Part shown: piece by piece, positions 1 through 64,000 of the stretch | Layout: the number at the start of each line of letters is the position of its first letter | Numbering within the stretch: position 1 is the first letter of the stretch | Assembly (NCBI GenBank): GCA_019638615.1 | Contig: JAHBTL010000012.1 | Location: 85,982 to 149,981 of the forward strand | Source of the DNA: Chitinophagaceae bacterium | GTDB taxonomy: Bacteria > Bacteroidota > Bacteroidia > Chitinophagales > Chitinophagaceae | DNA: 64,000 nt | Reading direction: 5' to 3' | Program-made: the position numbers and the translations under genes | Notes under the pieces: generated by a model | What the model was told of the DNA's origin: nothing | Database searches by the model: none | Seen by the model: the letters and a program-made list of their open reading frames with translations, nothing else

Positions 1-1103
1 CGTATGTATTGATCACCCGCATTCCCAAATATGCCGCCGGGAGTAATAAATACGGATGAACCATACAATACTTCGTCGCTAAGCACATACCCATCGGCGT
101 AACCATCGGGGATACCCGCCCACACAAACATACCGGCCTGCGACCTGGAAAAGGTGCAGTTCAACAATTCCAGCAGCTCAAATACTTTTTCTCTTCTTTT
201 TCTATATACAGCGTTTACGCTGTCGTACCAGTCTTTTGTTAAGCTTAAAGCTTTGGCAGCGGCCAATTGCAGGGGCAAAAACATTCCGCTGTCCATATTA
301 CTTTTAAAGCGCAAAACTTCATCAATTCTTTCTTTTGCCCCGCATAACATTCCTACTCTCCAGCCTGCCATATTCTGCGACTTGCTCAGCGAATTCAGCT
401 CTATAGCAACCTCTTTCGCCCCGTCTACGCTTAAAATACTTAAGGGATTTTCATTCAGGATAAAGCTGTAAGGATTATCGTGCACCAGCAACACATTGTT
501 TGCTTTTGCAAACGCAACCAGTTCTTCAAACAAAGCTTTATCGGGCAATTGTCCTGTAGGCATGTGCGGATAATTCACAAAAAGCAATGCGCTCCTGCCC
601 GTATGGTTTGTTGATAGTTGCTTTGCAAGTTGCCTGAAATCGGGCTTCCAGTTGTTTTTTTCATCCAACGCATATTCCACAATATTGCCGCCGGCCAGCC
701 TGGCCGCACTCCGGTAGGTAGGATAACCGGGATTGGGTACGTATACATTGTCGCCTTCATTAATGTAAGTCATGCAAACGTGCATTATACCTTCCTTGCT
801 TCCGATCAAAGGCAATATTTCTGTATCAGGATTCAAAGCAACACGATACCAGGTTTGATACCATTCCGCGATAGCCTTTCGTAATATGGGAGATCCTTTA
901 TAGTTCTGGTAAGCATGTACGTTGGATCTCGCGCTTTCTTCCTGCAGGGTTTTAATTACATCGGGGTGCGGTGGTAAATCAGGACTACCAATACCCAGGT
1001 TAATGACCTGCTTACCCTGCCTGTTCAGTTCATCTATTTCCCTGAGCTTGGTAGAGAAATAATATTCTCCAATGCCATCCAGTCGTTTTGCCGTTGCAAT
1101 CAT
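1..1103 (-). CDS. PLP-dependent aminotransferase, class I/II (C-terminus beyond window)
   Basis: Fold-type I PLP aminotransferase. It begins at an ATG at 1103, and 367 codons are present before the window edge cuts off the C-terminus. NLGIGSPDLPPHPDV near the N-terminus and SLSKSQNMAGWRVGM are typical of the LL-diaminopimelate/aspartate aminotransferase group; the Lys of S-L-S-K (about residue 241) would hold PLP. The gene starts 33 bases after the prephenate dehydratase stop on the same strand, so both probably share one attenuated transcript. In Bacteroidota this slot is usually an aminotransferase acting with pheA/tyrA, so transamination of an aromatic keto acid or prephenate is inferred; specificity is not readable. 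Confidence 0.9.
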   Translation of the reverse strand, partial: MIATAKRLDGIGEYYFSTKLREIDELNRQGKQVINLGIGSPDLPPHPDVIKTLQEESARSNVHAYQNYKGSPILRKAIAEWYQTWYRVALNPDTEILPLIGSKEGIMHVCMTYINEGDNVYVPNPGYPTYRSAARLAGGNIVEYALDEKNNWKPDFRQLAKQLSTNHTGRSALLFVNYPHMPTGQLPDKALFEELVAFAKANNVLLVHDNPYSFILNENPLSILSVDGAKEVAIELNSLSKSQNMAGWRVGMLCGAKERIDEVLRFKSNMDSGMFLPLQLAAAKALSLTKDWYDSVNAVYRKRREKVFELLELLNCTFSRSQAGMFVWAGIPDGYADGYVLSDEVLYGSSVFITPGGIFGNAGDQYI

Positions 1104-1136
1104 ATCGATAATTAGTGGTAAGTGATAAGAAATAAA

Positions 1137-2057
1137 TTAAGAATGATGTTTGCCTTTACGGTATACCCCATATATTTTCAGGTCTTCGGTTAAGCTCTTC
1201 ATGTCCTTGATCACCTGGTAAAACCGGTCAAGCGAATCAAATTCCATGTCTGCATGAAATGAATACCTGAAATCGGAGCCCGGTATGGGAGAGCTTTGCA
1301 GCTTACTCAAATTAATACCTCCGTCAGCGATACGCGTCAACACCTTTGCAAGGCTCCCTCTGGAATGATCCGTATGAAAGTTCACCGAAGCTTTGTCGGC
1401 ATTTTCAATTACCTGGGCCAGGTCTTCATGCTGCAATACCAGGAAACGGGTATAATTATTCCGGAGCGTGTGGATATCCGGCTGCAATACATCCAGTCCG
1501 AAAAGCCGGGCTGCCAGGCTGCTGGCTATAGCGGCTATATGTTTGCTTTTATGTTGCTGAAGCTGTTTTGCGCTGAGGGCAGTGTCTTCTGTTTCAACCA
1601 GTTTCCAGCTATACTTATCTAAAAACTCAAGGCATTGCTGCAATGCCATAGGGTGAGAGTGCACTTCGCGGATATCCTGAAGGGCGATTCCGGGATTTAC
1701 CAGCAGGTTTTGCCTTATTTGCAGGTATATCTCTCCAACTATTTTAAGCTTGCTTTTTTGCAATAAATTGTAGTTGGGCAGAATGCTTCCGGCAATCGAA
1801 TTTTCGATGGCCATTATACCGCCATCACTTTCCTTTTTATTGGATGCTTTTTTAACAACTTCCCGGAAAGTATCACAACATATAACCGTTACATTGTTGT
1901 CAAAATAATGATTGGCTGCCACCTGGTGAAAGCTTCCTTCGTAACCCTGTATGGCGATCACCATGGCTGTATCTGTTGCCGGGCTGTCATTCAGCGTAGA
2001 GACCTCTCCCGGTTTTTCTGTTGCTGCCGTTTTAACTGCGCTGCTGTTATTGTTCAT
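1137..2057 (-). CDS. pheA: Prephenate dehydratase
   Basis: Converts prephenate to phenylpyruvate in phenylalanine synthesis, in the cytosol. Of 306 residues, the catalytic part starts at IQGYEGSFHQVAANHYF (about residues 35-51, the family's N-terminal GxxGS-type strand) and holds the conserved T-R-F motif (NNYTRFLVL). A C-terminal ACT domain follows, with GSLAKVLTRIADGGINL and LQSSPIP in place of the usual ESRP-type Phe-binding loop, so feedback inhibition by Phe is likely. About 30 poorly conserved residues precede the domain; the Met at residue 32 is an alternative start. It is the first structural gene after the Phe/Tyr attenuator and is followed by an aminotransferase. Confidence 0.95.
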   Translation of the reverse strand: MNNNSSAVKTAATEKPGEVSTLNDSPATDTAMVIAIQGYEGSFHQVAANHYFDNNVTVICCDTFREVVKKASNKKESDGGIMAIENSIAGSILPNYNLLQKSKLKIVGEIYLQIRQNLLVNPGIALQDIREVHSHPMALQQCLEFLDKYSWKLVETEDTALSAKQLQQHKSKHIAAIASSLAARLFGLDVLQPDIHTLRNNYTRFLVLQHEDLAQVIENADKASVNFHTDHSRGSLAKVLTRIADGGINLSKLQSSPIPGSDFRYSFHADMEFDSLDRFYQVIKDMKSLTEDLKIYGVYRKGKHHS

Positions 2058-2094
2058 AAAGTTATAATGCCTGTTATGTTACTGGTTGCCGCAT

Positions 2095-2174
2095 AAAAAA
2101 TCCCGGCTTTTAGCCGGGACTGATTATGTTGAACTTCTTCGTTTGTTTTATTTTTTCAACAAAAGCAATCCCGG
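2095..2174 (-). promoter_or_regulatory. Phe/Tyr transcription attenuator (antiterminator and terminator)
   Basis: Read on the minus strand. The terminator is an 8-bp perfect stem (TCCCGGCT/AGCCGGGA, 2119-2112 with 2108-2101, 3-base loop) followed by six U (2100-2095). The competing antiterminator pairs 2174-2155, inside the leader-peptide codons, with 2133-2114, which includes six bases of the terminator's 5' arm; 18 of 20 positions pair, one as a wobble. Ribosomes stalled on the Phe/Tyr codons (2213-2184) would leave 2174-2155 free and allow read-through into pheA. Ribosomes reaching the stop codon would cover it and allow termination. The structure is read directly; the mechanism follows classical amino-acid attenuation. 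Confidence 0.9.
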
Positions 2175-2231
2175 TCTACCGGTAAAGTAGAAGTAAAAAA
2201 AGAAAAAACGGTATGCTTTTGAAATTGTCAT
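2148..2231 (-). CDS. Phe/Tyr leader peptide of the pheA operon (27 aa)
   Basis: A short gene of 27 codons plus TAA. Codons 7-16 read YRFFFFYFYF: six Phe and three Tyr in ten codons, the signature of an attenuator leader peptide that senses charged tRNA-Phe and tRNA-Tyr. The C-terminal part (TGRPGLLLLKK) overlaps the 5' arm of the antiterminator. A TAnnTTTG promoter element ends 7 bases before the ATG, so the mRNA is nearly leaderless. The peptide itself probably has no function after synthesis. The sensing of both amino acids suggests the downstream operon serves Phe and Tyr. Confidence 0.92.
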   Translation of the reverse strand: MTISKAYRFFFFYFYFTGRPGLLLLKK

Positions 2232-2238
2232 TGCGAGG

Positions 2239-2246
2239 CAAATGTA
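2239..2246 (-). promoter_or_regulatory. Promoter -7 element (TACATTTG) of the pheA leader
   Basis: Minus-strand TACATTTG matches the Bacteroidota -7 consensus TAnnTTTG. Transcription would start about 2233-2231, at or just ahead of the leader-peptide ATG. No clear -33 TTTG is visible. Confidence 0.65.
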
Positions 2247-2330
2247 ATACTAAAAATAAAATAAATACATTTTTGATCCCTGTTTCTTAAAACATTCCTG
2301 ATTTTTCATGCTTATCAACAGCAAGCAAAT

Positions 2331-2357
2331 AAAAAAACCACCCCTTTTCAGGAGTGG
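2331..2357 (-). terminator. Rho-independent terminator after the small Ala-rich lipoprotein
   Basis: On the minus strand CCACTCC and GGGGTGG form a 7-bp stem (one G-U pair) around a short loop and are followed by a run of seven U. It lies about 40 bases past the stop of the gene at 2398-2607 and separates that gene from the pheA leader promoter. Confidence 0.8.
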
Positions 2358-2397
2358 CCTCAACGATTGCTTGCCATAAAAAAAATCGTAGAATCTC

Positions 2398-2607
2398 TTA
2401 TTTATTTACTACAGAATCTGCAGCAGCTTTCAGGCTGTCACCTGCAGCTTTCAGGCTGTCGCCAGCGGCTTTCACTTCTTCTTTAACAGCTTCACCGGCA
2501 GCTTTTACTTCTTCTGTTGCTTTTTCAGCAGCAGCTTCTGTAGATTCAGCAGCGTTGTTGCAGGCAGCAAAAGCGCCTATAGCGAGGATAACCAGTAACT
2601 TTTTCAT
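2398..2607 (-). CDS. Small Ala/Lys-rich lipoprotein with heptad-like repeats
   Basis: 69 residues. A lipoprotein signal peptide (MKKLLVILAIGAFAAC, Cys16 as the lipidated residue) is followed by low-complexity sequence in which units such as EEVKAAGE, DSLKAAG and DSLKAAA recur, so the mature part should be an amphipathic helix or coiled coil on the periplasmic face of the outer or inner membrane. The repeats are also visible at DNA level as near-identical copies of about 24 bases, which makes copy-number change likely. No named family is recognised. It stands alone, with its own terminator. Confidence 0.75.
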   Translation of the reverse strand: MKKLLVILAIGAFAACNNAAESTEAAAEKATEEVKAAGEAVKEEVKAAGDSLKAAGDSLKAAADSVVNK

Positions 2608-2749
2608 TCTTAATAGTTTTTGAATAGTTTGATAATGAAATTTCTTGTTAATACAAAAAGCTAAAAAAGGTAACCTGCTTTTTTTAAATAATTTTTTTTA
2701 CCCAATTTTGGGTTACCAATCAGGATAATAAAGTATTAATACTTGCTTA

Positions 2750-3325
2750 GTGAACAATAACCTCCGGGAACAGGAATTAATCAAGGGTTTGTCTGTCAAT
2801 GATAAAAAAGCCATTGAGGCAATCTATAAGGACAATTTTGGAGTGGTTCAGAGCCTGATTCTCAATAACACTGGTTCGGAAGACGATGCGAAAGATGTTT
2901 TCCAGGAAGCCATGATCGTACTGTATGAAAAAGCGAAATCAGGAGTATTTGAATTGAACTGCCAGATAAAAACTTATTTGTATTCGGTAAGTAAACGGCT
3001 GTGGCTGAAGCGCTTACAAAAGAACAGCCGGTATGAACTGCAGGCGAACGGATTAGAGGAAATGGTATATGTAGAGGATGACCTGGGCGGGCATGAAAAA
3101 AGAAATGTGGAGTTTGGCATGATGGAGCATGCAATGGCTCATATAGGGGAACCCTGTAAAAGCCTTTTGGAAGCATACTACTTAAAAAGGAGCAGTATGC
3201 AGGAAATAGCGGAGACATTTGGCTATACCAATGCTGATAATGCCAAGAACCAGAAATATAAATGCCTGGCGCGATTAAGAAAGTTGTTTTTTGCACAATA
3301 TAAAAACGGTAACAAAAATGGATGA
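2750..3325 (+). CDS. RNA polymerase sigma factor, ECF/sigma-70 family
   Basis: 191 residues from a GTG start. Region 2 is recognisable at DDAKDVFQEAMIVLYEK (about residues 46-62) and region 4 at SSMQEIAETFGY followed by NAKNQKYKCLARLRKLF, the recognition helix and tail common to ECF-like sigma factors of Bacteroidota. It would direct core RNA polymerase to a small set of promoters. The stop overlaps the start of the next gene by 8 bases, indicating translational coupling to a membrane protein with an anti-sigma-like N-terminus. An AT-rich perfect palindrome (AAGTATTAATACTT, about 2732-2745) sits just upstream and could be an operator or part of the promoter. Confidence 0.88.
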   Translation: MNNNLREQELIKGLSVNDKKAIEAIYKDNFGVVQSLILNNTGSEDDAKDVFQEAMIVLYEKAKSGVFELNCQIKTYLYSVSKRLWLKRLQKNSRYELQANGLEEMVYVEDDLGGHEKRNVEFGMMEHAMAHIGEPCKSLLEAYYLKRSSMQEIAETFGYTNADNAKNQKYKCLARLRKLFFAQYKNGNKNG

Positions 3326-4415
3326 TATTCGGCTGCTTGAAATGATTGAACGTTACCTCCAGGGAGAAATGTCGGAGGAGGAAAAAATATTGTTTAAAGA
3401 ATTACGCAGAACCAACCCCGACGTGGATCAACTGGTGGTTGAACAGCATTTTTTTATTAACCAGTTGGAGCGTTATGAACAGGACCGCCAGCTAAGGGCT
3501 TCATTAACGGAAGTACACGATAAGCTGGAAACAGAGGGCGCCATAGGCAGATTTAGTGGTTCAGGTAAGCTTGTGTATTTGTGGAACAGGTCTAAGAAAA
3601 CCATAGCCGTTGCGGCTTCCATAGCAGGCATTACTGCTTTGGTCATCAGTGGAATGATTTCCTCACTCACCCCTAAAGCCGATAAGGCCCAGATTGAAAA
3701 CCTGGGAAGGAAAATTGATATTCTTGAAAAAGATCAGAATCATACCCGGCGTGAGCTAAGCGATGTTAAAAATAAAATTGAAATACCCGGCGAGCCGGCT
3801 AAATTTGGTGGAACCGGCTTTTTAATAGATACGAAAGGATATTTGGTTACCAATGCCCATGTAGTAAATAAAGCAGATAAAGTAACGGTTCAAAGCCGTT
3901 CGGGTGTTGAATTGAGCGCTAAAACGATTTATTTTGACGATAGCCTGGATATCGCCATCCTTAAGATCAATGACAGCCTGTTCAAAACAGTGTCTTCTCT
4001 GCCATATAGCATTAACCGGAAATCGTCTGCCGAACTTGCGGAACCCATTTTTACGCTGGGCTTTCCCCGCGACGAAATTGTGTATGGAGAAGGCTACCTG
4101 AGCGCCAAAACAGGATTTAACGGCGATACGCTTACCTGCCAGATTTCGATTTCTGCAAATCCCGGCAACAGCGGAGGTCCCGTTATCAACAAGGATGGTG
4201 AAGTAATAGGCATATTAAGTACAAGGCAAACCACGGCAGAAGGTGTTGTATTTGCCATTAAATCGAAAAACATTTTTAAAGCTGTTGAGGGACTCAAAAA
4301 AGACAGTTCAAACCTTCACATCAAGTTGCCGGGCACTTCTTATCTTAAAAATACTGAAAGAACACAGCAGGTAAAGAAAATTGAAGAATGCATATTTATG
4401 GTGAAAGGATATTAA
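3318..4415 (+). CDS. Membrane-anchored trypsin-like serine protease with anti-sigma-like N-terminus
   Basis: 365 residues from the ATG at 3318, preferred over the ATG at 3291 because it gives an 8-base overlap with the sigma gene. Residues 1-75 are a helical, charged segment of the sort seen in FecR/anti-sigma proteins (RYLQGEMSEEE). Residues 94-116 form one membrane helix and 118-152 a coiled coil. The rest is an HtrA-like S1 protease with His181 (TNAHVV), Asp211 (DDSLDIAIL) and Ser285 (NPGNSGGPV). No PDZ domain follows. Inference: it binds the sigma factor in the cytoplasm and senses or processes something in the periplasm. A housekeeping DegP role is less likely. Confidence 0.85.
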   Translation: MDDIRLLEMIERYLQGEMSEEEKILFKELRRTNPDVDQLVVEQHFFINQLERYEQDRQLRASLTEVHDKLETEGAIGRFSGSGKLVYLWNRSKKTIAVAASIAGITALVISGMISSLTPKADKAQIENLGRKIDILEKDQNHTRRELSDVKNKIEIPGEPAKFGGTGFLIDTKGYLVTNAHVVNKADKVTVQSRSGVELSAKTIYFDDSLDIAILKINDSLFKTVSSLPYSINRKSSAELAEPIFTLGFPRDEIVYGEGYLSAKTGFNGDTLTCQISISANPGNSGGPVINKDGEVIGILSTRQTTAEGVVFAIKSKNIFKAVEGLKKDSSNLHIKLPGTSYLKNTERTQQVKKIEECIFMVKGY

Positions 4416-4447
4416 TTCAAATCCACATTCTATCTATATAACTGCAG

Positions 4448-4475
4448 CCGGAAACGTACATGTTTCCGGTTTTTT
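4448..4475 (+). terminator. Rho-independent terminator of the sigma/protease pair
   Basis: CCGGAAAC (4448-4455) and GTTTCCGG (4462-4469) form a perfect 8-bp stem with a 6-base loop, followed by a T run. Confidence 0.9.
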
Positions 4476-4568
4476 ATTAGAAGCCGTACAGCCTATGCCT
4501 TTTAAAGCATATTTAGCCCGGTTATACATTTACTTTATTTATATATTACAGCGCATAATAAAAACAAA

Positions 4569-4576
4569 TACCTTTG
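4569..4576 (+). promoter_or_regulatory. Promoter -7 element TACCTTTG
   Basis: Perfect TAnnTTTG match downstream of the preceding terminator. The start of transcription would fall near 4583, which excludes the upstream ATG at 4574 as the start of the next gene. Confidence 0.55.
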
Positions 4577-4675
4577 TTCTTTCTCATCCAGTATCTTGTT
4601 AACCTTTTGTTTACGCATCACCATTTTTCTTTTTTTAAAGAAAAAATGATTTGGTTTGCAGCAACCCTATATGAG

Positions 4676-5002
4676 ATGGAACAGTATCATTTACAACTAC
4701 CGGAAAATTATGACGCGCTCGTCATTCACAAAAGAGAGGGCATCCGCCGGCCTGTTCATTTTCTTTTTTTTAAATATAAAAACAGGGAACGCTTAATTGC
4801 CTACACCGTACATCTGCGGCACGACGATAGTAAAAATCAATATATGGTTTATAAAACCAAAGCAAATGGAAAGTGGCTGAACGGTGCAGTAATCGATGGA
4901 GAATCACTGCAGAGCGAAAGCAAAATCTTAGCCTCGCTTAAAAAGGCTATAGATGAATATGAAGGCGGGATAAGTAATATAGCTTACAGGGAATTGTTTT
5001 AA
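4676..5002 (+). CDS. Conserved-looking hypothetical protein, about 108 aa
   Basis: Not recognised. A soluble, mixed alpha/beta protein beginning MEQYHLQLPENYDALVIHK. It has alternating hydrophobic strands (VHFLFFKYKNRERLIAYTVHL) and a C-terminal helix (SKILASLKKAIDEYEGG). The start at 4676 is favoured because it gives a normal soluble N-terminus; an ATG at 4646, behind an A-rich stretch, would add ten mostly hydrophobic residues. It has its own TAnnTTTG promoter and lies between a terminator and a convergent esterase gene whose stop abuts its own. It is not obviously linked to either neighbour. Confidence 0.6.
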   Translation: MEQYHLQLPENYDALVIHKREGIRRPVHFLFFKYKNRERLIAYTVHLRHDDSKNQYMVYKTKANGKWLNGAVIDGESLQSESKILASLKKAIDEYEGGISNIAYRELF

Positions 5003-5815
5003 CTACTGTGCCCATCCCCACCTTAAAAATACCGGCATGGCTTTGGCCCAGGTAGCAATATCATGGCAGCCATCATTCAGTTCCAGGTACATAATATCCT
5101 TTGAGCGGTCATAGCCCTTTTTAATAAGCTCATCAATGAGTCCCAACGTGTCATCAATCGAATCAATAATGCCATTGTTATTCCTGTCTTCCGTTTCATC
5201 TAAAGTGCCGGTTTCAAAAAAAAATTTCAGGTGGGGTGAATAAGCGCCTTTTCTGATAAGATCGTGCATGATCCTGTCTGTTTCTTCCACGTATCCGTCA
5301 TCCAATGCCCTGGTTCTCCACCACAATGATCCGCTGAAAACCCCTACCCTGCTAAATTCTGCGGGGTGGGCCCATGCAATATCCAGGGCCGATAGCCCCC
5401 CCAGGGAAAAGCCGGCAAAAGATTTTTCCCTGAACCGGTCAATTGCGCTTACGCGATGGATGAACGGAAGCAGTTCTTCAAAAACAAACCTCGTATACAA
5501 TCCGGCCTTACCTCCTCTCCCTTTAAAGTCCTTTACTTTTGCTGTACCGTATTCATTTTTCCGGTCTTCGCCGCAATGAATTGCCGCACAAAGCAATAGA
5601 GAAAGCTGATGAGATGACTGCAGATCCGCGAGAATACCCGCCAATCCCAGTTCTTCCATATTCTGTCCATCGTTTATCAGCAACAAACTGATATCCTGCC
5701 CATCAGCATCATGGTCAAAAGCATAAAATAAATCAACCGCTACTTCCCTTTGAAGGAACGAAGAAAATAAGGAATGAGAACGAACGGGAATAGTAGTTTT
5801 CTTGGTCATAAGCAT
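5003..5815 (-). CDS. Esterase-D/enterochelin-esterase-like alpha/beta hydrolase with an EF-hand-like loop
   Basis: 270 residues, no signal peptide. The alpha/beta hydrolase esterase family (Fes/esterase D type) is shown by the nucleophile elbow GFSLGG with Ser137, a candidate acid in GTLDET (Asp206) and His251 (GCHDIATW). Between acid and histidine lies D-R-N-N-N-G-I-I-D-S-I-D (210-221), which fits a calcium-binding EF-hand/dockerin loop and is unusual for the family. The gene is divergent from an ATP-grasp ligase gene and convergent with the preceding gene with no spacer. It may hydrolyse an ester or amide of the product made by the neighbouring ligases; this is inference from context. Confidence 0.82.
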   Translation of the reverse strand: MLMTKKTTIPVRSHSLFSSFLQREVAVDLFYAFDHDADGQDISLLLINDGQNMEELGLAGILADLQSSHQLSLLLCAAIHCGEDRKNEYGTAKVKDFKGRGGKAGLYTRFVFEELLPFIHRVSAIDRFREKSFAGFSLGGLSALDIAWAHPAEFSRVGVFSGSLWWRTRALDDGYVEETDRIMHDLIRKGAYSPHLKFFFETGTLDETEDRNNNGIIDSIDDTLGLIDELIKKGYDRSKDIMYLELNDGCHDIATWAKAMPVFLRWGWAQ

Positions 5816-5822
5816 ACAGGCT

Positions 5823-5830
5823 CAAATATA
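5823..5830 (-). promoter_or_regulatory. Promoter -7 element (TATATTTG) of the esterase gene
   Basis: Minus-strand TATATTTG lies 7 bases upstream of the first ATG (5815); the mRNA would be almost leaderless. The second ATG at 5809 is then an equally possible start. Confidence 0.55.
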
Positions 5831-5938
5831 ACGGAAAGATCTAAAGATAAGATTACAAATAAATTGTTTTCACTATCTTACAAGTACAACATTAAAACCT
5901 ATTTCAAAACCGCCCGGGCTGCCTTGCCGGGCTAAAAC

Positions 5939-6898
5939 ATGAGCATGAAAAAAATTGGAATCCTTCATGGTAAAGAACGGTCTTTTCCCAATGCCTTCGT
6001 AGAACGGATTAACAGCAAAAAGCCGGATGGAATAATAGCGGAACCCGTTTCGATAGATAAGGTCATACAGGGAGAATCAAGCGGGTATGCCGTAATTGTT
6101 GACCGCATTTCGCAGGATGTTCCTTTTTATCGCGCTTTTTTAAAAAACGCCGCTATCAGCGGAACTGCCGTTGTTAACAACCCATTTTGGTGGAGCGCCG
6201 ACGAAAAATTTTTCAATAATGCGCTGGCTGTAAAAATCGGGGTTCCGGTTCCTAAAACAGTCATCCTCCCTTCGCGTGAACTACCCACTGACACTTCAGA
6301 AGATTCCTTTTCCAATTTGACCTATCCTTTGGATTGGGAAGGCATTTTTAAATATGTTGGATTTCCGGCCTATATGAAACCATTTGCAGGAGGGGGATGG
6401 AAAAATGTATACAGGCTTACAAACATGGAAGATTTTTTTGACAAACACGGAGAAACGGGTCAACTGGTAATGCTGCTGCAGGAGGAAATTATGTTCGAAG
6501 AATATTACAGGTGTTATTGCATTGGCGGCAAACATGTGCGTATAATGCCTTACGAGCCCCGTAATCCCCACCATCTGCGCTATGTAAGCGATTTCAGTCC
6601 CTCGCCTGAACGGCACAGGCAAATGGAAGAAATCGTATTAAAAATCAATCGGTTTTTAGGTTATGATTTCAATACCGTTGAACTGGCCGTACGCAACGGC
6701 ATTCCTTATGCTATAGATTTTTGTAATCCTGCTCCCGACGCTGAAAAAACGAGCGTAGGGGAAGAAAATTTTGAGTGGGTGGTGGAAACTGCCGCCAATT
6801 ACGCCATTGAAAGGGCAAGGTTACACCAGGATAATATTGACAATCTTACATGGGGCGAATTTGTGAAACAAAGCGTGGAAAGGAAAAAGCTGGGATAA
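5939..6898 (+). CDS. ATP-grasp ligase (RimK/glutathione-synthetase-like)
   Basis: 319 residues. It has the ATP-grasp layout: an N-terminal pre-ATP-grasp domain (KKIGILHGKERSFP), a central lysine and glycine-rich loop (YMKPFAGGGWKNVY, about residues 147-160), and the metal-binding end with VELAVRNGIPYAIDFCNPAPDAE (about 246-268). Such enzymes activate a carboxylate as an acyl phosphate and join it to an amine or thiol. A GCS2 carboxylate-amine ligase follows about 110 bases downstream on the same strand and an esterase is divergent, suggesting a short peptide-like or glutathione-like product. A GC-rich hairpin (5912-5932) sits directly before the start. The ATG two codons in (5945) is an alternative. 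Confidence 0.85.
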   Translation: MSMKKIGILHGKERSFPNAFVERINSKKPDGIIAEPVSIDKVIQGESSGYAVIVDRISQDVPFYRAFLKNAAISGTAVVNNPFWWSADEKFFNNALAVKIGVPVPKTVILPSRELPTDTSEDSFSNLTYPLDWEGIFKYVGFPAYMKPFAGGGWKNVYRLTNMEDFFDKHGETGQLVMLLQEEIMFEEYYRCYCIGGKHVRIMPYEPRNPHHLRYVSDFSPSPERHRQMEEIVLKINRFLGYDFNTVELAVRNGIPYAIDFCNPAPDAEKTSVGEENFEWVVETAANYAIERARLHQDNIDNLTWGEFVKQSVERKKLG

Positions 6899-6925
6899 TT
6901 TGAAAATTTGAAGATGTGAGTATAA
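6895..6925 (+). repeat. Short copy of a dispersed intergenic repeat vocabulary
   Basis: The words TTTGAAAATTTGAAGATGTGAG directly follow the ATP-grasp stop. The same words (TTTGAAAATTT, GAGGATGTGAAGATATG) occur at 54797-54905, in another intergenic repeat region. Confidence 0.5.
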
Positions 6926-7006
6926 AATACAATTATAGGAAGACCGCTGGTTTTGCATTAACTGTTTTAATGCTGTCTCAACAAATAATATAACACGATA
7001 TACAAT

Positions 7007-8119
7007 ATGGCTAATCTCAATTATAAACAATTCACGCTGGGTGTTGAGGAGGAATATATGGTAATAGACCCTCAAACATTTGAGCTAAAAAGCCACGAAC
7101 AGAAAATTGTTTCGGAAGGGCAAAAAATTATACGCGATAAAGTGAAGGCCGAAATGCACCAGGCGGTAGTGGAGGTAGGCACGGATATATGTGAAGATAT
7201 TGAGGCGGCTTATAATGATGTAGCTATACTGCGGAAAACGATCGCTTCCATTGCCGATGGATTGGGCTTAGGCATGGGCGCCGCGGGAACCCATCCTTTC
7301 AGCGCGTGGGAAAGCCAGTTGATAACAGACAATGTTCGCTACCACGAAATTGTAAATGAAATGCAGGATGCTGCAAGGAGCAATCTTATTTTCGGGCTGC
7401 ATGTGCATGTAGGGATGGAAAGCCGCAAAATGGCGATACATATCGCCAACTCGGCAAGATATTTCCTGCCGCACGTTTTTGCATTAAGCACCAATTCTCC
7501 CTTTTGGGAGGGCCGGCACACAGGTTTTAAATCATTCCGCACAAAAGTTTTTGATAAATTTCCACGAACCGGCATCCCTGATTTTTTTGAAAGCATAGAA
7601 GCGTATGACAACTATGTAAACCTGCTTATTAAAACCAATTGCATTGATAATGCCAAGAAGATTTGGTGGGATCTGCGGGTACATCCCTTTTTCAATACAG
7701 TAGAATTCAGGATATGCGACGTGCCGCTTACGGTAGATGAAACAATTGCCCTGGCAGCGCTTTTCCAGGCCATCTGTGCCAAATTATACAAGCTGCGCAT
7801 GCAGAATATGAACTTTATTCAGTACTCACGGGCGCTGGTAAACGAAAATAAATGGCGTGCCAGCCGTTACGGTCTGGACGGGCATTTAATAGATTTTGGT
7901 AAAGAAGAAGAGGTAAATACACGTGTACTGATTTATGAATTGCTGGATTTTGTAGACGACATGGTAGATAATCTTGGCTCCAGGAATCGCCTGGCAATGG
8001 TTCAAAAGATCATCGAGAACGGAACAGGCGCCGACAGGCAACTGGCAGTATATAACAACACACAAAGCCTGCAGTCGGTTGCTCAGTACATTCATACGCA
8101 GTTCCTGTCCGGTTTATAA
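7007..8119 (+). CDS. Carboxylate-amine ligase, GCS2 (glutamate-cysteine ligase type 2, YbdK-like)
   Basis: 370 residues, the usual length. Family hallmarks are GVEEEY (residues 12-17), GLHVHVG (about 129-135), the metal-binding stretch WWDLRVHPFFNTVEFRICD, and the C-terminal NRLAMVQKIIENGTGADRQL. Members ligate an amine to a gamma- or alpha-carboxylate with ATP; YbdK itself has only weak glutamate-cysteine ligase activity. Pairing with the upstream ATP-grasp gene resembles two-step peptide or amide synthesis. The stop is 12 bases from the convergent rfbD stop. The actual substrates are unknown. Confidence 0.9.
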   Translation: MANLNYKQFTLGVEEEYMVIDPQTFELKSHEQKIVSEGQKIIRDKVKAEMHQAVVEVGTDICEDIEAAYNDVAILRKTIASIADGLGLGMGAAGTHPFSAWESQLITDNVRYHEIVNEMQDAARSNLIFGLHVHVGMESRKMAIHIANSARYFLPHVFALSTNSPFWEGRHTGFKSFRTKVFDKFPRTGIPDFFESIEAYDNYVNLLIKTNCIDNAKKIWWDLRVHPFFNTVEFRICDVPLTVDETIALAALFQAICAKLYKLRMQNMNFIQYSRALVNENKWRASRYGLDGHLIDFGKEEEVNTRVLIYELLDFVDDMVDNLGSRNRLAMVQKIIENGTGADRQLAVYNNTQSLQSVAQYIHTQFLSGL

Positions 8120-8131
8120 GCCGTTCCTGTA

Positions 8132-8995
8132 TCAGGATAATAAGTTACGGATGCAGGTTTCCAGGCTCTGTTTCCAGGGGAGCATGGCAATACCATAGGC
8201 TTGAGTGATAGCAGAGGTATCCAATAAAGAAAAGCTGGGCCGTCTGGCCGGTGTCGGATAATCAGAAGACGGTATAGGATGGATATGGCAATTACTCCCC
8301 GTTAATTCCTTTATAGCCAGGGCAAACTGGTACCACGTAATGCGCCCTTCATTGCAATAGTGGTAGATACCCGCTTCTGAAGCGCCCGCCTCCACAATCT
8401 GTAAAATAGCCCCGGCGAGATCCCTGGCATAGGTCGGCGCACCTGTCTGGTCGTTCACTACCCTCACCTCATTTTTTTCCTGCATCAGCCTGAGCATGGT
8501 CTTCACAAAATTTTTACCATGTTCGCTGTATACCCATGAAGTTCTTATAACAACGGTAGCTGCATTCTCCGCCATTGTCAACTCTTCCCCTTTTGCTTTT
8601 GACAAACCATATACACTTCCGGGATCAACCTTTGAACCAGGCAGATAAGGTATTTCACTGTTGCCACCGAACACATAATCGGTAGAAATATGAATAAACC
8701 TGGTATTGTGCCTGCTGCACGCTCTAGCCAGTATACCCGCTCCCTGGGCGTTCACTGCAAAAGCATCTTCAACATGCGTTTCTGCCGCATCCACTGCAGT
8801 ATAGGCGGCACAGTTGATGCAAAAACCGGGCCTCGACTTTTCAAAAAAAGCAGCCACTGCAGCTTCATCATCAACAGGCAGAGCAGCACGGGACAGAAAA
8901 GCAAATTCATATTTATCAAATGCAGGTGCTATATCCTGTATGCTCCTGCCCAGTTGCCCCCCTGCACCTGTAATAATTACTTTTAATTTCTGCAT
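8132..8995 (-). CDS. rfbD: dTDP-4-dehydrorhamnose reductase
   Basis: Last step of dTDP-L-rhamnose synthesis. 287 residues from the ATG at 8995, preferred to a GTG three codons upstream. Short-chain dehydrogenase motifs: GAGGQLG for NAD(P)H, ISTDYVFGG, and the catalytic YGLSKAKGE (YxxxK). RTSWVYSEHGKNFV and TGAPTYARDLA are specific to the RmlD family. It starts 8 bases after the epimerase stop and is the last gene of the minus-strand nucleotide-sugar operon, convergent with the GCS2 gene. Confidence 0.96.
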   Translation of the reverse strand: MQKLKVIITGAGGQLGRSIQDIAPAFDKYEFAFLSRAALPVDDEAAVAAFFEKSRPGFCINCAAYTAVDAAETHVEDAFAVNAQGAGILARACSRHNTRFIHISTDYVFGGNSEIPYLPGSKVDPGSVYGLSKAKGEELTMAENAATVVIRTSWVYSEHGKNFVKTMLRLMQEKNEVRVVNDQTGAPTYARDLAGAILQIVEAGASEAGIYHYCNEGRITWYQFALAIKELTGSNCHIHPIPSSDYPTPARRPSFSLLDTSAITQAYGIAMLPWKQSLETCIRNLLS

Positions 8996-9003
8996 GATTA
9001 TCA

Positions 9004-9567
9004 CTACTGATCTTCAAATACAAAGTCATGATTACAATCTTTCAAGCCAGGGTGATGCTGATCCTTTTCAGAAAGTATAATATCGCCTGCGGGGATTTTC
9101 CAGTCGATATTTAATGCAGGATCGTTGTACATAATGCCCCTTTCGGAAGCTTTATCATAATTCTTGTCACATTTGTACAACACCACCGCTTTTTCGCTCA
9201 GTACAGAAAATCCATGCGCAAAGCCCCTGGGAATAAGCATTTGCAGTCTGTTGTCAGCATTCAGCTCAATACCAAAGGATTTTCCATAAAAAGGTGATCC
9301 TTTTCGTATATCTACCGCTACGTCCCAGATTCTTCCCTCCAGCACCCTTACCAGTTTCGCCTGAGCATGGGGATTGTTCTGAAAATGCAGTCCCCGTATT
9401 ACACCGTAGGAAGATAAAGATTGATTATCCTGCACCCATTGAAAGTTCAACCCTTCTTTTCTAAAAATGTTTTCATTATAGCTTTCGAAAAAATATCCCC
9501 TGGTATCTTCCAATACCAAAGGTTGAAAAACGAGTAAGCCGGGTATATCTGTTGTAGCAAAAGACAT
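9004..9567 (-). CDS. rfbC: dTDP-4-dehydrorhamnose 3,5-epimerase
   Basis: Cupin-fold epimerase, 187 residues, the normal size. RmlC signatures are DTRGYFFESYNE, GVIRGLHFQNNPHAQAKLVRV (with the catalytic His of GLHFQ), DVAVDIRKGSPFYGK and IPRGFAHGFSVLSE. It acts between RfbB and RfbD to give dTDP-4-keto-L-rhamnose. It lies between rfbB (about 50 bases upstream) and rfbD in one minus-strand operon. Confidence 0.96.
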   Translation of the reverse strand: MSFATTDIPGLLVFQPLVLEDTRGYFFESYNENIFRKEGLNFQWVQDNQSLSSYGVIRGLHFQNNPHAQAKLVRVLEGRIWDVAVDIRKGSPFYGKSFGIELNADNRLQMLIPRGFAHGFSVLSEKAVVLYKCDKNYDKASERGIMYNDPALNIDWKIPAGDIILSEKDQHHPGLKDCNHDFVFEDQ

Positions 9568-9619
9568 GAAACATGATTAAGCCATGAACAATGGAATGGA
9601 TGAAGATAAGAATGTTTCC

Positions 9620-10681
9620 TTATCTCTTTTGATACTGATCGGCATAATATTGCTGGTAAGCCCCGGTAGTAACATGATTGACCCAGTCCTGGTTCTGCAG
9701 GTACCAGTCCACTGTTTTTTCAAGCCCTTCTTCAAACTGCAGCGATGGCTGCCAGCCAAGCTCAGTAGTCAGCTTAGCAGCATCTATAGCGTATCGCAGG
9801 TCATGACCAGCCCTGTCTTTTACATAAGCAATCAACCTGGCGGATGAACCTTCCGGACGGTCTAACTTCTTATCCATAATGGAACACAATAACATTACCA
9901 GGTCAATATTCTTCCATTCATTGTGCCCGCCGATATTGTATTTTTCTCCCGGACGTCCCTTATGGAAAATAAGATCGATCGCCCTTGCATGATCCTCTAC
10001 CCATAGCCAATCGCGTACATTTTCTCCTTTGCCATATACAGGCAGCGGCTTACTGTGCAGGATATTATTGATCATTAAAGGAATCAGCTTTTCAGGAAAA
10101 TGGTGTGACCCATAATTGTTTGAGCAGTTAGACAATACTACCGGCAGCCCATAAGTATGATGGTATGCCATCACCAAATGATCGGAAGATGCCTTGGAAG
10201 CAGAATAGGGCGAACGCGGATCGTAGGGAGTTGTTTCAGTAAAGAAACCGGTTGCTCCCAAAGAACCATACACTTCGTCGGTAGAAACATGATAGAAGAG
10301 TTTACCCGTACTTTCTTTCCAGTTTTTTTTACAGGCATTTAAAAGAATGCCGGTTCCCAGCACATTGGTTTTAATAAAAGCCAGAGGGTCCATAATGGAA
10401 CGATCTACATGGCTTTCGGCAGCCAGGTGTATAATGGCATCAAACTTATACCGCGCAAACACACGATCAACAGCCTGCTCATCGCAAATATCAATGTGCT
10501 CAAAAACGTAATTGGGGAGCTGATCTACATCTTTTAAATTTTCGAGATTACCTGCATAGGTAAGCGCATCTATATTGACGATTTGGTAACCGGGGTATTT
10601 TTTTACAAACAGCCGTATAACATGAGAGCCGATAAAACCGGCTCCCCCTGTTATTCCAATTGTTTTATGATATGATGACAT
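9620..10681 (-). CDS. rfbB: dTDP-glucose 4,6-dehydratase
   Basis: Extended SDR, 353 residues: NAD motif GGAGFIGSHVIR, HLAAESHVDRSI, STDEVYGSLG, and catalytic Tyr/Lys in YSASKASSDHLV. SNNYGSHHFPEKLIP and GENVRDWLWVEDH are typical of RmlB. It produces dTDP-4-keto-6-deoxyglucose for rhamnose or for amino-deoxy sugars. The start codon overlaps the upstream dehydrogenase stop by one base (TAATG), indicating coupling. A glucose-1-phosphate thymidylyltransferase (rfbA) is not in this window. Confidence 0.96.
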   Translation of the reverse strand: MSSYHKTIGITGGAGFIGSHVIRLFVKKYPGYQIVNIDALTYAGNLENLKDVDQLPNYVFEHIDICDEQAVDRVFARYKFDAIIHLAAESHVDRSIMDPLAFIKTNVLGTGILLNACKKNWKESTGKLFYHVSTDEVYGSLGATGFFTETTPYDPRSPYSASKASSDHLVMAYHHTYGLPVVLSNCSNNYGSHHFPEKLIPLMINNILHSKPLPVYGKGENVRDWLWVEDHARAIDLIFHKGRPGEKYNIGGHNEWKNIDLVMLLCSIMDKKLDRPEGSSARLIAYVKDRAGHDLRYAIDAAKLTTELGWQPSLQFEEGLEKTVDWYLQNQDWVNHVTTGAYQQYYADQYQKR

Positions 10682-11976
10682 TATAAACTCCAGTATTTCA
10701 ATTTCGAAAGCCTGTTCCTGTATAACCCTTTCAGGTCTGCAAAAATAGCATTCGGATTGGTAATACTAAGCAAATAATCTTCTGAAAGATCCTTGTATTC
10801 ATTGTGTGGAACCCCGAGGATAACGGCATCGTAATTTTTACCTATTGCCGGCGATAGCGGGAATCCGTACTCGTGCTGCAGCTCTTCGCTGTCGGCATGA
10901 GGATCTACGATATCTACATTCAGCGAAAATGCACGCAATTCCCTCACCATGTCAATGATCTTTGAATTACGGATATCGCTCACATTTTCCTTAAAGGTTG
11001 CCCCCATGATCAATACCCGCGCCCCGGTGGCTTCTTTCGAATGTTTAATAATATGCTGAACTACTTTTTTTGCGACATACAGTGGCATTTCATCATTGAT
11101 AACCCTTCCTGCAAGGATTACCCGTGAATCGTAGCCAAGCGCGCTGGATTTGTAAGTAAGATAATAAGGGTCTACCCCGATACAGTGGCCGCCAACCAGT
11201 CCCGGCTGAAACTTCAGAAAGTTCCATTTGGTTCCGGCCGCTTCCAGCACCTCGAAAGTATTAATGCCTATCATGTCGAAAATGATTGACAGCTCATTCA
11301 TCAACGCAATGTTAAGATCGCGTTGCGTATTCTCTATTATTTTCGCAGCTTCGGCAACCTTGATACAAGAAGCCCTGTGTACGCCGGCTTTTACTACAAT
11401 TTCATACGTTTTGGCAATTTCCTCCAGCGCGCCGGCATCCGAGCCGGAAACCACTTTAATGATTTTCGCCAGTGTATGTTCTTTATCTCCCGGATTAATG
11501 CGCTCCGGAGAATAGCCCAGCTTAAAATCTTCTCCCATTTTAAGCCCGCTTAACTTTTCAATAATGGGCAAACAATCTTCTTCCGTACAGCCGGGATATA
11601 CGGTTGACTCGTATACCACATAATCGCCTTTCTTAATTACTTTGCCGATTGTTTCCGAAGCTTTTGTAACGGGTATCAGGTCGGGCACATTGTGCTCGTC
11701 TACCGGCGTGGGAACCGCTACAATAAAAAACCTGGCTTCCTTTAATACATCCAGCGAATTGGTAAAAACAATATCTGAATTTTCAAAAGCAGACGAATCG
11801 AGCTCATTGCTGGGATCAATTCCGTTTTTCATCATCTCAATGCGCTTTGCATTGATGTCGAAACCAATTACACTTACTTTTTTAGCAAATTCCAGCGCTA
11901 TGGGCAAGCCAACATAGCCTAAGCCAATTACTGCGAGCTTGGCCTTCTTATCAATGATATCCTGGTAAATTAACAT
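10681..11976 (-). CDS. UDP-N-acetylhexosamine 6-dehydrogenase (nucleotide sugar dehydrogenase, TviB/WbpO-like)
   Basis: 431 residues, UDP-sugar dehydrogenase family with three domains: NAD motif VIGLGYVGLPIALEF, substrate loop ESTVYPGCTEE, and the active-site Cys in GLVGGHCIGVDPYYLTYK. The GHCIGVDPYYL form marks enzymes that oxidise UDP-GlcNAc/UDP-GalNAc or UDP-ManNAc to uronates, as opposed to the UDP-glucose enzyme two genes upstream. It supplies an aminouronate for surface polysaccharide. It starts 4 bases after the decarboxylase-like gene stop and overlaps rfbB by one base. Confidence 0.88.
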   Translation of the reverse strand: MLIYQDIIDKKAKLAVIGLGYVGLPIALEFAKKVSVIGFDINAKRIEMMKNGIDPSNELDSSAFENSDIVFTNSLDVLKEARFFIVAVPTPVDEHNVPDLIPVTKASETIGKVIKKGDYVVYESTVYPGCTEEDCLPIIEKLSGLKMGEDFKLGYSPERINPGDKEHTLAKIIKVVSGSDAGALEEIAKTYEIVVKAGVHRASCIKVAEAAKIIENTQRDLNIALMNELSIIFDMIGINTFEVLEAAGTKWNFLKFQPGLVGGHCIGVDPYYLTYKSSALGYDSRVILAGRVINDEMPLYVAKKVVQHIIKHSKEATGARVLIMGATFKENVSDIRNSKIIDMVRELRAFSLNVDIVDPHADSEELQHEYGFPLSPAIGKNYDAVILGVPHNEYKDLSEDYLLSITNPNAIFADLKGLYRNRLSKLKYWSL

Positions 11977-11980
11977 GGGT

Positions 11981-12955
11981 TTATTTTTTAAATTCTTTAG
12001 GCAATTTATAAAGTTCTTCTTTAGGGAGGGTACTGAAATAATCGTATGTTAATTTCAATCCTTCCGCCCTGCTAATCAATGGCTGCCACCCCAAAATTTC
12101 CTTTGCTTTGCTTATATCCGGCTGTCGCTGTTTAGGATCGTCAACAGGTAACGGTTTATATACAATTTTCTGATTGGTGCCGGTCAATTTTATTATTTCT
12201 TCTGCAAAATCTTTTAAACTGATTTCATCAGGGTTACCAATATTAACAGGATAGGGATAATCACTATGTAATAACCGGTATATTCCTTCAATCAAATCGT
12301 CGACATAGCAAAACGAACGGGTTTGAGAACCATCTCCAAACACTGTTAAATCTTCACCGCGCAATGCCTGCCCTATGAAAGCAGGAAGCGCCCTGCCATC
12401 GTTAAGGCGCATACGAGGACCATACGTATTGAATATTCTGACTATTCTTGTTTCAAGGTGGTGATAGGTGTGGTATGCCATGGTAATAGCTTCCTGGAAA
12501 CGTTTGGCTTCGTCGTAAACTCCGCGGGGGCCTACGGGATTTACATTCCCCCAGTAATCTTCGGTTTGAGGATGCACCAACGGATCGCCATAAATTTCCG
12601 AAGTAGAAGCGATCAGCACTCTTGCACCTTTGCTTTTAGCCAATCCCAGGCAATTGTGTATACCCAACGATCCTACTTTTAAAGTAGGTATAGGGATTTT
12701 CAGGTAGTCAATCGGGCTCGCAGGAGAAGCAAAATGTAGAATGTAATCTAATGTACCGGGTACATGGATGAACCTGGAAACATCGTGGTGATAAAACTCG
12801 AATGATTCCAGCGGAAATAAATGCTCAATATTTTTAAGATCACCGGTAATCAGGTTATCCATTCCTATTACATGATACCCTTCTTTTATGAAACGATCAC
12901 ACAAATGAGACCCTAAAAATCCGGCAGCGCCGGTAATCAATATTCTTTTTTGCAT
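11981..12955 (-). CDS. UDP-glucuronate decarboxylase (UDP-xylose synthase)-type SDR
   Basis: 324 residues from the ATG at 12955, 4 bases after the ugd stop; a longer reading frame to 13024 would overlap ugd. Motifs: [52 protein letters not shown] and catalytic [11 protein letters not shown]. This set, especially SPASPxxY and TSExYGDP, is typical of UDP-xylose synthases. Next to ugd the pair would convert UDP-glucose to UDP-glucuronate and then UDP-xylose. A related UDP-glucuronate epimerase role is less likely. Confidence 0.92.
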
Positions 12956-12959
12956 AGCC

Positions 12960-14318
12960 TTATTTTGGAACAACGAGGGCGCGCCCAATACTTTCGTAAT
13001 AAAAGCCAAGTCCCCCGATGGCATTTATGTCGAAAAGGTTTCGTCCGTCAAATATCACCTTGTTCTTTATTTTAGATACTATTTTCAGGAAGTCCGGTGT
13101 CCGGAATTCGTTCCATTCCGTTGCAATAACCAGTGCGTCGGCGTCTTTTAAACAATCATACTGGTTATCAGCAAAGACAATCTTATCGCCCAGCACCTGC
13201 TTTACATTATTCATCGCTTCAGGATCGTAAGCCTCAACAGAAGCTCCTTCTTTTAGCAAAGCGTCTATTATATATAAAGCCGGCGCTTCCCGTATATCAT
13301 CCGTATTGGGTTTAAATGCCAGCCCCCAAACAGCAATTTTTTTTCCTGACAGGTTATTATCAAAATACGCTTTTATTTTAGGAACAAGATGAAGCTTTTG
13401 CCTTTCATTCACATCCATTACTGCATTCAGAATCTTAAAATCATACTTTACGTCTTCCGAACTTTTTACCAGGGCCTGCACATCTTTGGGAAAACAGCTT
13501 CCCCCATAGCCGATACCCGGAAATAAAAAGCGTTTGCCGATCCGGTCGTCGCTCCCTATTCCCTTCCGTACCATATCAACATCAGCTCCCAGTTTTTCGC
13601 AGAGCTGCGCAATTTCATTCATAAACGAAATTTTGGTAGCTAAAAATGAGTTGGCAGCATATTTAGTGAGTTCAGCAGAGCGAAGATCCATGTGAATGAC
13701 GGGATTCCCCTGTCTTACAAAAGGCGCATACAGGTCATTCATTACTTTTCTGGCTTTTTCAGACGAAGCGCCTATCACTACCCTGTCGGGTTTCATAAAA
13801 TCATCTACAGCAACCCCTTCTCTCAAAAACTCAGGATTCGATACTACATCAAAAGCGCCGATGCTTTTAAGATCCTGCCCCCCGGATAAAGCTTCTTTTG
13901 AGCTTTCAATGATGGCAGCTTCTACCTTTTCTGCCGTTCCAACCGGCACAGTACTTTTGTCAACGATCACTTTGTACTGCCCGGGTCTTATTATTTTACC
14001 CAGATCTTTTGCCACCCCCAGCACATACTTCAGATCAGCAGAACCATCTTCGCCCGGCGGGGTGGGCAAAGCCAGGAAAATCACGTCTGCATCTTCCACT
14101 CCTTTAGCAAGGTTATTCGTAAAATAAAGTCGTTCTTCTTTGATATTGCGTAAGAAAATTTTCTCCAAACCCGGCTCATAAATGGTTATCTGCCCCGACG
14201 ATAATTTCTTTACTTTATTTTCATCTATGTCTATACAGGTTACACTATTGCCTGTTTCTGCAAAACATGTTCCTGTTACAAGTCCCACATAGCCGGTGCC
14301 TACTACTGCAATTTTCAT
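12960..14318 (-). CDS. ugd: UDP-glucose 6-dehydrogenase
   Basis: 452 residues. N-terminal NAD domain [53 protein letters not shown], the linker helix with [17 protein letters not shown], active-site Cys in [16 protein letters not shown] and the C-terminal [16 protein letters not shown]. These are all diagnostic for UDP-glucose dehydrogenase. It makes UDP-glucuronate for the following decarboxylase and for polysaccharide. It lies second in the operon after the DegT aminotransferase, 13 bases downstream. Confidence 0.96.
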
Positions 14319-14331
14319 ATTTGTTCAGTGT

Positions 14332-15462
14332 TTATGAATGTGTGAATTCGTTTACCTTTCCTGTAATCAAAGCAAGCTGGTCGTTGTCTAACTCGGTATG
14401 GATGGGAAGTGAAATCACTCTCTGCGTTAACCAGTCTGTAACAGGTAACTCAAAAGCGGATCCGCCAAACGATTCGAACATTTTTTGCCTGTGCGCAGGC
14501 ACAGGATAGTAAATCATAGAAGGGATATCATGGGAGGCAAGAAATTCGTGCAACTGATTGCGGTTTATCTCCTTTAATATTAATGTATATTGATGATATA
14601 CATGATTGGTATACGCCGCGACAAAAGGAGCGGTAATATTGGGATTGCCCGCAAATGCATTGTTGTAGAACGCTGCAGCTTTTTGCCTTGCAGCAATGTA
14701 TTCATTTAACTTTTTCAGCTTTACATTCAGCACAGCCGCCTGCAAGGTATCCAGCCTGGAATTACACCCTACCACATCATGATAATACCGGGCGCTTTGT
14801 CCGTGATTGGCTATCATTTTCAGCCTGGCTGCTAATTGATCGTCATTGGTACATATCGCTCCCCCATCTCCGTAACATCCCAGGTTTTTAGAAGGGAAGA
14901 ACGACGTACAACCTATCGTACCTATCGTGCCTGTTTTTTGGGTGGTCCCATTTTTAAAAGTATAATCACAGCCTATTGCCTGGGCATTGTCTTCTACTAC
15001 ATATAAATTATGTTGGGTTGCAATCTGCATAATGGCTTCCATATTGGCAGCCTGACCATACAAATGAACAGGTACAATTGCTTTGGTTTTTGAAGTAATG
15101 GCTTTTTCAATGGACTCCACATTCATGCAAAAGGTATCAGGATCAACATCCACAAAAACAGGCTTCAGTCGCAGCAATGCAATCACTTCGGTCGTAGCTA
15201 TGTAAGTAAAGGAAGGCGTAATGACTTCGTCTCCGGGTTGTAAACCCAGCGCCATTAACGCTATTTGCAATGCATCGGTACCGTTGGCACAGGGTATAAC
15301 ATGTTTTACCTGCAAATATGTTCCAAGGTTTTCCGTAAAATCCTGTACCGCTTTTCCATTAATAAAGGCGCAGCTATCCAGCACATCATGTATCGCAGCA
15401 TCTACATCGCGTTTAATATGTTCATACTGCTTTTTTAAATCAACCATTTGAATAGGCCGCAT
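14332..15462 (-). CDS. DegT/DnrJ/EryC1/StrS sugar aminotransferase
   Basis: 376 residues from the ATG at 15462; upstream sequence in the same frame would run into the divergent waaA gene and lies before the promoter. PLP aminotransferase for nucleotide sugars: MVDLKKQYEHIKRDVD, GTDALQIALMALG, VEDNAQAIG and the PLP lysine in TSFFPSKNLGCYGDGGAI. It adds an amino group to a keto-sugar nucleotide (WbpE/VioA-like). It is the promoter-proximal gene of the minus-strand nucleotide-sugar operon and may work with the UDP-HexNAc dehydrogenase to make a diamino-uronate; this is inferred. Confidence 0.92.
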   Translation of the reverse strand: MRPIQMVDLKKQYEHIKRDVDAAIHDVLDSCAFINGKAVQDFTENLGTYLQVKHVIPCANGTDALQIALMALGLQPGDEVITPSFTYIATTEVIALLRLKPVFVDVDPDTFCMNVESIEKAITSKTKAIVPVHLYGQAANMEAIMQIATQHNLYVVEDNAQAIGCDYTFKNGTTQKTGTIGTIGCTSFFPSKNLGCYGDGGAICTNDDQLAARLKMIANHGQSARYYHDVVGCNSRLDTLQAAVLNVKLKKLNEYIAARQKAAAFYNNAFAGNPNITAPFVAAYTNHVYHQYTLILKEINRNQLHEFLASHDIPSMIYYPVPAHRQKMFESFGGSAFELPVTDWLTQRVISLPIHTELDNDQLALITGKVNEFTHS

Positions 15463-15486
15463 AACCTCATTATTTTTAAATGGGTG

Positions 15487-15494
15487 CAAAAATA
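15487..15494 (-). promoter_or_regulatory. Promoter -7 element of the nucleotide-sugar operon
   Basis: Minus-strand TATTTTTG fits TAnnTTTG, with a TTG about 22 bases further upstream. Transcription would start near 15481, about 20 bases before the DegT start, and could cover seven genes to 8132. Confidence 0.55.
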
Positions 15495-15559
15495 GTAAAA
15501 TATATACAGGATAATCAATAGGTATTAGATTTGTAACATATTTTAATACATAGCAAATA

Positions 15560-16834
15560 GTGATTACCTTATTATACAATACTTTTACCGTTTTTTACGG
15601 ATTGGGCATCCGGCTTGCTTCCTTGTGGAATCCTAAAGCAAAACGCTGGGTCCGGGGAAGAAAAAACATCTTTTCAAGGCTAAAGACCGCCGTTGATAAT
15701 TTACCAAAAGATAATAAGGGCGTGGTGTGGATGCATTGTGCCTCGCTGGGCGAGTTTGAGCAGGGCCGCCCGGTGATAGAGCAACTAAAAAAGGATAATC
15801 CCCGTATTTCCATAGTAATAACATTCTTTTCCCCCTCGGGCTATGAAATAAGGAAAAATTATACCGGCGCTGACCTTGTTTTTTACCTGCCATTAGATAC
15901 ACCCCGGAATGCAAAACAATTTGTCAATATGGTCAAACCTACCCTGGTATTGTGGATACGTTACGAATTCTGGTTTCATTACCTGCATGAACTTAAAAAA
16001 AAGCAGGTACCCGTATTACTGGTATCAGGCGTATTCAGGGAAGGCGATATCTTTTTTAAAAAATATGGCCAATACTGGCGCAATACATTAAAGAATTTCT
16101 CCCATTTTTTTGTACAAACCCCCGAGTCTGAAACCATGCTCCGTACCATAGGGTTTACGCAAAATGTAACACTGTCGGGAGATACCCGTTTCGACAGGGT
16201 TTCGGCTATTGCGGAGGACTTTAGCCCTATTCCTGAAATCGCTTCATTTTGCAGCGGACATAAGGTGCTGGTAGCAGGAAGCACCTGGACGGATGATGAA
16301 GAAGAGCTGACACACTATGTACGGGTAAATAAAGATATCCGTTTTATTATAGCGCCGCACGAGGTAGATGAGGAGAATATAAAAGATGTACAAAAGGAGT
16401 TCCCGTCCTCTGTCCGTTTTTCTGTATTAAAGCAACAAGGAATGCCCGGCAACACGCCCCTGCCTGTTAATGCAGTTATTATTGATAATATAGGAATGCT
16501 CTCCCGGTTGTACTATTATGCCGACGTGGCTTATGTAGGCGGCGGTTTTGGTACAGGCTTGCACAATATACTGGAGGCGGCAGTTTACGGTAAGCCTGTG
16601 ATTTTCGGACCCTATTACCAGGATCATTACGAAGCTATTGAAATGGAAGCGGCGGGCGGCGCCACCAGCATAGAAAACGCACTGGAACTGGAAACTGTCT
16701 TAAACCGTTTTTGGAACAACCCGGACGGGTTAAAAAAGAGCGGGGAAGCAGCGGGGATCTACATTCGATCCAACACGGGCGCTACCGAAAAAATTACCGG
16801 CTATATTCAAAGGAACCGCCTTCTTACCAACTGA
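15560..16834 (+). CDS. waaA: 3-deoxy-D-manno-octulosonic acid (Kdo) transferase
   Basis: Inner-membrane enzyme that transfers Kdo from CMP-Kdo to lipid A precursor. 424 residues from a GTG start. One N-terminal membrane anchor (LLYNTFTVFYGLGIRLASLW) is followed by a GT-B fold with VVWMHCASLGEFEQGRPVIE (catalytic Glu of the GEF motif), SGDTRFDRV, and the C-terminal nucleotide-binding AYVGGGFGTGLHNILEAAVYGKPV. It confirms a Gram-negative outer membrane with LPS. It is divergent from the polysaccharide operon and overlaps the convergent gene at its 3' end by 28 bases. Confidence 0.96.
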   Translation: MITLLYNTFTVFYGLGIRLASLWNPKAKRWVRGRKNIFSRLKTAVDNLPKDNKGVVWMHCASLGEFEQGRPVIEQLKKDNPRISIVITFFSPSGYEIRKNYTGADLVFYLPLDTPRNAKQFVNMVKPTLVLWIRYEFWFHYLHELKKKQVPVLLVSGVFREGDIFFKKYGQYWRNTLKNFSHFFVQTPESETMLRTIGFTQNVTLSGDTRFDRVSAIAEDFSPIPEIASFCSGHKVLVAGSTWTDDEEELTHYVRVNKDIRFIIAPHEVDEENIKDVQKEFPSSVRFSVLKQQGMPGNTPLPVNAVIIDNIGMLSRLYYYADVAYVGGGFGTGLHNILEAAVYGKPVIFGPYYQDHYEAIEMEAAGGATSIENALELETVLNRFWNNPDGLKKSGEAAGIYIRSNTGATEKITGYIQRNRLLTN

Positions 16835-17514
16835 TCAAATTGCTTTACCGAAGGATGATCTTCTTTCCACCCCAGTTTTAGCTTGAGTTCCCGCTGTATC
16901 CAGAATTCTGCTTCGGGGTATATGGTAAAATGATTGATCGTTTTTAAAGAACGCTCATACATGGCTTCATCTCCCCTGAAAAGCTCCGTAATAAAAATAT
17001 ACCGGTCGTTCAGTCCAATGGCTTTCTTAATATCCTTAAGCGGTTCTTCTTTTAGCTTTTCAGCCAGTTCAACTTTGGGCTGATGCAACCTTTCGTTCAG
17101 GGAAAGTTCCCTGTCGCCAATTACCTCGTTCAGCTCTTTTACCTGTGGCTGGTGCGCCAAAGTAGGCACTTCCTCCAGCACATTAAATCGCTTTCTTTCC
17201 ACAACAGGCGCTTCCTTTTTTGCCGCACCTTCCGAAGCCGCAGGGTACTTCTCTTCAGGTTGTTCTGCTTCGTTTATGAATGAAGAATCGCTTTCTGCAT
17301 TCTCCTGCGCCGTGCCTGCCTCATTACCCGCCATAGAAATACCGGCAGGCATTAACACGGAAATTTTTTTGCGCTCCGGAGCATTTTGATGTTGTTGTTT
17401 CAGCAGGAACAATTCTGTTTGCAACATTTGCACCACATGAATAATCTGATCGGGGGAAGCACGTTGCTGATAAAGTTCCTGTAATTTACTAATCAAAACG
17501 CCGATACGTTCCAT
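16807..17514 (-). CDS. Hypothetical protein, predicted coiled-coil N-terminus and conserved C-terminal helix bundle
   Basis: 235 residues, not recognised. Residues 1-47 are helical and probably dimerising ([24 protein letters not shown]). A disordered Glu/Ala-rich linker covers about 60-105. The C-terminal 120 residues look folded and carry [19 protein letters not shown] and [22 protein letters not shown], which look conserved rather than random. No signal peptide or membrane segment. It sits divergent from thymidine kinase and overlaps the waaA 3' end by 28 bases in convergent orientation. A scaffolding role is possible; no function can be given. Confidence 0.75.
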
Positions 17515-17639
17515 TTGAATGTGGTATTTTTGCCCGCCTGAACAGAATTACCTGGGCAGGCACACCTGCTGTTGAGGTATTTTTAATTTTTATTGAAGGT
17601 ACAAAGAACTTACAAACACCTTGCCATAAAAATCATAAA

Positions 17640-18209
17640 ATGTTTATAGAACCACATATCAATGGCGAAAGAAGGGGATGGATCGAAGTGATCTGCGGCT
17701 CTATGTTCAGCGGAAAAACGGAAGAGCTCATCAGGAGACTGAAGAGAGCGAGGATAGCCAACATGAAAGTTGAAATATTTAAACCCGCTATAGATAAGCG
17801 TTACAGGGAAAAGGAAATAGTGTCGCACGACGAAAACTCAATCGTATCTACACCGGTAGAAAGTGCACATTCCATTTTATTGCTCACCAACGAAGTAGAC
17901 GTGGTTGGCATTGATGAAGCACAGTTCTTTGATGAACAGATAACCGATGTTTGCAACCGGCTGGCATTGCGCGGAACACGTGTTATAGTGGCAGGGCTCG
18001 ACATGGATTACGCCGGTAAGCCTTTTGGGCAAATACCCTTTTTGCTGGCAACCGCCGATTATATTACCAAGCTCCATGCGATATGTGTGATATGTGGCAA
18101 TATAGCCAGCTACTCCTACCGAAAAACTCCTCACGAAGCGCAGGTGCTATTAGGGGAAAAAGACATATACGAACCCCGGTGCAGGCATTGCTATAATTTG
18201 GAGGAATGA
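17640..18209 (+). CDS. tdk: Thymidine kinase (type II)
   Basis: Phosphorylates thymidine with ATP in the salvage pathway. 189 residues: P-loop in [20 protein letters not shown], the DEAQFFD motif (general base Glu), the lid [12 protein letters not shown], and a structural zinc site made by CVICG and CRHC near the C-terminus. YSYRK is the family thymidine-contact segment. It stands alone; a degenerate repeat region follows immediately. Confidence 0.97.
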
Positions 18210-18212
18210 TGG

Positions 18213-18358
18213 AATTTATGATTTGAAATTTGAAATTTAAGATTTGTGGTTTTTAGTTTACAGTTACAAACTTGAAACCTGTAACTTGAAACCTGTAACT
18301 TGAAACCTGAGACCTGTAATTCGTAACCATAAACTCCAAACCTGCAACCCATAACTTT
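18213..18358 (+). repeat. Intergenic degenerate repeat array (AACTTGAAACCTGT type)
   Basis: Starts with TTTGAAATTTGAAATTT and GTTTGTGG-like words, continues with three copies of a 14-base unit (taacttgaaacctg) at about 18270-18311, then variants (AGACCTG, AACCATAAACTCCAAACC). The left part is rich in TTTG/GTTT words and the right part in their complements (CAAA/AAAC), so an imperfect hairpin is possible. The same words occur at 33640, 47795 and 55200. Confidence 0.8.
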
Positions 18359-18363
18359 ACTTC

Positions 18364-19020
18364 ATGTACAAACACATCGTCACACTTTTAAAAAAAGACC
18401 TGTTGCTGGAGCTGAGGCAACAATATACCTTTTATGGTGTGCTGCTGTATGTAGCGTCTACCATTTTCGTATTGTATCTTTCTCTGGAACAGCCCGAAAC
18501 CAATGTATGGAATGGTTTGTTCTGGATGATCCAGCTTTTTATTTGTGTAAATGCAGTCGCTAAAAGCTTCCTCCAAGAAACAAAGGGCAGGATGCTTTAT
18601 TTTTACTCCATTGCAGGCCCCGTGCAATTCATCATTGCCAAACTGGTATACAATATCATTATTATGCTGCTTATGAGCAGTATCAGTCTTTTGCTGTTCC
18701 AGCTTTTGCTTGGAAATCCTTTGATCCATTTCTGGCAGTTTGCCGGCATTGTCTGCCTGGGCTCCATCAGCCTGAGCCTCGTATTTACCATGCTTGCTGC
18801 CATAGCCGCCAAAGCACAGCAACAGGCATCGCTGATGGCTATCATGGGATTTCCTGTTATCATTCCGCAGTTGTTGTTATTAATGCGTATTTCAAAAGCG
18901 GGATTAGGAGAAATTTTTAAGGAAAGCGCTCTGAGCGATATGGTGTGGCTGCTGACAGGTTTGAACGGGCTGGTAATGATAATGGCGGTTATCCTGTTCC
19001 CTTTTTTGTGGAAAGATTAA
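18364..19020 (+). CDS. ccmB: CcmB-type heme exporter membrane subunit (cytochrome c maturation)
   Basis: 218 residues with six predicted membrane helices. KKDLLLELRQQYTFYGVLLY at the N-terminus, the FWMIQLFICVNAVAKSF segment and the terminal helices match CcmB, the permease of the CcmAB system which, with CcmC, delivers heme to CcmE in the periplasm. It is followed by CcmC- and CcmD-like genes. The CcmA ATPase is not adjacent, which in Bacteroidota is common. TAACTTTA, one base off TAnnTTTG, lies directly before the start. Confidence 0.88.
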   Translation: MYKHIVTLLKKDLLLELRQQYTFYGVLLYVASTIFVLYLSLEQPETNVWNGLFWMIQLFICVNAVAKSFLQETKGRMLYFYSIAGPVQFIIAKLVYNIIIMLLMSSISLLLFQLLLGNPLIHFWQFAGIVCLGSISLSLVFTMLAAIAAKAQQQASLMAIMGFPVIIPQLLLLMRISKAGLGEIFKESALSDMVWLLTGLNGLVMIMAVILFPFLWKD

Positions 19021-19048
19021 AGTGCATTGAACATTGGGGAAATTGGCG

Positions 19049-19056
19049 TAGGTTTG
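19049..19056 (+). promoter_or_regulatory. Promoter element TAGGTTTG before ccmC
   Basis: Perfect TAnnTTTG with TTG at 19027-19029, 19 bases upstream, the spacing expected for a Bacteroidota -33/-7 promoter. It could give ccmC-ccmD a transcript separate from ccmB. Confidence 0.55.
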
Positions 19057-19078
19057 TCACTCTAATAAATTCAAAGGG

Positions 19079-19747
19079 ATGAGACTGTCCTGGTGGAAAT
19101 TACTCTGCATTGTATTATTGTCGTATGTTTTATTTGCCGGTTTTTTAATGGCGGTGCCCCGCAAGGCCATATTGAACGAAACCATCCGTAATATCTACTT
19201 TCATGTACCTATGTGGCAAACAATGATGGTTCTCTGCGGTTGTTCGGTATATCACTCCATCCGTTTTTTAAGAAAACCTGATTTGTTAAGCGATATAAAA
19301 GCCACTTCTTATGCTACAGCCGGTATGGTATTTGGCATATTGGGTATTGTAACCGGCGCCATTTGGGCCAACTACACCTGGGGTAAGCCCTGGAGCAACG
19401 ATATCAAGCAGATTGGCTCTGCCATTGCACTGCTGATATATGCCGCCTATTTTGTTTTAAGGAATTCCATTACAGATATCGACAAAAGGGCAAGGGTAGG
19501 CGCTGTTTACAACATCTTTGCTTTTGTAATGCTGCTGCCTGCGTTATGGATCATACCCCGCATGATGGAATCGCTGCATCCCGGCGGGCAGGGCAATCCC
19601 GGCGCAGACCCGAGGGATATGGATACCCGTATGAGAATCATCTTTTATCCTGCCGCAATTCCGGGCTTTATTTTACTGGGGCTTTGGATCAGCTCGCTTG
19701 TCATCCGTGTACGTAAAATTGAAGATAAAAACCTTTTACATGCTTAA
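19079..19747 (+). CDS. ccmC: CcmC/CcsA-type heme-handling membrane protein
   Basis: 222 residues, six membrane helices. YFHVPMWQTM holds the first heme-ligand His (family HVP motif). The periplasmic tryptophan-rich signature appears as GAIWANYTWGKPWSNDIKQ, a variant of WGxxWxxD; a later LHPGG region may provide the second His. It presents heme to the chaperone CcmE during cytochrome c maturation. It lies between ccmB and a CcmD-like gene, which it overlaps by 8 bases. Confidence 0.92.
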   Translation: MRLSWWKLLCIVLLSYVLFAGFLMAVPRKAILNETIRNIYFHVPMWQTMMVLCGCSVYHSIRFLRKPDLLSDIKATSYATAGMVFGILGIVTGAIWANYTWGKPWSNDIKQIGSAIALLIYAAYFVLRNSITDIDKRARVGAVYNIFAFVMLLPALWIIPRMMESLHPGGQGNPGADPRDMDTRMRIIFYPAAIPGFILLGLWISSLVIRVRKIEDKNLLHA

Positions 19748-19967
19748 GTTTTTTGTGAAAAAAGCTGTTCTGCTTTTCTTACTGTTCATCACAACACTTT
19801 CATTAAACGCCCAACCCCCTGTAGAAATGGCCGATGGAATGCGCAGCAATGGGAAGATATATGTAGTAGTGGCTGTGCTTGCTGTAATTCTTACAGGATT
19901 ATTTATTTTCCTGATCAGCATCGACAGAAAAGTGACCCGGCTTGAAAAAGAAAAAAGTAAGCAATAA
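19740..19967 (+). CDS. CcmD-like small membrane protein
   Basis: 75 residues from the ATG at 19740, which overlaps the ccmC end by 8 bases (translational coupling). It has an N-terminal signal peptide (LLFLLFITTLSLNAQ) and then one membrane helix (IYVVVAVLAVILTGLFIFLIS) with a charged tail (RKVTRLEKEKSKQ). This is the layout of the CcmD-family proteins that accompany ccmC in Bacteroidota and stabilise the heme-loading complex. The assignment rests mainly on size, topology and position. Confidence 0.8.
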   Translation: MLKFFVKKAVLLFLLFITTLSLNAQPPVEMADGMRSNGKIYVVVAVLAVILTGLFIFLISIDRKVTRLEKEKSKQ

Positions 19968-20022
19968 TTCTATCTTTCTATAGTTTTATTGGCTAACGAT
20001 ATACCTTTAAACACATAGCCAT

Positions 20023-21441
20023 ATGTCTGCTCAATCAGAATACAGCTTTTTCGACGCGGTTTCCGCAAGCTTCGACAAAGCCGCCCGCTTTACTTCCTGG
20101 GATCCGGGTATACTCGAACAGATCAAACAGTGCAATTCCGTTTACCGTATGCATTTTCCCGTTAAGATCGGCGATAAAATTGAAACGATCAAAGCATATC
20201 GTGTACAACATTCGCATCATAAAATGCCCTGTAAAGGAGGTATTCGCTTTGCTACTACCGTAAATCTGGATGAAGTGATGGCGCTTGCAGCCCTGATGAC
20301 CTATAAATGCGCTATTGTGAATGTTCCGTTTGGAGGAGCAAAAGGCGGTATCAATATCGACCCTAAAAAATACACGCCTTACGAACTGGAAAAGATCACA
20401 AGGCGCTATACACACGAACTCATTAAAAAGAACTTTATCGGGCCCGGCACCGATGTACCCGCTCCCGACTATGGAACCGGCGAGCGCGAAATGGCCTGGA
20501 TACTGGATACTTATACCAGCATGAAACCGGGCGAAATTGATGCGCAGGGTTGCGTAACCGGCAAACCGGTTACGCAGGGAGGCGTTCGCGGCCGGAGGGA
20601 AGCTACGGGACTGGGCGTATTTTATGGCATACGCGAAATATGCAGCATGAAAGACCTGATGGAGAAAGTGGGTTTGCCCGCAGGCATACCGGGAAAAAGA
20701 GTAATTGTGCAGGGGCTGGGCAATGTTGGATACCATGCAGCCAGGTTCTTTCGTAAGGGGGGCGCTAAAGTGATTGCCATAGCTGAATTTGAAGGCGCTA
20801 TTCATAACCCGGACGGGCTGAATGAAGAAGAAGTATTCCAACACAGGAAAAAAGAAGGCACTATTCTCAACTTTCCCGGCGCTACCAATATTTTACAATC
20901 CGGTGAAGCACTGGAACTGGATTGTGACATTCTTATTCCCGCCGCCCTGGAAAATGTAATCAACGGAGAAAATGCGCCACGTATCAAAGCTAAAATTATT
21001 GGTGAAGCAGCCAATGGCCCGCTTTCGCCCGAAGCTGATGAAGTGTTCATCAAAAAAGGCGTGCTGGTAGTACCCGATATGTACCTGAATGCGGGCGGTG
21101 TAACCGTAAGTTATTTTGAATGGTTGAAAAATCTAAGCCATGTACGTTACGGCAGAATGGAAAAAAGATTTACAGAAAACCTGAACCAGGCGATGCTGGA
21201 GCAAATTGAAAAGCTTACAGACAAGCAGGTAGGCGATAAAGAAAAAGAATTCCTCCTGCACGGGCCGGACGAGGCAGACCTTGTATATTCCGGGCTGGAA
21301 GAAACCATGATCTCGGCTACCCGCGAGATCATAGATGCCTGGAAAAGCAACCCTGCTATACCCGATATGCGCACTGCCGCTTACGTTGTTGCCATCAATA
21401 AAGTGGGCACCAGCTATGCCGAGCTGGGCATTTTCCCGTAA
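20023..21441 (+). CDS. gdhA: Glutamate dehydrogenase (Glu/Leu/Phe/Val dehydrogenase family)
   Basis: Interconverts glutamate with 2-oxoglutarate and ammonia using NAD(P). 472 residues. The dimerisation/substrate domain has [25 protein letters not shown] (substrate lysines) and PFGGAKGGI, and the catalytic Asp is in [13 protein letters not shown]. The Rossmann domain starts at [17 protein letters not shown]. The length and the [17 protein letters not shown] stretch match the bacterial enzymes close to the mammalian type. It is a single gene downstream of the cytochrome c cluster. Confidence 0.95.
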
Positions 21442-21625
21442 TAAAAGTTGCACGGCGATCAGATAGTCAAAAAAGAACAGGTGAATATTTCGTCTTCATG
21501 CAATTTATCCTTTCTGCAGAGTAATTTTTACATTCATACAACGACAAAACCCGTTGTTTGCATACCAAACCTGCTCTCTGCAGGCTGATAAGAAAAGCTA
21601 TGCATGTTTGGGCTAACATTGCAGC

Positions 21626-22234
21626 ATGCATGAAACAATTATCAATCCTGTCATTAAAGACCAGGTGACATTTATTCAAACATCTGCTGCAACAAAAGGG
21701 CGGATTACAACCTTACAGGTCAGGCTGATGCCCGGTGGCGGTACGCCTATGCATTATCATAAGAATTTTTCAGAAACCTTTATTGTTGCTGAAGGCATAC
21801 TAACCATAACGCTGAAGAATAAAACGGTTACACTTTCCCCCGGCGATAAAATGGAGGTGAAAAAAGAGCAATGGCACCGTTTCTCCAATGAATCAACAAT
21901 GCCTGTTAGTTTTACAACTGTAGTCACTCCGGGCTCTGAAGGGTTTGAGCATGCACTGCGCATCTTATACGGGCTCGCTGCCGATCGCAAAACAAACGAA
22001 AAAGGAATGCCTCAAAACCCTTTGGTACTGGCTGTGATCTCGAAAATAAGTGATATGTGGCCGGTCGGTCCCCGCATACTCATTGTTCCGTTGCTGGAAC
22101 TGATGAATTTTATAGCTGTTCTGACCGGAGTGAGAAAAAAGCTGTTGAAAAAATACTGTGCAAAATATAAATCCCAGCCAGCTAACTTTGTCGCAAAAGA
22201 GCTACAATATGGAAAACACAATGATAACGGATGA
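21626..22234 (+). CDS. Cupin-domain protein with C-terminal hydrophobic extension
   Basis: 202 residues. A single RmlC-type cupin barrel has metal-binding motif 1 in PGGGTPMHYHKNFSETFIVAEG (two His and one Glu) and motif 2 around SPGDKMEVKKEQWHRF. Past residue 125 a cupin-unlike tail contains a hydrophobic stretch (GPRILIVPLLELMNFIAVLTG), perhaps a membrane-associated helix. No reaction can be named. The 3' end overlaps the start of the ORF6N gene by 26 bases. Confidence 0.78.
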   Translation: MHETIINPVIKDQVTFIQTSAATKGRITTLQVRLMPGGGTPMHYHKNFSETFIVAEGILTITLKNKTVTLSPGDKMEVKKEQWHRFSNESTMPVSFTTVVTPGSEGFEHALRILYGLAADRKTNEKGMPQNPLVLAVISKISDMWPVGPRILIVPLLELMNFIAVLTGVRKKLLKKYCAKYKSQPANFVAKELQYGKHNDNG

Positions 22235-22766
22235 ACTGCTGCTTTCTAAAATATTACATATCCGAAATCAGCGGGTAATGATCGATCGTGATCTTGCTGA
22301 ATTATATGGAGTGCCTACCAAAAGGCTTAACGAGCAGGTAAAACGAAATATTAAACGTTTTCCTGTTGATTTTATGTTTCAGTTGAACATTCGGGAAAAA
22401 GCTGAGGTAGTCGCAAAATGCGACCACCTTAAAAAACTAAGGTATTCACCCAATTTACCTTACGCTTTCACAGAACATGGAGCCGTAATGTTAGCAAGCA
22501 TACTAAATAGCGAAAGGGCTATTGAAGTAAACGTTCGTATTGTAAAATTGTTTAATGCCATGCGAGAGGTACTACGAACCAATCATGATCTGTTATTGAA
22601 ACTGGAAAAAATAGACAAAAGCTTACAGGCACAAGGTTATTCCTTAAAACAACATGATGAAGAAATAGCAGCATTGTTTGAACTCATCAGCCAGTTGCGC
22701 AGCAAAAACGAACCACCCCCACCCCGTAATCCTATTGGATTCAAAACAAAGGCTGTGGAGGAATAA
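22209..22766 (+). CDS. ORF6N-domain DNA-binding protein
   Basis: 185 residues from the ATG at 22209; the frame is open further upstream into the cupin gene but without family similarity. The ORF6N/KilA-N-type domain shows RNQRVMIDRDLAELYGVPTKRLNEQVKRN, FPVDFMFQL and YAFTEHGAVMLASILNSERAI (the EHG motif of the family). A coiled-coil C-terminus ends in a proline run. Such proteins are frequent on phages and mobile islands but also occur as isolated chromosomal genes. It is followed by a fragment of a decayed gene, which supports local recombination. Confidence 0.85.
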   Translation: MENTMITDELLLSKILHIRNQRVMIDRDLAELYGVPTKRLNEQVKRNIKRFPVDFMFQLNIREKAEVVAKCDHLKKLRYSPNLPYAFTEHGAVMLASILNSERAIEVNVRIVKLFNAMREVLRTNHDLLLKLEKIDKSLQAQGYSLKQHDEEIAALFELISQLRSKNEPPPPRNPIGFKTKAVEE

Positions 22767-22813
22767 AATCTTATACTACTTCACATAAGATACACCGGAC
22801 GGCACTGATCCGC

Positions 22814-22909
22814 TCAATCCTTCCGGATAACGGTCGCGCCAATAGCAAAGGGCTCATCCGGCAGCCTCATTTCCTCTGCGGTAAATTCAAGCCTCAGCGC
22901 CGTACATTG
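22814..22909 (-). pseudogene. C-terminal remnant of an unidentified protein
   Basis: A 31-codon minus-strand segment without a start reads like the end of a real protein (CTALRLEFTAEEMRLPDEP, then FAIGATVIRKD and stop), with an in-frame stop just upstream. Codon use and hydrophobic pattern are protein-like. It may be what remains of a gene removed when the ORF6N region was rearranged. The family is not recognised. Confidence 0.3.
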
Positions 22910-22963
22910 TCACACAAAGACCAGGTAATATTATAACCTGCAAAAAAGAGCAGCCGCAACACG

Positions 22964-23800
22964 TTATTTTGTGGCTCTGATCACTCCACGGAAATACCCG
23001 ACAGATTCTGCAATACCCATAAAAGGATTGTCCATGTTTCGTTCGTGCTCAAGGCTTACCACGCCGGAATAACCTGTTTTGCGAAGCATTTTTACAAATG
23101 CCGGAAAATCAATGATACCACGCCCAACTTCTACAGAGTAGCCCAGCTTTGTACTGCCTGTTACATCTTTCAGGTGCATATCAAATATACGGCTATGATA
23201 TTTCTTAAGATCCTTTACAGGGTCTTTTCCGTTGCGCGTATCATGACCGATGTCGAGGCACATACCCATACGCAGATCAAGGTCTTTCACATGCTTCCAC
23301 ACATCATCGGCATCAGGATACAAAGCTATATCAGGGCCATGCAGATGTATAGCGTATTTCATGTCGTATTCTTTCACTTTTTCATTTATGTAAGGCAGCA
23401 GTTCATGCTCCGGCACGCCCACAATCAGCTTTACCCCTACTCTTTTTGCATATTCGAAAGCGGTATCCACAGCGCCTTTTGTTTTCATATAAATAGGCCC
23501 CACGCCGTAGCCTGTTACACCTTTCGATTGTAGCTTTTCGTGAAAAGCGGCAATTTGTTCTGCATTACTGTTAATTGGCAAATGAAAATCCTTAATGCAG
23601 AGATAATGCACATCTGCTCTTTGCAGGGTTTCAAGTGTTTTATCCAGGTCGAAGTTGACAAATGTGTATCCTGCAAAACCCATTTTAAATTTTTCGTAAG
23701 TATCAACAGGAGGTTGCGGATCCGGCCTCGCAGGTTGCTGCGCATTTAAAAAAGGAGAAACAAAAAGTGCAAGCACAAGCGCTGAATAAAATCGTTTCAT
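22964..23800 (-). CDS. Secreted sugar phosphate isomerase/epimerase-like TIM-barrel protein
   Basis: 278 residues with an N-terminal signal peptide (RFYSALVLALFVSPFLNAQ), so periplasmic or secreted. The xylose-isomerase-like TIM barrel (AP endonuclease 2 family) shows DVHYLCIKDFHLP, KLIVGVPEHELLP, YAIHLHGPD, GMCLDIGHDTRNGKDP and SLEHERNM, with His, Asp and Glu residues placed as metal ligands. Periplasmic members in Bacteroidota are thought to act on sugars or inositols; the substrate is unknown. A second, unrelated-in-sequence member lies at 32711. Confidence 0.88.
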   Translation of the reverse strand: MKRFYSALVLALFVSPFLNAQQPARPDPQPPVDTYEKFKMGFAGYTFVNFDLDKTLETLQRADVHYLCIKDFHLPINSNAEQIAAFHEKLQSKGVTGYGVGPIYMKTKGAVDTAFEYAKRVGVKLIVGVPEHELLPYINEKVKEYDMKYAIHLHGPDIALYPDADDVWKHVKDLDLRMGMCLDIGHDTRNGKDPVKDLKKYHSRIFDMHLKDVTGSTKLGYSVEVGRGIIDFPAFVKMLRKTGYSGVVSLEHERNMDNPFMGIAESVGYFRGVIRATK

Positions 23801-24010
23801 AATTATATATAAGCTGTTAAAGATTACGAATGTAGCAAAAACTAACCTGCCATGCTAAAACTATTTGCTTCACTCCGCTGCCACTTTCCCCAAAAGTTTC
23901 AAAAACAAGGGCACCTTCCCCAATGGTCATCCGGGATGCCCTGACACCTAATAATCCTGCTCATTAAAGCCCCGGGCTTAGCTTGCTGCCGGTTCTGAAA
24001 CGCAGTCGGC

Positions 24011-24763
24011 CTACTCAATAAAAACCGGTGCATTGTGATTGCCCGGGTTAAACTTTTCAGCGCAGACCTGCTTATAATTTCTGCCGATCGGGATCTTCGT
24101 GTTTTCAATCATAAGATAATTGGGATTGTAACCTTTTACTTTATTCAGGGGAATGATATAAGAACGGTGCACTCTCAAAAAAGCCCGGATGGGAAGCAGG
24201 TTTTCCATGGAGCTGATCTTTTGCTTTGTTATATGCGTCTTCTTCCTGGTAATTACTTTAATATAATCTTTGTCACTTTCAATCCAAAGGATTTCTTCTG
24301 TATCTATTTTTATTAATTGCCGGTCGATGCGCATATAGATATAAAAAGGCTGGGAAGATTCAACGGATCTGACGGGTTCAGGAAGGGGACGGATAACCAT
24401 TTCCATTTTATAGAGGTTCATGACCTTATCTATAGCGCGGAGGAAACGGTCGAAGGGAATAGGTTTCAGTAAATAATCAACGGCATTCAGGTCAAACCCT
24501 TCGATAGCGTATTCCTGGTATGCGGTAGTGAATATCACGAATGGAGGATTTTGCAGGCTTCTTACCAGGTCAGTTCCCGACAGCCCGGGCATATTAATAT
24601 CCAGGAACATCAGGTCTATTTTATTTTTTTGAAGTTCCTGGAATGCACTAATAGCATTGGTATGCGTTCCCAGCAGTTCAATTTCAGGGATCTGGCTGAC
24701 ATATTTTTTAATCACTTCGATGGCATGTGGTTCATCATCCACTATTAATGTTCTGATTGGCAT
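24011..24763 (-). CDS. LytTR-family response regulator
   Basis: 250 residues. The receiver domain (1-120) has the phospho-acceptor Asp in DLMFLDINMPGLSG, the acidic pocket in LIVDDEPHA and Lys in YLLKPIPFD. A LytTR DNA-binding domain (about 140-245) has EILWIESDKDYIKVIT and FLRVHRSYIIPLNKV. It starts 12 bases after the stop of the sensor kinase gene on the same strand. LytTR regulators bind paired direct repeats. Likely targets are the divergent cupin/YceI genes, by position only. Confidence 0.95.
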   Translation of the reverse strand: MPIRTLIVDDEPHAIEVIKKYVSQIPEIELLGTHTNAISAFQELQKNKIDLMFLDINMPGLSGTDLVRSLQNPPFVIFTTAYQEYAIEGFDLNAVDYLLKPIPFDRFLRAIDKVMNLYKMEMVIRPLPEPVRSVESSQPFYIYMRIDRQLIKIDTEEILWIESDKDYIKVITRKKTHITKQKISSMENLLPIRAFLRVHRSYIIPLNKVKGYNPNYLMIENTKIPIGRNYKQVCAEKFNPGNHNAPVFIE

Positions 24764-24775
24764 AACAATAGATCG

Positions 24776-25855
24776 TCAATTGGTCAGGGTAATGTTCAGT
24801 ACGGTAATAAAGCAATCCTGCTCGTCAAAGAAATCCAGGGAATGTTTACCCGGATATAAGAGATTTAATCGTTTGCGCACATTTTCAATGCCAATCTTTC
24901 CTGCCGAATTATCTAAAACATTATTCATCTCTGGCTTGCTGTTACTGATGTTTAAGATAAGATCATTGTTCTGAATATGCAACTGAATATTGATCCACGG
25001 GTTATCGATAGTTGCCGCCGTACCATGCTTAAATGCATTTTCTACTAACGGCAGCATGAGCAGGGGAGCTATCTGCAAAGTACCTGTATTTTCACAAATA
25101 AATACATTCAGTTCAAGACGCTCCTCATACCTTATCTTTTCGAGCCTGATATAATCATATAATATCTCAATATCTTTTTTAAGAGAAACCTGCTGCGCCG
25201 TGCATTCATATAAAGAATACCGGAGTATATTGGATATTCCTAAAACTACTTCAGGCGTTTTTTCTGATCTGTTCAACGAGAGCGAGTAAATGTTATTAAG
25301 TGAATTGAACAGGAAATGCGGGTGCAGTTGCGCTTTTAAAGAATCCAGTTCGGCTTGTAAGGCAGACTGCTTCCTTTCATGCGATAATGTAAATAGTCTT
25401 AAAGTGATGCCGATCCATGCCACGGCATTGCTTCTTTCAATAGCCGTAACAAAAAAGATCGGGTTAAATAATTGCTCGGTTTTGTTCAGTTGCATCCTTT
25501 CCCAGGAAAAGTTACTGTCGGTTTGCTTATAAAACCGGTATATATAAGGGTCGGTTATAAAGATTTCTGTAATCCGGTAGAGGAAAGCGATGAAGATCAT
25601 AATGGCTAATGTTACGAAAAAAGCCTTTACATACTGTCCTTTGACATAGAAGTACCTAACTACAATGTAGTCGATTAGATAAAAATAGATCATGTGCACC
25701 GGTAAAAGCATGGCGATTACTTTTACGCCCAGTTCAAAACTTTCATAAGCTGTTCCATAAATATAGGTCAGCAGCAAAAATGCTAAGAGCCAGAAGCACA
25801 ACTGCTTTAACAGCGGATAATTTTTAAACAAACTATTATCATTTAATGAATCCAA
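24776..25855 (-). CDS. Sensor histidine kinase, LytS/YehU type
   Basis: 359 residues from a TTG start (no suitable ATG nearby). Four membrane helices in the first 150 residues (for example QLCFWLLAFLLLTYIYG). The His-kinase domain has the phospho-acceptor in AQLHPHFLFNSLNNIYSL, and the ATPase domain begins at LLMLPLVENAFKHGTAA with a short G-box. No extracellular sensor domain beyond the membrane loops. Forms a two-component pair with the LytTR regulator 12 bases downstream. Confidence 0.93.
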   Translation of the reverse strand: MDSLNDNSLFKNYPLLKQLCFWLLAFLLLTYIYGTAYESFELGVKVIAMLLPVHMIYFYLIDYIVVRYFYVKGQYVKAFFVTLAIMIFIAFLYRITEIFITDPYIYRFYKQTDSNFSWERMQLNKTEQLFNPIFFVTAIERSNAVAWIGITLRLFTLSHERKQSALQAELDSLKAQLHPHFLFNSLNNIYSLSLNRSEKTPEVVLGISNILRYSLYECTAQQVSLKKDIEILYDYIRLEKIRYEERLELNVFICENTGTLQIAPLLMLPLVENAFKHGTAATIDNPWINIQLHIQNNDLILNISNSKPEMNNVLDNSAGKIGIENVRKRLNLLYPGKHSLDFFDEQDCFITVLNITLTN

Positions 25856-26044
25856 AATTAACAGGTATCCGTAAAGATCGAACGGAATGTAGACGAAATC
25901 AGTCTTTTGTCGACAGATTATCCTGTTATCGTTTATCTACGTTTACCGCTCTCTGTCTATTCAGCCAGGTATTCATCGCTATAAGTTTTTCGGCAGCAAA
26001 AAACGGCTCAATATTGCTCCCGAATTAAAAAAAATACTTTAACA

Positions 26045-26530
26045 ATGAATGTAAATGACTTGCTGCAGAAGACAACTGATATTGCTTCTGCATACCGAGG
26101 TTACCACGGCGGGTACTTTAAGACCCTGCTTTCTCCCATGCAAAGTGGCGGCGAACTGGCAATATTGGATATGGTTTTACCCAAAGGAGCGGAACCTCCT
26201 CCCCATATTCATGAAAAGGAGCATGAGACCTTTTATATACTGGAAGGAACTGTTGAGTTTGTAATCAACGGAACGGCGCATGTGCTTGTGCCGGGAGCCG
26301 CTTTATTCGCTCCGCGGCAGGCTCCGCATTATTTTAAGATATTAACAGCTACCGCCCGTATTATTACCATAATGACTCCGGGTGATCTCTGGCATTATTT
26401 TGTAGAGTTCAGCGAACCCTGCAATGAAATACCTCAGATCACTTCACCTGAGCCTCCAACGCCTGAACAAATCCGGTATATGGCCGAAAGGCTTTCCAGC
26501 AGATATCATTTGAACCTTTTAACTAAATAA
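26045..26530 (+). CDS. Cupin-domain protein
   Basis: 161 residues, a single cupin barrel: metal motif 1 in GAEPPPHIHEKEHETFYILEG (two His, Glu) and motif 2 in GAALFAPRQAPHYFKI, with His. It resembles small quercetin-dioxygenase-like cupins; no reaction is assigned. It is the first gene divergent from the LytS/LytTR pair and lies 2 bases before a YceI gene, so the two are probably co-transcribed. Confidence 0.85.
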   Translation: MNVNDLLQKTTDIASAYRGYHGGYFKTLLSPMQSGGELAILDMVLPKGAEPPPHIHEKEHETFYILEGTVEFVINGTAHVLVPGAALFAPRQAPHYFKILTATARIITIMTPGDLWHYFVEFSEPCNEIPQITSPEPPTPEQIRYMAERLSSRYHLNLLTK

Positions 26531-26532
26531 TC

Positions 26533-27126
26533 ATGAAATATCAGTTTGCATTATACGCACTTCTAATCATAGCCAGCGCCTGTTCAAGAAAAAACGAAAA
26601 TTTATTGAGCACTTACATTGTTGATGAGTCGCACTCAGTCATAGGATGGAAAGGCGCTGCCCCTGACCATTTCCATGAAGGTTCTTTTTCGCTATGGGGA
26701 AAAATACATGGTGATAGCAACGGGAATATTAAAGACGGTAAATTTTCTATTCCTATTGCCAGCATCAAAAACTTTGATCTGCCGGACACCATCAAACCCC
26801 AGTTGCTTGATCATTTAAAAGGACAGGACTTTTTTAATATAGCTTTATATCCCGATGCCGGCTTTGAAATAGAACGGGTAACACCTTATGATAAGTTCTC
26901 CCCTGATACTACGCATATCATACAGGGCGTCTTTACCATGTTAGGCAAGACGAATACAATCAGCTTTCCTGCAAAAATCACATTTGAAAATGGCAGCATA
27001 AGAACACAGGCAGGTTTTAGCATTGATCGTTTAAAATGGGGAATGGCCAGCTTCAGCGATCCGAACGGGGAGTTGTACATATTCCCCGAGGTAGAAATAA
27101 AGCTTGATATAAAAGCAACAAAATGA
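26533..27126 (+). CDS. YceI-family lipoprotein
   Basis: 197 residues. Lipoprotein signal peptide with lipobox IIASAC (Cys17). The YceI lipocalin-like barrel has YIVDESHSVIGWKG, GSFSLWGKIHG, LKGQDFFNIALYPDAGFEIE and RLKWGM. YceI proteins bind long isoprenoid or lipid molecules. It follows the cupin gene by 2 bases. A second YceI lipoprotein is at 36540; the two share the fold motifs but differ clearly in sequence. Confidence 0.92.
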   Translation: MKYQFALYALLIIASACSRKNENLLSTYIVDESHSVIGWKGAAPDHFHEGSFSLWGKIHGDSNGNIKDGKFSIPIASIKNFDLPDTIKPQLLDHLKGQDFFNIALYPDAGFEIERVTPYDKFSPDTTHIIQGVFTMLGKTNTISFPAKITFENGSIRTQAGFSIDRLKWGMASFSDPNGELYIFPEVEIKLDIKATK

Positions 27127-27170
27127 GACTAAGCTTTATCTATATTATATAACGCTTCGATGAAGAAATT

Positions 27171-27207
27171 GCCGCGGATGCGAAGATTCAACCCATGCAT
27201 CCGCGGC
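27171..27207. terminator. Perfect 11-bp inverted repeat between convergent genes
   Basis: GCCGCGGATGC (27171-27181) and GCATCCGCGGC (27197-27207) flank a 15-base loop. It lies between the YceI gene and the convergent gene at 27256, so a bidirectional terminator is likely, although T runs on either side are weak. Confidence 0.65.
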
Positions 27208-27255
27208 TTCTGGTTTCTTTAAACAGAACACACAAGGGCTAAGCTGAAACATTCT

Positions 27256-27732
27256 TCAGGCCTGAAGCACCTCCATATCTACTGCTTTTTTTTCGAAGTT
27301 TCTGTTAAGGGTTCGCCGAAGCTTTACCATACCAAGTAATATGTATACCTGGAAGATGGTTACAAGCAAGTGGAGTAAAACCGACGCATAAAAAAGCGGG
27401 CTTAATACCAAAGTTCCCGCTCCCGATAATCCTGTTACCAATTTCACATCATTGATGTTATAAGTAAGCAAGGCAGAGAGCAGGAAAAAGTTCAGGATGA
27501 AAAGCCAGTTGAAAGTAGTTTTCTGACTTAAGGAAAGTGGCATATCCGGGTAGTTCTTATAAATGACCTGCCAAACAAACGAAGTCAGGTAAACAGCAAA
27601 ACAAAATGCAATGAAGCTGACAATGCTGTGCCAACCAGCTTCATTAAAAATATATACAAAACTGTTGAGCGTCATGTAACCTGCTAAAGCAAACTGCAGT
27701 GCGCAAATCAGTTTCAGCAAAGAGATATTCAT
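27256..27732 (-). CDS. Hypothetical four-helix membrane protein
   Basis: 158 residues with four predicted membrane helices (roughly 6-28, 34-56, 72-92, 105-130), a short basic cytoplasmic tail and no signal peptidase site. Not recognised. The topology resembles small integral proteins of the DoxX/DUF families, but no diagnostic motif is visible. It is monocistronic, convergent with the YceI gene across the inverted repeat and co-directional with the downstream glycan operon. Confidence 0.7.
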   Translation of the reverse strand: MNISLLKLICALQFALAGYMTLNSFVYIFNEAGWHSIVSFIAFCFAVYLTSFVWQVIYKNYPDMPLSLSQKTTFNWLFILNFFLLSALLTYNINDVKLVTGLSGAGTLVLSPLFYASVLLHLLVTIFQVYILLGMVKLRRTLNRNFEKKAVDMEVLQA

Positions 27733-27823
27733 ATCCCTAATATAACACAGTTCCCTGAAAATAAAGAAGAAAATATACCGAGGACAGCCTGCAATACACG
27801 ATTCCTCAAAGGGGTCAGTTCAA

Positions 27824-28834
27824 CTAGTTTACCTTTATCAACCTGTCACATTTCGAAAACATAAGGCCTTCAGCATAATGAGAATGAGCAGAAATACCTT
27901 TTTTACCTTTTAACCAGTCGATATAAATGGCTGCCGTATTAATACCCGCTTCATGCGAAAAGGGATACCCGCCTCCAAACCTGGGGTTCAGCTCCAGTAT
28001 ATAATACTCCCCTTTTTCTTCAAATATATCACAGTCGAGGTTGCCAATATGCTTTAGGTTTTGCCCTATCGTTTTGCCTATTTCCTCTATTTTCGGATCA
28101 ATTACCGAAATCGCTTTATCAGTTTCTCCTGACCGCATGGATAACTTTTTACGGGCAAACGTGCCCATGTACTCTCCATCAAAATTATTGAGCACATCCA
28201 TGCCATATTCATCTCCGTCAATTTTTTCCTGGATCATTATCGCATGACTCAGATCTTCCTTACTTGCCTCGGCCAGTATGCTGCGTGTCAATCTGATCGT
28301 CAGAAGCTTATAGGCCAGCTCCAGTTCTTCCATATCTTCCGGAAAGTCAATGCCTATAGAAGCGCTACCCCATCTTGGTTTAATTACCAATGGAAACTTT
28401 AACTCGCCGGACGCGAGCGCCTTTTTAGCTTCTTCCAAATCTATATAGGTCCTGGGAGAACGTAAACCTATACTTTCAACAAAAAGGGCTGTTTCCCATT
28501 TATCGAAAGCAATTCTTATCACCCTTTCATCCGAAACAATTACCCTGGCCCCCAATTGCTCTATTTCATCCTTTCCAGCCGAAAGGATCGGAAGTTCAAG
28601 GTCGTTCAGGGAAATAACTGCATCTACCTTCTGCTCTGCAACAATTTTCTTAATGGCGTCCAGGTAACCATCCTCGTAAATTGCAGGCACAATAAACGCT
28701 TCATCCGCATCTACCATTGCCGGTGCCGAATCCTGCATGTCCGATGCAAGCACTTTTCCGTCATCGCCCAAAGCCTCTTTAAAATAGTTTATGAGGTAGT
28801 TCCTTCTACCTGCACATGTGAACAATATATTCAT
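27824..28834 (-). CDS. ATP-grasp protein (CarB-like) of a glycan operon
   Basis: 336 residues. N-terminal Rossmann-like pre-ATP-grasp domain (NILFTCAGRRNYLINYFKEAL), then ATP-grasp motifs: FPLVIKPRWGSASIGI, MIQEKIDGDEYGMDVL and DCDIFEEKGEYYILELNPRFGGGYP (metal and ATP ligands). The type is related to carbamoyl-phosphate synthase large-chain domains and is frequent in surface-polysaccharide clusters, where it may attach an amino acid or other acid to a sugar amine. It is last in the five-gene minus-strand operon, one base after an ACC-deaminase-like gene. Confidence 0.88.
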   Translation of the reverse strand: MNILFTCAGRRNYLINYFKEALGDDGKVLASDMQDSAPAMVDADEAFIVPAIYEDGYLDAIKKIVAEQKVDAVISLNDLELPILSAGKDEIEQLGARVIVSDERVIRIAFDKWETALFVESIGLRSPRTYIDLEEAKKALASGELKFPLVIKPRWGSASIGIDFPEDMEELELAYKLLTIRLTRSILAEASKEDLSHAIMIQEKIDGDEYGMDVLNNFDGEYMGTFARKKLSMRSGETDKAISVIDPKIEEIGKTIGQNLKHIGNLDCDIFEEKGEYYILELNPRFGGGYPFSHEAGINTAAIYIDWLKGKKGISAHSHYAEGLMFSKCDRLIKVN

Positions 28835-28835
28835 G

Positions 28836-29747
28836 TTATCTTGCTAAAAAGTTTAGTACTCCTCCTGTATGCCAAAATAAGATATTTTTTTTTGTAACGT
28901 CATATTTTCTGATATACTGCAACATTCCGTAAAACGCTTTTCCGGAATAGCATGTATCTAAAATAAAACCATAGTCACGGATAGAGCTATCTGAAAACGC
29001 TTTTAACTCGCTGTCATATTTCTCATATCCTCCAAACAGGTAGTCATCAACCACAATTGCCTTTTGGTTTGTAAATTTAATATTATAATGAGCACAAAGA
29101 TCCTGATAGAACTTAGCCACAATTTCCGTTGCCTGTGCAGACCTCCTGGCAATTGACATTCCTACAACCGCAGTATTTTCAAATCCAAATTTATCGAGCC
29201 CGGCCATTAGCCCGGCCTGCGTTGAGCCTGTTCCAGACGCCAGAAAAATCAAATCGGGATGCCAGTTGCTCTGAACACAATAGTCTTTCAACTCAGCAAC
29301 CGCATCAATGTATGCACCCCCCCCCTCCATTGTATGTGCTCCTCCCCAAATATAGTATGGCTTCAGTCCCCTTTCTTCATAATATTTCATCTCGGCATTC
29401 ATCAATGTTCCTATCTCCGCAGGAGCTGAAGCAAATATAATTTTGCTCCCGGACATTCTCATAATCTTGGCATTCCCCGAATCTTTATAAAAATCTTCCG
29501 CTGATCCATGCAGCACCAGGGAGCACTCTAATTTGTTTTGTGCAGCAAAAACAGCAGCGGCCCTGCAATGATTCGACTGGACACCTCCTGTTGTAACAAT
29601 GGCATTCGCTTTTTTAGAAAAAACATCCAGGCCAACCGCCTTCATTTTCCGGCCTTTATTTCCACCTCCCAAAAAGGGGAACAAGTCATCCCGAAAGATG
29701 AATAACTTTTCATTGATTTGCTGTATCCAATCGAAATTCATCTTCAT
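28836..29747 (-). CDS. ACC deaminase/D-cysteine desulfhydrase-family PLP enzyme
   Basis: 303 residues, fold-type II PLP enzyme: LFPFLGGGNKGRKMKA (PLP lysine in GGNKxRK), TTGGVQSNHCRAAAVFAA and FLASGTGSTQAGLMAG (phosphate loop), with LFWHTGGVLNF at the end. Relatives act on ACC, D-cysteine or other D-amino acids. Its place between an acetyltransferase and an ATP-grasp ligase inside a glycan operon suggests that it makes or racemises an amino-acid substituent; that is inference. The start overlaps the previous gene by 38 bases. Confidence 0.88.
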   Translation of the reverse strand: MKMNFDWIQQINEKLFIFRDDLFPFLGGGNKGRKMKAVGLDVFSKKANAIVTTGGVQSNHCRAAAVFAAQNKLECSLVLHGSAEDFYKDSGNAKIMRMSGSKIIFASAPAEIGTLMNAEMKYYEERGLKPYYIWGGAHTMEGGGAYIDAVAELKDYCVQSNWHPDLIFLASGTGSTQAGLMAGLDKFGFENTAVVGMSIARRSAQATEIVAKFYQDLCAHYNIKFTNQKAIVVDDYLFGGYEKYDSELKAFSDSSIRDYGFILDTCYSGKAFYGMLQYIRKYDVTKKNILFWHTGGVLNFLAR

Positions 29748-30270
29748 TATTTTTTTTCCAGTCCTGGCGCTCCCAATCAGATTTCAAAAGTCCATATATT
29801 CTCCTGTTTTGAAAAGCTCCGTTTTTCCATTTATGCTGGCGTAAAGTGCCTTCAAGAATAAAACCGGATTTTTCATAAATCCTGTAGGCAGCAACATTAT
29901 CATCGTTTGTATATAAATAAATCCTGTTTAAATTTAGCTTCAGGAATGCACAATTATACATCCACTCACACACCCTTTTACCGATGCCCTGCCGGTGCAG
30001 TTCGGGGTTTACCATTACATAGAACTCGGCATAGCGGTGTTCCTCACTTATTCCCGTAAACCCACCCATTGCTAAATATGTACCGTCTTCTCCCATAAAA
30101 GTAAAATCTATCCTGGATTTATTTTCAGCAATCGTTTTAAACCAGTTCCTTGTTTTTTCTTCTGAAGCAGGTAGGTCAAAATACATAGTACTATTTACCA
30201 CAGGGTTGTTGATCCAGTCTACCCGGCATTTTATATCCTCTTTACTGAAAAGCTTCGGCACGATTTTCAT
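29710..30270 (-). CDS. GNAT N-acetyltransferase (RimJ/RimL type)
   Basis: 186 residues. GNAT fold with acetyl-CoA binding loop ELHRQGIGKRVCEWM (Q/RxxGxG/A), strand LNRIYLYTNDDNVAAYRIYEKSGF and C-terminal EGTLRQHKWKNGAFQNRRIYGLLK, as in sugar- and ribosomal-protein acetyltransferases. In this operon it probably acylates an amino sugar nucleotide. It overlaps the upstream sugar transferase gene by 29 bases and the downstream PLP enzyme by 38, a tightly coupled arrangement. Confidence 0.88.
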   Translation of the reverse strand: MKIVPKLFSKEDIKCRVDWINNPVVNSTMYFDLPASEEKTRNWFKTIAENKSRIDFTFMGEDGTYLAMGGFTGISEEHRYAEFYVMVNPELHRQGIGKRVCEWMYNCAFLKLNLNRIYLYTNDDNVAAYRIYEKSGFILEGTLRQHKWKNGAFQNRRIYGLLKSDWERQDWKKNNEDEFRLDTANQ

Positions 30271-30877
30271 TTGATCTGTATTTATCTAAAGTAGTAAAAA
30301 GCTGACCGGGTATAATCACTACATCCTTTCCGTTTATTACATTTTTTATGGTTCTCAGAATTATTTTTACATCCGTTTTTAAAGAAATATTCTCCACATA
30401 CTTTACATCCAGTTCCAGGCGCTCATCCCAATTTAATGTATTCCGCCCGCCTACCTGGGCCAATCCTGTAATCCCGGGGCGGACAGCATGCCTTAGTTTT
30501 TCTCTTTCGGAATAGTACGGCAAATATTTTACTAATAGCGGGCGGGGACCTATAAGCGACATGTCGCCCTTTACTACGTTGATTAGCTGCGGAATCTCAT
30601 CCAGGGATGTTTTCCTTACAAAAGCTCCAACCCGTGTCAATCGTGCAGCATCAGGCAAAAGGTTCCCATCGGAGTCTTTTTTGTCGTTCATGGACTTGAA
30701 CTTTATTATCTTAAAAATTCTTTCGTTAAGCCCCGGGCGCTCCTGATAAAAAAAAGGCTTTCCATTGTTTAAGAAATAAAGCGCCACAGTTACAATAATA
30801 AAAACAGGTGACAGCAGTATCAAAACTATCAAGGCAATTGTAAAGTCGAAAAAACGTTTGAAAAAGAACTTATACAT
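30242..30877 (-). CDS. Initiating sugar transferase (PglC/WcaJ-type phosphoglycosyl transferase)
   Basis: 211 residues, single-domain bacterial sugar transferase: N-terminal re-entrant membrane helix (FFDFTIALIVLILLSPVFIIV), catalytic Asp-Glu in VRKTSLDEIPQLINV, then GDMSLIGPRPLLVKYLP and RPGITGLAQVGGRN. It transfers a sugar-1-phosphate from UDP-sugar to undecaprenyl phosphate, starting glycan assembly at the inner membrane. The small size matches PglC rather than the five-helix WbaP/WcaJ proteins. Overlaps its neighbours on both sides. Confidence 0.95.
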   Translation of the reverse strand: MYKFFFKRFFDFTIALIVLILLSPVFIIVTVALYFLNNGKPFFYQERPGLNERIFKIIKFKSMNDKKDSDGNLLPDAARLTRVGAFVRKTSLDEIPQLINVVKGDMSLIGPRPLLVKYLPYYSEREKLRHAVRPGITGLAQVGGRNTLNWDERLELDVKYVENISLKTDVKIILRTIKNVINGKDVVIIPGQLFTTLDKYRSNENRAEAFQ

Positions 30878-32051
30878 TATTTTTCTTTATTAATGAATGA
30901 TATTCATTCAATATCTCATTTTGAACATATAACCTTTCATAGTTTTTGACGATAAGCTCCCGGCTAACCCGGGAAATTTTTTTCCTCACTTCCGTATTTT
31001 CATACAAATAAAGCATTTTCTCCATCAATTTATCCTGGTTTTGAGGAGGAATGATAATACCATTATAGCCATCTTCTACAATCTCATTACATCCATTTAT
31101 ATCAGTGGTTACGCTGGCAATACCCATAGCACAGGACTGCATCAGCACGTTCGGAAAACCTTCCCTGTAGCTGGGAAAAGTAAACACATCAGCTATCGCA
31201 AAATAAGGGCGAACATCTTTCTGATACCCTGCCGCAATAATAGCGGAATTGGTTTCTATTTCCCGCTCTGTTTCCGGTTTGAGCGGATCAAGATGCCTTT
31301 CATAGTTACCTACCAGTAACAGTTTTGTATTGGGGTATCTCTCATGAATGCAGCAGAAAGCAGCTACCAGCTCATTTATCCCCTTATCCCTTACCATTCT
31401 CCCCACAAACACATATACAAAATCATCGTGTTTGATGCCCAACGATTCCCTGAGCTGCAGCTTTTGCTCATCCGATATGAAAGCCGGGTCAAAATGCGAG
31501 GTATCTATTCCATTGGAGCTTCCTTTCCCTATCACTTTCAGCTTTGCCTGATTCGTGAATTTATGCTGCAAAATAATATTGTATAATCCATAAGAATTAG
31601 GGTACACCATTGTTGCCCAGCCGTAAGTCCTTTTCTCCACAAAGTTCAAAAGATGTCTTTTTCTTCCTTTTGCCATCAACAACGGCATGCCTGCAACGGT
31701 GTGCAGCCTGTAGGGAACACCAGCCAGCCAGGCGGCCAACATACCAACAGTTCCGGCTTTAGGCGTATGCGTGTGTACAATCAGCGGCTTTTCTTTTCTG
31801 AAAATCCGGTATAATTTCCACACGGATTGCAGATCCTTCAACGGCGTGATCATCCGGGTCATCTCTACCTCTATGGTTCTCACATTTTCCTGGCGGCTCA
31901 GCTCTTTTAGCGCTTTGCCGGCACTGGAAATGCCAATCACCTCAAACCCATTTTCAGACATAAACTTAAGCTGCCCGTTAAGTAATCCCATCAAAGACTG
32001 GGGAACAGTCGTAATCCTGATCAGCTTTTTTCTATCCACGGAAATAACCAA
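30870..32051 (-). CDS. Glycosyltransferase family 4 (PglA-like)
   Basis: 393 residues from a TTG start; a GTG four codons in is an alternative. GT-B fold: VHTHTPKAGTVGMLAAWLAGVPYRLHTVAGMP in the acceptor domain and KVIGKGSSNGIDTSHFDP, FVYVFVGRMVRDKGINELV and the EX7E region FPSYREGFPNVLMQSCAMG in the donor domain. It probably adds the second sugar to the lipid-linked monosaccharide made by the sugar transferase. First gene of the glycan operon, with a TATCTTTG promoter element about 60 bases upstream. Confidence 0.93.
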   Translation of the reverse strand: MVISVDRKKLIRITTVPQSLMGLLNGQLKFMSENGFEVIGISSAGKALKELSRQENVRTIEVEMTRMITPLKDLQSVWKLYRIFRKEKPLIVHTHTPKAGTVGMLAAWLAGVPYRLHTVAGMPLLMAKGRKRHLLNFVEKRTYGWATMVYPNSYGLYNIILQHKFTNQAKLKVIGKGSSNGIDTSHFDPAFISDEQKLQLRESLGIKHDDFVYVFVGRMVRDKGINELVAAFCCIHERYPNTKLLLVGNYERHLDPLKPETEREIETNSAIIAAGYQKDVRPYFAIADVFTFPSYREGFPNVLMQSCAMGIASVTTDINGCNEIVEDGYNGIIIPPQNQDKLMEKMLYLYENTEVRKKISRVSRELIVKNYERLYVQNEILNEYHSLIKKNNV

Positions 32052-32109
32052 CTTTATTTAAACAGATACACGAGCAGTTCAATGCCTTCCGAAAATTCTT
32101 TTGTGAGCG

Positions 32110-32117
32110 CAAAGATA
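32110..32117 (-). promoter_or_regulatory. Promoter -7 element (TATCTTTG) of the glycan operon
   Basis: Minus-strand TATCTTTG matches TAnnTTTG exactly and would start transcription about 50 bases before the glycosyltransferase start. Confidence 0.55.
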
Positions 32118-32357
32118 ATGAAGTTACCTTTCCGATGTTTGAAAGCATTATTATCTTACAATAAAAGCATCCCTCTTTTACATTTATATTATGAAGATAA
32201 ATGCTAAAAAGGGGGCTCGCTTTACTGGTAAAACGATCATTGTTATCCCCGCAATCATATTAACAGTAAATTAACACCAAATGGCAGTGTCGCTGTAAAA
32301 CATCATTGTATGCAACAAGTTTTACTTCTGTTAATTCCACCCCAAAACCAACTCTTT

Positions 32358-32474
32358 ATGGCTGATTCATTTGCCAGTGAGCAATATTGTCAATATCCGG
32401 GCTGTAACACCACAGGAGTGGCAACTTGCGACCATGTATTTTTCGGGGGTATGATCCAGAAAATAATGGAGTAA
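32358..32474 (+). CDS. Possible 38-aa Cys-rich mini-protein
   Basis: ATG to TAA, 38 residues, with cysteines and one histidine spaced like a zinc-binding knuckle: CQYPGCNTTGVATCDH (C-x4-C-x7-C-x-H, residues 11-26). The pattern is more protein-like than chance for an AT-rich spacer. There is no recognised ribosome site, the upstream promoter evidence is weak (TACTTCTG), and no family is recognised. It could be an independent small protein or the remnant of a zinc-ribbon domain. Confidence 0.3.
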   Translation: MADSFASEQYCQYPGCNTTGVATCDHVFFGGMIQKIME

Positions 32475-32710
32475 AAAATAATTCGAAATAGAACCCTCAT
32501 ACAAAAAATAAATGCCATTCTACTGAACCCGGTACATAATAAATATACGTATTTGCCGGCAACAATTACAACTTCTTGCCATTGCGTTTTAATCTGTTGT
32601 ATTGCCATATTACTCTTTTGACATTTGTTATTTTTTATCAGTTCCTGCATTCGGATGTAATAATAAATTCCCTATCTTGAACTTTTAACGTATAAATACT
32701 GTTCTGCCAT

Positions 32711-33631
32711 ATGCCACAAAACAAATTTAACCGGAGAGAATGGAGTAAGCTGATGCTAACCGGCTTTGCAGGCGCCCTGTTGCCTTCCGCATTATCAGCG
32801 AATGTTCCGGCTTATAAATATTCCTTCGTATTAGGCGTACAAACCTATAGTATGCGCGATCAGTCAAGAGAAGGCGCTATACAAATGATGAAAGAACTGG
32901 GCATTAAAAGTTGCGAAATATGGCAGGGGCATATTGAACCAAAAGAATTTCAATGGGCAAGGAATATTACACCGGAACAGTTGCAGGCAAGGCAGGAATC
33001 GCTTTTAAAATGGAGGCAGCAGGTGAACATGAAAGAGATCGCAGCCATGCGTAAGCAATTTACAAAGGCAGGCATCCATATACAGGCGTACGCCAGCAAT
33101 ATGAATGATGCTACTTCCGACCATGATATAGAACTGGCATTCAGGATCGCAGAAGCGCTGCAAACAGATACCCTTACTACTTCCGCTACCATCACTTCCA
33201 TGAAAAGAATTGATGCGGCTGCCCAAAAATACAAGATCAAAGTAGGCATGCACAATCATTCGAATGTTGACAGGCCGAATGACTTTTCATCGCCTGAAAG
33301 CTTTGAACGCGCAATGGAAGGTTGTTCATCCTATACCCGCATTAACCTGGACATCGGACACTTTGTTGCTGCTAATTTTGACCCGGTTGATTTCATCCGC
33401 AAAAACCACGAAAAAATAGTTTGCCTGCACGTAAAAGACAGGAAAAAAAACCAGGGCGTGAATGTTCCTTTTGGCGAAGGAGATACTCCTATTAAAGAGG
33501 TGCTGGAGCTGATCCGCGATAATCAATGGCCCATACCTGCCAATATTGAGTATGAATACAACGGCCCGGATACAAAAACAGAACTCGGTAAATGCTTTGA
33601 GTATTGCAAAAAAATCTTCAATAGCAAATAA
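32711..33631 (+). CDS. Exported sugar phosphate isomerase/epimerase (TIM barrel)
   Basis: 306 residues with a Tat-like leader: FNRREWSKLMLTGFAGALLP, a twin Arg followed by a hydrophobic stretch. Xylose-isomerase-like TIM barrel with YSFVLGVQTYSMRD, IKSCEIWQGH, KVGMHNHSNVDRPND, RINLDIGHFVAANFDP, VCLHVKDR and IEYEYNG (metal ligands Glu, His, Asp). It probably isomerises a sugar or inositol derivative in the periplasm. It stands alone, upstream of a repeat block and convergent with murB. Confidence 0.9.
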   Translation: MPQNKFNRREWSKLMLTGFAGALLPSALSANVPAYKYSFVLGVQTYSMRDQSREGAIQMMKELGIKSCEIWQGHIEPKEFQWARNITPEQLQARQESLLKWRQQVNMKEIAAMRKQFTKAGIHIQAYASNMNDATSDHDIELAFRIAEALQTDTLTTSATITSMKRIDAAAQKYKIKVGMHNHSNVDRPNDFSSPESFERAMEGCSSYTRINLDIGHFVAANFDPVDFIRKNHEKIVCLHVKDRKKNQGVNVPFGEGDTPIKEVLELIRDNQWPIPANIEYEYNGPDTKTELGKCFEYCKKIFNSK

Positions 33632-33639
33632 GCATAAAG

Positions 33640-33735
33640 CAATGTTTGTAGTTTATGGTTTTTAGTTTATTGAAGTTGTGAACCATACACTACAAACCAC
33701 AAACGATAAACTTCAAACTGTCAACCGTCCATTGC
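33640..33735 (+). repeat. Intergenic imperfect inverted repeat (GTTTGTAGTTTAT type)
   Basis: The left part (GTTTGTAGTTTATGGTTT...TTTATTGAAGTT) faces its degenerate complement (TACAAACCACAAACGATAAACTTC) across a loop near 33680. It is followed by words such as CCATTGCCCATCGTC, also found near 55300. It lies between convergent genes. Confidence 0.75.
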
Positions 33736-33741
33736 CCATCG

Positions 33742-34770
33742 TCAATAAACATTAACCTCCCTCTCCAGGGTTACACCAAACTTTGAATACACGCTTTCAA
33801 GCACCTGTTTACTCAATTCATATATTTCCCTGCCGGTGGCGCCGCCATAATTTACCAATACCAGGGCCTGACGGTCATGCACACCCGCCGCTCCTTCCCT
33901 GTATCCTTTCCAGCCTGTACCTTCTGAAGGGCCGCTGTGCTCTATCAGCCAGCCCGCAGCAAGCTTTACTGTTCCATCAGCATTTTCATAGCCAACTATG
34001 GAAGGATATTTTTCTTTTAAACCGGCATATTGTTTTTTACTTACCGAAGGATTTTTAAAAAAGCTGCCGGCATTACCCGTTACGGCCGGATCGGGCAATT
34101 TTGAAGAGCGGATATTGATAACGGCCTGCGATACAGCCCCTATACTCAACGAGGTGATATTCATTTTATCCAGCTCTTCCCTGATAGCTCCATACGTTGT
34201 ATGAAACACCGGGTCTTTACGCAACCGGAAGCTTACATTCAGGATAACATATTCCCCTTTCAGCTCTTTTTTAAAGACACTTTCACGGTAACCGAAATGA
34301 CAATCGCCTGCTGTAAAAGTATGCACCTTCTTTTCTCGGAGATGAAAAGCTTCCAGGCTGTTGAACACTTCTTTCAATTCAACGCCATAAGCGCCTATAT
34401 TCTGCATAGGAGCAGCGCCTACATTACCGGGGATCAGCGACAGGTTTTCCAGACCGGCCCAATTCCTCGATATTGCATATTGAACAAACCTGTGCCAGTT
34501 TTCGCCGGCGCCCGCTTTTACATATACAAATGAATTGTCTTCGCCCAGCTCTTCAATACCCATGATGTTATTTTTCCATACCCAGCCATTTATATTTTGA
34601 GTGAACAGCACGTTGCTGCCTCCGCCTAATACAATTACCGCGTCTTTATGAGCCTGTTCGGTAAGCCGTGCAAGCTCATTCATATTCGAAAAGCCTGCAA
34701 AATATTTTGCATACACCTCAATCCCGAAAGTATTGTATTGCCGGAGCGAAATATTTTCCTGAATTTGCAT
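33742..34770 (-). CDS. murB: UDP-N-acetylmuramate dehydrogenase
   Basis: Reduces UDP-GlcNAc-enolpyruvate to UDP-MurNAc with FAD and NADPH in peptidoglycan synthesis. 342 residues from the ATG at 34770; the open frame runs 28 codons further but would overlap the divergent gene. FAD-binding motifs VLGGGSNVLF and LSLIPGNVGAAPMQNIGAYGVEL, the catalytic FGYRESVFK region, the proton-donor Ser in GNAGSFFKNPSV and the terminal Glu in LEREVNV identify type I MurB. Confidence 0.96.
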   Translation of the reverse strand: MQIQENISLRQYNTFGIEVYAKYFAGFSNMNELARLTEQAHKDAVIVLGGGSNVLFTQNINGWVWKNNIMGIEELGEDNSFVYVKAGAGENWHRFVQYAISRNWAGLENLSLIPGNVGAAPMQNIGAYGVELKEVFNSLEAFHLREKKVHTFTAGDCHFGYRESVFKKELKGEYVILNVSFRLRKDPVFHTTYGAIREELDKMNITSLSIGAVSQAVINIRSSKLPDPAVTGNAGSFFKNPSVSKKQYAGLKEKYPSIVGYENADGTVKLAAGWLIEHSGPSEGTGWKGYREGAAGVHDRQALVLVNYGGATGREIYELSKQVLESVYSKFGVTLEREVNVY

Positions 34771-34804
34771 ACCGTTGTCATTTACCGCAAAATAAATCAA
34801 AAAC

Positions 34805-35482
34805 ATGCATACAAAAACAGCTTTGCTGCTGGGAGCTACAGGATTGATCGGCAATCACCTGCTGCAATTGTTATTGAAAGATGAGGGGTATACGAAGGTG
34901 ACAGCACTTACGAGGAAACCGTTGGTCATTGCTCATGCCAAACTGGAAACAAGAATAACGGATTTCTCCAACGCGCATAATTATAACACTGCTGTGACGG
35001 AAGGCGATGTGGTTTTTTGTTGTATTGGCACTACCATGAAAAATGTAAAGGGCGATAAACAATTATACAGGCAAATCGATTTCGATATACCTGTGCAAGG
35101 CGCAAAGTTCGCGCTGGAAAAAGGATACAGGCAGTATGTGCTGGTATCTGCCATTGGCGCCCGGGCAACTGCTCCTAATTTTTATCTTTCCCTTAAAGGA
35201 CAAACAGAAGACGCCGTATCTTCTCTTGGATTCCCTGTTGTTCATATTTTCCGGCCGTCTTTGTTGCTGGGCAACAGGAAAGAATCGAGGGCGGGTGAAA
35301 AAGCCGCACAGGTTATCATGCCGCTCCTGTCCTTTCTATTGATGGGACCGCTGGCCCAATACAAGCCTATTTCCGCGGCACAGGTAGCTGAAGCCATGTT
35401 AATAGCCTCCAAAGCGAATAAAAAAGGAACGAACATATATACATACGCGCAAATAAAATCCTTACTAACACAGAACAGTTAA
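34805..35482 (+). CDS. NAD(P)H-binding oxidoreductase (TIP30/HTATIP2-like atypical SDR)
   Basis: 225 residues. Rossmann motif LLLGATGLIGNHLLQLLL, then DVVFCCIGTTMKNVKG and YVLVSAIGARATAPNFYLSLKGQTEDAV, with the Ser/Tyr/Lys arrangement of atypical SDRs. FRPSLLLGNRKESRAGE is typical of the HTATIP2/NmrA branch. No substrate is known. It is followed 11 bases on by a Gfo/Idh/MocA gene, probably the same transcript, and is divergent from murB. Confidence 0.88.
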   Translation: MHTKTALLLGATGLIGNHLLQLLLKDEGYTKVTALTRKPLVIAHAKLETRITDFSNAHNYNTAVTEGDVVFCCIGTTMKNVKGDKQLYRQIDFDIPVQGAKFALEKGYRQYVLVSAIGARATAPNFYLSLKGQTEDAVSSLGFPVVHIFRPSLLLGNRKESRAGEKAAQVIMPLLSFLLMGPLAQYKPISAAQVAEAMLIASKANKKGTNIYTYAQIKSLLTQNS

Positions 35483-35493
35483 TTATAAAGAGT

Positions 35494-36489
35494 ATGAAAA
35501 AAATCAGATGGGGAATTATGGGTTGCGGCAAGATCGCCAGGAAGTTCGCTTCAGACCTCCGGCTGCTGGTGGATGCTGAGCTGCTGGCAGTGGCATCGCG
35601 CGATCAGCAAAATGCGGAAAATTTTGGAAGAGCGTATGGAGCCCGTTTTATTTATGCAAGCTATGATGCATTAATAAACAATGATGAAGTGGATGTGATA
35701 TATGTAGCAACGCCGCACGGGCTGCATTACGATCATGTAATGCAGTGCCTGTCGGGCGGCAAGGCGGTGTTGTGCGAAAAAGCTTTCGCGCTAAACCTGC
35801 GTCAAACCAGCGCTATGATAACCCTGGCAAAAAGCAAGCGTATTTTTTTGATGGAAGCATTGTGGTCAAAATTCATTCCGTCGTTCAGGAAAATGAAAGA
35901 GCTGATAGATGAGAACCGGCTGGGAAGTATTCAGAATGTATTGATCAATTTCGGATTTATTCCACAGCCTCCCGTAGCGCAACGCCTTTTCGATCCCTTG
36001 TTGGGCGGTGGCACATTACTGGATATTGGTATTTACAATGTATTCTACGCGCTGAGCGCATTGGGGAAGCCAGATCATATAGAAGCCTGTATTACTCCCG
36101 CTGCCACCGGCGTAGACGAACAATGCGCGGTTCTTTTTCGTTATAACAACGGCGCTATGGCACAATTGTTTTCTTCGTATACAAGCCACCTGCCTACCGA
36201 AGTCAACATCAGCGGTACCAGGGGAAGAATACGGCTGACACATCGCTTTTATACTCCTGAAGCACTCCTGGAATTTTATCCCGAAAGAATGGACAGCCGG
36301 CAGGTGATAGAAGTGCCCGCCACACAGGGATGGGGCTATCATTATGAAGCAAGTCATGTAAGCGACTGCTTACGGAAAGGGCTGACCGAAAGCCCGGTAA
36401 TGACACATACCGATACATTAGTGCTGATGGAAACGCTGGATACCATCAGGCACAAAAGTGGACTTGTATACCCTGCCGACCAAACATAA
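35494..36489 (+). CDS. Gfo/Idh/MocA-family oxidoreductase
   Basis: 331 residues. Dinucleotide-binding GIMGCGKIARKFASDL, VIYVATPHGLHYDHVMQCL, the catalytic-site motif CEKAFALN (Lys of EKP/EKA) and the C-terminal domain with FDPLLGGGTLLDIGIYN, close to trans-1,2-dihydrobenzene-1,2-diol/xylose dehydrogenase-like members. It acts on a sugar or cyclic diol with NAD(P). Second gene after the atypical SDR; a strong terminator follows. Confidence 0.92.
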   Translation: MKKIRWGIMGCGKIARKFASDLRLLVDAELLAVASRDQQNAENFGRAYGARFIYASYDALINNDEVDVIYVATPHGLHYDHVMQCLSGGKAVLCEKAFALNLRQTSAMITLAKSKRIFLMEALWSKFIPSFRKMKELIDENRLGSIQNVLINFGFIPQPPVAQRLFDPLLGGGTLLDIGIYNVFYALSALGKPDHIEACITPAATGVDEQCAVLFRYNNGAMAQLFSSYTSHLPTEVNISGTRGRIRLTHRFYTPEALLEFYPERMDSRQVIEVPATQGWGYHYEASHVSDCLRKGLTESPVMTHTDTLVLMETLDTIRHKSGLVYPADQT

Positions 36490-36520
36490 AAACCGGCTGC
36501 AAACATTGCAAGCCGGTTTT
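36488..36520. terminator. Bidirectional rho-independent terminator
   Basis: AAAACCGGCT and AGCCGGTTTT flank a GC-containing loop region between the convergent Gfo/Idh/MocA and YceI genes; the A and T runs serve each strand. Confidence 0.88.
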
Positions 36521-36539
36521 CAGGGAATAAAATATACAA

Positions 36540-37178
36540 CTATTTCTTTGCCGTAATGTTCAATGTAAGGTTCACTTCGGGACGAATAAAATTATCGCCC
36601 AGCGATTGCTTGTTATTGAAGTGTATTCCCCACTCGTTCCTGTCAATATTAAAGCTAGCGGTAGCTTTTAATTCAGTATCTGTTACGGCTACCTTAGCAG
36701 GAAAAGTCACATTTTTGGTACTGTCTTTCAGCGTAAGATTGCCGCTTACCTTATGTGTACCGGTGGTATCGTTCTGTAACGCTTCCACGCTGGTTATTTC
36801 AAATTTGGCAGTCGGGTATTTCCCTATATCAAAAAAATCGGGCCCTTTCAGGTGACCTATCAGCTTTTCATTGTCTTTACCTTCCAGATCAAAATCCTGG
36901 ATAGAAGTGATATCAATTACGAAGCTGCCACTGGTTACATTCCCGTTATCTACCGTAAAAGTTCCGCCCGAAAGTTTAAAATCTCCGTTGTGAGCGGCAA
37001 TGGGTTTCGTACCAATCCAGGCTATACGGCTGGAAGTAGTGTCTACTGTGTACGTAGCTCCGTTTCCAACAGCAGCATCCTGCTTTTCTGCGGTTTCGCC
37101 TTTAGCGGCATCAGGCGCCTGCTGGCAGGCAGTTACCAATAACGCAACTGCAGCAAAAGGAATCAATAATTTTTTCAT
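36540..37178 (-). CDS. YceI-family lipoprotein
   Basis: 212 residues. Lipobox LLVTAC (Cys18), a short Glu/Ala/Lys linker, then a YceI barrel: YTVDTTSSRIAWIGTKP, HNGDFKLSGGTF, LKGPDFFDIGKYPTAKFEI, VSGNLTLKDSTKNVTFPAK and FNIDRNEWGIHFNN. A periplasmic isoprenoid- or lipid-binding protein by family. Monocistronic; paralogue of the gene at 26533 but much closer to the classic YceI consensus. Confidence 0.94.
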   Translation of the reverse strand: MKKLLIPFAAVALLVTACQQAPDAAKGETAEKQDAAVGNGATYTVDTTSSRIAWIGTKPIAAHNGDFKLSGGTFTVDNGNVTSGSFVIDITSIQDFDLEGKDNEKLIGHLKGPDFFDIGKYPTAKFEITSVEALQNDTTGTHKVSGNLTLKDSTKNVTFPAKVAVTDTELKATASFNIDRNEWGIHFNNKQSLGDNFIRPEVNLTLNITAKK

Positions 37179-37337
37179 GTGCTATGTTTTAGTGTGAATA
37201 TCATTAGTTGTGCTAATCCGGAATGACCGAAAAAAGACAACCAAAAGTGTGCAAATGTAGAATCAAATATTTAATGTTTAAACATTAAACCTGTTAATTT
37301 TTCCACACTTTTTCCATAGCGCTTTGATAATGAATCA

Positions 37338-38321
37338 TTACCCTTTAGCATATGCTATTTCGGCTGAAAACTTAGGGTCTTTATCAGGAACTTTAAGCTC
37401 CGCTGCCGCCGCGTTGCTGATGCGGATCAGGAGCCCCTCGTTTTCCTTTCCGGGAGGAAGCTCTCCCAGTACTTTTGCAAAAACGGTTCTGTTATTAGTG
37501 GAGTTGGTAATTCTGACAATGGTTCCGGGTGGAATATTGTTCATCAGTGCATAGTACTTGGCATCCTGCCAGCCACTGGTACTTTTAAAAATGGAACCTG
37601 CCCCCATTTCACTACGAAACACGGCGCTTCCACGGGACTGTTGCTGGTATACGCCTTTAAAAAAACCTGTTCCATCAACATCCGTTTTTACAGTTGCGCC
37701 GGAAGAACCCTGTGCTGTATTGACAGGCGCGGATTCAGGAGCTTTGGTGGTGGTTACAGGCTGTTGCGGCGTTTCGCCGGCCGGGGCTTTTGCAACTGCG
37801 GGCGGAGCGCTGCTCACTACCCCCCCTATTTTACTGATGCCGCCTGCCGCCAGGGAAGAAAGTTCTTTTTTTACACGCAGAAACCCTATTACAAGCTGTT
37901 GCCCCGAACTAATATTTTCGGAAGTCAATCCATTCCATTTTTTAAGATTATCGGCGCTTACTTTATTAAAATTCTGCCCGATCCTGAACAATCCTTCTTT
38001 TTCCGTAACCGTATGATACAATGGAACAAATGTTTCGTCTGCCTTTGCAACCCCCTGTTGCGTAAAGTTGCTGACAGTAAGGGGTATTTTTATTACCTGG
38101 TCTATTTCAAGTCCGCTGGAAATCGTTAATCCGTTCAACGGGGCAATTTCTTTGGGGCTGATATTATAGAGTCTTCCAATGCTATAAAGGTTTTCTTTAG
38201 GCGCAACTGTGTGATTTAGATATAGTTTTCCTCCCTCGCTTTGCACATTTAAGTCAGAGGATTGTGCGGCAAGCCTTAATATGAATACAAATAATAATAA
38301 TGTGAACCACAGTTTCTTCAT
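37338..38321 (-). CDS. LysM-domain protein with C-terminal RlpA-like double-psi barrel
   Basis: 327 residues. Signal peptide (KLWFTLLLFVFILRLAAQ), two LysM modules (NHTVAPKENLYSIGRLYNISPKEIAPLNGL and a second from YHTVTEKEGLFRIGQNFN), a Pro/Ala/Thr linker, and a C-terminal domain (GSAVFRSEMGAGS, YALMNNIPPGTIVRITNS, RTVFAKVLGELPP) that looks like a septal-ring RlpA-type double-psi beta barrel. It probably binds peptidoglycan in the periplasm. It lies downstream of the RNA methyltransferase gene, with its own spacer of 68 bases. Confidence 0.85.
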   Translation of the reverse strand: MKKLWFTLLLFVFILRLAAQSSDLNVQSEGGKLYLNHTVAPKENLYSIGRLYNISPKEIAPLNGLTISSGLEIDQVIKIPLTVSNFTQQGVAKADETFVPLYHTVTEKEGLFRIGQNFNKVSADNLKKWNGLTSENISSGQQLVIGFLRVKKELSSLAAGGISKIGGVVSSAPPAVAKAPAGETPQQPVTTTKAPESAPVNTAQGSSGATVKTDVDGTGFFKGVYQQQSRGSAVFRSEMGAGSIFKSTSGWQDAKYYALMNNIPPGTIVRITNSTNNRTVFAKVLGELPPGKENEGLLIRISNAAAAELKVPDKDPKFSAEIAYAKG

Positions 38322-38389
38322 CAGATATTATTTATTGTCAGCACCTACGAAAATAGTAAAAATTACCGATTGGATATATAACGTGAAAA

Positions 38390-39787
38390 TCAATGTTTTA
38401 ATATCCGGAAACGCTGTGGATAATAGTTATTTATCCTGTTTGGCAAAACCTTTACCCAACCTAAACAAAAACCATTATAAACAACCGCGGCCCAGCCTTT
38501 TACAGCAGCGTTTCCTTCCATTTCCTGTTTGCGCAGGTATTGAAGAGCAATATCCAGATCTACCGTAAACTGATTCACATTGCTGGAAATCAACCTGCTG
38601 AGCAAAAGCTCATGATCCGGGATAAGCTCGTTCCTGATCATCTTTCCTATCCTGATCCCCGCTTTTTTAACATACAGCATCTGCATTAATACCGCTATGT
38701 CCTTTCCCCGGTTCCTGTCAAACGCCAGTATCTCCTCTTCTAACAATACATAGTCGTATTTAGCTGCATCCACGATCCATTCTTCCAGTATTTTTTGCCC
38801 ATGGCTGCCCACATTTAACAATTTCTTTCCTTTTTCCGGCGCCGTGGATGCCGTGCCCAGCTTTTCAACACAGGCCATAAACAAGCCTTCTCCTTCTACC
38901 CGATCGGGGTAAAACCGGTATCCCGGGCAGCCCGAGACAGACCTCGTTTCAATGATCCCCCACTGCTCTTCCTTCATTATCCTTTTGCTTTCCACCTGAA
39001 ATTTCCCGTTCATCCAGTCGAGTATATCTTCATTTTCCTCTTTTGAATAAGAGCAGGTCGAGTAGATCAACAATCCATTTTCCTTGAGACAGGGCCAAAC
39101 GTCTTCGAGTATGCGCCGCTGCCGCTTAGCGCAATGATCAACATGCTGCAACGACCACTCTCCTATCGCCTTCTCATCTTTCCTGAACATGCCGCTACCG
39201 CTGCAGGGAGCATCTACCACTATCACATCAAAAAAGCCCGGCAACCTCTTAAAATCTGCGGCATCGTTACTGGTCACTACCACGTTTTCATTGCCCCATT
39301 TAATAATATTTTCTATTAAAATGCCTGCGCGTGCTTTAATTACCTCATTACACACTACAAGTCCCTTGGGAAAAAGCGATGAAAGATGTGTGGACTTTCC
39401 GCCGGGAGCGGCACAGAGATCCAACACGCGGTATGCTTCACTGTTATGTAAAGGCAACACTTTTTTTACAACCTGTTCCAGGAACATAGAAGAAGCCTCC
39501 TGCACGTAATACGCTCCGGCATGAAACAACGGGTCAAGCGTAAAGGAAGGGCGTTGTGATAAATAATAGCCTGTTGAGCACCAGGGTACCGGAGACAAGG
39601 GTGCTTGCTTACCCAACTCAGCAAGTACCGTGTTTACCGCCCCGTCATCCGCAGCCATATTTTTTTTACCCGGATTGAGCCTTACGGATGTGATTTGTCC
39701 GCCTGCCTCATGTACTTTCACAAAAGACTCTTCTGAAAATCCCTGTAGGTCTTGTAACGATTGTAATAATTCAACAGGAAGCTGCAA
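38390..39787 (-). CDS. RNA (cytosine-C5)-methyltransferase, NOL1/NOP2/Sun (RsmF-like)
   Basis: About 465 residues. SAM-binding VLDLCAAPGGKSTHLSSLFP, the first catalytic Cys in VVDAPCSGSGMFRKD and the nucleophile Cys in IYSTCSYSKEENE identify an m5C rRNA/tRNA methyltransferase; the C-terminal third is the RsmF-type RNA-binding/PUA-like extension. There is no ATG near the N-terminus. The frame has TTG codons at 39808, 39796 and 39787; 39787 is chosen because a TAnnTTTG element (39813-39806) overlaps the first and homologues begin near LPxELLQ. The exact start is uncertain. Confidence 0.92.
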   Translation of the reverse strand: MQLPVELLQSLQDLQGFSEESFVKVHEAGGQITSVRLNPGKKNMAADDGAVNTVLAELGKQAPLSPVPWCSTGYYLSQRPSFTLDPLFHAGAYYVQEASSMFLEQVVKKVLPLHNSEAYRVLDLCAAPGGKSTHLSSLFPKGLVVCNEVIKARAGILIENIIKWGNENVVVTSNDAADFKRLPGFFDVIVVDAPCSGSGMFRKDEKAIGEWSLQHVDHCAKRQRRILEDVWPCLKENGLLIYSTCSYSKEENEDILDWMNGKFQVESKRIMKEEQWGIIETRSVSGCPGYRFYPDRVEGEGLFMACVEKLGTASTAPEKGKKLLNVGSHGQKILEEWIVDAAKYDYVLLEEEILAFDRNRGKDIAVLMQMLYVKKAGIRIGKMIRNELIPDHELLLSRLISSNVNQFTVDLDIALQYLRKQEMEGNAAVKGWAAVVYNGFCLGWVKVLPNRINNYYPQRFRILKH

Positions 39788-39837
39788 ATTTTTCAATTTA
39801 AATCGCAAATATAATTCACGACGCCAGCTTTCTGTAT

Positions 39838-40635
39838 TTAAAACCTTATCACAAAATCCTGCTTTACTTTAAAGTCGGGGTTAAAAAATACGATACCGAT
39901 AAAAAACAGGTCAATACTACAGGTAACCGCAGGATGCACAATGATTTTTTTCCATGCAGCTTCCATGCCCCTGCTCCAGTGAATATCATCGAACACCAGA
40001 ATGGTGCCCCGATGCGTATATGGCAGCAGCCACTTAAAATACCTCACAACAGGCTCTTCGCGGTGATTGCCATCTATAAAAACAAAATCCACCTTTGATT
40101 TTTCCCGGAGGAAAGGCTGCAAGCTGATATCAAAATTACCCTGTACCTGCTGAATATTGGCAATGCCGAGTTGTTGAAATATTTTTTGAGACAGCTCAGC
40201 CACTGCTGGTGCACCTTCAAAAGTGTAGACCGGGATAGTGGGATTGGCCATGGCAAGGTAAGCTGTAGTAATGCCCAGGGAAGTGCCCAGTTCAATAATA
40301 CCGGCCGGCTGAAAATAATTCACCATCCTGAAAAGCAGCCGCGCGTATTTCGGCGATTTAAGCGACCACTTCGCTATATCTTTTACCCGGCGCTGATTAG
40401 ATGATGTCATTGTTGAACCGGCGCCGAAATCTTCTACTGTTATGGTTGATTCATCTATCAGCAACAATTCCCGCTGCGTTTCTATTGTACTGAATGAATA
40501 AAAATGGCGCGTGTCGTTCAATACCCCGCTCACAAAATCAAATACAAAGGGGGAATGTATACCGTGTCCTTTGCCATTAGCAGCAGTAAGATAATACTTA
40601 AGATATTTGAACGCGAGACGTGGTTTACTGTACAT
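39838..40635 (-). CDS. Class I SAM-dependent methyltransferase
   Basis: 265 residues. The Rossmann-like SAM domain shows IIELGTSLGITTAYLAMAN, VYTFEGAPAVAELSQKIF, KVDFVFIDGNHREEPVVRYFKWLLPY and GTILVFDDIHWSRGMEAAW, the pattern of the O-methyltransferase (methyltransferase_24) group. KGHGIHSPFVFDFV near the N-terminus is a conserved Bacteroidota feature. No substrate is evident. It lies between folA and the RNA methyltransferase in a minus-strand run. Confidence 0.88.
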   Translation of the reverse strand: MYSKPRLAFKYLKYYLTAANGKGHGIHSPFVFDFVSGVLNDTRHFYSFSTIETQRELLLIDESTITVEDFGAGSTMTSSNQRRVKDIAKWSLKSPKYARLLFRMVNYFQPAGIIELGTSLGITTAYLAMANPTIPVYTFEGAPAVAELSQKIFQQLGIANIQQVQGNFDISLQPFLREKSKVDFVFIDGNHREEPVVRYFKWLLPYTHRGTILVFDDIHWSRGMEAAWKKIIVHPAVTCSIDLFFIGIVFFNPDFKVKQDFVIRF

Positions 40636-40653
40636 GTTACAAAGGAAGAAAAA

Positions 40654-41157
40654 TTATTTCTTTCTGACCCATGTCTGGAATGAGTAAGCATATGCGTGTT
40701 TATCGTCGGCCGGGAAATCCAGTTGATACACTTTCTCCCACTGGTTTTCATCAAACGCCGGAAAGAAAGCGTCGCCATCCAATACCGCGTGCACCCGGGT
40801 AATATAAATTTTATCGGCCATGGGCAGGTACGCATCATAAATCTGCCCGCCACCGGCTATAAAAACTTCTCTGCAATCGGTGCTCTCCGCTTTTTTCAAT
40901 GCTTCCTTTATGGAGCTCACTACCCACACATCGTTCCGGTTAATGCCATGCTCCTGCTGACGCGAGATCACGATATTGTACCGTCCGGGTAAAGGCTCGC
41001 CCGACATTGCCAGGAATGTTTTCCTGCCCATGATCACCGGCATTCCCCAGGTAGTGTTCTTAAAAAATTTGAAATCATTGGGCAGGTACCATAACATTTG
41101 ATTGTTTTTACCGATAGCATTGTTTTCCGCGGCGGCTACTATAAGCGAAATGATCAT
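40654..41157 (-). CDS. folA: Dihydrofolate reductase
   Basis: Reduces dihydrofolate to tetrahydrofolate with NADPH. 167 residues from the ATG at 41157; a longer open frame upstream is not family-like. Motifs: LIVAAAENNAIGKNNQMLWYLPNDFKFFK (substrate Asp of PND), GMPVIMGRKTFLAM, VFIAGGGQIYDAYLP and the C-terminal YSFQTWVRK. It is preceded by thyA on the same strand, the usual thymidylate cycle pair. Confidence 0.96.
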   Translation of the reverse strand: MIISLIVAAAENNAIGKNNQMLWYLPNDFKFFKNTTWGMPVIMGRKTFLAMSGEPLPGRYNIVISRQQEHGINRNDVWVVSSIKEALKKAESTDCREVFIAGGGQIYDAYLPMADKIYITRVHAVLDGDAFFPAFDENQWEKVYQLDFPADDKHAYAYSFQTWVRKK

Positions 41158-41227
41158 AAGCGTAATTTCTGAGGTATACAATTCAATACACAAGCATCCA
41201 AACACACAACAATCAAAGAACCGCCTG

Positions 41228-42040
41228 TTATACCGCTACCGGCGCTTTAATAGATGGATGCGACTGGTAGTGTTCCAGCCTGAAGTCTGCAAACGTAAAA
41301 TCAAAAATGTTCTTTACGTCGGGGTTCAGCCTCATTACAGGCGGATCGAACGGCGTGCGCGATAATTGCTCATGCGCCTGCTCTATATGATTGTTGTACA
41401 GGTGCACGTCTCCAAAGCTATGAATGAACTCACCGGGCTCCAGGTCGCAAACCTGCGCTACCATCAGGGTAAGCAACGCATAGGAAGCAATATTGAAAGG
41501 TACACCTAAAAAAACATCCGCCGAACGTTGGTACAACTGGCAGGAAAGCGCAGGCTTGCTGCCGCCCCTTGGTATGGCTACATAAAACTGGAACATATTA
41601 TGGCAGGGCATCAGGGCCATTTTAGGCAGATCAGCCACATTCCAGGCGCTTACGATCAGCCTGCGGCTATCAGGATTTTTTTTGATCTGGCTGATAAGAT
41701 CCGTTATCTGGTCGATCGTTTCACCTCCTGCTCCCTGCCAGCTACGCCATTGCTTGCCATATACCGGTCCCAGGTCGCCTTCACTGTTTGCCCACTCATC
41801 CCATATACTTACGCCATGCTCTTTAAGGTAATGAATATTGGTATCACCTTTCAAAAACCAAAGCAACTCGTAGATAATGCTTTTAAGATGCAGCTTTTTG
41901 GTAGTAACCAGCGGAAATCCCTTATCCAGGTCAAAGCGCATCTGGTAACCAAAACAACTGATAGTGCCTGTGCCGGTACGATCATGCTTTTGTACACCGC
42001 TATCCAAAACATGCCGGAGCAATTGAAGGTATTGTTGCAT
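41228..42040 (-). CDS. thyA: Thymidylate synthase
   Basis: Makes dTMP from dUMP and methylenetetrahydrofolate. 270 residues. Signature segments: [47 protein letters not shown], active-site Cys in [41 protein letters not shown] and [14 protein letters not shown]. The enzyme produces dihydrofolate, recycled by the downstream folA product. Confidence 0.97.
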
Positions 42041-42209
42041 GGGTGCAAGTTAATAAAAAGGGGGAAGGTAAAAGGAGAATGCGGGAACAGTCAATAATAT
42101 GGCTTTAAAATGTGGATTGAACGTGAATATTTTGTAAAGTTGCAGATATTTAACAGCCTTGCCTGTATAATAAATATTTGCATACTTTTAAACGGCATTT
42201 TTCCACATC

Positions 42210-42989
42210 ATGAAATATCTACTTTTTGTATGCCTGTTTTGCGCTTTGAACGCCACCGCTCAAACCAGGCTGAAAATCCTTACGTATAATATTTTTCACG
42301 GAGAAAATCCTTACAAAAAAGGGCAACCGAACTTAGACGATATTGCCAGACTAATCAACGAGGTAAAGCCCGACCTGGTAGCTTTCCAGGAAGTAGACAG
42401 CACCACAGGAAGACTGGCAGGCATATACAAAAATCGTATCAACTGGGTACAGGAGCTGGGCAAGAAAACAAAAATGCATGGCTACTTCGGAAAGGCTATG
42501 GACTATGACGGAGGTGGTTATGGCGAAGGAATATTGACCAGGAAACCCGTTAAACCTGTAGTTACCATACTACCGAATCCCTCGGGCGGCGAGCCCCGTT
42601 CACTCATTTATGCGGAGTACCCGTTAGGCACAGGCAAAAAGGTATTTTTTGGAGGCACCCATCTTTGTCACCAGTACCTGCCTAATAAAATAGCACAGGT
42701 GGAAAAGATCAATCAGATACTTTCGCAGAAAACGGATCCTGTGATCATATGCGGCGATTTTAACTTCATGCCCGGGGAGGAACCTTATAAATTAATGGAA
42801 ACACACTGGCTGGATGCCGCGGAAAAGAAAGGTGAACCCGCATTTACATTTTCTGCAGATAATCCTGAAATAAGGATCGACTATATATGGCTGAATAAAA
42901 CCGCACGCTGGCGGGTGACCGATATGCAGGTATTGCCTTATGAATATTCAGATCATAAACCCGTATTGGCCATCATAGAAATTCAATAA
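42210..42989 (+). CDS. Secreted endonuclease/exonuclease/phosphatase-family protein
   Basis: 259 residues with a signal peptide (KYLLFVCLFCALNATAQ). The EEP fold shows RLKILTYNIFHGENP, DLVAFQEVDSTTGR (catalytic Glu), HLCHQYLPN, IICGDFNFMPGEEP and YEYSDHKPVLAII (terminal SDH). It likely hydrolyses phosphodiesters or phosphomonoesters outside the cytoplasm. It is 2 bases from the next gene, a phosphodiesterase lipoprotein, and both may scavenge phosphate or polar head groups. Confidence 0.92.
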   Translation: MKYLLFVCLFCALNATAQTRLKILTYNIFHGENPYKKGQPNLDDIARLINEVKPDLVAFQEVDSTTGRLAGIYKNRINWVQELGKKTKMHGYFGKAMDYDGGGYGEGILTRKPVKPVVTILPNPSGGEPRSLIYAEYPLGTGKKVFFGGTHLCHQYLPNKIAQVEKINQILSQKTDPVIICGDFNFMPGEEPYKLMETHWLDAAEKKGEPAFTFSADNPEIRIDYIWLNKTARWRVTDMQVLPYEYSDHKPVLAIIEIQ

Positions 42990-42991
42990 AG

Positions 42992-43792
42992 ATGAAAATA
43001 TATTTTTGGTTACCGGCAGCCGCCCTGCTGATTACATTCGCTGACGGTTGTTCCGGTTCGAAACATGTAAAGCCTTCCGCTATGTCTTTTGCTCCCAATG
43101 TAGTAGTAGCGCACCGCGGCGCATGGAAGAAAAACAATCTCCCGGAAAATTCAATTGCGTCTTTGCAGGAAGCCATCCGTTTGGGTTGTACCGGGTCGGA
43201 ATTTGACGTGCACATGACTATTGATGATTCGCTGGTGGTTAACCACGACGCTCATTACGCAGGCAAAGTAATAGACCAAAGCACTTACGCTGAACTGGCA
43301 AAACATAAGCTCTCCAACGGTGAAACCATCCCTACGTTGCGCGCATACCTGCTTGCCGGTATGAAGCAAACAAAAACTGCGTTGGTGCTGGAAATTAAGC
43401 CCGCATTTTCAAACAAAGAAAGAGGCGCTTATATAGCCGAAAAAGCGGTACAACTGGTAAGAGCATTAAAGGCTGAACCCTGGATGATGTACATCAGCTT
43501 TGATTACAACATTGTAAAAAAAGTATCAGATCTGGAGCCCAAAGCCAGGGTAGCTTATTTAAACGGTGAAAAATCGCCCGTTGACATTAAAAACGACGGT
43601 GTTTGGGGCATAGATTACCACATGGATGTTTTTAAAAAGAATGAAAGCTGGATCGCTGATGCTAAAAAAGAAAAAGTAAACCTGAATGTATGGACCGTTA
43701 ATAAGGAAGAAGACCTGAAATGGTTCATTGAAAAGAAATTTGATTACATCACTACCAATGAACCGGAGCTGCTGTTTGAGCTTATTAAATAA
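42992..43792 (+). CDS. Glycerophosphodiester phosphodiesterase lipoprotein
   Basis: 266 residues. Lipoprotein leader (lipobox ADGC, Cys20). GDPD TIM barrel: VVAHRGAWKKNNLPENSIAS (catalytic His and Glu-Asn), GSEFDVHMTIDDSLVVNHD (metal ligands and second His), LVLEIKP, LNVWTVNKEEDL and DYITTNEP. Releases glycerol-3-phosphate from glycerophosphodiesters in the periplasm. Co-transcribed with the preceding EEP gene; the tRNA-Leu gene begins 46 bases downstream. Confidence 0.94.
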   Translation: MKIYFWLPAAALLITFADGCSGSKHVKPSAMSFAPNVVVAHRGAWKKNNLPENSIASLQEAIRLGCTGSEFDVHMTIDDSLVVNHDAHYAGKVIDQSTYAELAKHKLSNGETIPTLRAYLLAGMKQTKTALVLEIKPAFSNKERGAYIAEKAVQLVRALKAEPWMMYISFDYNIVKKVSDLEPKARVAYLNGEKSPVDIKNDGVWGIDYHMDVFKKNESWIADAKKEKVNLNVWTVNKEEDLKWFIEKKFDYITTNEPELLFELIK

Positions 43793-43838
43793 ACAGCATT
43801 ACATTTAATAGCGTTCGCCTTGCCGGAAGTTATGCAAA

Positions 43839-43924
43839 ACCGGGTTGCTGAAATTGGTAGACACGCTACTTTGAGGTGGTAGTGCTGGCAACACGGCGTG
43901 CTGGTTCGAATCCAGTACCGGGCA
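43839..43924 (+). tRNA. tRNA-Leu (anticodon GAG)
   Basis: 86 bases. Class II tRNA with D-loop AAATTGGTAGA, anticodon arm CTACT-TTGAGGT-GGTAG (anticodon GAG), a long variable arm whose ends pair (TGCTG/CGGCG), T-arm GCTGG-TTCGAAT-CCAGT and discriminator A. CCA is not encoded, as usual in Bacteroidota. The acceptor arms (ACCGGGT and ACCGGGC) pair imperfectly: positions 1-72 (A-C) and 4-69 (G-G) do not match, and 10-25 is C-C. The core is well preserved, but functionality should not be assumed. A strong terminator follows. Confidence 0.85.
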
Positions 43925-43954
43925 TATTGAATGGGTTGTAGTCTCGGGCACAAG

Positions 43955-43985
43955 GCCTTTCTGACGAAGTCGGAGAGGCTTTTTT
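43955..43985 (+). terminator. Rho-independent terminator after tRNA-Leu
   Basis: An 11-bp stem (three G-U pairs) from GCCTTTCTGAC (43955-43965) and GTCGGAGAGGC (43969-43979), GAA loop, followed by six T. Confidence 0.92.
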
Positions 43986-44136
43986 GTTTGCAACTTGAAG
44001 ACAGGTTATTGTGAGCGAAAAGATAAAAAAACCTTGATGAAAGCGTAGAAAGACTTTAATTAAGTTCCTTGTGAGTGCAAATGATTATTTCAAATGATAT
44101 AAAGCTGATTCCTTTAAAATGAGGATTATTTTCTGA

Positions 44137-44420
44137 TTACAGACACCGTTTCACACCGAATCTTTCATCACGTCGCAAGTAGTGCTAAAGGGATTGATGC
44201 AGGAAAGTAATGCTGAATTTATAGTTGGTGAATAAAGAATATGATGCACCACCGGTAACTTATTATTTTTTACTGATAACACACAATATGTCTGCTGCCG
44301 GACCGTGTCCGATCCCTATTGGGAACACTTTGGCAGTATTTCAGGGGGCTATTCCGATTAGCAGGTAACGGAAAAGACGGTGTAAATATTGATATCTGGC
44401 AGGATACAGATCAATTTTGA
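44137..44420 (+). pseudogene. Decayed gene, about 95 codons spread over three frames
   Basis: The spacer after tRNA-Leu contains consecutive protein-like segments that jump frame. 44137-44235 reads TPFHTESFITSQVVLKGLMQ and ends at GE plus stop. A short stretch NKEYDAPPVTYYF follows in another frame. 44245-44361 contains TVSDPYWEHFGSISGGYSD, and 44364-44420 ends GNGKDGVNIDIWQDTDQF plus stop. Joined, they look like one continuous protein with about three indels. No family is recognised. The position directly behind a tRNA fits an old insertion that has decayed. Confidence 0.45.
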
Positions 44421-44475
44421 TCCCCAAATGTTGACCTTTTCGATTTACTCCGATATACATTAAAAACAAACAATC

Positions 44476-45234
44476 ATGAAAACATTAAAGGTCAATTTAT
44501 CAGATAAAGCGCCTACCGGTATAATATCACTTTTGGCGATGCTGTTGAGCATGCTTCTACTCAGTGCCTGCTCAAAGGAAAATCAAGACCCAAAAGAAGG
44601 CCCACCGGGACCAAAAATAACCCTTACCAAAGCGACAGATGCTAAAAACGGATGGACATTGTACATAGAGGCTGCCGAAGCAGACCGGGCGGAGATATGG
44701 GTAGATCTGAACAGCAACGGAGCTAAAGACAATGGTGAAGACATTACCAAATTTGGCCGGGAGTATGCTGACCGAAACGTTTTTGCTCTGGGCGCATCCA
44801 AAACCATTGTCCTGTACGGCAAGGTTGCTGTATTGTATTGCCACGATAGTGAACTGGCTAAGCTGGACGTATCCAAAAACACCGCGTTGAAAGAATTGTC
44901 TTGCATGGGCAATAAGTTAACCGAATTGGATATATCAAAGAACATTGCTCTGGAAAAACTGAATTGCTTCTCCAATCAGCTCACGGCACTGGATCTGTCC
45001 GGCAACACGAATATCAAGAATGTTCAACTGTACAACAACCGTATTTCGGCTGCAAATATGACACAGCTTATCAGCAGCCTGCCTTCACGTACGGTAGCGG
45101 ATGATGCTGCCCTGTATGTACGACAAGTTAACGACAACAACAGCCGACCCATCGCAACCGATATAGCCGCTGCCAAAGGCAAAAACTGGAAGTTGTACGA
45201 ATTTGTAGATGGTGCCGGCAAGACCGAATTGTAG
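44476..45234 (+). CDS. Leucine-rich-repeat lipoprotein
   Basis: 252 residues. Lipoprotein leader LLAMLLSMLLLSAC (Cys32), a collagen-like scrap (EGPPGPK), a beta domain (about 48-125) and three LRR units of about 21 residues: LAKLDVSKNTALKELSCMGN, LTELDISKNIALEKLNCFSN and LTALDLSGNTNIKNVQLYNN. This is the LDVSKNTAL/LxCxxN class of Bacteroidota surface LRR proteins (BspA-like). It probably mediates protein or cell contact at the outer membrane. It sits in the accessory stretch after tRNA-Leu. Confidence 0.87.
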   Translation: MKTLKVNLSDKAPTGIISLLAMLLSMLLLSACSKENQDPKEGPPGPKITLTKATDAKNGWTLYIEAAEADRAEIWVDLNSNGAKDNGEDITKFGREYADRNVFALGASKTIVLYGKVAVLYCHDSELAKLDVSKNTALKELSCMGNKLTELDISKNIALEKLNCFSNQLTALDLSGNTNIKNVQLYNNRISAANMTQLISSLPSRTVADDAALYVRQVNDNNSRPIATDIAAAKGKNWKLYEFVDGAGKTEL

Positions 45235-45282
45235 CAAGGGGCAGGAATAAACTTTTTGTCATTGTTGATGTTGCGCTGAGAA

Positions 45283-45513
45283 TTATGTGAGTAGCAGGAG
45301 CACCAACGATATTGTGAACTGGTTAATTTGAGGAGCATCCGCATATGCAGTAAAATCGATGATCCGGTAATCATTTTGCTGGTCGGAAGCACAGGTTTCC
45401 CTGCCTATTACATATCCCCCAATATTAGGAAGCGCATCAAGAGGTTCTTTATTGTTGCACTAAGAGGCCGCAAGCAGCACCAGGAGCAAATAGATTGCTT
45501 TTTGTAAATACAT
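45283..45513 (-). pseudogene. Broken small lipoprotein gene (stop codon just before the lipobox Cys)
   Basis: Minus-strand frame of 76 codons with an ATG at 45513: a signal peptide (YLQKAIYLLLVLLAAS), then TAG, then CNNKEPLDALPNIGGYVIGR and ETCASDQQNDYRIIDFTAY. The nonsense codon falls exactly between the signal peptide and the Cys that would be lipidated. After about 58 further codons the frame ends in a Leu-rich stretch that looks shifted. Without read-through no lipoprotein is made. The family is unknown. Confidence 0.55.
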
Positions 45514-45548
45514 GCAAGCGCATTTGAACGTTAGCTTTCCAAAGCTAC

Positions 45549-45584
45549 AACCGAAACTCCCGCCAGATTGCGGGAGCTTCGGTT
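45549..45584. terminator. Strong hairpin between convergent genes
   Basis: AACCGAA-A-CTCCCGC and GCGGGAG-C-TTCGGTT form a 14-bp stem interrupted by one A/C mismatch, loop CAGATT, between the LRR lipoprotein side and the convergent outer-membrane protein gene. T runs are short, so termination is likely but not certain. Confidence 0.7.
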
Positions 45585-45618
45585 AATATATGGAGTTATG
45601 GATATTCAATAACCAGAT

Positions 45619-46254
45619 TTATTTTCCTCTACCTATTTTAAAGAATAGCCCTACATCAAACGACCAGAACTTATCCGTTGCCTTGCTATCTATCGGATCG
45701 GTAATACCCGGAACGGTTAATTTATCTTTGTCCCCCGACCCAAATAAGATATTATACCCCGCCTGCCCGAAAATACCTACCGGTCCGAATTCAACATTTA
45801 ACCCGGCACGTGGCGCAGCGCCGAAATAGGTTTTCTTATCGGAAGTATTATAAAAAGAGCTGCTGCCATTGTTTTGCGTCATCGAAAAAACATATTGCGT
45901 AAAATAAGCGCCTACGTCAGCACCGAGGTATGGACGAACCGGCGCTTCCCCGAAATAGTAATCCAACGAAGCTGTTACCGGCACAATGGTATTGCCCCGA
46001 GCTATTTTATAATTGGTGCCGCCTACAGTTACCTGTTCGGTCTTCATGTCTTTTGGATATCCTCTAACGCTGGCACCTATAGCGAACTTATCAGCTATCA
46101 AAAACTTTACATTACCGCCCAATCCCCACTGGGAACTTCCTGACCCCTCGAGCCGGGAACCATGAACACCGATCTGGACTTGCGAAAAAGAAACTCCGGA
46201 AATCAACAATAAAAGAGTGGTTGCACTCAACAGGCACAATAATCTGTATTTCAT
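45619..46254 (-). CDS. Outer membrane beta-barrel protein
   Basis: 211 residues. Signal peptide (LLCLLSATTLLLLISGVSFSQ) followed by alternating amphipathic strands: QIGVHGSRLEGSG, KFAIGASVRGYP, VPVTASLDYYFGEAPVRPYLGADVGAYFTQYVFS, FGAAPRAGLNVEFGPVGIFGQAGYNILFG and the C-terminal FWSFDVGLFFKIGRG. These are typical of the small eight-stranded OmpA/OmpX-like barrels of Bacteroidota. The final strand ends with the usual aromatic-rich signal, though the terminal residue is Lys. Function unknown. Confidence 0.88.
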   Translation of the reverse strand: MKYRLLCLLSATTLLLLISGVSFSQVQIGVHGSRLEGSGSSQWGLGGNVKFLIADKFAIGASVRGYPKDMKTEQVTVGGTNYKIARGNTIVPVTASLDYYFGEAPVRPYLGADVGAYFTQYVFSMTQNNGSSSFYNTSDKKTYFGAAPRAGLNVEFGPVGIFGQAGYNILFGSGDKDKLTVPGITDPIDSKATDKFWSFDVGLFFKIGRGK

Positions 46255-46533
46255 ATCAATTAATTTTCAGTATTGAACAGCTGCTTTTTAACAATGCTGT
46301 AAATACCAAAATGATTTTAAAAAACTGTGCCAAAAGAAAATGCAGGAATGATTTTAACAGAACCAAACATCATAATCGCAAATGCGTTACAGGAGCAATA
46401 ATATGTTTACTGTAGCTTTAACAGTACCCTGATACATTTTTTGCTAAATCATAGTTAGGACTTTTGACTTTTCCTCTTGCTAAACCTTCAACATGCAACG
46501 TGTCATATTTTTACCTTTTGTGGCAATATTTCC

Positions 46534-47769
46534 TCATGAAAGGTATTTTCTTCTCTGTATTTCTTTTTTGATGAGGCGAAGCTCCCTTCCTGTTTGTCCT
46601 GCAACAGAACTGTTCTCCTGCGCTCTCCGCATTAAATAAGGAATTACATCTTCTATAGGACCAAAAGGCAAATATTTGCTTACCGAGCAGCCCGCTTTGG
46701 CAAGATTAAATGTAATATTATCGCTCATGCCATACAGTTGTGAAAAATGAATATGAGGATGGTCAGGCGGGAAACCTTTTTCCTGCAACAAACGTGTAGC
46801 CAGCAAATTACTTTGCTCATTGTGTGAAGCAACGATCGTGGCGATCTTATCCAGATGCTCAATACAAAAGCTTACCCCCGCGTCATAGTCCCTGTCGGTA
46901 GCTGCTTTATCGGGCTGGATAGGCGAAGGGTACTGCATACCTGCAGCTCTTGTTCTTTCTTTCTCCATGTACGCTCCCCGCACCAGTTTGGCCCCTAATA
47001 TAAAGTCCCTGAGCTCCGCCGCCGCCAGCGAATCTTTTAAAAACGATAACCGGTCGTGGCGGTACAACTGAACCGTATTGTATACCACCGGCTTCACTTT
47101 ATTGTATCGCTCCATCATTAAAATGGTGAGCACGTCTACCGGGTCCTGTATCCAGGTTTCTTCAGCATCCACCAGCACTCCAATTTTTTTTTCCGCGGCG
47201 CGTTTGCATATCGTATCCATCCGTGCCTGTACCCTTTCCCATTCTTTTTTTTCCTCCGGCGTAAGCGTTTCTACCGCTTTCGCGTACCGCTTCATTAACG
47301 ATCCCGTATTACCGGCAACAGATGAGTCAAGCTTTTCCAACAAACCGAATCTGGAAAAACCGGTAACCTTGATGCTCATAAAAGGAATATTGGGTTGTGT
47401 GGCGGCGTAATCAATCACACGGATAAATTCTTCCATTGCGCGATCAAATCCATCTTCCCCTTCCTCTCCGCCTTCCACACCATAATCGAGTATTACACTC
47501 ACATGAAAGGCTCCCAGCTTTTTAGCAACCTGCGCAGTTTCTTCCAGGGTTTCGCCTCCAACAAATTGTGTAAAAATGGTATTGCGTATCAAGCCCTTTA
47601 CTGGCAATCCGGCTTTAATTGCTTTAGGTGTAATACTCGTACCTATTTTAACCAGCCAGGCGTATCCCATAGAAGCAAAAAGAAATTCCGCCTTTTTTAA
47701 TTCTTTGTCTGTTTTATATGCGAATGCATTCTGCGTATTATCAAACGAAACTGTTTCAGACGCTCCCAT
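46534..47769 (-). CDS. Proline dehydrogenase
   Basis: 411 residues, stand-alone PutA PRODH domain, FAD-dependent TIM barrel: FVGGETLEETAQVAKKLG, FMSIKVTGFSRFGLLEKL, VDAEETWIQDPVDVLTI, VYNTVQLYRHDRL, KLVRGAYMEKERTRA and VASHNEQSNLLA with the YGMSDNITFNL and KYLPFGPIEDVIPYLMRRA end motifs (active-site RR). It oxidises proline to pyrroline-5-carboxylate at the membrane quinone pool. No P5C dehydrogenase gene lies nearby. Confidence 0.96.
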   Translation of the reverse strand: MGASETVSFDNTQNAFAYKTDKELKKAEFLFASMGYAWLVKIGTSITPKAIKAGLPVKGLIRNTIFTQFVGGETLEETAQVAKKLGAFHVSVILDYGVEGGEEGEDGFDRAMEEFIRVIDYAATQPNIPFMSIKVTGFSRFGLLEKLDSSVAGNTGSLMKRYAKAVETLTPEEKKEWERVQARMDTICKRAAEKKIGVLVDAEETWIQDPVDVLTILMMERYNKVKPVVYNTVQLYRHDRLSFLKDSLAAAELRDFILGAKLVRGAYMEKERTRAAGMQYPSPIQPDKAATDRDYDAGVSFCIEHLDKIATIVASHNEQSNLLATRLLQEKGFPPDHPHIHFSQLYGMSDNITFNLAKAGCSVSKYLPFGPIEDVIPYLMRRAQENSSVAGQTGRELRLIKKEIQRRKYLS

Positions 47770-47794
47770 ACCGTTTTATTTAAATCAAATGTAA

Positions 47795-47995
47795 GTTGAA
47801 ATTCGAGATTTGAAATTTGAGATTTATTGTTTGTGGTTTATCGTTTGGAGTTTATTGTTTGTAACTATAAACCTCAAACCGTAAACCTGAAACTTGTAAC
47901 CTGTAACCTGCTGTCAGGTATCAGCTTTCAGCCGTCAACCCCATCTCAAATTTCAAATCTCAAATCAGAAATCAAAAATCTAACCTGAAACCTGC
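47795..47995 (+). repeat. Intergenic long imperfect inverted repeat in a divergent promoter region
   Basis: Left half: TTTGAAATTTGAGATTT followed by GTTTGTGGTTTATCGTTTGG. Right half holds their degenerate complements (ATAAACCTCAAACCGTAAACC, then TCAAATTTCAAATCTCAAATC). The centre carries AAACCTGAAACTTGTAACCTG and GCTGTCAGGTATCAGC-like words. The spacer separates divergent genes, so it is not only a terminator-type element. The same words occur at 18213, 33640 and 55200. Confidence 0.8.
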
Positions 47996-48035
47996 ACCAC
48001 TCTTTTCATTATCTTGCATCCATTCCTGATCGATT

Positions 48036-49133
48036 ATGACCATCCTACATACAGATATTTACAGGTTCAGCATTCCCATGCATCCTTTTACCATTGCAAC
48101 AGGTACCATGTATTTTGCACAGAATATATTCATTCGTGTTTTTACCGATGCAGGTATATATGGTGTAGGCGAATGTTCCGCCTTCCCGATGATCGTGGGA
48201 GAAACGCAAAATACCTGTTTTGAAATGGCAAAAGATTTTGCTGCATTATGGAAGGGAAAAGATCCCCTTGCCATACCGGAAAGAATGAGTGAGCTTCACG
48301 CATTCACCGCATATAACAGTACCGCCAAAAGCGCGTTCGATATGGCTTTGTATGATATAGCCGCCAAACAGGTCAGGCAGCCGCTCTACCGGTTTTTAGG
48401 GGGTGAGAAAAAAAGCATGGAAACCGATCTTACCGTTGGCATCCAACCCCCTGAACAAATGGCAAAGCAGGCACTGGAATTTAAGCAACAGGGAGTGCGT
48501 ATCATTAAAGTAAAGCTAGGGAAGCGACCCGAAGATGATATAGAACGCATCCGTTACATACGGGAAGCCGTAGGCGAAGAAATACAATTAAGGATAGACG
48601 CCAACCAGGGCTGGGACTATGAAGAAGCTATAGCTGTTTTATCTGCCATCGAAAAATATAAGATAGCATTTTGCGAACAGCCCATGCGGCGGTACAACGA
48701 TCACCTGTTGCCCGCATTAAAAAAAGCTTCCCCTATCCCAATCATGGCTGATGAAAGCGTGTTTGATCATCATGATGCTGAAAGAGTAATCGCAAGCAAC
48801 GGGTGCAGCTATGTAAATATTAAGTTCTCCAAAAGCGGCGGTATCCTGGAGGCATTGGAAATAAACAGGGTTTGTAGTCAGCACAACATTCCCTGCATGA
48901 TGGGCGGTATGCTGGAAAGCCGTTTGGCGCTCACGGCCTTTGCACATTTCGCGTCTTCACAAAACAATATTATTTTCTACGATATGGATACCTGCATGCT
49001 GGGGCACAAGACCGACCCTGTTATGGGGGGCGTTCGCTACAATAACTTTTTCGTGGAATTACCGGATGCCCCGGGCATAGGCGCCGATGTGGAGGAAAGC
49101 TTTTTGACAACCCTGGAAAAGGTTAGGATATAA
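48036..49133 (+). CDS. Enolase-superfamily epimerase (L-Ala-D/L-Glu or dipeptide epimerase-like)
   Basis: 365 residues, muconate lactonising subgroup: capping domain with FTIATGTMYFAQNIFIRV, barrel with the catalytic pair IIKVKLGK (KxK), metal ligands in LRIDANQGW, FCEQP and IMADES, and the second catalytic Lys in YVNIKFSKSGG. This arrangement is shared with dipeptide epimerases that recycle murein peptides. Substrate is inferred only from family resemblance. A thioesterase gene follows after a short gap. Confidence 0.9.
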   Translation: MTILHTDIYRFSIPMHPFTIATGTMYFAQNIFIRVFTDAGIYGVGECSAFPMIVGETQNTCFEMAKDFAALWKGKDPLAIPERMSELHAFTAYNSTAKSAFDMALYDIAAKQVRQPLYRFLGGEKKSMETDLTVGIQPPEQMAKQALEFKQQGVRIIKVKLGKRPEDDIERIRYIREAVGEEIQLRIDANQGWDYEEAIAVLSAIEKYKIAFCEQPMRRYNDHLLPALKKASPIPIMADESVFDHHDAERVIASNGCSYVNIKFSKSGGILEALEINRVCSQHNIPCMMGGMLESRLALTAFAHFASSQNNIIFYDMDTCMLGHKTDPVMGGVRYNNFFVELPDAPGIGADVEESFLTTLEKVRI

Positions 49134-49148
49134 GCAGTCATCAACGCT

Positions 49149-49156
49149 TATCTTTG
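49149..49156 (+). promoter_or_regulatory. Promoter -7 element TATCTTTG before the thioesterase gene
   Basis: Exact TAnnTTTG match 14 bases before the ATG at 49171, giving a very short leader. Confidence 0.5.
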
Positions 49157-49170
49157 CAAAAATTTTTTAA

Positions 49171-49689
49171 ATGAGCGTAGCATCTAAGAAAGCGCAGGAT
49201 TCGCTGGTAATGATGACGGAACTGGTATTGCCCAACGACACCAATGTATTCGGTAACCTGATGGGGGGAAGGCTGATGTACTGGATGGATATTGCGGCAG
49301 CATTGTCTGCGCAAAAACATGCCAACGCGCCGGTAGTGACGGCTTCGGTAGATAATATTTCCTTTGAAAATCCTATCAGGCTGGGCAATGCAGTATACAT
49401 AGAAGCCAAAGTAAGCAGGGCTTTCAACAGCTCAATGGAAGTGCACATGCGCGTATGGGGAGAAGATCTTAAAAATCAGTATAAATACAAAAGCAACGAG
49501 GCCTATTATACTTTTGTGGCGCTTGATGCATCAGGCAAATCAAGTCCTGTTCCGCAACTGGTACCCGAAACGGAAGACGAGAACCGCCTGTTTGAAGGCG
49601 CCATGCGCCGCAGGCAGCTCAGGCTGATACTCGGTGGTAAAATGAAGCCGAACGATGCCGTGGAACTGAAGGCACTGTTCTCGGAATAA
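49171..49689 (+). CDS. Acyl-CoA thioesterase (hotdog fold, YciA/ACOT type)
   Basis: 172 residues. One hotdog domain: VLPNDTNVFGNLMGGRLMYWMDIAAALSA (catalytic Asn/Asp and helix), VVTASVDNISFENPIRLGNAVYIEAKV and SSMEVHMRVWGEDL. YciA/BACH-type enzymes hydrolyse medium- or long-chain acyl-CoA in the cytosol. The stop lies one base from the end of the convergent acyltransferase gene, another lipid-metabolism protein. Confidence 0.93.
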   Translation: MSVASKKAQDSLVMMTELVLPNDTNVFGNLMGGRLMYWMDIAAALSAQKHANAPVVTASVDNISFENPIRLGNAVYIEAKVSRAFNSSMEVHMRVWGEDLKNQYKYKSNEAYYTFVALDASGKSSPVPQLVPETEDENRLFEGAMRRRQLRLILGGKMKPNDAVELKALFSE

Positions 49690-49690
49690 C

Positions 49691-50437
49691 TCAGGAAGCT
49701 TCTTTCTCCTTATACCGCTCACTCTGCTCGATCGCGTCCATTAATTGAGCCAGAATAGTGTTCAGGTCGTCATTGTAGTTGATCTCCATGGGCGGCTTAA
49801 ATGTTACCGTCATTACCGTACCCTTCTGCATCAGCTTCAGGCTTTTTTTGTGGAAGGCTTTATTGAAACCCGTGATCACGATAGGCACAACGATCGCTTT
49901 GCTTTGTCTTACAAGAAATGCCGTTCCTTTACGCCCGGGTGCGAACGGGGTGGTGGTTCCCTGGGGAAAAGTAATGACCCAGTTCCTTTCCAGCGCTTTC
50001 AGTATCTTTTTTGAATCAGAAAGGTTCAGTCCTTTCCTTACCGTTTTATCGTCTTCTACCCAGGTACGCTTTACCGTTAGCGCACCTGCCATTGCCATTA
50101 AACGGCTCATAAAAGTTTTCTTCATGGTATCTTCCGCCGATACAAAGTATACGCTTGAAAAAGGATTCAGCAGGTAATAAGGAACGCCCAGCTTATTTTT
50201 TTTCCGCCATTTTACCGCGCAGAAAATATGCAGGAAGGCAATCACATCCATAAAATAGGTTTGATGATTGCTTACAAAAAGGACACTCTTACGGGGAAGG
50301 TCTTTGAGATGTTCGGTTCCTTTGATTTTTAATCTGTTGATAACAGCCAGTCCGGGGTACGACAACATCCCGATAATTACATATACGATCTTTCTTACCA
50401 GCTTAACATATCGCAGCCTTTCGAAAAATGAGGGCAT
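49691..50437 (-). CDS. 1-acyl-sn-glycerol-3-phosphate acyltransferase family (PlsC-like)
   Basis: 248 residues from the ATG at 50437; an ATG 11 codons upstream adds a basic stretch of unclear value. Membrane-associated acyltransferase with the HX4D box in VSNHQTYFMDVIAF, the substrate loop in VISFPQGTTTPFAPGRKGT (FPxGTxxP variant of EGTR) and VVPIVITGFNKAFHKKSL. It acylates lysophosphatidate or a related lipid. EGTR is here QGTT, so substrate preference may differ from canonical PlsC. Confidence 0.9.
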   Translation of the reverse strand: MPSFFERLRYVKLVRKIVYVIIGMLSYPGLAVINRLKIKGTEHLKDLPRKSVLFVSNHQTYFMDVIAFLHIFCAVKWRKKNKLGVPYYLLNPFSSVYFVSAEDTMKKTFMSRLMAMAGALTVKRTWVEDDKTVRKGLNLSDSKKILKALERNWVITFPQGTTTPFAPGRKGTAFLVRQSKAIVVPIVITGFNKAFHKKSLKLMQKGTVMTVTFKPPMEINYNDDLNTILAQLMDAIEQSERYKEKEAS

Positions 50438-50582
50438 CTCTGAAATTTTAGTCCTTGGTTTGCATCGCAATATAGGTTATTTGTAAAGACTTTGTTAACT
50501 CCCGTGCAACGGTTCCCGGCATTTATGTAATCTTTCCCGGTAACACATCATCCTTTTGTAAAAACAATAAAAAATTATACAG

Positions 50583-51311
50583 ATGAAAAGGATCTTTTTA
50601 GCACTCAGCTTTGTTACAACGGTAAGTGCAACTTCAGCCCAGGTAAATACGGCAATCCATCCATTTCCCAAAACCATCCAGGTAACCGGCAGCGCCGAAA
50701 TGGAAGTAGTGCCCGATGAAATTTTTGTGCAGGTAGACCTCCGGGAATACGAAAAGAAAGGAGCAGGAAAAATAGCTATTGAAATCATTAAAAAGAAATT
50801 CCTGGAAGCCTGTATAGCGGCCGGTATAGCGGAAGCCGATATCAGCGTGACATCCTACCAGGGATTTGACCGCCAGTACTGGCTGAATAAAAAGAAAAAG
50901 AACCCCGATATGATGGCGGGCATCAGCTATATCATAAAGTTTGCCAGCACCGCCAAAATAGATGCGCTGGTGGAAAAGCTGGACGATGAAGCCACACAGG
51001 GATTTTTTATAACCAACACCTCGCACAGTAAAATAGAGGAATTCCGCAGGCAATTAAAGATACAGGCAGTAAAAGCGGCCAAAGAAAAAGCCATTTACCT
51101 GAGTGAAGCCATAGGCGAAAAAGCAGGTGTAGCGGTAACCATACAGGAACCGGTAGACCATTCCGTTGTGCCGGTATTTAAAAACCTGGCGGCTTCAAAT
51201 GTAATGCTGAGAGGATTGGAAGCTTATGACAACAGCCAGTCCGAGCCATCGGTTGATTTCAAAAAAATAAAGCTGAAATTTGAAGTGAGCGCGGTATTCG
51301 CATTGCAATAA
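50583..51311 (+). CDS. SIMPL-domain (DUF541) exported protein
   Basis: 242 residues with a signal peptide (KRIFLALSFVTTVSATSAQ). SIMPL domain: IQVTGSAEMEVVPDEIFVQVDLREYEKK, the central ISYIIKFASTAKIDALVEKL and the helix IQAVKAAKEKAIYLSEAIGEKAG, ending in KIKLKFEVSAVFAL. Periplasmic members are stress-related with no defined biochemistry. Monocistronic; the MITE-like structured element lies downstream. Confidence 0.9.
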   Translation: MKRIFLALSFVTTVSATSAQVNTAIHPFPKTIQVTGSAEMEVVPDEIFVQVDLREYEKKGAGKIAIEIIKKKFLEACIAAGIAEADISVTSYQGFDRQYWLNKKKKNPDMMAGISYIIKFASTAKIDALVEKLDDEATQGFFITNTSHSKIEEFRRQLKIQAVKAAKEKAIYLSEAIGEKAGVAVTIQEPVDHSVVPVFKNLAASNVMLRGLEAYDNSQSEPSVDFKKIKLKFEVSAVFALQ

Positions 51312-51376
51312 AAAGAATAATAAATGATATAAGATCGGGCTGACAGAAAATACACCTGCCACCGGATTTTTTCAAC

Positions 51377-51487
51377 AGAGGCTGTATCAAAAGTACGATA
51401 CAGCCTCTTTTTATTCGGGTACCTGATGGAGACAGGTAGTCGTTTAGACGATTCTCAGAGCCTTCGTTTATTTTTGATACATCCTCT
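51377..51487. mobile_element. MITE-like structured element with terminal inverted repeats
   Basis: About 111 bases bounded by AGAGGCTGTATCAAAA (51377-51392) and, inverted, TTTTGATACATCCTCT (51472-51487), 15 of 16 matching. Inside, the left end folds into a perfect 12-bp hairpin (51377-51388 with 51397-51408, followed by T5, so also a terminator for the SIMPL gene). ACCTG/CAGGT and TCGT/ACGA form two smaller hairpins. There is no coding capacity and no clear target-site duplication. The termini resemble insertion-sequence ends, but no such element is complete here. Confidence 0.5.
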
Positions 51488-51586
51488 TTTCGTTCTCCCC
51501 GGTGTGACTGTCCGGCTGATTTGAAACACCTGCAAGCTGCTTTCTCCTACTCCATAAAATGTACGCCTCACTTTGCAACTTCCCTA

Positions 51587-51594
51587 TATATTTG
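51587..51594 (+). promoter_or_regulatory. Promoter -7 element TATATTTG before the HAD phosphatase gene
   Basis: TAnnTTTG match 4 bases before the ATG at 51599, implying a leaderless transcript and arguing against longer upstream starts. Confidence 0.5.
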
Positions 51595-51598
51595 CCGC

Positions 51599-52261
51599 AT
51601 GAAACCAGATACATTTATTTTTGATATGGACGGGCTGCTGATAGATTCTGAACCTTTATGGGAAGAAGCCGGGGCGGAGCTTTTAAGGGAATTTGATATA
51701 GAGCTGACCACCGAACAATACCAAAGCTCAACCGGGTTGCGTACCCGCGAATGGATCACGCACTGGTTCAGCTTTTTTGGCATTGACATTCGTTTCGGCG
51801 ATGACGCTGTAGACAGGATCGTGAACAAGGCCATCGGTAAAATAGACAGTCATGGTGTTATGATGCCGGGCGTATTGGAGATATTTGAATTTTTACATGA
51901 AAGGAATTTTACCATCGGCCTGGCCACCTCCTCTCCGATGAGCCTGGTAGATGTGGTGGTTAATAAGCTCGGTATCCGTCCCTACCTGCATACCGCTACT
52001 TCTGCCGAAGATCTTCCTTACGGCAAACCTCACCCCGAAGTATACCTGAGCTGCGCCAGGGAGCTGAACAAACATCCCATACAATGTATCTGCTTTGAAG
52101 ATTCCTTTAATGGTATGATCGCTGCCAAAGCGGCCCGCATGAAATGCGTAGTGGTTCCGGCGCCTGTATTTCAGCAGCAATTGAAATGGAATGCAGCCGA
52201 CCTGCAGTTAAAAAGCCTGCTTGATTTCGGGGAAAAGGAATTACACCTGCTGCTTTCTTAG
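51599..52261 (+). CDS. HAD-superfamily phosphatase (hexitol phosphatase/beta-phosphoglucomutase-like)
   Basis: 220 residues from the ATG at 51599. HAD subfamily IA: motif I FIFDMDGLLIDSEPLW (nucleophile and acid Asp), helical cap, motif II in GLATSSPMSL, motif III Lys in LPYGKPHPEVYL and motif IV in CICFEDSFNGMIAAKAA. The GLLIDSEPLWxEA form is that of YniC/HxpB-like sugar-phosphate phosphatases. The longer open frame upstream has no similarity to the family. Confidence 0.93.
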   Translation: MKPDTFIFDMDGLLIDSEPLWEEAGAELLREFDIELTTEQYQSSTGLRTREWITHWFSFFGIDIRFGDDAVDRIVNKAIGKIDSHGVMMPGVLEIFEFLHERNFTIGLATSSPMSLVDVVVNKLGIRPYLHTATSAEDLPYGKPHPEVYLSCARELNKHPIQCICFEDSFNGMIAAKAARMKCVVVPAPVFQQQLKWNAADLQLKSLLDFGEKELHLLLS

Positions 52262-52264
52262 CAG

Positions 52265-52369
52265 TGTCCGTTTTCGGACAGTATCCGTTCAAATGCGTAC
52301 ATTCAAATCAGCCCAAATGGAAATTATCAACTGGTTATCAATCATTTATCTTGTGGCATATACATTGAA
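52265..52369 (+). promoter_or_regulatory. Palindromic upstream site and sigma-54-like promoter
   Basis: TGTCCGTTTTCGGACA (52265-52280) is a perfect 6+6 palindrome. TGGCATATACATTGAA (52354-52369) fits the -24/-12 sigma-54 layout (GG, ten bases, then G plus A where C is expected). The palindrome lies about 108 bases before the predicted start of transcription, as for enhancer sites of NtrC-type activators. The permease gene starts at 52394. Each part is seen directly; the regulatory role is inferred. Confidence 0.5.
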
Positions 52370-52393
52370 CCGGTAAAGCATAATCGCTGAACC

Positions 52394-54796
52394 ATGTTCC
52401 GGAACTACTTTAAAACCGCTTTCAGAAACCTGCGTAGAAACAAAATCTACTCCTTTATTAATGTAATGGGGCTAAGTCTTGGACTGGCCTGTTCCATACT
52501 GATCATCTTATACGTAAAGGATGAAGTGAGCTTTGACCGCTTTCATAACAATGGTAAGCATATATACAGGGTGGTGGCTCAACAAATCAATAAAGACGGA
52601 AGCAAAGGAGAGAAAAGCAGCAATACAGGTTATTTCCAGGGTCCGAAATTTACGGAAGCGGTACCGGAGATCCAATCGTTTGTAAGAATACAAAACCATT
52701 ACGCTGATATAAAAAAGGGCAACGAGGTCAGCTCGCAGTCCTTCCTGGTGGTCGACAGCAGCTTTTTCTCCATTTTTACTTTTCCGCTTTTAAGCGGTAA
52801 TGCCAAAACCTGCTTAAAAGATCCATACTCTATTGTGATTACAGAAGATTTCGCGAAAAAGCAGTTTGGAACTACCGATGCGGCAGGCAAGGTTATTATG
52901 ATCAGGAAAGATGACGATTTTCAACCTCACACGGTAACGGCGGTGACTAAACGCTGTCCGCAAAACTCATCGCTGCAGTTTGAGGCTTTATTGCCGATGA
53001 TTATAGATGCCTCAAAGTATCAAAACCCCGAAAACTGGTTTAACACCTTCCTTAACACTTTTGTGGTAGTGGCTCCGCATGCAAGTATAAGCGCCGTTGA
53101 AAAAAAGATGCAGCAGTTTTACAACAACGATTCAAAAGACGCGCTGAAAGCTATTTTGGAAAAATACGGACCTGTAATAGACTGGCAAACAGCCTACCTG
53201 CTGCAGCCTTATACAGACATGCACCTGAGCGTTGAACTGCCAGCGCAAAACGGTTTGTCGCACGCGAGCAACCCTATGTATTCTTATATTCTTTCGGGCA
53301 TAGCCCTCTTTATCCTTGGTATAGCCTGTATCAACTTCATCAATCTTACGGTAGCCCGATCGGTTAAACGGGGTAAGGAGATCGGCATCCGCAAAGTAGT
53401 GGGCGGCAGCAAAAAGCAGTTGATCTCTCAATTCCTGGGCGAATCGTTCCTGCTTTGTTTCCTGGCATTCCTGTTTGCCGTCATGCTGGTTCAACTGATA
53501 CTTCCCCTGTTCAACGATCTTGCCAATAAGGCCCTGTCTATTTCCTATCTTTTCGACGCAAGGCTTATTGCATATTATATTCTTCTTTTTCTTGTAACCG
53601 GTTTATTGGCCGGATTTTACCCGGCGCTTGTATTGTCCGGTTATAATCCTGTACAAACCTTGTACAGCAGGTTTACCCTGGCGGGGAAAAACTACCTGCA
53701 AAAATCGCTGGTAGTGTTGCAATTCGCATTAGCCTCCTTCCTGATCATTGCTACATTCACGTTGTATGCCCAGTTCAATTATCTTACCACTAAAAAGCTT
53801 GGATACGATGATACAGACCTCATAACAGTAAATAAAAATATGCTCAGCCGTAACGAAGCCGGCTTGTTTGCCGCCGAATTATTAAAAAACCCCAACATCA
53901 TGGCTGTTGCGCCTAAAAATGGGGGCACGTGGGGCACTGCCGCTAAAGTGAACCGCGATTCCATTATTCACTTTAGTTATGAAACGGTGAATGAAGCATA
54001 TATACCCACTTTAAAAATTTCATTGGTACAGGGTCGGAATTTTTCAAAAGATTTTCCATCAGATTCAACACATGCCGTACTTGTAAATGAAAGCTTTGTA
54101 AAAAAAGTGGGCTGGAAAAACGCCATAGGACAGGAAGTAAATTTCTGGTACAAAGAAAATGAAAGATATACGGTGGTGGGCGTGGTAAAGGATTATCATT
54201 TTTTATCGCTGAACCAGGAAATCGGCCCGCAATTATTTACAATGAACCCTGCCAACTCTTATGGAACTGTCTTTATTAAGATAAAGCCCAATAGCGCTGC
54301 TGCGAGTCTTAAGCATATAGAAAAAGTCTTCAAAGAACTTTTTCCGTTTAATCCTTATACCTACACATTTAAGAGCGAAGAGAATGTACGGGCCTATGAA
54401 GCAGAAGCCAAATGGAAACAGATCATGCTGTTCAGCGCCGTCCTCACCATTTTTATTTCCTGCATCGGGTTGTTCGGATTATCCGTATTATCTGCCGAAA
54501 AGCGCATTAAAGAGATCGGTATCCGGAAAGTACTGGGCGCCTCCGTAAACAGTGTTGTTACCATATTGTCCAGGGATTTTGTAAAGCTGGTGCTGATAGC
54601 CTTATTCATTTCCATTCCTGTTTCGTGGATCGCGGCCAATAAATGGTTGCAAAACTATCCCTACAAAATTACTTTGCACTGGAGCATGTTCGCCGCTGCC
54701 GGGGCATTGGTCATACTGATCGCTATTATTACCGTGAGCTTCCAGGCGATCAAAGCGGCCATGGCGAACCCGGTGAAAGCGTTGCGGAGTGAGTAG
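52394..54796 (+). CDS. ABC transporter permease, MacB/FtsX-like (two-module, about 800 aa)
   Basis: 800 residues. N-terminal RNLRRNKIYSFINVMGLSLGLACSILI membrane helix and a large periplasmic MacB_PCD domain (about 45-275), then the first FtsX core of three helices (about 285-410, with GKEIGIRKVVGGSKKQLI), a second helix and periplasmic domain, and a C-terminal FtsX core (about 675-800, with EKRIKEIGIRKVLGASVNSVV). No ATPase gene is adjacent; such permeases often pair with a distant MacB-type ATPase. MacB-like systems work by mechanotransmission rather than translocation. It has its own likely sigma-54 promoter. Confidence 0.93.
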   Translation: MFRNYFKTAFRNLRRNKIYSFINVMGLSLGLACSILIILYVKDEVSFDRFHNNGKHIYRVVAQQINKDGSKGEKSSNTGYFQGPKFTEAVPEIQSFVRIQNHYADIKKGNEVSSQSFLVVDSSFFSIFTFPLLSGNAKTCLKDPYSIVITEDFAKKQFGTTDAAGKVIMIRKDDDFQPHTVTAVTKRCPQNSSLQFEALLPMIIDASKYQNPENWFNTFLNTFVVVAPHASISAVEKKMQQFYNNDSKDALKAILEKYGPVIDWQTAYLLQPYTDMHLSVELPAQNGLSHASNPMYSYILSGIALFILGIACINFINLTVARSVKRGKEIGIRKVVGGSKKQLISQFLGESFLLCFLAFLFAVMLVQLILPLFNDLANKALSISYLFDARLIAYYILLFLVTGLLAGFYPALVLSGYNPVQTLYSRFTLAGKNYLQKSLVVLQFALASFLIIATFTLYAQFNYLTTKKLGYDDTDLITVNKNMLSRNEAGLFAAELLKNPNIMAVAPKNGGTWGTAAKVNRDSIIHFSYETVNEAYIPTLKISLVQGRNFSKDFPSDSTHAVLVNESFVKKVGWKNAIGQEVNFWYKENERYTVVGVVKDYHFLSLNQEIGPQLFTMNPANSYGTVFIKIKPNSAAASLKHIEKVFKELFPFNPYTYTFKSEENVRAYEAEAKWKQIMLFSAVLTIFISCIGLFGLSVLSAEKRIKEIGIRKVLGASVNSVVTILSRDFVKLVLIALFISIPVSWIAANKWLQNYPYKITLHWSMFAAAGALVILIAIITVSFQAIKAAMANPVKALRSE

Positions 54797-55375
54797 GCAA
54801 TTTGAAAATTTCCTTCCTGCCGGCAGACAGGGAAAATGAGATAATTTGAAAATGGGAGGGAAAATGTGGAAATGAGAAAGTGTGAGGATGTGAAGATATG
54901 AAAATACCCGCCTGGATTTGTACTATAGCTGATGCGGTAGGTATATAGTTAGGGGGTTGTACTATAGAACCGTCCCTCTCCGGGAAGGGAGAGGGATAAG
55001 AGCCTGCCCGACTGCGGCATTCAGGCGGGGGTGAGGCTTGAAAGTGCGGAAATATGAAAATGAGGGACCACGGAGGCATAAAGGCACGGAGTTACACAAA
55101 GAAAATGTGAGAATGGACACTGATACCTCAAAGCAGATGCTTCGCTCACGAAAATAATTCATTATTACCCACCAGTTATTTGTTCGCTCAGAATGACAAG
55201 AAAAAACAGTGGACAGTGGACGATGGATAATGGACAATAAACCACAAACTATAAACCATAAACCTCAAACCATAAATGATTTTCTTCCCATTCTCCATCG
55301 TCAACTATCCATTGCTGACTGCTGATACCTGACTGCTGACAGCTCACAGCCCACAATCCCGCCATTATACAGCAG
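54797..55375 (+). repeat. 579-bp composite of short dispersed repeats
   Basis: No gene here. In order: TTTGAAAATTT and GGAAATGAGAAAGTGTGAGG words (54797-54905); a hairpin CCCTCTCC-GGGAAG-GGAGAGGG-like block with GGCGGGGGTGAGGCT (54960-55040); GGACCACGGAGGCATAAAGGCACGGAG (55065-55092); TTCGCTCAGAATGACAAG (55183-55200); a GTGGACGATGGATAATGGACAAT block facing CCATCGTCAACTATCCATTG; AAACCATAAACCTC words; and CTGACTGCTGATACCTGACTG. Several are the kind of words seen in other intergenic regions of this window. Confidence 0.8.
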
Positions 55376-56453
55376 TTATCGCCAGATCAGCGAACCGCTG
55401 CAGGCGATGCCATTGGAACTGCTGCCGGGCTTCCTTAACCACATCGCCCCGCTGTTTTCATTGTCGAGGTCATATAGCTTTCCATCGGCAGGGATCACAA
55501 TGATATACCCAAATTTACCACCGGTGGTAACCACCCACGAACCATCCGGGTAATCATGATCGCTCCAGGGAGTACCTTTTTTTGTAGCACCGGTAAAAGC
55601 AATATACTTACCATCGGGCGAAAAGACAGGCCTTTGTTCTCCGTCATAATCAATCGAGTCAAATGTAGCGGCAGTAGTGATCTGCTGCAGGTTACTGCCA
55701 TCGCTGTCGCACATCCAAAGGTGTTTGCTATTGCGGAAAACAAATTTCGTTCCCTGCGGATTGATCGTGAGGAAACTACTGCCTGCCGGTAATGTGAGTA
55801 CCTTGGGCGCCGTTGCATATCCATCATTGGGACTGCAGCGATAAACCCCATTCCCGATCCTGAAATAAAGCGTATTATCGGCTGCCCATACGGGTATTCC
55901 ATGATCCAGGAAACTGACGCCTTCCACCTCCCAGCCGCTGACCAATTCTCCATTAGTTGCATCAAGAATAACAATGGGCAGGTCGGAAAAATGCTGGGCG
56001 TCAACAGCCACATACTTTTCATTGGGAGAGAGATGCCCATAGGTAGTTCCAATGTCCTCCCATTCGAAATTGAAATCGCGGAGATTATTTGCCGCTTTGA
56101 ACATCATTGTAACTGATATTGACGGCGTTCTCCCGTATAACAAAACGGCGTTCATCAAAATTAAACGTACCTTCTACATCCATCATCAGCAGTATCTTTT
56201 TGTTATCCCAGGAAATATCAAAGGCATCGAAGCGGGAAGAGGCAGGTCCCATTTTCATCATTTCTTCCCGGTAGTCGCCCGTGCTTAATGTATAAGAACC
56301 CGCATCTCCTGCAAAAAACCAATAAAGCGTGCCCGGCAGGTTGCCCGGTGTATTTCCACCGTTATTGCCGCTATCGTTTTTCCTGCAGGCAAATAACAAA
56401 ACCAGGCAGCACAGGCATATGCTTTTTATCATCTTTATATTCATCATTCTCAT
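55376..56453 (-). pseudogene. Beta-propeller (TolB/PD40-like) lipoprotein gene split by one frameshift
   Basis: Two minus-strand frames overlap at 56085-56158. The upstream frame begins at 56453 with a lipoprotein leader (CLVLLFAC) and runs to NAVNISYNDV before a stop. The downstream frame continues as FKAANNLRDFNFEWEDIGTT and then PD40-type repeats (GHLSPNEKYVAVD, NPQGTKFVFRNSKHLWMCDSDGSN and RPVFSPDGKYIAFTGATKKG). One extra base (or two missing) near 56101-56112 explains the break; joined length is about 355 residues. It is either a recent pseudogene, a programmed shift or a sequencing error. Confidence 0.75.
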
Positions 56454-56700
56454 TTTTACAGGTCAAAGCTACCTGGGCTTACCAACGCAACCAATCGCAG
56501 GAAATGATTATTTTCAACTACTGGTTTTCAGGTAAATGACAGCTCACCTCATCAAGGGTCAGATACAAAGAGGGACTATTAAATTCCCGTCAGGTAATTT
56601 TCTTTTGCTGTATCTTTATCGCATCCCCTGCAGGCAAATATTTGCTGCAAGCCTGCAAAAGGATGTAAGTTTCCGTTCAAACAGGTTGAAAAGTATTTAA

Positions 56701-57423
56701 ATGTTCAGGCACCAGGGCAAAACAAGAACACTAAGTCATAATCTTAAAATCGCCTCTCTTTTATCTTTTATTGCCGGCGTTGTTAACGTGATCGGTTTTT
56801 TAACTGTCAAAAGACTCACCACCAACGTCACCGGTCATTTTGCCTATTTAATGGAAGAAGTGATCCAATTGAACTGGTTACAGGGAATCGTTTATTTCCT
56901 TTATATTATCTTTTTCTTCCTGGGCTCTTTTACTTCCAATCTTATTATCGAATCGGTTTCCAGGAAAAGCGAGCGTTACATGTATGCCGTTCCTATTCTT
57001 ATTGAATGCATGATACTGCTTACCATCGGCGGTATGAACGCCCGGTTAATTTCCCGGCACCCCGATAGCATTGCATTTGGGCTGCTGTTTGCCATGGGGC
57101 TGCAGAATTCACTGGTGACTACCATTTCCAATGCCACGGTGCGCACTACACATTTAACCGGCTTGTTTACCGACCTGGGTATTGAGCTGTCTCAAATGTT
57201 TTTTTATAAATCCAAAGAGCATCGGAGCAAGCTTATTTCATCGGTTAAACTGCGCCTTTCAATCATCACCTTTTTTTTTGCAGGTGGTCTTGCCGGCGGA
57301 CTATTGTATCCCCGGCTTGGAATTTCGGTACTTACTTACACCGCCCTGATCCTTTTGCTGGGGTTGATTTACGACAGCATCAAGTTCAGGCTGATACTAC
57401 TGAGAAGGAAGATCATAAGGTAA
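56701..57423 (+). CDS. YoaK/DUF1275-family membrane protein
   Basis: 240 residues with six predicted helices. SLLSFIAGVVNVIGFLTVKRLTTNVTGHFAYL and the middle FAMGLQNSLVTTISNATVRTTHLTGLFTDLGIE are diagnostic of DUF1275 (YoaK). Role unknown. The spacer before it holds a 12-bp palindrome GCAAATATTTGC and the pair TGCAGGC/GCCTGCA (about 56629-56656), which could form a hairpin in its 5' leader. Confidence 0.93.
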   Translation: MFRHQGKTRTLSHNLKIASLLSFIAGVVNVIGFLTVKRLTTNVTGHFAYLMEEVIQLNWLQGIVYFLYIIFFFLGSFTSNLIIESVSRKSERYMYAVPILIECMILLTIGGMNARLISRHPDSIAFGLLFAMGLQNSLVTTISNATVRTTHLTGLFTDLGIELSQMFFYKSKEHRSKLISSVKLRLSIITFFFAGGLAGGLLYPRLGISVLTYTALILLLGLIYDSIKFRLILLRRKIIR

Positions 57424-57620
57424 GGTAGAGGGTGGAAGGCGGGGGGTGGAAGGGATAAGGCGAAGGGGATAGGTTTCAGATTTCGGTTTGCGGGCTGTAT
57501 GTGGTAGTTCCTGCCTTACACCCTTTACTCTTCACCCTTTGTTGCCATTGATACCTCATACCTTACACCTGATACCTCACACCCTTCACCTTTCGCCTCA
57601 CACCTTTTCCCCTTTTTCCG
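57424..57620 (+). repeat. Intergenic imperfect inverted repeat (GGTGGAAGG / CCTTTCACC type)
   Basis: Left arm: AGGTAGAGGGTGGAAGGCGG, GATAAGGCGAAGGGGATAGG. Right arm: CCTTACACCCTTTACTCTTC, CCTGATACCTCACACCCTTC, CCTTTCGCCTCACACCTTTTCC. The arms are degenerate complements. The word TGATACCT is shared with the repeat region near 55330. Confidence 0.75.
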
Positions 57621-57628
57621 TAGGTTTG
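57621..57628 (+). promoter_or_regulatory. Promoter -7 element TAGGTTTG before the MATE gene
   Basis: Exact TAnnTTTG match 11 bases before the ATG at 57640. Confidence 0.5.
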
Positions 57629-57639
57629 CGCCCGTTTGT

Positions 57640-58998
57640 ATGGCGACTACTCCACCCAATATTGATCTACGGCTTACTATCTCTTATCAACAGATATTAA
57701 AGATCTCGCTGCCTATATCAGCCTCTTTACTGGTGCCCCAAATCAATTTTATTACCAACAATATTTTTCTTTCGGGGCTGGGTGAAAGGGAATTAGGCGC
57801 CGCAGGCATAACCGGCGTATTCTACCTGATCTTCGCCTGCATTGGCATGGGACTGAACAATGGATTGCAATCTCTGATTTCCAGGCGTGCGGGCGAAAAC
57901 CGTATAGAGGAAATAGGAAAGATATTCTCGCAGGGTGTGATCATTTCCATCGCTGTTGCAGCTTTGGGCATTGCTCTTACCTATTTGCTGGCGCCGGTAG
58001 TTTTCCGCTATACCATCCATTCGCAGGAAACCTACGACATGTGTGTACACTTTTTGAAGGTACGTATATGGGGACTTCCGTTCTTATACCTGTACCAGAT
58101 GCGAAACGCCCTGCTGGTAGGCACCAACCAAAGCAAATACCTGGTGGTGGGCACTGTTGCCGAAGCGGTCACGAATGTTTTTTTTGACTACTCGCTGATA
58201 TACGGGCATTTTGGATTACCGGCGCTTGGCTTCAACGGCGCCGCTTATGCATCCATCATCGCCGAATTTATGGGCATGTTCGTTGTGTTTGCCATTATCC
58301 ATTTTAAAAAATTCCACCATTCCTTTTCCCTGTATAAACATTTCCGGTTCAATAAAAGCGTGTCGAAGCTGGTACTGGGCTACTCCTCTCCTCTTATCAT
58401 GCAATACGCCATCAGCATTATAAGCTGGGAATTTTTTTACCTGCTGATAGAACACAAGGGCGAAAGAGATCTCGCCATATCGAATACCATGCGGAATATT
58501 TTTGGCTTTTTCGGCGTATTTACCTGGGCGTTCGCAGCCACCAGCAACACCATGGTGAGCAATATCATCGGGCAGGGACAAAAGGAAAAGGTAATTCCGC
58601 TCATTCATAAAATTGTACGCATCAGCGCGGGACTGGCCATCGGGGCATGCATCATCCTTAATCTTTTTCCGCATTTCTTTTTATCTGTGTATGGCAGAGG
58701 CGAAGATTTTATTGAGGCCGCCATACCCATTCTAAGGGTCGTTTCAACAGCCCTGATATTGATGTCGTTTTCTACTGTTTGGCTGAACGCGGTAACCGGA
58801 ACCGGCAATACAAAGATCAACCTGGGCATTGAAGCCGTGGCTATAGTGCTGTATTGCGTGTACGCTTACATTGTACTGGAAAAGCTCAACCTGCCCACCG
58901 CATGGGGCTGGGCCGCTGAATGGTTGTACTGGAGCACCATGTTCATTTTTTCCTACCTGTATATTAAAAGCGGCAGGTGGAAGAAAAAGGTGATATGA
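57640..58998 (+). CDS. MATE-family efflux transporter
   Basis: 452 residues, twelve predicted membrane helices in two related halves. MATE features are ILKISLPISASLLVPQINFITNNIFLSGLG at the N-terminus, the QSLISRRAGENRIEEIGKIFSQG segment, and the repeat-equivalent ATSNTMVSNIIGQGQKEKVIPLIHK in the second half. Exports cationic drugs or metabolites using Na+ or H+. Single gene; the downstream neighbour malQ is convergent, 15 bases away. Confidence 0.95.
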   Translation: MATTPPNIDLRLTISYQQILKISLPISASLLVPQINFITNNIFLSGLGERELGAAGITGVFYLIFACIGMGLNNGLQSLISRRAGENRIEEIGKIFSQGVIISIAVAALGIALTYLLAPVVFRYTIHSQETYDMCVHFLKVRIWGLPFLYLYQMRNALLVGTNQSKYLVVGTVAEAVTNVFFDYSLIYGHFGLPALGFNGAAYASIIAEFMGMFVVFAIIHFKKFHHSFSLYKHFRFNKSVSKLVLGYSSPLIMQYAISIISWEFFYLLIEHKGERDLAISNTMRNIFGFFGVFTWAFAATSNTMVSNIIGQGQKEKVIPLIHKIVRISAGLAIGACIILNLFPHFFLSVYGRGEDFIEAAIPILRVVSTALILMSFSTVWLNAVTGTGNTKINLGIEAVAIVLYCVYAYIVLEKLNLPTAWGWAAEWLYWSTMFIFSYLYIKSGRWKKKVI

Positions 58999-59013
58999 TC
59001 GTATATGCCCCGA

Positions 59014-61719
59014 TCAGGCCCTTCCGCTTGAATGAATATAGCTGGTCAGTTCATTGTTAAAATCTTTTTCCTTCAGCAACTGTTCCAGCGTTATATGCAT
59101 GCGGTAACGCCAGTAATGTCTCGGTATGGCAGGCACATTGATCCTTTCATCCACGGGATTTTCCCGTCTTATTTTGTTATCAATGCCCATCAGATCCTGT
59201 AGCTGAAAAATGCTCCACATGGCAGGCGAATACAGGTGTTGTATGATGACCGCCTTATCTATCCACGATTCGCAATAAAAAGGCGCTAACCCCGGGTGCT
59301 GCATTTCATGATTGAAGAACCGTTGTGTTTTACCACGATCCTCCTCCCACCAGCCGCGAATAGTGCTCATATCATGTGTAGAGGGAGTGATCACAGAAAG
59401 ATAGGGCGCTTGTTCGGGCTTAAAAAATTCCACGCCCGGCTGCTTGGGCATGCGTTGTATCTCCAGACTTAGCAGGCCCAGTTGGCGCATGATCTCCGGT
59501 ACACAGTCAGGAACCATCCCCAGGTCTTCGCCGCACACCAGCATATGGGTGGCTTTTTTCAAAGCAGGCAATATATGCATCGCCTGCCTGGCCCACAATG
59601 CATCCTGCCGGCGATAAAAATAATCTATGTACAGTTGCATGAAATGGTATTGCTCATGCGCGCCCAGGAAACGGAAATTTGAAGTTTTCTCCATATCTAT
59701 CCGGAAATGAAACTGCTGTCCCTGACTTCCCTCTACTTCAAATAGAAGAATATTTGAAATAAGCTCGTACAATGCATCCCGCACGATTCCATGCTCTTCC
59801 GTATTTTCAAAAACTGCAAAATAAGCCTCAACCTGTCTTTGTGTAGCAAAAGCTTCTTTCAGGGCATAGGTTCCATCTCCATTTTCTTCCAGGTAGTTCT
59901 TCAACAATATTTTCTTTTCGCCCGGCAGCTCATTCAACACATCATCTGATATATAAGGCGTGCAGAAACGGCTGTAATCAAAGCTGATGCCACGTTGTGC
60001 AAATTCATTGATGTGCACCGGAACAGCAGGAACAAAATGCCCCATTACGCCTTCCACAGCATGAACCGGTATGCTCCATATCCTGAAAAAGCCCAGTATA
60101 TGGTCGATACGGAAAGCATCGAAATAGTAACTCATTTGCCTGAAGCGCCGGTGCCACCATTCAAATCCATCCAGTTCCATCTGTTTCCAGTTGTACGTAG
60201 GGAACCCCCAGTTTTGCCCTCTTACTGCAAACGCGTCAGGAGGTGCACCCGCCTGCATATCCAGGTGGAACAAAGCAGGCTCCATCCATGCGTCACAGCT
60301 ATGCGGACTTACACCGATAGCAATATCTCCCTTTAATACCACTCCTTTTTTATGCGCATACTCTACAGCGTCCTTCAATTGCACATGCAAATGATATTGA
60401 ACAAAATAGTATATGCCTATACCATCCGGGGTCTTAACACCGGGTGCAGCCAGCTTTTCTACCGCTTTTGCATCGTATACCGAAAGCTGCTTCCATTGAT
60501 TAAAATCGGCAGTTTTGTGTTTATCGCGCAGGTAACTATATACCACATACGGGGTCAGCCACTTTTTATTTTCCCCGAAAAAAGCAAGGAAATCTTCATT
60601 CGCGAAGAAACTTTCTTTTTGCGCCTTGTACAATTCTCTTACCAGCTTCCATTTATAATTCAGTACCGCTTCGTAATCCACTTCGGCAAGCTGGTTCAGC
60701 TCCTTTCTTTTTTTATTCAGCGCACGCAATACAGCCGCGTCTTCCTTCCCGGCAACGATCTCTATATTCAGGTACAAAGGATGCAGCGCGAACGCAGAGA
60801 TGGCATTGTATGGATAAGAATCCCGCCAGGAATAAGTAGCAATGGTATCGTTTACGGGTAACAGCTGTATCAATTTAATACCCGTTTTTTTGGCCCAATC
60901 GGCCAGCAGGCGCAGATCCGTAAATTCGCCTACCCCCAAACCGTTAGCCGACCGCAGACTAAAAACGGGTATAGCCACACCGGCTCCTCTCCAACGATCA
61001 TTGGTAAAGTGCATAAAACCATCATGAAGAATGGTTAGCGCTTTTTTTGTATTGCTGCCCTGCAGCAAACGATTGTCGCCTTCCTCGTAACGCACAAAGG
61101 CTTTGGTTTTACTGTTGTACACCGCATATTTATAAGCAACCGGAAAGCTGACCTTTGAAAGATTCCCCTTCACTGTCCACCAATGCCCTTCCCTGCTCAT
61201 CCACAACGGCTGATCAATATTCCACTTACCCAACTGGGGCACACTGCCCAGCAGGCAAACCACTTCATTCTTTGCCAGTAACGGTGCTTTTACTTTAAAT
61301 ACATGTGTATTGCCCTTGTAAGGCTGTGGTTTAACCGGTGATTTCTGCACCGGCAATAACACATTTCTGAAGGGGGCGGTATACAATGCATTTTCTGCCT
61401 GCCCGGCAAAATTCCAGGTATCTGTTACAAAAATTTCCCCGGTGGTTATTTTACCAAGATCAATCATTTTGGCATCATCCCATTCTGCATTGACCTCGCC
61501 ACTTTTATCTTTAAGAAGATAATTATACTGAATAACATCAGGAATATCTGGTGCCGTATTGTCAAGCTCAAGATCGTAGCTCCAGAAAAATTCATTAAGG
61601 TAATTCATTGCCACCGGCACGCCTGCCTCACCTGATCCAAGCTGTGGAATGTTTCCTGACAGTAACAACGATTGCCCGAACCGGGTGCCGAAGCGGATGT
61701 TAAAATGAATTTTTATCAT
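59014..61719 (-). CDS. malQ: 4-alpha-glucanotransferase (GH77) with two N-terminal starch-binding domains
   Basis: 901 residues. Two CBM20-like domains come first (IKIHFNIRFGTRFGQSLLLSGNIPQLG and HVFKVKAPLLAKNEVVCLLGSVPQLGKWN), then the GH77 barrel: GVAIPVFSLRSANGLGVGEF, FRIDHILGFFRIWSIP (nucleophile Asp), CGEDLGMVPDCV (acid/base Glu) and TPSTHDMSTIRGWW (third Asp). It resembles plant DPE2-type enzymes, which act on maltose and heteroglycan, more than E. coli MalQ, which lacks CBM20. Cytosolic. Involved in glycogen or maltodextrin metabolism. Confidence 0.95.
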   Translation of the reverse strand: MIKIHFNIRFGTRFGQSLLLSGNIPQLGSGEAGVPVAMNYLNEFFWSYDLELDNTAPDIPDVIQYNYLLKDKSGEVNAEWDDAKMIDLGKITTGEIFVTDTWNFAGQAENALYTAPFRNVLLPVQKSPVKPQPYKGNTHVFKVKAPLLAKNEVVCLLGSVPQLGKWNIDQPLWMSREGHWWTVKGNLSKVSFPVAYKYAVYNSKTKAFVRYEEGDNRLLQGSNTKKALTILHDGFMHFTNDRWRGAGVAIPVFSLRSANGLGVGEFTDLRLLADWAKKTGIKLIQLLPVNDTIATYSWRDSYPYNAISAFALHPLYLNIEIVAGKEDAAVLRALNKKRKELNQLAEVDYEAVLNYKWKLVRELYKAQKESFFANEDFLAFFGENKKWLTPYVVYSYLRDKHKTADFNQWKQLSVYDAKAVEKLAAPGVKTPDGIGIYYFVQYHLHVQLKDAVEYAHKKGVVLKGDIAIGVSPHSCDAWMEPALFHLDMQAGAPPDAFAVRGQNWGFPTYNWKQMELDGFEWWHRRFRQMSYYFDAFRIDHILGFFRIWSIPVHAVEGVMGHFVPAVPVHINEFAQRGISFDYSRFCTPYISDDVLNELPGEKKILLKNYLEENGDGTYALKEAFATQRQVEAYFAVFENTEEHGIVRDALYELISNILLFEVEGSQGQQFHFRIDMEKTSNFRFLGAHEQYHFMQLYIDYFYRRQDALWARQAMHILPALKKATHMLVCGEDLGMVPDCVPEIMRQLGLLSLEIQRMPKQPGVEFFKPEQAPYLSVITPSTHDMSTIRGWWEEDRGKTQRFFNHEMQHPGLAPFYCESWIDKAVIIQHLYSPAMWSIFQLQDLMGIDNKIRRENPVDERINVPAIPRHYWRYRMHITLEQLLKEKDFNNELTSYIHSSGRA

Positions 61720-61826
61720 AACGTGAACCTACAGCTTTGTAAAGAAAAAAGAGCCGAAACCGGACAAAAATAGTGTCAAAGGGGAAAATTTCCCATTCGT
61801 CCTTATAAAACAACTAAATTCATCAT

Positions 61827-61834
61827 TATATTTG
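61827..61834 (+). promoter_or_regulatory. Promoter -7 element TATATTTG
   Basis: Exact TAnnTTTG match 20 bases before the ATG of the 52-residue membrane protein; it probably drives that gene and the MutS-like gene together. Confidence 0.55.
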
Positions 61835-61854
61835 CGCCAAATAAACTTTAAGGC

Positions 61855-62013
61855 ATGGACAATACTAAAAACAAATCGACTTTTTTATATTGGATTTTAT
61901 TTCTCGCCAGTGTGGTTTCTTTCTTTTTAGTATATGCGTTTGCGGGTAATTACATTACCGTAACACTGCCTTTCATCTGCTACTTTTTTGCCAGGGCGCT
62001 GGATATTATTTAA
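61855..62013 (+). CDS. Small membrane protein, 52 aa
   Basis: ATG at 61855 to TAA at 62013. A short polar N-terminus (MDNTKNKSTF) is followed by two hydrophobic helices (WILFLASVVSFFLVYAF and YITVTLPFICYFFARALDII). It has a promoter element directly upstream and ends 17 bases before the MutS-like gene, so the two are likely one transcript. No family recognised; it could be a membrane partner of the MutS-like ATPase. Confidence 0.65.
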   Translation: MDNTKNKSTFLYWILFLASVVSFFLVYAFAGNYITVTLPFICYFFARALDII

Positions 62014-62030
62014 CCTGTTGGCTACTGTGA

Positions 62031-63812
62031 ATGAATGCCTCCGATTATTACGAAGAAAAAACCAGGTTTTACACTGCTGCTGTTGAAAGTATCAAACAAA
62101 AAATATTTCTTTCTTCTGTACTGAGACTGGTCAGCTTTGGTGCTGTTTTGATTACCGCTTATTATTATTTCAGCCGGCACAGCCCGCTACTCCTCATTTT
62201 ATCTTTTTTATTTGCAGCATTGTTTATTTTTTTGGTTAGAAGAGCATTTGCGCTGAATGACAAAAAAGCGCTGCTCGGGAGATTACTGTTTATCAACGAA
62301 AACGAAGCCGGCATTATAACCGGGAGCCTCAACAGGCTGGACGACGGGAGTATTTTTAATAACGGCGCAGGCTACACTGCCGACCTGGATATTTTTGGAA
62401 AGGGCTCTCTTTATCATTTACTCAACCGTTGCAGCACGGCACATGGAAAAGAAAGATTAAGTACATTATTGCGCCAGCCTCTACCGGATGCAGGCGAAAT
62501 AACCCAACGGCAGCAGGCAGTAAAAGAGCTGGCTGAACAGCCTGACAAAAGACAGGAGCTTACCGCTTACGGGCTATTGAATGAGGAAGAGGAAGGAAAC
62601 CTGCACAGCGTAACTGCCTGGCTCAGCGCTCCTCCCCGGCTGTACAGGAAAAGATGGCTGCAGGTGGCGCGATGGGTAACCCCGTTGTACAACATTCCCT
62701 GCTTATTGCTATACATCGCCAACGGCAATGTAACATGGTTGCTGGCAGGTGTAGGCACGGGATGGCTGATCACCGGGATATATGCCAAATACATTCACGG
62801 GCAACACCAGTTGCTGAGCAAAAAGCAGGCTGTATTAAAGCAATATGCCAACATCCTGCAAAGCTTTGGCGGCATTGAGGCGGGGGCATCTGTTTTGCTG
62901 AAAGATTTAAAGCAGTCTGCCGGTAAGGCCGGCGGAGCGATCAGGAGCCTTTCGGGCTTATCGTCCATGTTCGATCAAAGGCTCAACCTGCTGGTCAACC
63001 TCTTTTTAAACAGCATTCTATTGTATGACCTTCAATGTATTCTTTCACTTGAAAAATGGAAAGAAAAACATACGCGTCAATTTTCGGAGTGGCTGTATAC
63101 TGTAGGTGATATTGAGTGCCTGAATGCGCTGGCTACTTTTGCATACAACAACCCGGGATTTGCCTACCCGGTGATAAAAAGCGATGCGCCTGTTTTCATT
63201 AAAGCCACACAACTTGCTCACCCGCTTATTGCAGAGAAAGAAAGGGTTGCCAATGATTTTGAAACCGGGGAAAAGGAAAAATTATTGCTGGTCACCGGCT
63301 CCAACATGTCGGGCAAAACCACTTTTTTGCGTACGCTGGGAGTCAATCTTATACTGGCCCAATGCGGAGCGCCTGTTTGCGCCACATCGTTTTCCTGCTG
63401 TCCCATGGATGTTCTTACTTCCATCAGGGTAAGCGATTCGTTGCAGGAGCATACTTCGTATTTTATGGCAGAGTTAAAAAAGCTGCATTCCATTATACAG
63501 GAATTACAAAACGGGAAACCTGCCCTGGTATTGATCGATGAAATACTGCGGGGAACCAACTCCGAAGACAAAACACATGGATCCGAAGCATTCATCCAAC
63601 AACTGATCCGGTACAACTGCATCACACTTTTCGCAACGCACGATCTCATGCTTTCCGGGCTGGAAAAAGATTACCCAGGCGTGATCAGCAACTACTGTTT
63701 TGAAAGTGTCATCCGCGATGGCAACCTGTACTTCGACTATACGTTGCAGAAAGGCATCGCCAAAAACAGGAACGCTTCGTTTTTAATGAAGAAGATGGGG
63801 ATCATTGGTTAA
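62031..63812 (+). CDS. Membrane-anchored MutS-family ATPase
   Basis: 593 residues. Two N-terminal membrane helices (about 28-70: VLRLVSFGAVLITAYYYFS and LLLILSFLFAALFIFLV) replace the mismatch-recognition domains. A reduced MutS core follows (LLNRCSTAHGKERLSTLLRQP, the lever start), with a second hydrophobic pair (about 215-250), and the MutS ABC ATPase: Walker A TGSNMSGKTTFLRT (about 420-433), DSLQEHTSYFMAELKKL signature, Walker B ALVLIDEILRGTNSED (about 497-512) and the His of FATHD. Mismatch repair is unlikely without domain I; the role is unknown. Confidence 0.92.
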   Translation: MNASDYYEEKTRFYTAAVESIKQKIFLSSVLRLVSFGAVLITAYYYFSRHSPLLLILSFLFAALFIFLVRRAFALNDKKALLGRLLFINENEAGIITGSLNRLDDGSIFNNGAGYTADLDIFGKGSLYHLLNRCSTAHGKERLSTLLRQPLPDAGEITQRQQAVKELAEQPDKRQELTAYGLLNEEEEGNLHSVTAWLSAPPRLYRKRWLQVARWVTPLYNIPCLLLYIANGNVTWLLAGVGTGWLITGIYAKYIHGQHQLLSKKQAVLKQYANILQSFGGIEAGASVLLKDLKQSAGKAGGAIRSLSGLSSMFDQRLNLLVNLFLNSILLYDLQCILSLEKWKEKHTRQFSEWLYTVGDIECLNALATFAYNNPGFAYPVIKSDAPVFIKATQLAHPLIAEKERVANDFETGEKEKLLLVTGSNMSGKTTFLRTLGVNLILAQCGAPVCATSFSCCPMDVLTSIRVSDSLQEHTSYFMAELKKLHSIIQELQNGKPALVLIDEILRGTNSEDKTHGSEAFIQQLIRYNCITLFATHDLMLSGLEKDYPGVISNYCFESVIRDGNLYFDYTLQKGIAKNRNASFLMKKMGIIG

Positions 63813-64000
63813 AAAGCAGTCATGTTTTTACATGGAAATGCTGCTGTATATCATCTATCAGTATTGTCCGGGAAAAGATAAAGGGTGGTCGGCCTCGGAA
63901 AAATGGCGTTAAGAAAATTGGCTTGGACGGCGCCAAAAGAAAAACACCATATGCTACAGTTAGGAAGTGCAATTAGCTCAGAAGTCGCACCACTACTGGG
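63813..64000. other. Window end without an assignable gene
   Basis: After the MutS-like stop a hairpin GCAG-CATGT-TTTT-ACATG-GCTGC-like segment (63816-63844) occurs. Short frames open to the edge exist on both strands (plus from an ATG at 63903; a minus-strand frame entering from the edge and ending at about 63857) but are too short to judge. No tRNA fits the AATTAGCTCAG stretch at 63970. Confidence 0.4.

Follow-up and report, generated by a model that had tools for sequence, protein, structure and literature searches.

Upstream of enterobacterial pheA, the pheL leader combines a short open reading frame (ORF) carrying a run of Phe codons with mutually exclusive antiterminator and terminator structures. 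Among the Bacteroidota, Bacteroid-trp is a Trp attenuator. Its family, RF01692, is entered for Bacteroidetes in the Weinberg table, as far as the excerpted text shows (PMC2864571), and the accessible passages on Flavobacterium psychrophilum report signs that leader peptides attenuate operons for amino acids (PMC9723704). For Corynebacterium glutamicum, the excerpts describe an aroF leader with Phe-Tyr-Phe and cite a title on an ilvBNC leader that has no ribosome binding site (PMC4046766). Within the titles, opening parts of abstracts and passages of the open-licence literature, supplements and subscription journals apart, we recognised no Phe/Tyr attenuator in Bacteroidota.

The leader described here lies at 2246–2095 on the minus strand of the window, a stretch of 64,000 nucleotides from a Chitinophagaceae genome. 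It is very probably a ribosome-mediated transcription attenuator of the trp/phe type, placed before pheA, aminotransferase, tyrA and DAHP synthase genes, an assignment that draws on sequence comparison and RNA folding models. Like pheL and its Rfam family Phe_leader (RF01859), it has a short Phe-run leader ORF and an exclusive antiterminator and terminator upstream of pheA; unlike them, it has a mixed Phe/Tyr run and a near-leaderless start, belongs to another phylum and falls below the cut-off of the Rfam model. At the gathering threshold, Rfam returns no family in the window, riboswitches and T-boxes included. When positions 1950–2450 are searched at E values up to 5, the highest bit score belongs to a sub-threshold match of Phe_leader (28.4 bits, gathering score 55, E 0.01, match 2224–2093). 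Bacteroid-trp, by the excerpted table, shares its phylum with the window leader, but its model matches neither the window at its gathering score nor positions 1950–2450 at E values up to 5. The attenuation hinted at in the available F. psychrophilum text also belongs to this phylum, and the C. glutamicum aroF leader resembles the window leader in using both Phe and Tyr codons, but it comes from Actinobacteria and, in the excerpt, has only three aromatic residues. Judged from sequence, the mechanism is a known one, classical attenuation, and the unusual part is the near-leaderless start.

The earlier note, made from the letters of the window, had listed a 27-codon mini-gene with an aromatic run, an 8-bp terminator with six T, an antiterminator whose arm is the peptide's own C-terminal codons and a TAnnTTTG promoter 7 nt before the leader ATG, and direct reading finds each of them in its place. 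The features are as follows.

2239–2246, minus strand: −7 promoter box TACATTTG, of the Bacteroidota form TAnnTTTG (direct reading)
2148–2231, minus strand: leader ORF of 27 codons, MTISKAYRFFFFYFYFTGRPGLLLLKK, with ATG at 2231 and stop codon TAA at 2150–2148 (direct reading)
2214–2221, minus strand: region 1, CAAAAGCA inside codons 4–6, complementary over 8 bp to region 2 at 2167–2160
2184–2207, minus strand: sensor run FFFFYFYF, codons 9–16 (direct reading and predicted stall profile)
2175–2191, minus strand: local hairpin at the end of the run, 2191–2186 with 2180–2175, 6 bp including one G-U (folding)
2155–2174, minus strand: region 2, the antiterminator 5′ arm, encoded by the last codons (RPGLLLLK) (reading, folding and comparison)
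2114–2133, minus strand: region 3, the antiterminator 3′ arm, overlapping the terminator 5′ arm (reading, folding and comparison)
2095–2119, minus strand: intrinsic terminator TCCCGGCT/AAA/AGCCGGGA, stem 2119–2112 with 2108–2101, loop AAA, six T at 2100–2095
1137–2057, minus strand: pheA, prephenate dehydratase, the first large downstream gene (Pfam PF00800, E 1.5e-56)
3–1103, minus strand: class I/II aminotransferase, the second gene, extending past the window edge (PF00155)

The antiterminator pairs 2174–2155 with 2133–2114 at 18 of 20 positions, one of them a G-U, as had been claimed, and it appears as 9 + 2 + 7 pairs in the minimum free energy fold of window RNA that ends before the terminator 3′ arm. 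Folding of the window leader RNA beats 200 of 200 dinucleotide shuffles (z −3.42). Two elements go beyond the earlier list: a helix between codons 3–8 and the antiterminator arm (hereafter 1:2), weak in the window copy, and the local hairpin at the end of the run. Further upstream stands a 69-residue ORF rich in Ala, Lys and Glu (2398–2607, minus strand). By eye, its start resembles that of a lipoprotein; NCBIfam gives it no match, and a terminator-like hairpin comes after it at about 2357–2331.

Past the window, ORFs of locus L031 continue on the same strand with tyrA, a DEAD-box helicase gene, DAHP synthase/chorismate mutase and aroB. The NCBIfam assignments of prephenate dehydrogenase and aroB lie above cut-off, those of a CshA-like DEAD-box RNA helicase and of DAHP synthase with a chorismate mutase domain below it. 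From gene order and strand, we infer that the genes from pheA to aroB would share one transcript. The helicase gene sits between tyrA and DAHP synthase (L031:3744–5441, minus strand); at four other loci (L015, L016, L020 and L025), a stretch resembling the end of a DEAD-box helicase gene was seen by eye directly upstream of the leader.

A search for prephenate dehydratase gave matches in 35 of 58 relatives and in 133 of 195 genomes of the family Chitinophagaceae. The family set of 127 pheA upstream regions combines 27 from the relatives search with 100 from the family search, whose 134 match rows included 19 in genomes already present; 100 of the other 115 were used, one fragment and the 14 lowest-ranked rows being left out. 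The closest named public relatives are Chitinophagaceae, including Agriterribacter humi (78% identity) and a Terrimonas strain (77%). A leader was scored as an ATG-initiated ORF of 12–60 codons with at least 7 Phe/Tyr within some 10 codons, and 123 of the 127 regions have one. None of 635 dinucleotide shuffles and none of the 127 reverse strands does, and a chance ORF was rejected on these counts. Among the four misses, L126 has by eye a leader of the same kind with a GTG start, L129 a weaker one (5 of 10 Phe/Tyr), and L131, a second gene copy in its genome, and L133 have no such leader. The stop codon is followed, at a median of 23 nt, by a terminator scoring at least 24 in 122 of the 123 leaders, a score that none of 123 shuffled controls reaches. 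The earlier note had set itself the check that the aromatic run (here in 123/127 leaders) and the paired arms be conserved in relatives, and across the family this is borne out. Tandem Phe/Tyr leaders, each with its own terminator, precede pheA in L027, L029 and possibly L136.

Three helices compete within the leader: 1:2, formed by the codons before the run and the last-codon arm; 2:3, the antiterminator; and 3:4, the terminator. Over 123 loci, the best contiguous 1:2 helix scores 18.4 within its own locus, 15.7 when arms are swapped between loci and 12.8 in shuffles, the own helix beating the swapped one in 97 and the shuffled one in 117. For 2:3, the corresponding scores are 19.9, 17.8 and 12.6, with the own helix ahead of swapped arms in 99 loci and of shuffles in 120. 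Registers were compared on a MAFFT alignment of the 123 leaders, with pairs taken from the single locus L003, a choice that favours the true register: 69.4% of cells pair for 1:2 (at most 48.4% when slid), 74.8% and 66.2% for the two parts of 2:3 (at most 61.9% and 35.6%) and 90.4% for 3:4 (at most 56.0%). Double-sided changes in this alignment are more numerous than in every slid register for 3:4 alone (78, with no slid register above 30); the 74 found for 1:2 fall within the slid range of 45–86, and the 27 and 39 found for the two parts of 2:3 within 11–29 and 7–48, so this count lends 1:2 and 2:3 no support.

The arms fall into type A, GCTTT-like (72 loci), type B, TTGTA/GTATTT (29), and others (22). 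Region 1 pairs with region 2 of the same type about as well from another locus as from its own in type A (own 18.0, other 17.8) and somewhat less well in type B (own 17.3, other 14.9), but with the opposite type it reaches only 11.9 and 12.6. For 2:3, a clear contrast is seen in type B alone (own 19.8, B with A 15.7); A-type arms pair with B-type region 3 (19.4) about as well as with that of other A-type loci (18.8; own 20.5). In the peptides, KAY before the run accompanies LLLL after it, and ANT accompanies VVFA. These residues change in step with RNA pairing, which points to a constraint on the RNA. They also bear on a reading in which it is the nascent aromatic peptide bound in the exit tunnel, with or without free Phe or Tyr as effector, and not a shortage of charged tRNA, that arrests the ribosome. 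A short hydrophobic peptide is indeed kept across the family, as that reading would expect, but the order and number of its Phe and Tyr residues vary freely among the leaders and its flanking residues follow the RNA; we consider an arrest peptide very unlikely. At the end of the run, the local hairpin does better than shuffles in 105 of the 123 loci and better than swapped halves in 100; a role in pausing would be a guess.

To describe switching under an attenuator, we masked the footprint of a ribosome and calculated how strongly the remaining RNA, before the terminator 3′ arm is made, ties up the terminator 5′ arm. This energy measure was adopted after an earlier one, the pairing probability of the terminator 5′ arm at the same stage, had been seen to separate the states weakly (family means 0.81 mid-run, 0.74 for naked RNA and 0.60 at the stop codon; 0.90, 0.75 and 0.75 in the window copy); with the ribosome at the stop codon, the arm is still paired at a probability above 0.5 in 85 of 123 loci. 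By the energy measure, mean predicted antiterminator strength over the 123 loci is 5.7 kcal/mol in naked RNA. It is 8.7 when the ribosome sits on the start codon and 11.8 on the first codon of the run, stands at 10.9 mid-run, and drops to 5.6 on the last codon of the run and 4.4 on the stop codon. The mid-run value exceeds that at the stop codon in 116 of 123 loci and that of naked RNA in 112, and the order of states is unchanged with three footprint sizes. Codon by codon, strength is 9.2–11.5 kcal/mol ahead of the run, about 12 where the run starts, and declines to 6.2, 3.1 and 1.4 where it ends. A stall ahead of the run would therefore antiterminate too, and the model accounts for the downstream edge of the run alone: the profile fits a run that ends where stalling would stop helping antitermination, part of the effect being geometry.

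Among the stall positions predicted to give over half of the effect, there is a Phe codon in 122 of the 123 leaders and a Tyr codon in 119, which bears on whether Tyr matters at all. Were only the charging of tRNA-Phe sensed, the Tyr codons would be passengers that break up long U runs, and Phe does outnumber Tyr (on average 6.0 against 3.5 codons per peptide; six against two in the window run). But both residues occur in all 123 leaders, Tyr far outnumbers Gly, Ser and Trp within the runs (Y 409, against G 42, S 34 and W 10), it is among those effective positions in 119 leaders, and prephenate dehydrogenase is among the genes behind the leader. We regard sensing of Phe alone as unlikely, with a modest chance of being right. 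The joint sensing of Phe and Tyr put forward in the earlier note gains support, at the level of sequence and model, because prephenate dehydratase and prephenate dehydrogenase stand in one gene run and the predicted effective codons comprise both amino acids.

For full-length window RNA, the predicted probability of the terminator is 0.00 under a mid-run stall, 0.93 and 0.94 once the ribosome has reached the last run codon and the stop codon, respectively, and 0.03 when the RNA is naked. The last value counts against the attenuator, for naked window RNA already favours the antiterminator. It would suit a different account, in which a protein, a small-molecule riboswitch or plain partial termination sets read-through and the ORF goes unused; but an ATG-initiated aromatic ORF is kept in 123 of 127 loci despite change in the DNA, and Rfam gives no riboswitch or T-box at cut-off, and we hold read-through independent of translation to be highly improbable. 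In the family, the median equilibrium probability of the full-length terminator is 0.94–0.95 in all six states (means 0.74 mid-run and 0.91 at the stop codon), so in most relatives the choice between structures would be kinetic, made as the RNA grows. Masking region 1 raises mean predicted antiterminator strength across the family from 5.7 to 9.9 kcal/mol, with an increase in 109 of 123 loci, and in the window copy only from 11.9 to 12.3.

Among the properties of a classical ribosome-mediated attenuator, an ORF with a run of codons for the products of the operon is present at 123 of the 127 loci and in none of 635 shuffles, an intrinsic terminator between ORF and operon in 122 of 123 (0 of 123 shuffles), and an exclusive antiterminator that depends on ribosome position in 116 of 123 by prediction only. 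The comparison thus supports the classical ribosome-stalling reading that the earlier note had offered. In this attenuator, the ribosome would load at an AUG 2–3 nt from the 5′ end of the RNA. When charged tRNA-Phe or tRNA-Tyr is scarce, it would stall in the run, at codons 9–16; region 2 would then be free to pair with region 3 (18/20), the terminator 5′ arm would be lost and RNA polymerase could enter the operon. With both tRNAs charged, the ribosome would cross region 2 to the stop codon, leaving region 3 to form the terminator and end transcription. On ribosome-free RNA in many relatives, the 1:2 helix could form and weaken the antiterminator, an effect predicted to be nearly absent in the window copy.

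The position of the promoter sets this leader apart. An exact TAnnTTTG box lies at most 60 nt from the ATG in 109 of the 123 family leaders, at 3–12 nt in 97 and most commonly at 7 nt (43), compared with a box at 3–12 nt in 45 of 2,460 shuffles and before 3 of the 62 window ORFs of at least 150 codons. According to the passages available, the −7 box of F. psychrophilum spans −12 to −5 (PMC9723704), and promoters of F. johnsoniae with 4 or 5 nt between box and transcription start site (TSS) were counted as probable (PMC6847099). Combined with this published spacing, 7 nt between box and ATG predicts a 5′ untranslated region (UTR) of 2–3 nt, which would put the TSS of the window leader at about 2234 or 2233. 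Of the earlier description as nearly leaderless, the 7-nt spacing stands and fits the published box-to-TSS distances, and the start position itself is a prediction from that spacing. By the excerpted figures for three species, such starts are uncommon in Bacteroidota: 5.5% leaderless in F. psychrophilum (PMC9723704), about 3.7% of 5′ UTRs shorter than 10 nt in Bacteroides thetaiotaomicron (PMC7366714) and, in F. johnsoniae, a 5′ UTR longer than 10 nt in 87% of transcripts with a probable promoter (PMC6847099). The last of these sources also describes, in the part available, Bacteroidota mRNAs without Shine–Dalgarno sequences (PMC6847099).

Outside the family, 40 of 49 new rows from other families of the class were taken, nine being left out; one locus, L174, is cut by a contig end. 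At 27 of these 40 pheA loci, an aromatic leader is present (at least 6 Phe/Tyr of 10; at least 7 in 22), and a mid-run stall is predicted to give the stronger antiterminator than the stop codon in 23 of the 25 loci scored, two of the 27 having been dropped for weak terminators. Because of the 27/40 leaders and the 23/25 switching predictions, the attenuator probably predates the family. Eight further non-family matches from the relatives search were inspected by eye, with leaders in L028, L029 and L033 (cut by a contig start) and none seen in L030, L032, L034, L035 and L036. Near-leaderless box spacing occurs in 0 of the 27 class leaders outside the family: 15 have an exact box, always at 15–50 nt, and 12 have none within 60 nt. 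We lean towards near-leaderless spacing being a trait of the family, going no further than a lean because those 12 loci lack an exact box. Whether the start matters to the switch is a separate point. An initiating ribosome would cover region 1 (codons 3–8), and loading could in that way help to set the timing of the switch; that the leaderless start is part of the family mechanism in this sense is a tentative idea, which we think somewhat doubtful.

Other biosynthetic operons were also inspected by eye. Upstream of hisG (L137–L149, 12 loci of the genus and one from another family of the order), each of the 13 loci has a leader containing four to six His codons together with a terminator-like hairpin, the copy in the window's own genome being MIITTHHHHHILPSR. 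Upstream of trpE (L150–L161), 11 of 12 genus loci have a YWWW leader and a terminator, with MKNIANKYWWWHTNSLRGL in the window's own genome. TTTG stands about 18–23 nt before the ATG of the His leader in the genus and 7–10 nt before that of the Trp leader, whose box deviates from consensus at its first base. The His (13/13) and Trp (11/12) leaders of relatives were counted in favour of the attenuator reading.

These comparisons document a Phe/Tyr attenuator through the family and into the class, in a phylum for which the open-licence literature, as far as its accessible parts show, has little on classical attenuation. Annotation could gain short leader ORFs of this kind. Were the leaderless start part of the mechanism, the leadered version in other families of the class would offer a natural comparison. 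Since attenuation requires that the leading ribosome and RNA polymerase advance together, these loci could be used to assay transcription–translation coupling in Bacteroidota.
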